Source: Methanosarcinales archaeon
Lineage (GTDB): Archaea; Halobacteriota; Syntropharchaeia; Alkanophagales; Methanospirareceae
Direction of reading: 5' to 3'
DNA: 32,472 bases
Assembly: GCA_030611045.1 (NCBI GenBank)
Contig: JAUWQN010000011.1
Coordinates: forward strand, 1 to 32,472
In this document: positions 1 to 32,472 of the stretch, one piece after another
Position numbering within the stretch: position 1 is the first letter of the stretch
How the letters are laid out: each line of letters opens with the position of its first letter
Program-made: the position numbers and the translations under genes
Notes under the pieces: model-generated
What the model was told of the DNA's origin: nothing
Seen by the model: the letters and a program-made list of their open reading frames with translations, nothing else
Databases searched by the model: none

Positions 1-135
1 GTAAAGAATAAGTTCATGCCGGGAGTAGAAGTGAAGGACATAAAAATAGGGACAGAGGTATTAACAGGAGAAGGTGGAGATAAGGCGAACGTTTCCTCGA
101 TGGAAATAACAATGGTTACGAAAGCAAAGGAGTAG
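1..135 (+). CDS. C-terminal end of an unidentified protein (5' end outside window)
   Basis: The first 44 codons of frame 1 are open and end in TAG at 133-135, so this is the tail of a gene that begins before the window. The segment is hydrophilic and slightly basic at its end (...VTKAKE). It has no cysteine, no membrane segment and no motif I recognise. Codon use (many AAG, GAG, ATA) resembles the neighbouring genes, which supports real coding. A T-rich stretch at about 201-222 could serve as its terminator. I cannot assign a function. Confidence 0.5.
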
Positions 136-773
136 GTAAAAAGGGGATATATGCGAAGTTATCAGGTCTAAGAGGTCTCTCTCTTAGTTTTCATCCTCTT
201 TTTTATTTTTTGCGTTTTAGGATGTTTACTTATACGTGGTAGTGGTAGCTCTTACTTCTCCACATAATATGCGATGTTCGCAGTTCGCAAGAAGACACTT
301 ACATACATCATTTCGACGCGTGATTTCACGAAGTACGTAAGTTCGAGAAATTAAAATTTGAGAAAGTTTTTGCCTGAAAGCTGCATTGCATGCTATGCTT
401 AAAACCCTTTAGCGACTATGAAATAAGCTCTCAAATTTCAACGTTCCACAACACCAATACAACGGTAATAGTGAATATTCAGAGCTATAAAATATTACAA
501 GGAGGGGTGTGAACCTACCCTTTGTCACGAGGATAAGAAGCGAAGCGTTTATGGAAAAGTATATCAAATAACTAATGAACAGTTAACTATCCCATAACAA
601 AAGTTTAACGTCTATTCACCAACTTATACTTTAACCAACTTCTGTAAAGTTGGCTTTGCGTCACTTATATAGATTTAATTACATACAGATGCATTGTGAT
701 TTTTCGGCAGAGGATCACCAGGTACTATGACATGACTATGCGATTCATTATGATTGTATGTAGTTTGACTAAC
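136..773. other. Gene-poor stretch
   Basis: No convincing gene in 638 bases. It is AT-rich. A T-rich tract at about 201-222 is a plausible archaeal terminator for the upstream gene. A clean hairpin lies at 635-653 (CCAACTT, 5-nt loop, AAGTTGG). A 20-codon GTG-initiated frame at 509 follows an AAGGAGG-like sequence, but it is too short to call. No tRNA or known RNA was recognised. Confidence 0.5.
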
Positions 774-971
774 CTATAAATTTAGAAATTTTTTGACTCT
801 ACCGATTTCGCCAGATTTAAGGCGGACTTTAATTCCATGTGGATGTGCCGCAGAATTAGTCAGAATGTCTCTAACTATGCCTTCCGTTAGCTTTCCTGAG
901 CGTTGATCCTTTTTAAGTACTATTGCTACCCGTATTCCCGGTTTGATATTCAATCGTTTAGTTCCATTCAT
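774..971 (-). CDS. YwbE family protein (DUF2196), copy 1
   Basis: A 65-residue protein with the full YwbE/DUF2196 pattern: an N-terminal NIKPG stretch, VLKKDQRSGKLT, and the signature DILTNSAAHPHGIKV followed by GEIGRVKK. The length matches the family, which consists of small, basic, probably KOW-like beta proteins of unknown function. It is a close paralog of the gene at 1721-1918, with similarity at DNA level continuing about 18 bp past the stop. The two copies bracket a DUF502 gene on the same strand. Its ribosome-binding region has decayed relative to copy 2 (AAGGCAAAT instead of AAGGAGGAT), so this copy may be translated poorly. Family assignment is solid; cellular role is unknown. Confidence 0.85.
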   Translation of the reverse strand: MNGTKRLNIKPGIRVAIVLKKDQRSGKLTEGIVRDILTNSAAHPHGIKVRLKSGEIGRVKKFLNL

Positions 972-1036
972 AAATTATATTTGCCTTATTCAGATCATTT
1001 CCACCGCCTTTTACAATGAATGGTATCCAGTGGACT

Positions 1037-1651
1037 TCATTCTTCATTCTGTGAATCCATATATTTCTCAATTAATTTGTTAGAGCCCGCCCCACAAGCT
1101 ATAATTGATTTCATCGCGTGTTCTACCGATATATCTACTTTAAATACCTTTTCTGGTTTGACGTGTATTATGTTCCCGGATGTCGGATTTGGCCCTGTGG
1201 GTACAAATACCGTGTAACTGCCATTAGAATGCTTATCAGTAATAAACCCGGTAACTAAAGTGTCATTATCAAATAGCTTAACTAAAGCGACCGAAGAGAA
1301 TGGCATCTCTTCTCTTCCAATAAATTGCTCGACTGTATCCTTAGCTATGTTATACCCCGGGATTTTTTTCAATAAAATTTTCTCAATTGAATCATGAATA
1401 TAGTGACCTAATTTAGTCCTTACTATCACCCCGACAAGAAAACAAACTGTAATGATCAGGATAATTGAAATAACATCTGCAAAAATACCTATTGAGTCCT
1501 GGTTTGCAAAAATAAGGTTTGTTACTGGTTGTATATTCCGTGTAACGAACCCGAACAGCCAACTAAATACTAATACTAAAATTACAATAGGGAGAATGAT
1601 GCCAATACCACCAATCAGGGTGGTTTTGATAAAGGCTTTTATTCGTTCCAT
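1037..1651 (-). CDS. DUF502 family membrane protein
   Basis: A 204-residue protein with two long hydrophobic segments near the N-terminus (about residues 10-35 and 55-80), followed by a soluble domain. The soluble part carries the DUF502 hallmarks: IPGYNIAKDTVEQF, then VFVPTGPNPTSGNI with the conserved PTGPNPTSG loop. The length is normal for the family, which is widespread in bacteria and archaea and whose function is unknown. The ATG at 1649-1651 has only a weak purine-rich stretch upstream. It lies between the two YwbE copies on the same strand, so all three may be read as one unit from the right, with gaps of about 65-70 bases. Confidence 0.9.
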   Translation of the reverse strand: MERIKAFIKTTLIGGIGIILPIVILVLVFSWLFGFVTRNIQPVTNLIFANQDSIGIFADVISIILIITVCFLVGVIVRTKLGHYIHDSIEKILLKKIPGYNIAKDTVEQFIGREEMPFSSVALVKLFDNDTLVTGFITDKHSNGSYTVFVPTGPNPTSGNIIHVKPEKVFKVDISVEHAMKSIIACGAGSNKLIEKYMDSQNEE

Positions 1652-1720
1652 TTTTATTCCTACTTTTTTCCTTAATTCTATTTAAACGATTCGATCCTGA
1701 TAGTATGTAGTTTAACTAAC

Positions 1721-1918
1721 CTATAAATTTAAAATTTCTTTTACTCTGCCGATTTCGCCGGATTCGAGGCTGACCTTGATTCCATGTGGATGTGTTGCAG
1801 AATTAGTCAGAATGTCTTTAACTGTACCTTCCGTTAGATTTCCTGAGCGTTGATCCTTTTTAAGTACTATTGCTACCCGTATTCCCGGTCTTATATTCAC
1901 TCGGTTAGTTCCATTCAT
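1721..1918 (-). CDS. YwbE family protein (DUF2196), copy 2
   Basis: A 65-residue paralog of the protein at 774-971, sharing KKDQRSG.LTEG, DILTNSA.HPHGIKV and GEIGRVKE. The frame is open for 47 more codons upstream, but the ATG at 1918 is preceded at good spacing by a perfect Shine-Dalgarno (AAGGAGGAT, complement of 1926-1934). The start also aligns with copy 1, so the short form is chosen. Its leader begins directly after the attC-like palindrome at 1958-2043, so this gene sits where the next cassette of an array, or the flanking chromosome, would be. Function unknown. Confidence 0.85.
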   Translation of the reverse strand: MNGTNRVNIRPGIRVAIVLKKDQRSGNLTEGTVKDILTNSATHPHGIKVSLESGEIGRVKEILNL

Positions 1919-1957
1919 GAAAAATATCCTCCTTATTCGATAGTTTCGTTGTATTAC

Positions 1958-2043
1958 ATATAACGTTTGTTTTGCGGATAAAAGAAGTTCCCCGAAGGCG
2001 AATTTGGACAAAGCGTAGTGGAGCCGCAAAGCCCGTGTTATAC
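1958..2043 (-). repeat. attC-like imperfect palindrome
   Basis: Read on the minus strand the order is: GTATAAC (2043-2037), 6-nt spacer, TTTGCGG (2030-2024), 46-nt centre, CCGCAAA (1977-1971), 6-nt spacer, GTTATAT (1964-1958). The outer boxes pair 6 of 7, and each differs at one position from the integron consensus RYYYAAC / GTTRRRY. The inner boxes pair 7 of 7. An outer extension CGTTGTAT (1947-1954) pairs with ATACAACG (2040-2047). Box order, spacing and total length match an integron attC site, and it begins 23 bases after the stop codon of the 2067-2903 gene. Assignment as attC is inference. Confidence 0.5.
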
Positions 2044-2066
2044 AACGTTGCCACTCCAACTTATTA

Positions 2067-2903
2067 TCATTCTGCCTGTGTCTCGATCTTTTCTATACTG
2101 ATCAAAAACTCGCCATATCCGTCATAGCTTTCGAGAAGCATGTCTAGCCCTTCTTGATCGAGGATGCGCACATTCCGAACCGGATTTTTAACGAGCGGGA
2201 CGACTGTTGTCACTCGAAATTTAGCACCCATGTACTCGCTAACATCCGCTGGTGAAAGCGGTTGCGTTTCCGTTGGCTTAACTATGAACTCTTCAAGAAT
2301 TGATTCGATCTCTTCCAGAATACGGATTCCGATGTCTAGAATACTCCTAGCATCGGCGGGACGAACATACTCGCCATGGACTGCCCTGTTACACAAGGAT
2401 ATTACTTCTCGAAGTGGCCCTGACTGCTGCGCGGGTAATATACCAGATCGAACGAGATCGCCGACAAGACGGTTGAGGCCCGCTTGCCGTCGCTGCCTGG
2501 TGGTGGGAGTTGTTAAGTGATGAAGTCGAGTTAATGCCTGTTCAAGTTCTATGCGTAGCTTCGCGAGTGCGAGAACATAATCTCTGTCAAGCAAATCTAG
2601 TAGATTCTCTCCGACTGATCGGACTTCGGGCGTGATTGTTTCTCGGACCTCGTCTGTGCCCAGTCGCTTGTCTACCTCCGATTTGACCTTTTCCACCTCA
2701 TCGGGAGCTATCTCAGCCTCGAATTCGCCCACCTTGATCTTTCTCAATTGTTCGATGAAGGGGCTGACCAGAAGGAGAGCAAGGAGCAGCAACGTGGTAG
2801 TGTCAACTGTAATCTGTTTCCATCCCACCACATGACTTATAAGCAACGCGAGAGCTATTAGAAAAACGATCCATGATACGTTATGCAAGAGAAATTGGCG
2901 CAT
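2067..2903 (-). CDS. Unknown two-helix membrane protein in a cassette-like unit
   Basis: A 278-residue protein not recognised as a named family. Two hydrophobic segments (about residues 8-25 and 36-52) are followed by a soluble region. That region includes a charged stretch, a helical part with LCNRAVHGEYV reminiscent of HEPN/DUF4145-type helical domains, and a C-terminal beta-rich tail. The frame is open further upstream with TTG and ATG options. ATG 2903 is preferred because GAGG lies 9-10 bases before it. The gene is preceded by GTTAGAC (complement of 2926-2932) and followed by the attC-like palindrome, and an 11-bp perfect inverted repeat flanks it (2039-2049 and 2930-2940). Arginine codon use (CGA, CGG, CGT) differs from the AGA-rich neighbours, which suggests transfer. 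Confidence 0.65.
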   Translation of the reverse strand: MRQFLLHNVSWIVFLIALALLISHVVGWKQITVDTTTLLLLALLLVSPFIEQLRKIKVGEFEAEIAPDEVEKVKSEVDKRLGTDEVRETITPEVRSVGENLLDLLDRDYVLALAKLRIELEQALTRLHHLTTPTTRQRRQAGLNRLVGDLVRSGILPAQQSGPLREVISLCNRAVHGEYVRPADARSILDIGIRILEEIESILEEFIVKPTETQPLSPADVSEYMGAKFRVTTVVPLVKNPVRNVRILDQEGLDMLLESYDGYGEFLISIEKIETQAE

Positions 2904-2925
2904 TTTTATCATCCTCAGCAATGTC

Positions 2926-2940
2926 GTCTAACGTTGTATA
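2926..2940 (-). repeat. Upstream boundary of the cassette-like unit
   Basis: The minus strand reads TATACAACGTTAGAC. It contains GTTAGAC, an exact match to the integron core GTTRRRY, 23 bases before the chosen start codon of the 2067-2903 gene. AACGTTGTATA on the plus strand (2930-2940) is a perfect inverted copy of 2039-2049. No complete partner palindrome could be found further right, so only a half site is present here. Confidence 0.45.
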
Positions 2941-3140
2941 TCCAAACTTGGTTCGCATATGCCTCCCTCTGGTCGAACCTTTCCATCTTCAAGCATCCTT
3001 CCCTCCTCTTATCTGTAAGCTATCCAACGGACTTTTTATCCTTCCTATATCCTTTTACTTAAAACATGGGTACATATAACTATCTATGGGTATTGAAATC
3101 TTAGCTCAGCAGTAGGTAGCATCTCGAAAATTTAGAGTAA

Positions 3141-3572
3141 ATGGCACGAGAAGAAGAAACCAAGTACAGGTACATCGAGCATCCCTCGGACGTCGGATTC
3201 GAGGCGTATGGCGCCACGTTAGAAGAGCTCTTTGCCAATGCTGCGCTCGCTACGTACAGCTTCATGACCGATGTAGTGGAGATAGAAACAACCGAGACGA
3301 AAGAGATAACAGTAAATGCAGAAGACCTTTACAGCTTGATGTTCGATTGGCTGGATGAGCTGCTATTTCTGTTTGAGTCGGAATCGCTGGTTATAAAAGA
3401 ATTTGATATAACTGTTGATGATTCTACGTTTAGCATAAAAGGGAAGTGCCGAGGCGGGAAATTCGATCCGGCGAAGCATGAATCAGGCATCATAATAAAA
3501 GCCGTTACCTATAACATGATGGAAGTGAAGAAGAACGAGGTTTGGTGCGCACGGGTCGTTTTAGATGTGTAA
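3141..3572 (+). CDS. Archease
   Basis: A 143-residue protein that looks like archease, the small metal-binding cofactor that activates the RNA ligase RtcB (guanylation and multiple turnover) in tRNA splicing. Seen in the sequence: the N-terminal EHPSDVGFEAYG, LFANAA, a central DWLDELLFLFE, and the C-terminal HESGIIIKAVTYNMMEV followed by a terminal VVLDV whose aspartate is conserved. Length is typical. The ATG at 3141 has no strong Shine-Dalgarno. A divergent accessory gene lies to the left and pheS converges from the right, so it is probably transcribed alone. RtcB is not in the window. Confidence 0.92.
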   Translation: MAREEETKYRYIEHPSDVGFEAYGATLEELFANAALATYSFMTDVVEIETTETKEITVNAEDLYSLMFDWLDELLFLFESESLVIKEFDITVDDSTFSIKGKCRGGKFDPAKHESGIIIKAVTYNMMEVKKNEVWCARVVLDV

Positions 3573-3586
3573 AAACCCTTTTTTCG

Positions 3587-3663
3587 CATCACTTTGTGAT
3601 GGAACAACTTTGTTGTTCAAAAGAAAAAGGCTTACGCAACAAACTTTTTTTAAAAAAAAGTTT
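3587..3663. terminator. Tandem hairpins between convergent genes
   Basis: Directly after the archease stop lie two abutting perfect hairpins with identical TTT loops: CATCAC-TTT-GTGATG (3587-3601) and GAACAAC-TTT-GTTGTTC (3602-3618). An A/T palindrome follows at 3641-3663. A third hairpin sits at 3759-3776 (CTTTCTT, TTTG loop, AAGAAAG). The region separates archease (+) from pheS (-), and T runs are present on both strands. A bidirectional terminator is the simplest reading. Confidence 0.5.
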
Positions 3664-3831
3664 AATCGAAATGTTTAGTAGGAGAAGAACCTGTGCTAAG
3701 AAAGCGTATATTTTTTGAAAAAGAATCAAGGAATAAGAAAATTGTTTCTTTGGTAAAGCTTTCTTTTTGAAGAAAGGTTTGTGCTAAAGGAAAAAACGGC
3801 TAATAAAAGGGTAAAAAGGGAAATAAACGAT

Positions 3832-5424
3832 TTACCGGAATATTCGTGATTTCCTCAACCAGTCTATATCCGACCGATACAAATCCCGTATGTCGGTCAA
3901 TCCCAAGCTAAGCATGGCAAGCCGACCTATACCGAGCCCCCAGGCTAAAACAGGATATTCCACACCTACAGGCTTTGTTACCTCTTCCCTGAATATTCCC
4001 GCACCGCCTAATTCTAACCAGCCGTGCTCAGGCATATACACCTCCACTTCTACCGAGGGTTCCGTATACGGGAAATAACCCGGCCGGAATCGTATCGAAG
4101 GGAAGCCCATTTTTTTGTAAAACGTCGCGAGTAAACCCAGCAGGTTGCTGAATGTTACGCCTTTGTCCATCACAATCCCCTCTAACTGGTCGAACTCGGG
4201 CAGATGCGTTGGATCAATGGTTTCACGACGATACACGCGGTCAATGCAAAATACCTTCACCGGCGGCTCTGGATGCGATGCCAGATGCCCTAACGTAACC
4301 GCAGTGGTATGCGTCCTCAGCAGCAGCTCCTCACCCAACTCTTTCTTCCATTCGCCGCCCCACCCGGTGGAATTTAACGTGCCACCATGCTCATGCATCT
4401 CTTTAACGTTTCTTATTACTTCATCACTCACGTCTAAGGGCTTTCTCACACCTAAGTAAAAGGTATCCTGCATCTCTCGTGCCGGATGGTCCTGAGGCAC
4501 GAATAACGCATCGAAATTCCAAAACGCGCTTTGAATAAGGTCTCCTTTTATCTCTGCAAACCCCATCTCCGTAAAAATTCGCCGCATCATGTCTAAAATC
4601 CGCTGATAAGGATGTATCTTCGCAGGATAATCATCCTTTGATGGTAGATTCACATCATACGTCTTGAATTTACACTCCCTCCACGACCCAGTTCTTATGA
4701 GTTCGGGTGTGAGCTGCGTTATTTCTTCCTCAACTGATATACCATGTGAAACGACTTCTTTTCCCGCTTCTGTAATCGTTATTTTTCTCCCTATGAAAGT
4801 ATGACATGCAAACAAGTTCCTCTTCCTGACTAAATCGTTCAATAAAAAACCCTTGAGAGGTATATCCGCTAATTCTGGGTTTCTTTTCTTTACTCTATTT
4901 AACAGTATATTTTCTTCTATCTCCCCTTCATCTCGTCCAATTTGCAAAAACTCCTCGTCTACGTTATATCCGGGATGTCCCCACGAAGTATTCCCCGTTG
5001 GCGTCAAGACCTTTTCGCCGTCTTGCTCCGCAAATCGCGCCCATCCCTTTCTTAATAACCAATTTGTTGCTATATTTGCCTCCTTATCATCTAGGAATAA
5101 TTTTTTAATTTCTATAATGGTTGCTCCTTTCTTATCCACTAAAAAATCCAGCGCTCTTCGCTCCGGTAGCCCTTTCTCAGCATAAAACTTCCCTTCATCG
5201 GTTAAACGATGATAAAATGGATTCTCCTCTTTTATCTCACAAAGACCCTTCTGAGCGAGCATAAAAACGGATTGCATCACGGCATCTTCCTGTATGCCCG
5301 TCTCTTCGGATAAGGTTCTTGGATCCAGTGGTCTACCTTCTGCTCTATCTAAAGCTTGCAAAACTCTCTTTTCGTTTACCGTCAGTTCTGCATTTGCAGC
5401 CGCTTTCGCTTTTTGTTCCACCAT
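3832..5424 (-). CDS. pheS: Phenylalanyl-tRNA synthetase alpha subunit
   Basis: About 530 residues, the archaeal/eukaryotic PheS length. The N-terminal about 230 residues form winged-helix tRNA-binding modules. The class II catalytic core follows: motif 1 near HPYQRILDMMRRIF (about 271-287), the HPAREMQDTFY segment, motif 2 around VYRRETIDPTHLPEFDQLEG (about 397-416), and motif 3 AWGLGIGRLAML (about 494-505). The frame opens with TTG at 5433, but ATG 5424 is the better start. The enzyme charges tRNA-Phe as an alpha2-beta2 tetramer; the beta subunit gene is not in this window, so the two are unlinked at least on this side. An ATGT-rich tract (5480-5500) and a GTTTTAAAAC palindrome lie in its upstream region. 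Confidence 0.95.
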   Translation of the reverse strand: MVEQKAKAAANAELTVNEKRVLQALDRAEGRPLDPRTLSEETGIQEDAVMQSVFMLAQKGLCEIKEENPFYHRLTDEGKFYAEKGLPERRALDFLVDKKGATIIEIKKLFLDDKEANIATNWLLRKGWARFAEQDGEKVLTPTGNTSWGHPGYNVDEEFLQIGRDEGEIEENILLNRVKKRNPELADIPLKGFLLNDLVRKRNLFACHTFIGRKITITEAGKEVVSHGISVEEEITQLTPELIRTGSWRECKFKTYDVNLPSKDDYPAKIHPYQRILDMMRRIFTEMGFAEIKGDLIQSAFWNFDALFVPQDHPAREMQDTFYLGVRKPLDVSDEVIRNVKEMHEHGGTLNSTGWGGEWKKELGEELLLRTHTTAVTLGHLASHPEPPVKVFCIDRVYRRETIDPTHLPEFDQLEGIVMDKGVTFSNLLGLLATFYKKMGFPSIRFRPGYFPYTEPSVEVEVYMPEHGWLELGGAGIFREEVTKPVGVEYPVLAWGLGIGRLAMLSLGLTDIRDLYRSDIDWLRKSRIFR

Positions 5425-5583
5425 TTCCGTCAAAAATACTCATCCCACGCACGTCATTCATCGCTATCGAGATTTTAGCATGTATGTTATGTATGTATGT
5501 GTTTTAAAACATCGGTTTTTAGTTTATAAATTCATTTTGGCTGGATGTACAAGCCAGTCATCGCTGGTTGCATCATAACCATG

Positions 5584-6885
5584 TTACATCTCACCCCTCA
5601 TGTCAACAACTCTCACCGCCTTGCCTTCACTCCTCGGCAAGCTTCCGGGCTCGTGAAACTCTATTCTCGGTCTTACAGCAATCTCGTCCTGGATGCTCTT
5701 ACCAATATCAGATTCAAGTTTCTTAAGCTTCCTCAAGTCGCCGTCAAACATTTTAGGATACAACTCTACCCGGACTGTCAGAGAATCAAGGCTGCCTTCA
5801 CGCTCCAGGATGATTTGATAGGTCGTTGCGACTTCGGGAAAACTCATCAAGACATCTTCGATCTGGCTGGGATAAAGATTAACCCCTCTAACGATGAGCA
5901 TGTCGTCACAGCGCCCTTTTATACGCGAGATCTTTACATGCGTCCTACCACAAGAGCATTTCTCGCCATCATCAACGATTCTGGCAAGATCCCCTGTTCG
6001 GTACCTGAGTAGGGGCATAGCTTCCCGCCCTATCGTAGTGACAACAAGCTCGCCTTCCTCTCCCGGGGCAAGCACTTCGCCGGTATTTGGATCAACGACT
6101 TCGAGGAGGTATTGGTCTTCCCAGAGGTGCATGCCGTCCTTTTCTTCACACTCAAAGGCTACGCCAGGACCGTTAAGCTCAGACATACCGTAAGAATTAA
6201 AGGCATCTATATCATAGATGTCTTCAATCCTCTGCCTGGTTTGCTCTGAATGAGGCTCCGCACCCACAAAACCGATACGTAAATCAAACTCCTTCGGGTC
6301 AAAGCCTTCCTGAACCATTACTTCGGAAACATACAAGATGTAAGAGGGTGTTGCATGGAAGACAGTGGTATTAAAATCCTGCATCAACTGTATCTGACGT
6401 TTTGTGTTGCCGACGCCTGAAGGGATGACCAGCATACCAACCTTCTCAGCACCGTAATGGAGTCCCAGGCCGCCGGTGAACATGCCGTAACTGATAATAT
6501 TCTGGAATACATCAGCCTTACCTGCCCCGGTCATAACAATACACCGGGCAACAAGATCAGACCAGGTCTCAATATCTGTTCGTGAATGGAATATGACTGT
6601 AGCTTTGCCGGTGGTGCCTGAAGAGGAATGCATACGCACGATCTCATCCCTATGCACAGTCACCAGACCAAAGTCGTAGTTCATACGCAGATCATTCTTT
6701 GTAGTGAACGAAAGTCGAGATACATCCCTAGGCTTACTGAACCGCGATTCGTCTACGTCCTTCAAACGGTTTCTGTAGAAGATTGATCTTCTGCATCGGG
6801 CAACCGTGTACTTCAGACGCTTAACCTGCAACGCCTCAAGTTTATCCCGCGGTAGCGTCTCAGCATGTTCATCCCAGAAGGTCAT
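5584..6885 (-). CDS. Phenylacetate-CoA ligase-like AMP-forming enzyme
   Basis: About 433 residues, of the PaaK family (ANL superfamily), which makes aryl- or acyl-CoA thioesters via an adenylate. Seen: the ATP loop SSSGTTGKATVIFHS, NSYGMSELNGPG, the YRTGDLARI aspartate motif, a Cys-x-Cys stretch (EKCSCGRTH) usual in PaaK, and GRCDDMLIVRGVNLYPSQIE leading into the C-terminal PaaK lid. The frame is open to 6918, but the family start (TFWDEHAETLPRDKLEALQ) fits ATG 6885. A TATA-like TTTATTTA lies about 25 bases upstream, suggesting a leaderless mRNA. It lies downstream of the aldehyde oxidoreductase operon on the same strand, so it may activate the acid that operon produces. The true substrate is unknown; aromatic acids are only the family precedent. 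Confidence 0.88.
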   Translation of the reverse strand: MTFWDEHAETLPRDKLEALQVKRLKYTVARCRRSIFYRNRLKDVDESRFSKPRDVSRLSFTTKNDLRMNYDFGLVTVHRDEIVRMHSSSGTTGKATVIFHSRTDIETWSDLVARCIVMTGAGKADVFQNIISYGMFTGGLGLHYGAEKVGMLVIPSGVGNTKRQIQLMQDFNTTVFHATPSYILYVSEVMVQEGFDPKEFDLRIGFVGAEPHSEQTRQRIEDIYDIDAFNSYGMSELNGPGVAFECEEKDGMHLWEDQYLLEVVDPNTGEVLAPGEEGELVVTTIGREAMPLLRYRTGDLARIVDDGEKCSCGRTHVKISRIKGRCDDMLIVRGVNLYPSQIEDVLMSFPEVATTYQIILEREGSLDSLTVRVELYPKMFDGDLRKLKKLESDIGKSIQDEIAVRPRIEFHEPGSLPRSEGKAVRVVDMRGEM

Positions 6886-6943
6886 GGACATACTAAAAAA
6901 ATAGATAAATAAAAACATCGTGTTTGATTAGCTGCCAAGTTTC

Positions 6944-7109
6944 AAGATGCACGATGCACGATACATGACTATGATTTATGACCAGATTCCACGGTTTTAA
7001 TGTGGATTCTTCATCCTGATTCCCCTTCTGGAGAAAGCTATCACGTTGTCATTACGTCTGAAATGCATTCTCCTCCTGCATCTTGTATCAACAATGTATC
7101 ATGCATCTT
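6944..7109. repeat. Small inverted-repeat element (MITE-like)
   Basis: A 166-bp gap segment bounded by related inverted arms. The left arm is AAGATGCAC(GATGCAC)GATACATGA at 6944-6968. The right arm is the complement of 7092-7109, reading AAGATGCATGATACATTG. The left arm contains a GATGCAC direct duplication. There is no ORF inside. It sits between the phenylacetate-CoA ligase-like gene and the aldehyde oxidoreductase gene. A small non-autonomous element or a bidirectional regulatory structure would both fit. Confidence 0.35.
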
Positions 7110-7127
7110 CATATGCCTGTGTTTATC

Positions 7128-8891
7128 CTATCCTCTTCCAATTTTCGCCTTATAGATTTCAATCGCCTTCCTCAAGTCCTCCTCCTTCAACAACCCATGC
7201 GGCGTAGGCACCTCAAAAATACGCTTTGGTATGCGAAGTTTGGAGAGGTCAAAACCTTCTCTGAACTTGAAGTCCATTTTAGCACGATGAATAACTCTTC
7301 CAAGGTCTTCTAACTTCTCCGCAGTCCAGTTTTCTATCCCTATGGCATCTAAAGCCTTCAATGTTATCTCAGGCGTGTAAACTTTCCGTGCAAAGAAGCA
7401 TACTACGAGACTTGACAGTATTTGTCGCCATTCCTCTTCCTCCAGTAACTTTTCCACAACTTCTTCAATCGTGAATTCTTTGCCTAATAACTTCTGGTCG
7501 AGGTCGTATCCCGCGGAATCAAGATGACTGTGCCTCGCACCCGTAAGATTATTGACGTAGCATGCAATCCCCGTATGGTACTCAGGCATCTCGTTTCCTC
7601 CAAATGCGAGTGCATAATCCTGCCCACCGTAAACACTCGATGCGTGCTCAACGCCCCGAGCCAGATTTTGATAGAAATCATTTTGCATCTCCACGATTTT
7701 AGTTATTGCATCGGAATAGACCTGAACATCGCCCCACTTGAACTCAAGACCATCGGTATGCTCGTTTGTTATTATACCCTTCTCATACGCTTCCGTTGCC
7801 CATGATAAAATTACTCCGGTGCTCATTACATCCATGCCAACCCTATCAACCGTATCAATCAGCCTCAGGCAATCCTCGGCTCTCTTCAGCCCAAGCATAA
7901 ACCCGGTTGCCCAAATAGGCTCGTTATCGTAGACGATAGTTGTGGTCTTGAAATAATAACCGGGTTCGTACATCTCCCTGAGCGATGCTAAATGAATACA
8001 ACCCACAGGGCATTGAGAGCATGCAACGCGCCTTGAAAGCAACTTTTCCGCAAAGTTCTCGCCTGATAATTCTCTCGCAATCTCCTCCGGTGCACTTGCA
8101 GACTCTAAATTCTTATAGGCCATGCCTCCGATTTTATTCAAGTCATAAATCTTTCCCGAAGTGCCTAAATCATGATATTTCTCCATTGCATCCGTTTTCA
8201 CCACAACATCCTGTATCTCATCGAAAACCTGCTTGTATTCCTTTCTTTTAGCTTTTGGTAGCTCTACGCTCTTATCTGCTGATATAACCAGAGCTTTCAG
8301 TTTCTTCGAGCCCATCACCGCACCTACGCCAAGCCGCCCGAAATGACGATAGGTCTCACATACCGCACAGGCATACCGCACCAGTTTTTCACCCGCTCTT
8401 CCAATCCGTATAATGGTTCTTACACCCGTGCCCTTCTCTACTTCTCTTAAAATCCTGCCAACGGTTTGTGCCTCCACACCCCAGATAGCAGAAGCATCTC
8501 TAAACTTTACATCATCGCCATGTATTGCCAGGTATACCGGAATGTCACTTGCACCTTTGATGACCATCGCTCCGTAGCCAGCAAGTTTAATAGCCATTGC
8601 ACTTCTTCCACCGCAGTGGCTTTCCCCAAGATTACCGGTTAACGGCGATTTGAACATTGCCACTGTCTTCGAGGCTGATGGATATAAAGCTGTGAGTGGC
8701 CCAACGGCAAAAATTATCGGGTTCGATGCACTTAGGGGGTCTGCACCCTTTGGACATTCTTCCTCCAAAAGCTTTATCGCAACACCTGAACCACCCAAAT
8801 AGTTATCGAATAGATCTGTTCTATCCTCCATCTTAACGTCTTTCTTCGTCAAATCCACATACAAAACCCTGTTCATATCTTTTGCTTTCAT
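7128..8891 (-). CDS. Aldehyde:ferredoxin oxidoreductase (tungsten AOR family), first copy
   Basis: About 587 residues with AOR-family architecture. The N-terminal domain has RVLYVDLTKKDV, YLGGSG, FAVGPLT and FKSPLTGNLGESHCGGR, and binds the two molybdopterins of the W/Mo cofactor. HFGRLGVGAVMGSKKLKALV follows. The cubane ligands are CSQCPVGC (about 291-298) plus a late cysteine in LVVCFF (about 498). It oxidises aldehydes to acids and passes electrons to ferredoxin, in the cytoplasm. The frame starts at GTG 8903, but ATG 8891 has AGGTGAT at good spacing. It lies 4 bases after the Fe-S protein gene, clearly one operon. Substrate unknown; MobA at 25325 could serve cofactor synthesis. Confidence 0.93.
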   Translation of the reverse strand: MKAKDMNRVLYVDLTKKDVKMEDRTDLFDNYLGGSGVAIKLLEEECPKGADPLSASNPIIFAVGPLTALYPSASKTVAMFKSPLTGNLGESHCGGRSAMAIKLAGYGAMVIKGASDIPVYLAIHGDDVKFRDASAIWGVEAQTVGRILREVEKGTGVRTIIRIGRAGEKLVRYACAVCETYRHFGRLGVGAVMGSKKLKALVISADKSVELPKAKRKEYKQVFDEIQDVVVKTDAMEKYHDLGTSGKIYDLNKIGGMAYKNLESASAPEEIARELSGENFAEKLLSRRVACSQCPVGCIHLASLREMYEPGYYFKTTTIVYDNEPIWATGFMLGLKRAEDCLRLIDTVDRVGMDVMSTGVILSWATEAYEKGIITNEHTDGLEFKWGDVQVYSDAITKIVEMQNDFYQNLARGVEHASSVYGGQDYALAFGGNEMPEYHTGIACYVNNLTGARHSHLDSAGYDLDQKLLGKEFTIEEVVEKLLEEEEWRQILSSLVVCFFARKVYTPEITLKALDAIGIENWTAEKLEDLGRVIHRAKMDFKFREGFDLSKLRIPKRIFEVPTPHGLLKEEDLRKAIEIYKAKIGRG

Positions 8892-8895
8892 TTTC

Positions 8896-9330
8896 TCAAT
8901 CACCTACTCTAACTAAGTAAGCATCAGCCTCCAGCTCAACCAGACCAATTACATCATGCACGCAATAATCCGCACAGTTTCCGCAATATTTACACACAAT
9001 CGGCTTGTTCCTCTCATTATCCCAGAAAATAGCACCCATAATGCACGCTTGCACACAAAAACCACAACCAATGCAGGTATCTTCATCCAAGATTACGCCT
9101 CCGCCTTTTCTCTCCTTTAGCGCTTCTGTAGGACATACCTTCGCACATGGTGGATTTTTACATGCCCGACAGACAACAATCACAAACCCTCGTTCTATGC
9201 CACCTGCAGACCTCACGCTTATCGCGGATTTGTCAAAACCACCTCTACCTACCCGCCTCGAACAGGCAAACATACATTCCATGCACCCAATGCATTTGTT
9301 CTCATCAAGTGCCGCCAATCTTTTAACCAT
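8896..9330 (-). CDS. Polyferredoxin electron-transfer partner of AOR (four [4Fe-4S])
   Basis: A 144-residue protein with 16 cysteines in four groups: C13-16-19-23 (CIGCMECMFAC), C54-57-62-66 (CRACKNPPCAKVC), C86-89-92-96 (CIGCGFCVQAC) and C113-116-119-123 (CKYCGNCADYC). This pattern, four [4Fe-4S] clusters in an HycB/AorA-like fold, is used by the electron-transferring subunits of multi-subunit AORs. It is first in an operon with the AOR gene 4 bases downstream, so electrons from aldehyde oxidation probably flow through it. ATG 9330 follows GAAAGGACT, a good ribosome site, and a TATA-like TATTATAAAC lies about 25 bases upstream. Confidence 0.9.
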   Translation of the reverse strand: MVKRLAALDENKCIGCMECMFACSRRVGRGGFDKSAISVRSAGGIERGFVIVVCRACKNPPCAKVCPTEALKERKGGGVILDEDTCIGCGFCVQACIMGAIFWDNERNKPIVCKYCGNCADYCVHDVIGLVELEADAYLVRVGD

Positions 9331-9387
9331 AGTCCTTTCTCTGTTTATAATATCGCTAACAAAAAGTTTTGTATTAACAAACGCTAG

Positions 9388-10167
9388 CTACCTGAAGAGA
9401 TCGTCCTCCTTGTTGAACAGAAGTTCTTGTATATCACGTTCGCATCGCTCCAACTTTAACCCGCGGGCAATCGCTATTGGTACGCCTTCTTTGAATTCGC
9501 CCATTACGAGATTCGCCGCCGCGCATATCTCATCTGCGATCGCTTCTTTTGTTATCTGCGCGATTTTTCCGAATCGATCCTCTTCTCCTCTCCGGTCCAC
9601 CAGAGCAGGAATGCCTGAGACACCTATACAGATGCCCGTTACACCGTCGCGAAATGCTCTGCCGAACGAATCGGAGATTAAGACGGAAATTGCTTTACCG
9701 CTTCGCTCTTCTATTTCATCTTTAAGCAGCCGAGCGCTTTCCTGCGGGTCTTTTGGTAGTAACACTGCTTTTCCTTCCTCAATGTTAGATTCGTCAACGC
9801 CCGCATTTGCACAGACAAAACCATGTTTTGTTTCGACGATGACGTGATTTTTCATCATTCTTACGATTACTTTTGCTTCATTAAGTACAAGTTGAACGAT
9901 TCTTGGGTCTTTTTCTGTTTCTTTTGCTATTCTTTCCGCTTCACCGCTCACACGCACACCGGAAAGGTCAACGACTCTGCCTTCGCTCTTTGCTATTATT
10001 TTAGAAGTGAAGACAATTGCATCGCCGTCTTCTAATTCCAATTTCCCCTCTTCCACAGCGTCAAGAAATAAACGCGTTAAGTCATCGCCTTCTTTGATCT
10101 CTGGAAGCCCATCTACGCCTATTATTTCCAAACGGTTCGAGGGCACAAACATTATTCTACTTTTCAT
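9388..10167 (-). CDS. cofE: Coenzyme F420-0:L-glutamate ligase
   Basis: A 259-residue protein matching CofE, which adds glutamates to F420-0 with GTP to make F420-2, the hydride carrier of methanogens and ANME archaea. Seen: GLPEIKEGDDL near the N-terminus, DAIVFTSKIIAKSEGRVV, ETKHGFVCANAGVDESN, LISDSFGRAFRDGVTGICIG and GIPALVDRRGEEDRFGK, all CofE family blocks with metal and GTP residues. Length is typical. The ATG at 10167 is preceded by AAGGAAGA. It is the first gene on the minus strand here, divergent from the Trm112-like gene, with a 58-bp gap before the ferredoxin-AOR operon. Confidence 0.95.
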   Translation of the reverse strand: MKSRIMFVPSNRLEIIGVDGLPEIKEGDDLTRLFLDAVEEGKLELEDGDAIVFTSKIIAKSEGRVVDLSGVRVSGEAERIAKETEKDPRIVQLVLNEAKVIVRMMKNHVIVETKHGFVCANAGVDESNIEEGKAVLLPKDPQESARLLKDEIEERSGKAISVLISDSFGRAFRDGVTGICIGVSGIPALVDRRGEEDRFGKIAQITKEAIADEICAAANLVMGEFKEGVPIAIARGLKLERCERDIQELLFNKEDDLFR

Positions 10168-10226
10168 TCTTCCTTATCTTTCATCCTTAGCTTAGCAAGA
10201 ACGTTACATTTAACTTAATCCATCCC

Positions 10227-10234
10227 TTAAAAAT
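10227..10234 (+). promoter_or_regulatory. TATA box for the Trm112-like gene
   Basis: TTAAAAAT centred about 26 bases before ATG 10257. This spacing places transcription start at or next to the start codon, so the mRNA is probably leaderless. Confidence 0.45.
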
Positions 10235-10256
10235 AGTGAGGTACATAAGATACGCA

Positions 10257-10451
10257 ATGAAGAAAGAGTTGATGGATATACTTGCCTGTCCCGTGTGCAA
10301 GGGCGATTTGGAATTGAATATGGAAGAGGATGATGAGAAGGGCGAGATTGTGAGCGGGAGTTTATATTGCCGGAAATGCGACCAGCGTTATCCTATTGCG
10401 GAAGGCATTCCCAATCTCTTGCCGCCAGAACTCAGGCAAAACTCTATTTGA
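10257..10451 (+). CDS. Trm112 family zinc-ribbon protein
   Basis: A 64-residue protein with MDILACPVCKGDLEL at the start and SLYCRKCDQRYPIAEGIPNLLP at the end. This is the Trm112 / UPF0434 pattern with a CxxC...CxxC zinc site. Trm112 proteins activate and stabilise several SAM-dependent methyltransferases that modify tRNA, rRNA and release factor. The frame is open from GTG 10236, but ATG 10257 is favoured because it matches the family start and lies one TATA distance from TTAAAAAT. The nearest methyltransferase in the window (30163-30693) is distant, so the partner is unknown. Confidence 0.85.
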   Translation: MKKELMDILACPVCKGDLELNMEEDDEKGEIVSGSLYCRKCDQRYPIAEGIPNLLPPELRQNSI

Positions 10452-10519
10452 GTGAATATGCAATTTACAAATTCCATTATTTGATTAGTGCCTTCAGACG
10501 GGCGATTAGTGAAAAGGAG

Positions 10520-11152
10520 ATGGAAAGAATACAGCAGAAGATATACCTGAGTAGAAAGAGTTTGAATTCGATAGAATTTGGACATGAAGTACTGAGGATT
10601 CCGCTGAAAGCAGGAGAGGAGACGAGCTTTGAGCTACGTGTAATTAATCGTGGAGAGCCAACTCATGTGCATTTCTCGCTGAGCACGGGGATAAAGGACA
10701 AGTTGATGATAATGCAGGATAAGGTGTATGTAATAGACGAGGAGAAGATAGCAGCAATTGTAAGACTGCCCAAGAGCTATGCAGGAGCGTTAAATGAGTC
10801 GGGAACCGGGGAGATATTCGTCAGCACTGGATACGGAGCGACAAAGCGGAGTTTTGCCGTGGAGATAGTAGAGGTGAAAAAGAAGGAAAAGGGAGAAGAG
10901 CGGGAGAGAGAAGAGTGGGAATTGGAAGATGTAACGAGCAAGGAAACGGAAAAGAAGGAATTTACGATTTCCACAGAAGAAAGAGTGCTCTTATCGCGAT
11001 TGGCGGTATCAGCATGTGCTGCGATTGTCTTTTTTGTTTTGGTCGTTTTAATTCTTCATATAGGTATCTTTAGCGATTCGCCAGTTTATTTGTTTGTCAG
11101 CGCCTTAATCTCCGCGTTGCTTTTCCTTTTTATCGTTATTTACAATTTTTAA
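10520..11152 (+). CDS. Membrane-anchored protein, DUF7524-like
   Basis: About 210 residues. The first about 120 residues look like a beta-sandwich (LRIPLKAGEETSFELRV, NRGEPTHVHFSLS), like the archaeal DUF7524 proteins. A highly charged Lys/Glu linker and two C-terminal transmembrane helices separated by FSDSPVY follow. The domain would face one side of the membrane with both helices at the end; there is no signal peptide. The frame extends upstream to 10367, overlapping the Trm112-like gene. ATG 10520 is chosen because the beta domain starts just after it, although AAGGAG directly abuts it with no spacer. Function unknown. Confidence 0.65.
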   Translation: MERIQQKIYLSRKSLNSIEFGHEVLRIPLKAGEETSFELRVINRGEPTHVHFSLSTGIKDKLMIMQDKVYVIDEEKIAAIVRLPKSYAGALNESGTGEIFVSTGYGATKRSFAVEIVEVKKKEKGEEREREEWELEDVTSKETEKKEFTISTEERVLLSRLAVSACAAIVFFVLVVLILHIGIFSDSPVYLFVSALISALLFLFIVIYNF

Positions 11153-11206
11153 CAAAACAAAACCTTTTCTTGTTTATATGTATTACCAAAGAAGAACTGA
11201 GAATAA

Positions 11207-13056
<1,850 letters not shown>

Positions 13057-13198
13057 GATCTTTTTACCTTACCTTATATTTCTTTTAGTTTTGGGATACT
13101 TATTAAGTTTATAGCGACGGTTCAGCAATCCTAAACCGGGAGCGTTTGACATTGTATCGTACTAAATCTTTTATCGTTAGGCGTAGTTACTTAACTCA

Positions 13199-14857
13199 AT
13201 GCTACTAAAAGAACTCACCGAAGTCTACGAAAAAGTAAGAGCGAGATCAAGTAAACTGGAGAAGATAACTCTCGTCTCCGAGTTGTTAAGAAAGACGCCC
13301 TCTGAAACGTTACCGTTAGTTTGTTACATGCTCCGAGGCAAAATATTCCCGGACTATTCGGCACAGGAACTCCGACTCGGGTGGTCGAGCATCTGGGATG
13401 CAATTCGAGCAGTAACACACGTATCTGAGGAGGATTTAAGAATCGCGTATAACAAATTCGGCGACCTTGGCTCCGCAGTCGAATTAATCTTCGAGCAAAA
13501 CCCTAAGATTTCGGTTTCGTTAGTCACGGAGCCGCTCACAGTTGAAGAGTGCTACAACGCGCTTTTGAAGATCGCGACACTCCGCGGTAAGGAGTCGCTA
13601 CGGCGTAAAAAAACTATTTTGATGGGATTACTGAATACGAGTTCGCCAGATGAGGCGAAGTTTATTGTGAAGACCATAACCGGAGAGATGCGCTACGGCT
13701 TCAAGCAGGGTTTATTAGAGGAAGCGATCGCAGAAGCGTTTTCGGTAGACGTGGCAGTGCTCAGAAAGGCGTATATGGTCAGGTCAGATATAGGCGAAGT
13801 GGCACGAATCGCAAAAGAGCAGCCTGAAACGTTAAAGGAATTATCAATCGTGCTCGGCAGGCCACTAAGACCGATGCTTGCGGAAACTGCCGATACGCTC
13901 GAAGAAGGTTTCAAGCGATTTGATAAAGCGCTATTTGAATACAAATATGATGGTGCGCGACTCAGCATTCATAAGAATGATGATGTGGTGAGTATATTCA
14001 CGAGGGAAGCAGAAGAGGTGAGTACCTCGCTTCCAGAAATTGTAGAGGACATACAGAAGATTCCGCATTCGTTTATCGTGGACTGCGAGATCATTCCATT
14101 TGAACATTCGCCAAAAGCGTTCCAGGAGCTGATAAAGCGGCTCAGGAGGAAGCATCGCGTTGAGGAGTTCGCACGAAAGATTCCGGTGAAACTCTATGTC
14201 TTCGACCTTATTTATCTCGACGGGACAGCCCTTATTGATACACCGTTGCTAAAACGGCGCGAGCTGTTGGCTACGGCAATTCAGCAGCCTACTGAGCGCA
14301 TAGAAATAGCGAAATGTATCCTGACAAAAAGTAGCGCAGAAGCGCGGATTATGTTTCAGGAGGCGCTGGATCTCGGCTTTGAAGGTCTGATGATAAAGAA
14401 TCCCCGTTCGCTATACACACCGGGCAAGAGAGGCATAGAATGGTTGAAGCTGAAACCCGAGGCAGAAACGTTGGATCTGGTCGTTATCGCGGTAGAATAT
14501 GGTCACGGTAAGCGTGCAAACCTGCTTTCGGATTACACCTTCGCGACACGGGACAGAGACGGGAATCTCGCCCCTATAGCAAAGGCGTTTGGTGGCTTAA
14601 AGGACGCTGAGATCGAAGAAATGACGGAATACTTCAAGGGCATTGCACGTGAGCAACGAGGCAGAACTTTTATTGTTGAGCAAAAGGTGGTGGTCGAGTT
14701 GAAATTTGATGAGATCCAGAAAAGTTCGTTATATGCGGTGGGTTACGCACTCAGATTCCCACGCATCAAACGTATTCGATGGGACCTCTCAGTCGATGAG
14801 ATAGATTCGATAGAAACGGTAGAAAAGATCTACGGGCGGCAAAAAAGGAGTTCTTAG
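13199..14857 (+). CDS. lig: ATP-dependent DNA ligase
   Basis: A 552-residue protein with the archaeal replicative ligase layout: an N-terminal helical DNA-binding domain (about 1-215), a nucleotidyltransferase domain and an OB domain. Motif I is EYKYDGARL with the adenylated lysine K249. Motif III is FIVDCEII, motif IV EGLMIK, and motif V WLKLKPE. It seals nicks in Okazaki-fragment joining and repair. ATG 13199 has no Shine-Dalgarno. TTTTAT at about 13167-13172 lies roughly 27-30 bases upstream, so the mRNA may be leaderless. The stop abuts a convergent GNAT remnant. Confidence 0.96.
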   Translation: MLLKELTEVYEKVRARSSKLEKITLVSELLRKTPSETLPLVCYMLRGKIFPDYSAQELRLGWSSIWDAIRAVTHVSEEDLRIAYNKFGDLGSAVELIFEQNPKISVSLVTEPLTVEECYNALLKIATLRGKESLRRKKTILMGLLNTSSPDEAKFIVKTITGEMRYGFKQGLLEEAIAEAFSVDVAVLRKAYMVRSDIGEVARIAKEQPETLKELSIVLGRPLRPMLAETADTLEEGFKRFDKALFEYKYDGARLSIHKNDDVVSIFTREAEEVSTSLPEIVEDIQKIPHSFIVDCEIIPFEHSPKAFQELIKRLRRKHRVEEFARKIPVKLYVFDLIYLDGTALIDTPLLKRRELLATAIQQPTERIEIAKCILTKSSAEARIMFQEALDLGFEGLMIKNPRSLYTPGKRGIEWLKLKPEAETLDLVVIAVEYGHGKRANLLSDYTFATRDRDGNLAPIAKAFGGLKDAEIEEMTEYFKGIAREQRGRTFIVEQKVVVELKFDEIQKSSLYAVGYALRFPRIKRIRWDLSVDEIDSIETVEKIYGRQKRSS

Positions 14858-14995
14858 CTATCCTCTCAACCTCAGCACGACAGACGTTTCCACCAGACGC
14901 ACAGGAATATTCCCGTATCCCCGGAGGAGTCTGTCCTTTTCCTCTGACGATACCAACCGGAACCCAAAATGCTCGTAGAACCGGATAGCCCACGT
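14858..14995 (-). pseudogene. C-terminal remnant of a GNAT acetyltransferase
   Basis: The minus strand encodes 45 residues ending in TAG at 14858: TWAIRFYEHFGFRLV, then SSEEKDRLLRGYGNIPV, then VETSVVL. WAIRFYEHFGF is the classic final helix and strand of a GCN5-type N-acetyltransferase. Upstream the frame remains open for a while, but there is no recognisable acetyl-CoA-binding region and no start codon, so only the C-terminal third survives. It directly abuts the DNA ligase stop. Confidence 0.65.
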
Positions 14996-15137
14996 GCAAG
15001 ATCGAACAGGTAGGTACCGGACGGTGAAATGAAATTGGTGTAATCTTGTAAGTGCTACGTTCTGATTTCACACTGATTCAGAGTTGATGAGAAAAAGCGG
15101 TATTTATGTAATAACCACCCTTCTCTGATGTGGTACC

Positions 15138-16418
15138 ATGGGATCAGAAAATAAGGATGGGAACAGATGGGTAATATTGGTTGGAGCGCTCATGCTTCAA
15201 TTATGCCTCGGTGCAGTCTACGCTTGGAGTGTTTTCGCTGCGGAGCTTAAAAAAGAAGTAGCGCTTGGCGGTTTTGGTTGGAGCGTAACCGAAACGCAAA
15301 TCGTTTTTTCCGCAACACTCGCAACCTTTGCACTGGTCATGGTAGTAGCCGGTAAATGGCAGGATAAGCTCGGACCCAGAAAAGTAGCACTCGCAGGAGC
15401 GCTTGTTCTCGGGCTCGGATACATACTCGCGAGTTTCATGCCGGGAAATTTCCTCTGGGTAGTAATAACGCTTGGATTTATTGCAGGCGCTGGAATAGGT
15501 ATTGGTTATGTCTGCCCAATTGCGGCTATTGGCAAGTGGTTCCCCGATAAACTCGGACTGGCGACGGGAATAGCGGTCGCTGGTTTTGGAGCTGGCGCGT
15601 TCTTCATATCCGTTTTATCCGGAAAAGGTATAAACATGCCGGGATTGGAGGTTGATCTTATACAATTACTTGCAAATTATGGGGTTGATGGAACACTACT
15701 AATATGGGGTGTTGTTTTCCTCGCTTTTGGAGGTACGGGTGCTTTTCTTTTGAAAAACCCGCCTGTTGGATGGAAACCACCTGGTTGGGAGCCCCCCGCA
15801 AAATCGAGTAGTGCCAATATAAAGGAAGACTGGGAAAGATCTGATATGATGAAAACATCACAGTTCTGGATGCTGCTTGCCATGTTTGTTTGCGCGGCAT
15901 CTGCGGGACTCATGACCATTGGTATATTAAAATTATACGGTATTGATTCTGGTCTCACCGCAGCGGCGGCAGGCACTGCTGTTGGTATACTTGCTTTATT
16001 CAACGGTGCGGGTAGAATATTATGGGGCTGGGTTTCGGACAAGATTGGAAGAACAATAGCTATGGGGGTAATGTTTTTCCTGCAAGCAGGCATGATGTTC
16101 GCGTTCATATTTATGGGTCTTGGTTCAACCATGGAAGGGCTCACAGTAGCAGCAGCTTGGATTGGGTTAATGTTTGGGGGTAATTTCGCATTATTCCCTG
16201 CTGCAACACGGGAGTTCTTTGGTATAAAGAACTACGGAGGAAACTATGCTATGGTGTTTTTAGGTTATGGTGTAGCGGGTATTTTAGGGCCAATCGTGGC
16301 GGGTCAAGCAAAAGATATTCTTGGAAGCTATGACATGGCATTTATCATCTGTGGACTATTGTGTATCATAGCCGCGGTATTAGCATTCATAACGAGAGCG
16401 CCGCACCACTATAGCTAG
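15138..16418 (+). CDS. MFS transporter, oxalate/formate antiporter-like (OFA) family
   Basis: A 426-residue membrane protein with about 12 hydrophobic segments. The OFA signature GAVYAWSVF lies in the first helix, the loop motif GKWQDKLGPRKVAL after helix 2, and WGWVSDKIGRT at the matching position in the second half, showing the two six-helix repeats. A hydrophilic, proline-rich central loop (NPPVGWKPPGWEPP) is usual in this group. Members move small mono- or dicarboxylates such as oxalate, formate or lactate; the substrate here cannot be read from sequence. Flanked by a GNAT remnant and a same-strand DUF488 gene 85 bases away. Confidence 0.88.
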   Translation: MGSENKDGNRWVILVGALMLQLCLGAVYAWSVFAAELKKEVALGGFGWSVTETQIVFSATLATFALVMVVAGKWQDKLGPRKVALAGALVLGLGYILASFMPGNFLWVVITLGFIAGAGIGIGYVCPIAAIGKWFPDKLGLATGIAVAGFGAGAFFISVLSGKGINMPGLEVDLIQLLANYGVDGTLLIWGVVFLAFGGTGAFLLKNPPVGWKPPGWEPPAKSSSANIKEDWERSDMMKTSQFWMLLAMFVCAASAGLMTIGILKLYGIDSGLTAAAAGTAVGILALFNGAGRILWGWVSDKIGRTIAMGVMFFLQAGMMFAFIFMGLGSTMEGLTVAAAWIGLMFGGNFALFPAATREFFGIKNYGGNYAMVFLGYGVAGILGPIVAGQAKDILGSYDMAFIICGLLCIIAAVLAFITRAPHHYS

Positions 16419-16503
16419 CGCATGCACATAGCATAAGTTTAGTTAACTCCCTCGCGAGCCACTGTACTGTAAATCGGCTACACATTCAGGAGGTACGAAG
16501 GAA

Positions 16504-16968
16504 GTGGAACTCTGGACCGTCGGGACGAGTAACAGGAGCTTGGGAGAGTTTTTACGTTTGCTCGAGGCATACCAGATAGAAGCTATTGCAGATGTGAGAC
16601 GCTTCCCCTTGTCCAAGCACAAGCATTTCAAACAGGAGAATCTAAAAGCGTGTTTGAAGCAGCGCGGCATAGCATATCATCACGTTACAGAACTCGGTGG
16701 CTACCGAAAAGGAGGTTACACGCAGTATATGAAGACAGCGGACTTTGAGGAGGTAGGGTTGCGGTACGTTGAACAACTCGCAGCATCAAAACGAGTGGCA
16801 ATCATGTGTGCTGAACTTCTCTTCTCGCAATGCCACCGACGGTTTATCGCCGATGCGCTTAAACAGCGTGGTCACACTGTGCTACACATAATAGATGAGA
16901 AAAGGATTGAGGAGCACAGAGGCAAAAACGATAAATCCGCGATTAAGACGTTGGATGAGTTTTTATAA
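16504..16968 (+). CDS. DUF488 family protein
   Basis: A 154-residue protein with all the DUF488 blocks: WTVGTSNRS at the N-terminus, IADVRRFPLSKHK, LGGYRKGGY, and VAIMCAEL...CHR near residue 110. Start is GTG 16504, with GGAGGT 8 bases before it. DUF488 proteins are common, small, probably nucleic-acid- or nucleotide-linked proteins without a proven reaction; the conserved Arg and the Cys-Glu...Cys-His-Arg cluster suggest an active site. It may be co-transcribed with the MFS gene. Confidence 0.88.
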   Translation: MELWTVGTSNRSLGEFLRLLEAYQIEAIADVRRFPLSKHKHFKQENLKACLKQRGIAYHHVTELGGYRKGGYTQYMKTADFEEVGLRYVEQLAASKRVAIMCAELLFSQCHRRFIADALKQRGHTVLHIIDEKRIEEHRGKNDKSAIKTLDEFL

Positions 16969-17001
16969 TGCTAGTCAGACCCGATGAATACCCCTAAAAC
17001 A

Positions 17002-17076
17002 TGCTCCGCCGGGGATTTGAACCCCGGTCGTGGGCTCGAGAGGCCCAAATGCTTGGCCGAACTACACCAGCGGAGC
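17002..17076 (-). tRNA. tRNA-Glu (anticodon CTC)
   Basis: The minus strand folds into a full cloverleaf: acceptor GCTCCGC/GCGGAGC, D arm with GTGTAGTTCGGCC, anticodon stem TGGGC/GCCCA with loop CTCTCGA (anticodon CTC), and T arm CGGGG-TTCAAAT-CCCCG. The discriminator is A at 17002. CCA is not encoded. No intron. Confidence 0.95.
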
Positions 17077-17088
17077 ATCAATCAAACT

Positions 17089-17106
17089 TTCTTTTAAAAG
17101 AAAGCT
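17089..17106 (-). promoter_or_regulatory. TATA palindrome upstream of tRNA-Glu
   Basis: A perfect 18-bp palindrome, CTTTCTTTTAAAAGAAAG, with TTTTAAAA as the likely TATA box centred about 21 bases before the tRNA 5' end. A related hairpin (CTTTCTTT at 17165-17172 pairing with AAAGAAAG at 17186-17193) lies just past the atwA stop codon. Confidence 0.4.
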
Positions 17107-17195
17107 TTGTCAAAGAAACATACTTCTTTCCTAAAAACTTTTCTTTTTCGGAGAGATTTTTTTTCTTTCTTTATACCATCTTCAGAAAGAAAGTA

Positions 17196-18914
17196 TTATT
17201 CCAGCTCTTTAAAGCTTTTCTCGGTGAATGCATCGCAGATTTCATCTGGATTGCCTCGCATTACAATTCTGCCCTCATCAATTAAGATCGCTTCGTGTGC
17301 AAGCTCCCGGATTATGTCAAGCTGATGACTCACAACCAGAATGGTAGTGTTGAACTCACGATTTAAATCTTTCAGTGCATTTGCTACAATACGCAGCGAA
17401 ATCGGGTCTACGTCGCCAAACGGCTCGTCTAATAGCAGAATTTCACAGTTTGAAGCTAATAGCGCAGCAATTGCAAGCCGTATCTCCTCGCCCATGCTCG
17501 TTTCAGAAATATAACGCCCAAATATATCTTCGGGTAGATTCACCGCACTAAGGTACGGTTTAACGGCTTTAAATGCCTCCACCGCTGGTAATTTAGGAAA
17601 CAACTCATCCAATATATCCAGATCGAGCCCTAACTCGTTGAGTCTTCCCTTCGCTTCTTCCTCCGGCATGTCCGCGAGTCGTAAAAGAACATCAAGTGTG
17701 ACGTCGCTTATACCACATTCTCTCGCCCTTTCCAGCGCCTGTTTCACCATCTCGAACTTCTTCAACCCTATCTTTTGAGAAATGAAGTCCAGGATGAGCT
17801 GGTAAGGTGGAAGTGCAAACTCTTGATGAATAATGCCTAATTTGCTCCTCGCCTCTATTGACCGCTCACCATATTCCGCAATATTAGCAAAGTCCACTCT
17901 TCCTATTCTAATTAGAATATGCCCACTATCCGGTTTCTCAAAACCGCCCAATAACCTCATCAATACCGTCTTTCCCATTGCGGAGGGCCCAATTATCCCA
18001 AGTATATCTCCCTTTGGGATCTTGATATTGAGGTCTTGCATCTCAATCGTTCTTATCAATGTACGGGAAGTGACGAGATCGTATTTCTTCCAGGCGCCAT
18101 CAACCCAGACCATCGTATGCTTTTCATCTTTTATCGGCGCTAACGCTTTTTCGGGCTCGAGTGGCGCTAAGAACTTCTCAATCACACTCTCCGTATCGCC
18201 TCCCTCTACTATTCTCCCGTTATCCAGCATGATCAACCTATCGCTGAGAGATCTATGCACGTCTGGCATATGCGAGACGAGCAACATACTCAAATCAGTT
18301 CGATCTTTCACCCTTTTCAAACTCTCAAGCAGATATTTTCTCGTTAGGGGGTCTGACATCGTGCCGGGCTCATCAAGCAGTAATAAAGAAGGTTCTTTCG
18401 CAAGTTGTCGGGCAAGTAAAACCCTCTGTTTGTCACCACCACTCAAAATCGTGAAAAGATGATTCCATTTGTCACGCAGCCCCACAAGGTCAAGTATTTT
18501 AAATGCCTCTTCCTTCAACTCCTCGTATTCATCCTCAAACTCTGGTACTTCTTCAAAACCCACCTGTTTCGCTCGTAACCGTTTTATCACATTGTCAATT
18601 ACTGAGATATTATAAAGTGCGAAAGAGCGCTGAAGGTGAAAAGCAGTCTTCTCACGGAGAATTCTGAACTCCCCATAGGATGAATCTGGCGTTACCCGAG
18701 CACCATCCAGTTCTATGAAACCATCGTCAAATCGCTCGTAACCGCGAAGCATGCGAAGTAACGTTGTCTTGCCCGCACCACTCCTTCCTATTATCCCCAG
18801 CGTCTCACCCTTTTCTATCTCGAACGATACATCATCCAGCGCTACCAGCTCTTTACCTAAGTTCGCTAATTCATACCGCTTACAGAGCCCCTGAACACGC
18901 AATAATTCCCCCAT
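17196..18914 (-). CDS. atwA: Methyl-coenzyme M reductase system component A2 (AtwA)
   Basis: A 572-residue cytoplasmic ATPase with two ABC-type domains and no membrane part. Domain 1 has Walker A GRSGAGKT (43-50), signature LSGGDKQR (157-164) and Walker B SLLLLDEP (176-183). Domain 2 has Walker A GPSAMGKT (309-316), a degenerate signature ETSMGEEIR (471-479) and Walker B EILLLDEP (491-498). It carries AtwA-specific inserts, including an acidic stretch after the first Q-loop (EEVPEFEDEYEELKEE). AtwA uses ATP in the reductive activation of methyl-coenzyme M reductase, so it marks a methanogen or anaerobic methane/alkane oxidiser. It is probably a single transcription unit, running towards tRNA-Glu on the same strand. 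Confidence 0.93.
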   Translation of the reverse strand: MGELLRVQGLCKRYELANLGKELVALDDVSFEIEKGETLGIIGRSGAGKTTLLRMLRGYERFDDGFIELDGARVTPDSSYGEFRILREKTAFHLQRSFALYNISVIDNVIKRLRAKQVGFEEVPEFEDEYEELKEEAFKILDLVGLRDKWNHLFTILSGGDKQRVLLARQLAKEPSLLLLDEPGTMSDPLTRKYLLESLKRVKDRTDLSMLLVSHMPDVHRSLSDRLIMLDNGRIVEGGDTESVIEKFLAPLEPEKALAPIKDEKHTMVWVDGAWKKYDLVTSRTLIRTIEMQDLNIKIPKGDILGIIGPSAMGKTVLMRLLGGFEKPDSGHILIRIGRVDFANIAEYGERSIEARSKLGIIHQEFALPPYQLILDFISQKIGLKKFEMVKQALERARECGISDVTLDVLLRLADMPEEEAKGRLNELGLDLDILDELFPKLPAVEAFKAVKPYLSAVNLPEDIFGRYISETSMGEEIRLAIAALLASNCEILLLDEPFGDVDPISLRIVANALKDLNREFNTTILVVSHQLDIIRELAHEAILIDEGRIVMRGNPDEICDAFTEKSFKELE

Positions 18915-19297
18915 CTTTCATCGCCTCTTGTTACTACCAAGCTAATATGGATTAGTATAACCTCACATCATAAAGTATTAATTGAATTCGACTTTCAGAT
19001 GCGGGTCACCGTTAAAGGTAGCGTCTGTGGCTTTGCACGCCCCTAAGATTGTATATTTGCCAATTTGCACTCATTAGAGTGGTAAACGAGCTTTTACAAA
19101 CTCGTGAAGGAATCCACTGCGGAAACAAGGCAATGACATACGCCAAAAGAGCTGCACACCGTTGAGTGCACTACGCACGGACATTGTAAGGAGATGGATG
19201 CGTTTATCAAAACAGAACTTGAAGGTATGTTTTAGTGATTCCCACTTTTAAAAAGGTTTGAATTGTTGTTGGATACCGATAACAAAAAGGGTGAAAA
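18915..19297. other. Gap with no recognised gene
   Basis: 383 bases without a supported gene. Between about 19080 and 19235 the plus strand has two short overlapping open stretches in different frames, each broken by a stop. They could be the trace of a decayed gene, but show no family motif. TTTTAAAAA at about 19247-19255 is a plausible TATA box for the gene at 19298. Confidence 0.4.
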
Positions 19298-19660
19298 ATG
19301 GCACTGATCTTAGAAAATTTCCTCATCCGCAAGCGGGATGATTCCCGTCCGGCGGGATCAAGTGGATATGCTGTTCGCATTCCCTCTGTGTTCTTGTTCA
19401 TGCTTTCTGATGGCGCTGAAGTAAGAGGCGAGATGAAACTGGGTAACGAAGAGCAAGAAATAACGCTGATTCTTGAGAAGGCAAGTTGCGACGACTTCCT
19501 GCACATCTCCGCTGAAGATTGGGATGATACGTTTACGGAAGGCAGAGCAGATTTCAAGCTACAAGAAGCTTTTCAAACTGGAAAAAGGACACTGCTATAC
19601 GAGAAACGTGATGTTATCACATCCCCTGCACAATCCTGCAAAATCTCCCCTAAACGCTGA
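19298..19660 (+). CDS. Hypothetical protein
   Basis: A 120-residue protein I do not recognise. The first part looks beta-rich (RIPSVFLFMLSDGAEVRGEMKLG, EITLILE), the middle is acidic (EDWDDTFTEG), and the tail is basic. No signal peptide, membrane helix or metal motif. An AAGGGTGA-like ribosome site precedes ATG 19298, and a TATA-like element lies some 45 bases upstream, which supports expression. Its last 11 bases overlap the convergent aldolase gene. It may belong with the aldolase/AOR region only by position. Confidence 0.5.
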   Translation: MALILENFLIRKRDDSRPAGSSGYAVRIPSVFLFMLSDGAEVRGEMKLGNEEQEITLILEKASCDDFLHISAEDWDDTFTEGRADFKLQEAFQTGKRTLLYEKRDVITSPAQSCKISPKR

Positions 19661-20213
19661 TTCTTTTTGCGCCATCCACAAGATATTTAACCGTGCAGGC
19701 GTGCTCAACCGAGCTGAGGATTACATAAGCTTCATCTACCGTTGCGCCACGCGCAAATGTGCCGTGACCCTGAACGACAATTCCCTTATGGTCACGAAGC
19801 GCAGTGGCTGCATTTCGTGCCAATTCGTCCGAGCCTACACCGCCACGCACCACTGGTATTTCGTGCAGAACGTAAATGCTTTCCGCATCTTCAGGAACTA
19901 TCAGCTCGCCCGGCTTGTAAAGCATTGACATTGCCACCGCGTATTTTGAATGCCCATGTAGGATAGCAAGCGCAGACGTCGCCTTGTAAATCGCGCGATG
20001 GACGTTTACCTCTGTTGAAGCGATCACGTCAAGCTCATCGGGAGATGCGGGGTCTATGGAAACCGTGACAATTTGTCCTTCAAGCTCGTCAAGCATACTC
20101 CCCGTCGTGCTGATCAGCATCTGGTCACCAACTCGCTTGCTAACATTGCCAAAATGCGAATGCGCAAGCCCTGCATCAACTATCTTCTTCCCGTACTTTA
20201 TTAATTCTTGCAT
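19650..20213 (-). CDS. Class II (zinc) aldolase, AraD/FucA family
   Basis: A 187-residue protein, short for the family but with the key residues in place: the GNVS loop, the STTGS phosphate-binding stretch, E68 in STEVNVHRAIY as acid/base, and zinc ligands H86 and H88 in LHGHSKY and H150 in VQGHGTF. Spacing matches L-fuculose-1-phosphate aldolase (E73, H92, H94, H155). It would cleave a phosphorylated sugar or deoxysugar to a lactaldehyde- or glycolaldehyde-type product plus dihydroxyacetone phosphate, or act in reverse. It starts only 3 bases after the second AOR gene, so the two form an operon. That pairing suggests aldehyde handoff (inference). Confidence 0.85.
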   Translation of the reverse strand: MQELIKYGKKIVDAGLAHSHFGNVSKRVGDQMLISTTGSMLDELEGQIVTVSIDPASPDELDVIASTEVNVHRAIYKATSALAILHGHSKYAVAMSMLYKPGELIVPEDAESIYVLHEIPVVRGGVGSDELARNAATALRDHKGIVVQGHGTFARGATVDEAYVILSSVEHACTVKYLVDGAKRISV

Positions 20214-20216
20214 CTT

Positions 20217-21944
20217 CTATATCCCCAACCGTTTCAATGCGCGTTCTGTTGGCACACCGTTTTCAGTCCAGCCACGCATACGATAATATTCATCGCGTGT
20301 TTTTAAGAACTCTTCCCTGTCTATTACTCTTCCATCTACTTTCTTCTCAAAGAATCTCTCTGGAAGAGTGTCATCATCTTTAGAAAAGCCCTCCCTTAAA
20401 TTATAAACTCGTTCTACGTTCCATATTCGCTCGCCAACGAGCATTAAATCCTCGGATGTGTAATCCACGCCTGTTACCGCACTCAAGACGTTCGCGTACT
20501 CCTCCTCACCGACGCCGAAGAATGCGAATTTACAGACCACCAGCGAATCAACCGCTGCAAATCTATCCTGGAATATCTTCGTGTGTCCTGCTTTTCCCGC
20601 AAGTGTGTAAGGGTCAATCGCCTTTGGCTTCCTCAGTATCTCAGGCGCGACAAGGTATGCCCTCGTATGACATCCTCCGCGATTAGAAGTGGCATAACTG
20701 AACCCCAAGCCCTTTACGCCGCGAGGGTCGTACGCTGGAAGTTCGAGTCCTTTTACCTGGATGGACTTCTCAGGACTGCATTCTGACGCCGAAAAAAGCT
20801 TTGCACCCCAGCCAAGCTGTTCTCCCATACCCTCTTTTTCACCGATCATTCTCGTAAAACGTAAAAGCTCAGCCGGAGAGATGCCTTTATTTCTTATTTC
20901 CGAGTAACAACCTAAAACGCCAGCAACCGAGATAGTGTCCAACCCGTAATCATTACAGAGCCGGTTTGCCTCAACAACCGCGCTGTAATCTGGATTTTGG
21001 ATATTCGCACTCATCAGACCAATTGTCTCGTATTCCGGCAGTTCATTACCCTCCTTGTCCTCTCGCTTACAGGCAATAGGGCAGGAATAGCAGGCCCTTC
21101 TTTGTGGTGACCATTGTTCCACTATGCTCTTTGCAAAAAAAGGGCTAAGATTGAAGTCGGGTTCTACCTTCCTGAAATTTGCTACCGGTAAAATTCTCAT
21201 CCAGCTCGTTATCTTCATTAAAAACGGCGTTCCGAAAACCGACAGCCCTTTGCTTATAGTCGGACTCGCAATCAATAGCCTGCTAATCAACTTCTTCTGC
21301 TTTAAAAATTCCGCCCTATCGAAGATGTCAACGTGTCCCGTGCCTTTTACCACAACCGCCTTCAGATTCTTCGAGCCCATTACCGCCCCCACACCCCCGC
21401 GCCCAAACGCATGAACCGCATCTGACATGATTGCAGCTAAAAGCACCTGTTTCTCACCTGCTCTGCCGATACAAGCTACGCTGCCCTTATTCTTAAGAAG
21501 ACTCGTGGTCTCTTTTACGTTCTTACCCCACAGCTTCTCTGCTGGTCTAATGTCCACTTTGTCATCTTCTATTTCAATAAATACCCGCTCTTGCGATTTA
21601 CCAGCAATAATTAGCGCGTCATATCCTGCTTTTTTCAGTTCCGGGCCAAATGAACCACCGCAGTTAGAATCGAATATCGTTCCGGTCAAAGGGGACTTTG
21701 TGGACAGCGAGACTCTGCCTGATGCTGGCGTGGTGGTACCGGTCAACGGTCCTGCAGCAAATACAAGCAGATTGGCTGGTGAGAATGCGTCAACTTGTCC
21801 TGCGTTATAAACTATTTTCGCTCCGAGCCCTCGACCACCAATATATCCTCTAAGTAAAGACGCCTCAGGGGCAAAGCTATCCACCTCACCTTTTGAAAGG
21901 TCTATCCGAAGTATCTTATTTTTCCAGCCGTATACTGCCTTCAT
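20217..21944 (-). CDS. Aldehyde:ferredoxin oxidoreductase (tungsten AOR family), second copy
   Basis: A 575-residue protein with the full AOR pattern: ILRIDLSKGEV, YIGGRGLGAK, FAAGPLTGTTTPASGR, STKSPLTGTIFDSNCGG (pterin binding), FGRGGVGAVMGSKNLKAVVV, cubane ligands CYSCPIAC (285-292) and a late cysteine in LVVCKF. It differs clearly from the first copy in the substrate domain, so a different aldehyde is expected. ATG 21944 is preceded by GAGGAGT. Unlike the first copy it has no ferredoxin gene beside it; it is followed after 3 bases by a class II aldolase. Probably oxidises an aldehyde arising from that aldolase or scavenges aldehydes. Confidence 0.93.
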   Translation of the reverse strand: MKAVYGWKNKILRIDLSKGEVDSFAPEASLLRGYIGGRGLGAKIVYNAGQVDAFSPANLLVFAAGPLTGTTTPASGRVSLSTKSPLTGTIFDSNCGGSFGPELKKAGYDALIIAGKSQERVFIEIEDDKVDIRPAEKLWGKNVKETTSLLKNKGSVACIGRAGEKQVLLAAIMSDAVHAFGRGGVGAVMGSKNLKAVVVKGTGHVDIFDRAEFLKQKKLISRLLIASPTISKGLSVFGTPFLMKITSWMRILPVANFRKVEPDFNLSPFFAKSIVEQWSPQRRACYSCPIACKREDKEGNELPEYETIGLMSANIQNPDYSAVVEANRLCNDYGLDTISVAGVLGCYSEIRNKGISPAELLRFTRMIGEKEGMGEQLGWGAKLFSASECSPEKSIQVKGLELPAYDPRGVKGLGFSYATSNRGGCHTRAYLVAPEILRKPKAIDPYTLAGKAGHTKIFQDRFAAVDSLVVCKFAFFGVGEEEYANVLSAVTGVDYTSEDLMLVGERIWNVERVYNLREGFSKDDDTLPERFFEKKVDGRVIDREEFLKTRDEYYRMRGWTENGVPTERALKRLGI

Positions 21945-21985
21945 ATTTACTCCTCAGGTCAGGATGTTAGTGAGCAGTTATCTAA

Positions 21986-23032
21986 CTAACCCAACAGCTT
22001 ACTCATACATCCTGCTATAAGTCCACCGATAGCATCATCCATGAAAACCCCCAACCGACTCAATATCCCGGGTTTCCTTGTATCATAATAGAAGAAATTA
22101 AAAAGCGCTTTTTTCCCACCGATATATTCCGCTATGTCAATCCCGATAAGCTCATCAGCGACAATACAGGCTGCATCGGTTTCTCCCGCTTCACCGGCTC
22201 GTCCTGTTCGTATCTCTTCCTCATCGGCATGCAATGCCGCTGCCAGCAGCAATGCCACATTCACATCCGAACATTCCTTCTTGATCATTTCTTCCAATCT
22301 CGTTTTTAACTCATCCTCTCCGATTTCTCCTTCCACCGGAACATAGAGTTCCAAAGCCGTTGATACCATATCCGCCATATGTATCCCGCGCTCTTCCAGC
22401 CTTTCGAGTATCGGTCTATCCATTTCCCACGTATTGTGATTAAAAAGAGCGTCTTTCACTCCTTCTCTTACAACTTCGTAGATTGTCCTTCCCAATTCTG
22501 TCGCTCTACCTGCAAATGGCTCCTCTTCTCTCCACCCTTCTTTGTCCTCCCCATAACAAGCAACAACCACGGAATCCGTAGCGTCACCGGTGAATAACTC
22601 CCCGTTTTGATAGCGCACATCGAGATCGAAGAACGCTGCTGTCTTCGCTTCCGTTGTGACAATGATCACATTCGCCATTGCGGATGGCGACAAGTTCTTA
22701 CTTATCAACAGGATTATGTTCACGGTCGAACTTGATTGAGTCGGTGGCTTTTCGATGCCCGCAGTTATAATAGCAGTTACATCCTCTTTCTCTACGATCC
22801 TTGCATTCTCCATCTTGACGGCGGTCATCAAGCCAACGAGTTCGCCTCTTTTTAACCCCTCTTCCTTCGCAAAAGAATCGAAGAGTTCAATAGCATTTTC
22901 GTTAAAGTCACTGCTTACTGTAACATTGAGTATCGTTTTCGCCTTTACGAAACCCCCGTTATAGACTGCGGAACTCAGCACGTTGAAATCTCCGTGCACT
23001 GCAATATAATCCTGCGTTTTCTCTATTTCCAT
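21986..23032 (-). CDS. cbiS: Bifunctional adenosylcobinamide amidohydrolase / alpha-ribazole-phosphate phosphatase (CbiZ-CobZ fusion)
   Basis: 348 residues in two parts. The N-terminal about 200 are CbiZ-like: LSSAVYNGGFVKAKTILN, GLMTAVKM, VTAIITAGIEKP, and a thiol-free core as in the amidohydrolase that converts salvaged cobinamide to cobyric acid. The C-terminal about 145 are CobZ-like (related to phosphatidylglycerophosphatase A): VADELIGIDIAEYIGG and SRLGVFMDDAIGGLIAG, the acidic metal site of the phosphatase that finishes the nucleotide loop. The same fusion order is known as CbiS in Methanopyrus. It is divergent from cobT across an AT-rich promoter of about 85 bases, so the two probably share control in corrinoid salvage. 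Confidence 0.88.
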   Translation of the reverse strand: MEIEKTQDYIAVHGDFNVLSSAVYNGGFVKAKTILNVTVSSDFNENAIELFDSFAKEEGLKRGELVGLMTAVKMENARIVEKEDVTAIITAGIEKPPTQSSSTVNIILLISKNLSPSAMANVIIVTTEAKTAAFFDLDVRYQNGELFTGDATDSVVVACYGEDKEGWREEEPFAGRATELGRTIYEVVREGVKDALFNHNTWEMDRPILERLEERGIHMADMVSTALELYVPVEGEIGEDELKTRLEEMIKKECSDVNVALLLAAALHADEEEIRTGRAGEAGETDAACIVADELIGIDIAEYIGGKKALFNFFYYDTRKPGILSRLGVFMDDAIGGLIAGCMSKLLG

Positions 23033-23116
23033 GTTTCTTAGTTAGAAAGAAATAACACTTCTAAAAGTTTTTATTAACCTGCTTATCAATACACTGCAAA
23101 CAAGGTGATGACAATC

Positions 23117-23168
23117 ATGGAAATGAAAAAAAACCTTAGAACGAATCAAAGCACTGGACGGAACAGCG
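23117..23168 (+). other. Likely true N-terminus of cobT, out of frame at an A8 run
   Basis: ATG 23117 has a Shine-Dalgarno (AAGGTGA, 23102-23108) at good spacing. After GAAATG an 8-base A run (23126-23133) puts it out of frame. With seven As the frame would read [17 protein letters not shown] straight into the cobT frame, which is exactly the usual CobT beginning. As given, the cobT frame has a TGA at 23124. Confidence 0.6.
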
Positions 23169-24167
23169 ATGCGAATCGCCAGAGAAAGACAAGATAATCT
23201 CACAAAACCCACGAGTAGCTTAGGAACCTTAGAAGACATACCCATACAAATTGCTGGAATGAGGGGCAATCCCACACCGAAGATAAAAGATAAAGTAATT
23301 ATCACGATGGCTGGTGACCACGGCGTTACGGAGGCAGGAGTGAGTGCGTATCCCAACGAGATTACTGGTCAGATGATTTATAATTTCCTTAGCGGTGGTG
23401 CCGCAATAAATGTATTGGCAAGACACGTGGGTGCACGCGTTGTTGTCGTTGATATGGGCGTTGCTGCGGGTATAGAAAGCGAAACGCTGGTTGATAAGAA
23501 AATCGGTTATGGTACCGCTAATATGATAAACGGACCTGCAATGACGTATGAGGACGCGGTGAGGTCTATCGAAGCGGGCATAGAAGTCCTTGAACTCGAA
23601 GCTGAAAAGGGGATGGATATTGTTGGCGTTGGGGATATGGGCATTGGAAATACAACGCCAAGCAGTGCTATTGCAGCGGTAATAACAGGAGAAGCTGTGA
23701 GAGAAGTAACAGGTAGAGGAACAGGCATTGACGATGAGACGCTTGAAAGAAAAATAAAGGTGATAGAGGAAGCAATAAGAGTTAATACCCCAGACAAAAA
23801 AGACCCGATAGACGTTCTCGCTAAAGTAGGTGGTTTTGAGATCGGGGGTATGGCTGGAGTTATGCTGGCGGCGGCATCGCATAGAATTCCTGTCGTTATT
23901 GACGGTTTCGTATCAGGTGCCGCAGCGTTAATTGCTTACGAGATAGCACCCGCGGTGAAAGATTACATGATTGCCGCGCATCGATCAGTAGAAAGAGGAC
24001 ATTCTGTGGTTCTCGATTACATCGGGTTAAAGCCATTGCTTGACCTGGATATGCGACTTGGCGAAGGAACTGGTGCGGCGTTAGGAATAAGCATTGTAGA
24101 AGCAGCATGCAAAATACTGAACGAGATGGCGACTTTTGAAGAGGCTGGGGTTTCGGATAAAGCATAG
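23169..24167 (+). CDS. cobT: Nicotinate-nucleotide:dimethylbenzimidazole phosphoribosyltransferase, bacterial type
   Basis: 332 residues from the first in-frame ATG. It transfers phosphoribose to the lower-ligand base of cobamides. Seen: [45 protein letters not shown], and [13 protein letters not shown] carrying the catalytic glutamate equivalent to Glu317 of the Salmonella enzyme. This is the bacterial CobT family, not the GGHDTQ-type archaeal CobT. About 17 residues of the family N-terminus lie in another frame just upstream, across an A8 run. Translation from ATG 23169 would lack them and has no ribosome site. Divergent from cbiS and convergent with the HTH-ACT gene. Confidence 0.92.
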
Positions 24168-24259
24168 CTCAACGACCTCCAACTGCTCCAGCACCCTTCT
24201 TCTCGCTTCCATCGCTTCACGTAAACGTAAAGTTCACCGTCCTTCCTATTATTCATTAT

Positions 24260-24772
24260 TCATGTCGGTGGGTGAATCTGCACGCCCTTTACACTCTTTA
24301 GCTTGCCTATTTCTTCTATTAACTCTCCCGGTATGTTTTTATCAGTGATAATCGTGAGTTTAGGAGCATCCACCAAATAGGGGTCATCACTAACCGCTTG
24401 TCTTATGCTCAATCCGCGCCTCGCCATAACCGTAGCAACCTCTCCAAGTATCCCTTTTGCTTTCGCATCCAAAGGGTGGATTATAATCACACTGAGCCCC
24501 AATAAAGGCGCTACTTCAGCAAGAAACGCAATAGACCGAATGTTTTCAAATATTTTTTTCAACTCAGGCTCCGTTAAGATTCTTTTCACGGTCATATCAA
24601 CTACACGCCGATCCACACCTATCTCGTTTGCTATCTGCGTATGAGCTATCTCAATCCTGCCCGAAGCTACTTTACCTTCAGGAGTCACTTGAAATCCTCT
24701 TTCCAGTAAGAGTTCTATAACCTTCTTTTGCGATGGAGACCCCTCAAACTTCCCCATTACTTCTTTCCACAT
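24260..24772 (-). CDS. HTH-ACT domain regulator of amino acid metabolism
   Basis: A 170-residue protein. The N-terminal about 75 residues form a helix-turn-helix (HTQIANEIGVDRRVVDMTVKRIL), preceded by SPSQKKVIELLLERGF. The C-terminal about 80 residues are an ACT domain (LSVIIIHPLDAKAKGILGEVATVMARRGLSIRQ, with the effector loop, then KLTIITDKNIPGELIEEIGKLKSVKGVQI). This is the layout of predicted archaeal amino-acid regulators (COG2150 type). The ligand is probably an amino acid; the target is unknown. The LeuA/CimA gene 2 kb away is a possible target by context only. Confidence 0.82.
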   Translation of the reverse strand: MWKEVMGKFEGSPSQKKVIELLLERGFQVTPEGKVASGRIEIAHTQIANEIGVDRRVVDMTVKRILTEPELKKIFENIRSIAFLAEVAPLLGLSVIIIHPLDAKAKGILGEVATVMARRGLSIRQAVSDDPYLVDAPKLTIITDKNIPGELIEEIGKLKSVKGVQIHPPT

Positions 24773-24873
24773 CGCTTTCTTATTTTCCGTAAGTAACCGC
24801 TTTCCTTCTTTCCTTTAAATAAAAGGCGCTAATCCCGATTTACGTGGTATTGAGTGGTGTTTGTTTGACAGAA

Positions 24874-25197
24874 TTACCGATATCCCCTCTTCATTATATC
24901 CTCTCTTATTTCCTCTAATCTCCTCGTTGTAGTATCCACTTTGTCTCTCACTCCTTCCTCCACTGATTGCATACTCACTCGTAAAGATCTCTCCTTCTCT
25001 GTGATATCCCCTTCTATCTTCCGTAATCGCTCATCGATGCTTAAAAACAGAATAGCCATCATTCCTATCAATATCACTGCAGACATTACGATCACTGGGT
25101 CCTCCCTAGCACTACCATACTCATATACTACCTTATACACCAGCACAAAGGCCGAGAAGACCATCACCACCGAAAATATTATATTCCTTGTTTCCAT
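24874..25197 (-). CDS. Small two-helix membrane protein with coiled coil
   Basis: 107 residues: transmembrane segments at about 6-25 and 36-53, then a charged helical tail (about 54-107; heptad-like ERLRKIEGDI, RLEEIREDI) that should form a coiled coil in the cytoplasm. GGGGTGAG at good spacing before ATG 25197 supports translation. No family recognised. It stands alone, between the HTH-ACT gene and the divergent mobA. Confidence 0.6.
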   Translation of the reverse strand: METRNIIFSVVMVFSAFVLVYKVVYEYGSAREDPVIVMSAVILIGMMAILFLSIDERLRKIEGDITEKERSLRVSMQSVEEGVRDKVDTTTRRLEEIREDIMKRGYR

Positions 25198-25285
25198 ACT
25201 ATACTCTCACCCCTTTTTTCCCCTTTTTATTTTTAGTTACTTTCGCTGGAAATTCATAACCATAATTATCTAACTTTCCTTTTCT

Positions 25286-25299
25286 ATTTAAATATAAAA
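25286..25299 (+). promoter_or_regulatory. TATA box for mobA
   Basis: ATTTAAATATAAAA lies 26-39 bases before ATG 25325, which places transcription start near the start codon. A GACGGAG touches the ATG, too close to be a normal ribosome site. Confidence 0.45.
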
Positions 25300-25324
25300 C
25301 CTGTTAGTTTCTGAACTGACGGAG

Positions 25325-25975
25325 ATGCAAAAAACAGTACTCATCCTGGCAGGAGGTAAAAGTCAAAGATTCCAATCTTTGGATAAATGTTTCATCACGT
25401 TAAACGACAAACCGCTCATACAGCATGCTATTGATAACCTCTCAAACGTGGTAGACGAAATAATAGTGGCAGCACGAGACGAGCAGCAGGGAGAGCAGAT
25501 CAGAGATAAAATATCCAATGATATCGTTTTAGTTTTTGACACGTTGAAGGGTTTTGGGCCGCTTGCAGGCATCCTACCAGGTTTAGAAAGGGCTACCTCT
25601 TCGTATTCCCTCGTCATCGGCTGCGATATGCCGTTTGTGAACAGATACGTGGTAGAATTCCTGTTTGAGGTGGCTGAGCGTGGTAACTACGATGCAGTCG
25701 TGCCGATATGGGAAAGCGGAATGGTAGAGCAATTGCATGCAGTTTATAAAAGGGAGCCGATGCTTGCTGCGATAAGGGATTCGATAAAAAAAGGTGATGC
25801 AAAGATGTTTAATGTTTTATCCCGGCTCAAAAACGTCAATTACATTCCCATGAATACAATAAGAGACATTGACACGGAGTTGATAACCTTTCGAAACATT
25901 AATACACCTGAGGAGTTGAAAAATTGTGCATCACTGGTTGAGACGGAAATGCCACGAGACGATATGCGGAAATAA
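25325..25975 (+). CDS. mobA: Molybdenum cofactor guanylyltransferase
   Basis: A 216-residue nucleotidyltransferase that joins GMP to molybdopterin. Seen: the nucleotide loop LAGGKSQRFQSLDKCF (8-23), the GPLAGI segment, and the metal-binding VIGCDMPFV. Length is in the normal MobA range. Tungsten AOR-type enzymes usually carry bis-pterin without a nucleotide, so MobA may instead serve a molybdenum/tungsten enzyme such as formylmethanofuran or formate dehydrogenase elsewhere (established for those families; not shown here). The 3' end converges with the PHP gene, 10 bases apart. Confidence 0.9.
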   Translation: MQKTVLILAGGKSQRFQSLDKCFITLNDKPLIQHAIDNLSNVVDEIIVAARDEQQGEQIRDKISNDIVLVFDTLKGFGPLAGILPGLERATSSYSLVIGCDMPFVNRYVVEFLFEVAERGNYDAVVPIWESGMVEQLHAVYKREPMLAAIRDSIKKGDAKMFNVLSRLKNVNYIPMNTIRDIDTELITFRNINTPEELKNCASLVETEMPRDDMRK

Positions 25976-25985
25976 ACCCGTCTTT

Positions 25986-26684
25986 TTAGCGTTTCTTCTT
26001 GCACAATTGAGAGAGATAAATCCAGAAAGGCGTCCTCTTACAACTCTTTATCCTTACCTTTCCCTTCTTTAACTCTCTCAGGATCGCTTCGTATTCGAGC
26101 TTTTGCGCTACATCAACCTCCACTTCAACAGTCGCAAGGCCAACGCAGTCTGCGGAATGCGCATCACTTCCTGCAACGACTATGATGTTGTTGGTAGCTG
26201 CCGTTCTCCTCGCAAGTGCATTCGCAACGCCAGTAAAATATCTGGAATTGTGAATTTCTATTGCATCTATGTCTGGATGCGTGCAGAAGTTACCAATACT
26301 GTGCCGAAAAGGATGGAAAGGGTGCGGCGCAATAATTACAACGGTGCCCTTCTTCTCCTTCTCTTTCTCTCTTTGCTTTGCTATTCTTATCGTTTCCTCT
26401 GGCGATAACCCTTTCTCTATCCCTTCTTCGACTCCAAGCACAATCAAATGACCTTCAGACGTTGATACTTCTATACTAGGGATAATTATCAAATCCAACT
26501 CGTTATTGGCTACGTATCTTCGCGCAGCGGAAGAACCGTCCATCGTGTCGTGGTCGCATATTGCGATACCATCAAGCTTTTCCGCAATCGCACTTTCAAT
26601 TATCTCCTCGATTGAAGCACGTCCGTCATGCGAGTAATTAGTATGCACGTGCAGGTCGAGGGTTAGGGTCCTAGTTAGAGGCAT
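25986..26684 (-). CDS. PHP-domain phosphoesterase
   Basis: A 232-residue protein with all the PHP metal motifs: LDLHVHTNYSHDG (H12, H14), ICDHDTMDG, SIEVSTSEGHLI, APHPFHP, EIHNSR and AGSDAHSADCVG. This trinuclear metal site hydrolyses phosphoesters; stand-alone members include 3',5'-nucleotide and histidinol-phosphate phosphatases and 5'-3' RNases. The exact substrate is open. It lies 27 bases after the LeuA/CimA gene on the same strand, so the two may be co-transcribed. Confidence 0.88.
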   Translation of the reverse strand: MPLTRTLTLDLHVHTNYSHDGRASIEEIIESAIAEKLDGIAICDHDTMDGSSAARRYVANNELDLIIIPSIEVSTSEGHLIVLGVEEGIEKGLSPEETIRIAKQREKEKEKKGTVVIIAPHPFHPFRHSIGNFCTHPDIDAIEIHNSRYFTGVANALARRTAATNNIIVVAGSDAHSADCVGLATVEVEVDVAQKLEYEAILRELKKGKVRIKSCKRTPFWIYLSQLCKKKR

Positions 26685-26711
26685 CGTACGTCTACTGAGT
26701 TTATCTAATAA

Positions 26712-28193
26712 TCACCGATACAATCTATTCGCTCCGTTGATTAATGCATACAACGATGCGATGACGATGTCTTCACTCACGCCACTCGCGGTCATCGTCT
26801 TATCTCCCCTGCTTATCTTTACTACTACGTTTACCAGCGCATCCGTTCCACCGGTGATGGCGTCAACATGGTACTCCTCAAGGCGCAAATCGTTCATTGC
26901 CCTTCCCGCCAGTGCTTTCCTCAATGCATTTATCGCTGCATCCACCGGACCGATACCAACGTCTGCTTCCACAATATCCTCGCCATCTATCTTCAATCTT
27001 ATTGACGCCGTTGGCTGAACGTTCTTCCCGGATACCACAGATAAGTCAATAAGTTTTATCTTCTCCTCCCTCTCTATGCTCAATACATCCTCTACTATCG
27101 CCTGGAAATCCGAATCGGTGACTAATTTACCCTTATCGCCGAGTTCTTTCACCTTCACCAATATCTTCGTCATCTGCTCATCATCGGCCGCGATGTCCAT
27201 CTCTTTCAACACCTGTTTCACTGACGCCTTACCTGTATGCTTCCCGAATGCAAATCGTCTTGTTCTTCCTATTATCGCCGGATCCATTGGCTCATATAAA
27301 CTCGTATCCGCCAACGTCCCGTGGACGTGCATTCCTGACTCGTGCGTGAAGGCGTTATCGCCCATAAGCGGCTTGTTCGGAGCAAGCGGCATCTTTGTCA
27401 AATTCCTGACAACTCGAGAAGTTTCATACAGCTTTCCTTTCGTGATTCTCGTTTTCACGTCATAAAGCAGTTCCAAAGCGGTTACCACCTCTTCTAAGGC
27501 GGCATTACCCGCCCTTTCCCCAAGTCCATTCACTGTAACATGCACACACTCTGCCCCCACTGATACCGCAGCCACGGTATTCGCAGTAGCTAACCCGAAG
27601 TCGTTATGACAATGCACGGAAACCGGAGTGTTAACTGTGCAAAGAGGCTGAAATATCTCCTTCGTTCGCTCTGGATACAGCACACCAACGGTGTCGCAGA
27701 AGCATAAGCGGTCAACAACCGTAGATAAATCCGAGAAGAAGGATTTCAAAAATGCCATATCAGCTCGGGATGCGTCCTCTGAACTAATCTCCACGTTTAA
27801 TCCATGCGCTTTCACATATTCCGCCATCTCAATCGTCTTCGCTCTCAGTGTTTCCCTATCCATCTTCAGCTTCTTCTTTATGTGCGCATCAGAAACAGGA
27901 GCGACCAGATTAATTGTGTCAACATCACATTTTAGTGCAGCGTCAATGTCTCCCGGCAATAGTCGTGCAAAGGAGCAAATCTCAGCTTTTAAACCTTCGT
28001 TCGCTATTGCCTTTATCGCTCTTTGCTCACCTTCTGAAATAATAGCAGTCCCCGCTTCTATAACGTCAACGCCGAGTATATCAAGCTGCTTTGCAATCTG
28101 CAACTTCTGTTCTGGAGTCAATGACACCCCAGGGGTCTGCTCGCCATCACGAAGCGTTGTATCAAAGATTTTTACCGCTTTTACTTTTGCCAT
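26712..28193 (-). CDS. leuA: 2-isopropylmalate synthase / (R)-citramalate synthase family
   Basis: A 493-residue Claisen condensase. The TIM barrel opens with [17 protein letters not shown]. The metal ligands are HCHND, and [14 protein letters not shown] is the second family signature. A linker ([19 protein letters not shown]) and a C-terminal LeuA allosteric domain (about 375-493) are present. It joins acetyl-CoA with 2-oxoisovalerate (leucine) or pyruvate (citramalate route to isoleucine); archaeal LeuA and CimA cannot be told apart by eye, so the symbol is provisional. GGAAGGAT precedes ATG 28193, and TATTATAAATA on the minus strand is a likely TATA box. Confidence 0.9.
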
Positions 28194-28349
28194 AGGCTAT
28201 CCTTCCATTCCCAATTACTATAAGTAGTGGGCGGTATTTATAATACACGCTAAAAGATAGCAGATCTAAAGATTTGATTAATGCAGTTTCAAACAGAAGA
28301 TGCAATTTGACCGAAAGTCTTTTATCTCGTAATATCTAATCATTTCTAT

Positions 28350-28898
28350 ATGAAAACGAATGATGTGGGGACATCGGAAAAAGCGGATTATGATATCTCA
28401 ATAATTCGGCCACAGATGCGGGTTGAAGAGATCCAGATGAGAGGTCAGGGAATGTCGCCTGAACGGTTAAACGGCATCAAACAGGGATTGATCACGTTAC
28501 ATACAGCGGAAACGATGGCGATCAATGTCTACAAGTTTCAGATAACGAGCGAGGAGAGTGAACTCAATCTGCATTTAATCGCGGCGATGGCTAATGAGAT
28601 GACACACCTCCAGGATTTTCAGATTAAACTTTTCGAATACGGGTGGAAACCGAGCAAACTTAGATGGATAAATTGGCTTGTCAGTGCTACATTTGGATTC
28701 TTTGCACGACTGCGGGGTAAGAAAGCAATACTCAAAACGGGTATCTGGGTGGAGACAAAAGCCGTTCATCACTACGATGAGTTCCTCAAGACCATCGAAT
28801 GGGACGAAGATACTCGCAGGATAGTTGAGAAGAACCGAGCTGATGAATACGGGCATATCACCCGCTGGGAAAAGCTCCTCCAGTCAAACGAAGCATAG
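28350..28898 (+). CDS. COQ7-like ferritin-fold diiron protein
   Basis: A 182-residue four-helix protein with a complete diiron ligand set: E54 (HTAETMAINVYKFQ), E83-x-x-H86 (NEMTHLQDF), E135 (WVETKAVHHY) and E166-x-x-H169 (DEYGHITRW). The order and spacing match COQ7 / demethoxyubiquinone hydroxylase-like proteins, including a hydrophobic stretch between helices 2 and 3 (NWLVSATFGFFARL) that could touch the membrane. True COQ7 uses O2 and ubiquinone, neither expected here, so peroxide or oxygen detoxification or another redox role is more likely (inference). TTTTAT lies 27-32 bases before the ATG, compatible with a leaderless mRNA. Confidence 0.75.
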   Translation: MKTNDVGTSEKADYDISIIRPQMRVEEIQMRGQGMSPERLNGIKQGLITLHTAETMAINVYKFQITSEESELNLHLIAAMANEMTHLQDFQIKLFEYGWKPSKLRWINWLVSATFGFFARLRGKKAILKTGIWVETKAVHHYDEFLKTIEWDEDTRRIVEKNRADEYGHITRWEKLLQSNEA

Positions 28899-29272
28899 AT
28901 AAGAAATATACCTGGTGATAAAAGCTGAATGCGTTAATACTTTACTCGTCTCGGCATCACGGTAATATGGAAAAATTGCTCACGAAATTCCGCACCGGAC
29001 TATTGTGCAGACTAAAGAAATAATCAGAAAGCAGCGCGGACTCAAATGATATCTCTTATTCTAAGCATGAAATGTTATTTTGATATTTTCTCAATCAGAA
29101 CACTCTTCCCGCAGTTGCTACACCGCACTCTGTACGGGCGTCTTTCCATAAATAGCTCATAGATAAGGATTAGTTGGAAGAGGCGGTGCTATGAAAAGCG
29201 AAACCTTTGGGAGGTGATAACCGCCCCTTCCATGTAAACCATATATTTTTCTCTTTTTTAATCGCTTCCTTC
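28899..29272. other. Gap holding a candidate RNA and a short zinc-ribbon-like frame
   Basis: 374 bases without a firm gene. The minus strand 29075-29149 can encode 24 residues (MERRPYRVRCSNCGKSVLIE...), with a CxxC that looks like the end of a zinc ribbon. It has no ribosome site and may be a remnant. The candidate structured RNA at 29176-29231 is listed separately. A T-rich tract at about 29247-29260 can terminate plus-strand transcripts. Confidence 0.35.
29176..29231 (+). ncRNA. Candidate small structured RNA
   Basis: A 12-bp stem with one mismatch (GGAAGAGGCGGT at 29176-29187 with ACCGCCCCTTCC at 29220-29231) closes a 32-nt loop. Inside, GCT-ATGAAA-AGC and ACCT-TTGGG-AGGT can each form a small hairpin, giving a three-way junction. 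A T-rich tract follows 15-30 bases later. It is GC-rich within an AT-rich gap. No known RNA family is recognised, and the strand is chosen only because of the downstream Ts. Confidence 0.35.
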
Positions 29273-29953
29273 TCAATCAAGAACACTCCATTTCAGCAAC
29301 ACACCCTCATCCAGCTTTTCCACACCTAAAAGCTCCAGCTTTACCATCTCCGTTTCCTTTGTGAATCCTTCACCATCCACGAGTGTCGGCGCAGTCTCGC
29401 CGCCAACAATCATATTACTCACATAGGTATATATCATGTCAACGAGTTTCTGCGAGATCAAAGACCAGTTAAGCGTTGCACCGCCCTCTACCATCACTCT
29501 GCGCACACCACGTTGCCATACTAAAAAAAGAAGTTTCTTCAAGTCCACTTCTTCCATGCCGCAGACCAAAACATCTGCTTTCTCGCCTAACTGTCCCACA
29601 TTCTCTAAAATAGCACGTTGCGAAACGGCAATTATTCGTTTGCCTTCGCCTTTGTTCAGTACATCTGCATCAACCGGCGTTCTCGCTTCACTGTCTACCA
29701 CTATCCTGAGTGGATTCTCGCCTTGTCCCGCGCTCTTCCGTTCTTCACGCCTGTTTTTTGATTTGACCGTTAAAGACGGGTTATCCGCTAAAACTGTGCC
29801 TATGCCCACCATGATTGCATCGCTTCTCGCCCTCAGTGCATCAACCCTATCAAAATCTTCCGTGCCGCTTATTCTCGTCTGTGTTCTTTTTACCGTTGAT
29901 ATTTTTCCATCCGCGCTCATTGCGGCATTTATAAAGACAAGCGGTCTCTCCAT
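29273..29953 (-). CDS. 2,5-diamino-6-(ribosylamino)pyrimidinone 5'-phosphate reductase (archaeal riboflavin/F420 pathway)
   Basis: A 226-residue protein of the RibD C-terminal / DHFR-like reductase family, stand-alone as in archaea (MJ0671 type). Seen: the N-terminal FINAAMSADGKIST, LRARSDAIMVGIGTVLADNPSLTV (NADPH and substrate binding), PLRIVVDSEARTP, and GVRRVMVEGGATLNWSLI. It reduces the ribose of the GTP-derived intermediate early in riboflavin synthesis, which also feeds the deazaflavin of F420. Length is typical. Start ATG 29953 is preceded by AAGGGGG, located inside a small upstream ORF that ends one base before it. Confidence 0.92.
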   Translation of the reverse strand: MERPLVFINAAMSADGKISTVKRTQTRISGTEDFDRVDALRARSDAIMVGIGTVLADNPSLTVKSKNRREERKSAGQGENPLRIVVDSEARTPVDADVLNKGEGKRIIAVSQRAILENVGQLGEKADVLVCGMEEVDLKKLLFLVWQRGVRRVMVEGGATLNWSLISQKLVDMIYTYVSNMIVGGETAPTLVDGEGFTKETEMVKLELLGVEKLDEGVLLKWSVLD

Positions 29954-29954
29954 G

Positions 29955-30014
29955 TTATGTTACCCCCTTACTTAACAACACGTTGCATAGGAACGTTCTC
30001 CATTCTGTAAACAT
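29955..30014 (-). CDS. 19-codon ORF upstream of the riboflavin-pathway reductase
   Basis: ATG 30014 is preceded by a consensus Shine-Dalgarno (AAAGGAGGAA) with 5-6 bases spacing, the best ribosome site in this area. The product would be MFTEWRTFLCNVLLSKGVT, ending in TAA one base before the reductase ATG. The ribosome site of the reductase (AAGGGGG) lies within its last codons, so translation may be coupled. It could be a leader peptide, a remnant of an older gene start, or chance. Confidence 0.35.
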   Translation of the reverse strand: MFTEWRTFLCNVLLSKGVT

Positions 30015-30043
30015 ACAAATTCCTCCTTTATTACTTATCATTG

Positions 30044-30125
30044 GACATAACTAACGGCTACCGCATAAAAGAAGTTTTTGCAGAATACAAATTTGGGTGT
30101 TGCTGAAAGGCGAATATTTTATGTC
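30044..30125 (-). repeat. Second palindromic repeat related to the attC-like element
   Basis: GACATAA (30044-30050) and TTATGTC (30119-30125) form a perfect 7-bp inverted pair about 80 bp apart. Inside lies ATAAAAGAAGTT (30065-30076), identical to 1978-1989 of the attC-like element, followed by a further shared AATTTGG. Like the first, it lies behind the stop of a minus-strand gene (methyltransferase) and before a strong ribosome site. The inner L-type boxes are not clear, so it is more degenerate. Confidence 0.4.
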
Positions 30126-30162
30126 GTGTTGTGATCGATCGTAGGTGCGAAGCCGCCCATCA

Positions 30163-30693
30163 CTATCCCTCTTTCAAGAAACTATATGTTCTTTTACCTT
30201 TTCTTGACAGTCTAAACAAATCTTCATTTGTTACCTTAGATACTATCTCATCTTCATTCATATGGTGGTCACTGAAGGACAGAATTCCGTTTGGTTTCAA
30301 TACTCGATGTAACTCTTCTAACACCCCCTTCGATTCACTCAAGTCGTGAAACGCATCGTATAATATAGCTACATCTACGCTACTATCTGGCAATCCCGTT
30401 TTGCACCCAGAACAAATGGTTTTTACATTCGAAAGCTGCTTTCTTGACGCGATATTCTGAACTCTCTGAATTGCAAGTGGATGGATATCTAAGGCGTAAA
30501 TTTTCCCGGATTCCCCCACCAATTCTGCAAGAGGGATTATATAACTGCCAGGTCCACAGCCATAATCAAGTACGTGAAATCCTGGTTTTATCCCCACTTC
30601 TTTCAAGATATTCGTGCGGGGCAATAAGAAATCGCGAAATTTGTAGCCGAAAGACATGAATTTGAAGTGGAAATTGGACATTGGTTTATCCAT
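30163..30693 (-). CDS. Class I SAM-dependent methyltransferase
   Basis: About 176 residues with a Rossmann SAM-binding core: motif I HVLDYGCGPGSYIIPLAEL, the acidic residue at the end of beta 2 (YALDIHPLAI), VDVAILYDAFHDL as motif II/III, and ELHRVLKPNGILSFSDHHM. The UbiE/COQ5-like wording (LKPNGILSFSD) is typical of small-molecule methyltransferases; the substrate is unknown. The frame opens with GTG 30702, but ATG 30693 has GGGGTGA at good spacing. The palindromic repeat at 30044-30125 follows its stop, so it may be a second mobile cassette-like gene (inference). Confidence 0.85.
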   Translation of the reverse strand: MDKPMSNFHFKFMSFGYKFRDFLLPRTNILKEVGIKPGFHVLDYGCGPGSYIIPLAELVGESGKIYALDIHPLAIQRVQNIASRKQLSNVKTICSGCKTGLPDSSVDVAILYDAFHDLSESKGVLEELHRVLKPNGILSFSDHHMNEDEIVSKVTNEDLFRLSRKGKRTYSFLKEG

Positions 30694-30816
30694 GTAGTTC
30701 ACCCCTATTTTTCACGTTCTAACTTCCATCATCTCCCCCAGTGGGATATTATACATTTTGGATAATATTAATAGCTATTTAAATCCAACGCTTATTTGGC
30801 TTAGCGTGTGAGCTAA

Positions 30817-30900
30817 GCGGGGATAGCCGAGCTGGACAAAGGCGCAGGACTTAAGATCCTGTTCCGCAGGGATACGAGGGTTCGAATCCCTCTCCCCGCA
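30817..30900 (+). tRNA. tRNA-Leu (anticodon TAA)
   Basis: Full class II tRNA: acceptor GCGGGGA/TCCCCGC, D arm with TAGCCGAGCTGGACAAAGGC, anticodon stem CAGGA/TCCTG with loop CTTAAGA (anticodon TAA), a long variable arm, and T arm GAGGG-TTCGAAT-CCCTC. The discriminator is A (30900). CCA is not encoded. TATTTAAAT at about 30774-30783 is the likely TATA box. Its 3' end is the probable attachment site of the recombinase element that follows. Confidence 0.95.
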
Positions 30901-30916
30901 TGTTTTTACCAGCAAA

Positions 30917-30924
30917 TTTATATA
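30917..30924 (+). promoter_or_regulatory. TATA box of the RHH-integrase operon
   Basis: TTTATATA centred 26 bases before ATG 30947, between the tRNA-Leu 3' end and the gene. The spacing predicts transcription starting at the ATG, hence a leaderless mRNA. Confidence 0.55.
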
Positions 30925-30946
30925 CTAGCACACTCCATAGTAATGT

Positions 30947-31495
30947 ATGGTGCGAAAAGACAAAGGCGCGGAAAGGAAGAAGACTGAAACCATCAAAGAG
31001 CGGGCAATTTACGTTTATCTCCCCTCTCAAGAGATGGTTAAGGACTGGAAAAAGCGCGCGAAGAAGCGAGGGGCGTCCATCTCGAAGTTCGTTATCGAGC
31101 ACGTCGAAAATTCACTGCAGCAGGAAGAGGATTCAACCTACAAACCCCGAGGAGAATTAATCAAGGAGATCAACGAGCTGAGAGCACAGATAAGAGAGCT
31201 AACGGGTGATAACCGACAGAAGAGAATCGTGATTGAACGATTAGAAAACGAGTTGAGGACGTATAGAGCAGAAGTCTTTTTGCAAGAAAGATTCGAGGGG
31301 GTTAGGAAGTACGATAAGGAATTGATTGGCATTCTGAAAAAGCGAGGCGTAGTAGACAGTGATGAGTTGTTGGAATATCTCGGCATTGATCACCGGGATA
31401 GCGATCTTGTTAAAGCAGTATCCATACAGTTGGCAACGCTTGAAGCTTACGGACTTGTATCGCAGACTAAGCGAGGATGGAGGTGGGTGGGATGA
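30947..31495 (+). CDS. Ribbon-helix-helix-like / winged-helix DNA-binding protein of an integrated element
   Basis: A 182-residue protein in three parts. The N-terminal IKERAIYVYLPSQEMVKDWKKRAKKRGASISKFVIEHV resembles a ribbon-helix-helix DNA-binding domain. The middle (about 68-110) is a coiled coil (ELIKEINELRAQIREL...RLENELRTYRAE). The end (about 120-182) looks like a small winged helix (YDKELIGILKKRGVVDSDELLEYL...YGLVSQTKRGWRW). It lies 47 bases behind tRNA-Leu and overlaps the recombinase by 4 bases (ATGA). Such proteins probably act as the partner or regulator of the recombinase, for example as directionality factor or repressor; this is inference from position. Confidence 0.75.
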   Translation: MVRKDKGAERKKTETIKERAIYVYLPSQEMVKDWKKRAKKRGASISKFVIEHVENSLQQEEDSTYKPRGELIKEINELRAQIRELTGDNRQKRIVIERLENELRTYRAEVFLQERFEGVRKYDKELIGILKKRGVVDSDELLEYLGIDHRDSDLVKAVSIQLATLEAYGLVSQTKRGWRWVG

Positions 31496-32451
31496 GCAGC
31501 AGGGCTATCCTACCATACCAAGCCACCAAGAGCAACATGGATCTAATCGAGGGGTTTTATGAAGACTGTAAACTAAAGGGCATGACTCCCGAGACAATAC
31601 GGCGATACAAATCCAGCATCTTAATCTTCAATGATTTCCTTACTCAGCGGGGGACATCCTTGATTGATGTTGATAAGGGAGCGCTAAAGGACTTTCTTGC
31701 ATATCTTCGGCAGGTAAGAAAAGTGAAGCAAAATACGATTGAAAACTATTTCTCTGCTTTATCAAGCCTCTACGAATTTTTAGAATTTGAAGAATATATG
31801 CTAAAAAATCCTGTACTGGCAGTAAGGAAACGTTTTGTGAGATCGTACAAAAAGGGTAAGGGTAGTAATTCGGATAGAAAACTAATTCCCGTCGAGGAAA
31901 TGAAAATCCTCATCAATTCCATTCTGGATACGAGGGATAAAGCTATTATAACGCTTTTAGCAAAGACAGGGATCAGAAGGGGGGAGCTTATCAGTATAGA
32001 CGTAGATGACATAGATTGGGTTGAAAATAGCATAACCCTCAAACCAAAAGCAAAACGAAGTAATAGAACAGTTTTCTTTGACGATGAGACTGCGAGGCTT
32101 CTTAAAAAATGGATTAAGTTAAGGGAGCGAAGAGAACCAAAAACTAATGCCTTGTTCATCGGTGAGACTGGAACCCGATTGAATAGAAATGGCTGTTATA
32201 TCGCCGTTACGAAACATGCACAGCGAGTAGGCCTGCATGATTCAGATTCAGATAAGATGGAAGATCACTTCTCGCCGCACTGTTGCCGGCACTGGTTCAC
32301 CACGCATCTTCGAAGGGCAGGGATGACACGAGAGTTCATTCAGGAGTTGCGCGGCGATAGAAGAAAGGATGCCATTGACATCTACGATCACATAGACAAA
32401 GAAGAACTTAGAGAAGCGTATCTTGCTCACATTCCGCAGTTGGGGATATAA
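31492..32451 (+). CDS. Tyrosine recombinase / integrase (XerC/D-like)
   Basis: About 319 residues. An N-terminal SAM-like core-binding domain (about 15-105; FYEDCKLKGMTPETIRRYKSS) precedes the catalytic domain. Catalytic residues: R162 (AKTGIRRGEL), a lysine in LKPKAKRSN, H263 and R266 (SPHCCRHWFTTHL), and nucleophile Y298 (AIDIYDHI). The usual LGH box is ELRGD, common in archaeal integrases. The frame opens at 31477, but ATG 31492 forms an ATGA overlap with the preceding gene, with GGAGGTGGG upstream. With tRNA-Leu 0.6 kb upstream it probably integrated this element there. The other attachment site is not in the window. Confidence 0.92.
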   Translation: MSSRAILPYQATKSNMDLIEGFYEDCKLKGMTPETIRRYKSSILIFNDFLTQRGTSLIDVDKGALKDFLAYLRQVRKVKQNTIENYFSALSSLYEFLEFEEYMLKNPVLAVRKRFVRSYKKGKGSNSDRKLIPVEEMKILINSILDTRDKAIITLLAKTGIRRGELISIDVDDIDWVENSITLKPKAKRSNRTVFFDDETARLLKKWIKLRERREPKTNALFIGETGTRLNRNGCYIAVTKHAQRVGLHDSDSDKMEDHFSPHCCRHWFTTHLRRAGMTREFIQELRGDRRKDAIDIYDHIDKEELREAYLAHIPQLGI

Positions 32452-32472
32452 TTTACACCATATAAACTACAC

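Follow-up and report, generated by a model that had tools for sequence, protein, structure and literature searches.

The question raised by this locus is whether a gene in an archaeal chromosome can be carried by an integron-type cassette and, if so, what kind of recombinase such cassettes belong to. The stretch of DNA analysed here (the window, 32,472 nucleotides in all) comes from an archaeal MAG (89 contigs, 1.54 Mb in total), and the genes neighbouring the locus are archaeal (archease, PheS, aldehyde:ferredoxin oxidoreductase and F420 ligase). A sequence-only reading had proposed an integron-type cassette at this place, and every refutation test that was applied left the proposal standing. 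Our best explanation, to which we give a probability of about 0.82, is that the cassette in the window is a relic from an archaeal integron system in which a XerA-like recombinase heads the arrays. Such a system seems to have been little noticed, and its likely integrase lacks a part that is thought essential in bacteria.

The candidate cassette consists of one ORF, the gene of 278 aa at 2067-2903 (minus strand), and an attC-like site behind it. An R'-type box, GTTAGAC, is present in the sequence, as had been noticed before, at 2926-2932 (minus strand), 22 nt upstream of the ATG at 2903, and marks the cassette start. The attC-like site (1958-2043, minus strand) has its R'' box at 2037-2043 and its R' box at 1958-1964, so that the cassette unit covers 1964-2931 (minus strand): it begins at the G^TTAGAC cut (2932/2931) and ends with the G of the R' box downstream (1964). 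The outer boxes, R'' GTATAAC and R' GTTATAT, pair at 6/7 positions, both spacers are of 6 nt, and the inner boxes TTTGCGG/CCGCAAA pair at 7/7. These coordinates, pairings and spacers agreed with the palindrome geometry described earlier, but the inner boxes are not the L boxes of the site family: the 7/7 pairing is off register, because the true L' is the arm CTTTTATCCGC (1974-1984, minus strand; intact in the window according to alignment A2, described below) and its partner L'', GCGGATAAAAG, is absent from the window site when this is compared with the family alignment. Five of the 11 L pairs remain, while 10 or 11 are kept by 84 of the 114 family sites, and the window site ranks among the most degraded of these. 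Taken alone, the palindrome is poor evidence for an attC; an equally good site by simple geometry was found in 7 of 200 dinucleotide-shuffled windows (3.5%), and its stability as a plain DNA hairpin was ordinary (z = -0.9 against shuffles).

When the palindrome and its surroundings were searched as DNA, a 131-nt query returned essentially only itself from its own genome, which made it look like a unique copy; this was rejected after a 167-nt query had been run against the family, revealing a repeat whose core was present in 41 of the 51 genomes and in 13 of the 14 genera; among the lowest-scoring matches, a few fell on the leader of a YwbE gene and not on the site. Many different arm sequences occur among the extracted copies, which share the arrangement RYNTAAC-A-[11-nt arm]-loop-[11-nt arm]-AAAAC-GTTRNRY. 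In an alignment of 44 sites from which the window was excluded (A2), the stems showed standard pairs in 90.8% of cells and double changes in 171 cells, against 69+-7 after shuffling, and the covariation score was 0.529, falling to 0.077 or less when the alignment was slid. The L stem is gapless, with 11 bp of which 96% are paired, and extrahelical bases are absent from the L arm of the family. The spacers are lopsided, with 1 nt on the 5' side and 5 nt on the 3' side.

The covariance model built from A2 (R2) recognised the window site, which lies outside its training set, with 43.5 bits (E=4.9e-8) and the corresponding site of a relative of the same genus (G003) with 40.0 bits. R2 sites were found in 31 of 39 genomes searched, with 1 to 43 in each (23 in G047, a single-contig genome), while none were found in the phylum-level genomes G043-G046, G049 and G050 and none of the bacterial attCs were recognised. 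A bacterial model (R1) was built from 61 attCs, most of them beside genuine IntI genes in Pseudomonadota; it recovered attCs in eight Pseudomonadota loci, which overlap the training loci, so that this check is not independent. R1 ranked the window site first within the window, weakly (17.1 bits, E=0.013), and detected no archaeal sites near recombinases outside the window's family. The attC-model check suggested for this palindrome thus came out in its favour, weakly with the bacterial model and clearly with the archaeal one. R1 also found bacterial-type attCs in some genomes of the window's family; its matches within coding genes on contigs C47 and C26 were dismissed as false.

Comparison with relatives bears on the history of the locus. 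In the window the cassette lies between archease (3141-3572, plus strand), used as a divergence control, and a YwbE-family gene (1721-1918, minus strand), which is the flank behind the cassette. The same gene and palindrome are found between archease and YwbE in G003. Such conservation had been named in advance as a sign of ordinary vertical DNA, yet the values observed do not fit this: between the window and G003, dS was 0.123 for the cassette gene and 0.728 for archease next door, and identity was 93-96% between start box and stop codon but 79-84% in YwbE, archease, PheS and the attC. Along 2067-2934 the identity to G003 steps from ~80% to ~94% over the gene body and the start box, not over the attC. 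The likeliest course of events would be an exchange of the gene body after the lineages of the window and G003 had split. In G021, which belongs to another genus, an unrelated attC precedes the YwbE leader, and the leader again starts at the G^TTRRRY junction. A chance palindrome beside an ordinary, vertically inherited gene, a reading compatible with the shuffling and hairpin figures given above, can hardly be credited in view of the E value obtained with an independent family model, this shared YwbE junction and a cassette gene dS six times below that of its neighbour.

Some further features of the surroundings were observed. Two YwbE-family genes (777-971 and ~1724-1918; 83% identical in aa) flank a DUF502 gene, and only the second has the cassette-type leader. 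YwbE was considered as a mobile cassette gene in its own right, a candidate weakened by the presence of YwbE near archease in two relatives that have no cassette. Other genes with attC-like remnants occupy the same place upstream of archease in two more genomes (L018 in G002 and L021 in G022), and the archease side is possibly an insertion hotspot. No empty site for the window locus was found, and none could be aligned, among the relatives compared; insertion at a secondary site, as had been supposed, was neither demonstrated nor required.

When an integron cassette is circular, its R' is the one from the cassette start. The R'' that closes a unit is consequently expected to match the R' that opens this unit, and not the R' adjacent to that R''. 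For 58 neighbouring pairs, the end R'' matched the start R' of its own unit at a mean of 9.12 of 12 positions; the mean was 7.46 within the same site, 7.49 for pairs taken in the reverse order and 7.80+-0.13 with shuffled partners (0/5000 reached 9.12). The difference persisted when the conserved core was left out (5.30 vs 3.99+-0.13), and an earlier structural scan in which R pairing was not used gave 9.50 vs 7.98+-0.20 (21 pairs). In the window, the cassette start GTTAGACGACAT was the best of 8 upstream GTT candidates for pairing with the end R'', with 9.6/12, and it ranked in the top 1.3% of all GTTs of the window; this match is good, short of perfect. The complementarity of start R' and end R'' was therefore seen both in the family as a whole and in the window.

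In each of the 58 neighbouring pairs both sites lay on the same strand. Of the 114 sites, 86 closely followed the end of an ORF (minimum length 60 aa); on the opposite strand this was so for 22/114, and at random positions for 17.7%. As far as sequence can tell, the unit was shown to consist of one gene plus an attC-like site with R''/R' and L''/L', repeated head to tail on one strand; the window also has such a site behind a gene of the same strand, with its L stem decayed. Two or more attCs within 4 kb and in the same orientation occur in relatives. The window locus holds a single site, with the next R2 site 28 kb away, and so it falls outside the definition of a CALIN (at least two attCs less than 4 kb apart, no integrase) and forms no array itself.

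The repeat is dispersed and structured, and like REP elements or terminators it stands behind genes, so it might be a transposon-like or RNA-coding palindrome (MITE, REP or intergenic hairpin) that merely resembles an attC. Such an origin would account neither for pairing between the R'' of a copy and the R' of the preceding copy of the same strand, nor for placement on one strand behind a recombinase. In addition, the two outer R positions pair poorly within one site (22/44 and 24/44 in A2) while the L stem pairs well, and Rfam had no family matching the repeat. We regard this explanation as very improbable.

The window site is not the only one in its genome, which carries at least six R2 sites. 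The search for further copies, which had been proposed as a check, was thus positive, and the description of the unit as a lone cassette does not hold, since other cassettes of the same site family occur in the genome. The second site of the window is at 30049-30134 (minus strand; R2 36.5 bits, E=2.6e-6), behind a class I methyltransferase gene (30163-30702, minus strand) whose stop codon is 28 nt before R''. A matching start R' was sought for this site and for the one on contig C9, and none was found. The genes that precede the own-genome sites (on C9, C34, C33 and C57, and 30163-30702 in the window) have a defence flavour: a radical SAM protein with a weak viperin-like match, two methyltransferases with Mad2-like matches, a HEPN protein and a DUF3024 protein. 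Only remnants of the recombinase were found in this genome, on C52 and on C33 just upstream of the HEPN-gene cassette. The window copy is probably a relic cassette and likely immobile, because its L stem is broken and its own genome shows only these remnants.

A second kind of attC is also present in this genome: a decayed one of bacterial type on C21 (2637-2705; L185 1501-1569), ~5 bases behind an HNH-nuclease-like gene. In G003 (C63:17590-18462; L159 and L177), a Hypoth_Ymh gene is enclosed by two bacterial-type attCs with a spacing of 0.8 kb, and a PIN-like gene precedes them.

A XerA-like tyrosine recombinase was found upstream of the sites and on the same strand in 20 of the 20 loci holding both, within 2.3 kb in 17 of them; for the loci outside the family mainly the downstream side of the recombinase was covered, so that the absence of sites upstream of it is there partly built in, which is not the case for the common strand. 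In about 10 further recombinase loci the contig ends just after the gene. The array recombinase passes the NCBI archaeal XerA model NF040815 ('site-specific tyrosine recombinase/integron integrase') with 255 bits (cut-off 220) and fails to pass the integron-integrase model. The I2 region is absent from 12/12 aligned array recombinases and present in 19/19 IntIs, and the distance from box I to HxLRH is 92 residues in the array recombinase compared with 133-139 in the 19 IntIs. In the tree, the IntIs form one clade (99/99) and the array recombinase is placed outside it. Like the archaeal XerA, the array recombinase has no I2, but it differs in ~85 extra N-terminal residues and in its fixed place heading cassette arrays. 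A HARP-like domain was considered for this N-terminal part and rejected (sub-threshold Pfam match, E=0.026; no related solved structure matched). The earlier remark that no integrase is visible was confirmed for the array type, the recombinase gene of the window (31477-32451) being a distant XerA-like one.

Archaea bearing IntI do exist (PMC9668308), and bacterial-type attCs occur in some genomes of the family, including the decayed one on C21 (2637-2705), so a classical IntI with I2 could act in trans from bacteria or rare archaea, the adjoining XerA-like recombinase being a bystander. We consider this unlikely. No IntI above the TIGR02249 cut-off was found in 394 genomes of the phylum (57 of 299 genomes in Pseudomonadota, for comparison), the two models are blind to each other's sites (R1 to the archaeal sites near recombinases outside the family, R2 to the bacterial attCs), and the XerA-like gene stands at the array head in every one of the 20 loci. 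Many copies of the recombinase are broken or at contig ends, and for this reason the active enzyme could be another one. Intact array recombinases also occur, among them an ORF of 362 aa in G040:C2 and one of 368 aa in G022:C3.

Somewhat more probable than its negation, in our judgement, is the wider proposal of a second kind of integron operating in the archaea of this phylum, with a XerA-type recombinase devoid of the I2 helix and folded sites devoid of extrahelical bases. Single-strand cassette recombination would then have had an independent origin here, or else the system would survive from a stage that preceded the gain of I2. In such a system, strand exchange at G^TT would release cassettes as circles, the site of the excised circle would fold as single-stranded DNA, and the recombinase at the array head would insert the circle next to itself. 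The choice of strand would probably be set by the lopsided spacers (1 nt 5', 5 nt 3'), because the recombinase has no I2 and the sites no extrahelical bases.

The cassette protein, read as a membrane protein, has N-terminal hydrophobic helices followed by a DUF4145/HEPN-like helical bundle; its predicted structure was of low confidence (pLDDT 58.6), with HEPN-like matches that had no significant E-value. PADLOC gave no match for it, and no relative of the gene was found in the viral contigs searched. Its arginine codons differ from those of its neighbours, as previously claimed, although only mildly (16/21 CGN, compared with roughly half in most neighbour genes). With a dN/dS of 0.31 between the window and G003, the gene looks still under constraint. 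Homologues were found in G003 (91%), a plasmid of Vibrio owensii (34%, DUF4145), a Bacillota MAG (35%) and G020 (34%). The Vibrio homologue has an attC directly behind it (R1 48.8 bits, E=7.6e-11), which means that the family of the window gene rides in bacterial-type cassettes too. On that plasmid, pVOWZ1 (L086 8974-9729), the next gene after the DUF4145 gene with its attC belongs to the Abi-alpha family.

The archaeal units share with bacterial integrons and CALINs the one-gene cassette, the attC-like site behind the gene, the G^TTRRRY border, the complementarity of unit start and end, the head-to-tail arrays and the recombinase at the head. They differ in that the recombinase has no I2 region and shares its reading direction with the cassettes, in the gapless L stem without extrahelical bases and the 1/5-nt spacers, and in being barely detected by the bacterial attC model. 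Cassette arrays in archaeal MAGs, mostly without a nearby integrase, were also described by Ghaly et al. 2022 (PMC9668308), whose calls were made with HattCI/IntegronFinder and comprised domain-bearing IntIs or bacterial-type attCs, single attCs being excluded; the present sites are of a different family and go with a different recombinase, and some of the genomes studied here may be listed as CALINs in the supplement of that survey. A review of archaeal tyrosine recombinases leaves cassettes unmentioned (PMC8371274), and in the literature searched (mostly open-access, few preprints) we found no account of the present sites or of I2-less recombinases heading arrays.

The finding suggests that surveys based on IntI and bacterial attCs miss much of the archaeal cassette traffic. 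A hint that genes have passed between the two systems comes from Vibrio, where a homologue of the window gene sits in a bacterial-type cassette. The single-strand activity of integron integrases is thought to have come with the acquisition of the I2 helix, a docking point for the extrahelical bases of attC, and the absence of known intermediates has been named as an obstacle (PMC7790495). With arrays headed by an I2-less recombinase and sites devoid of extrahelical bases, the I2-gain model would become testable.
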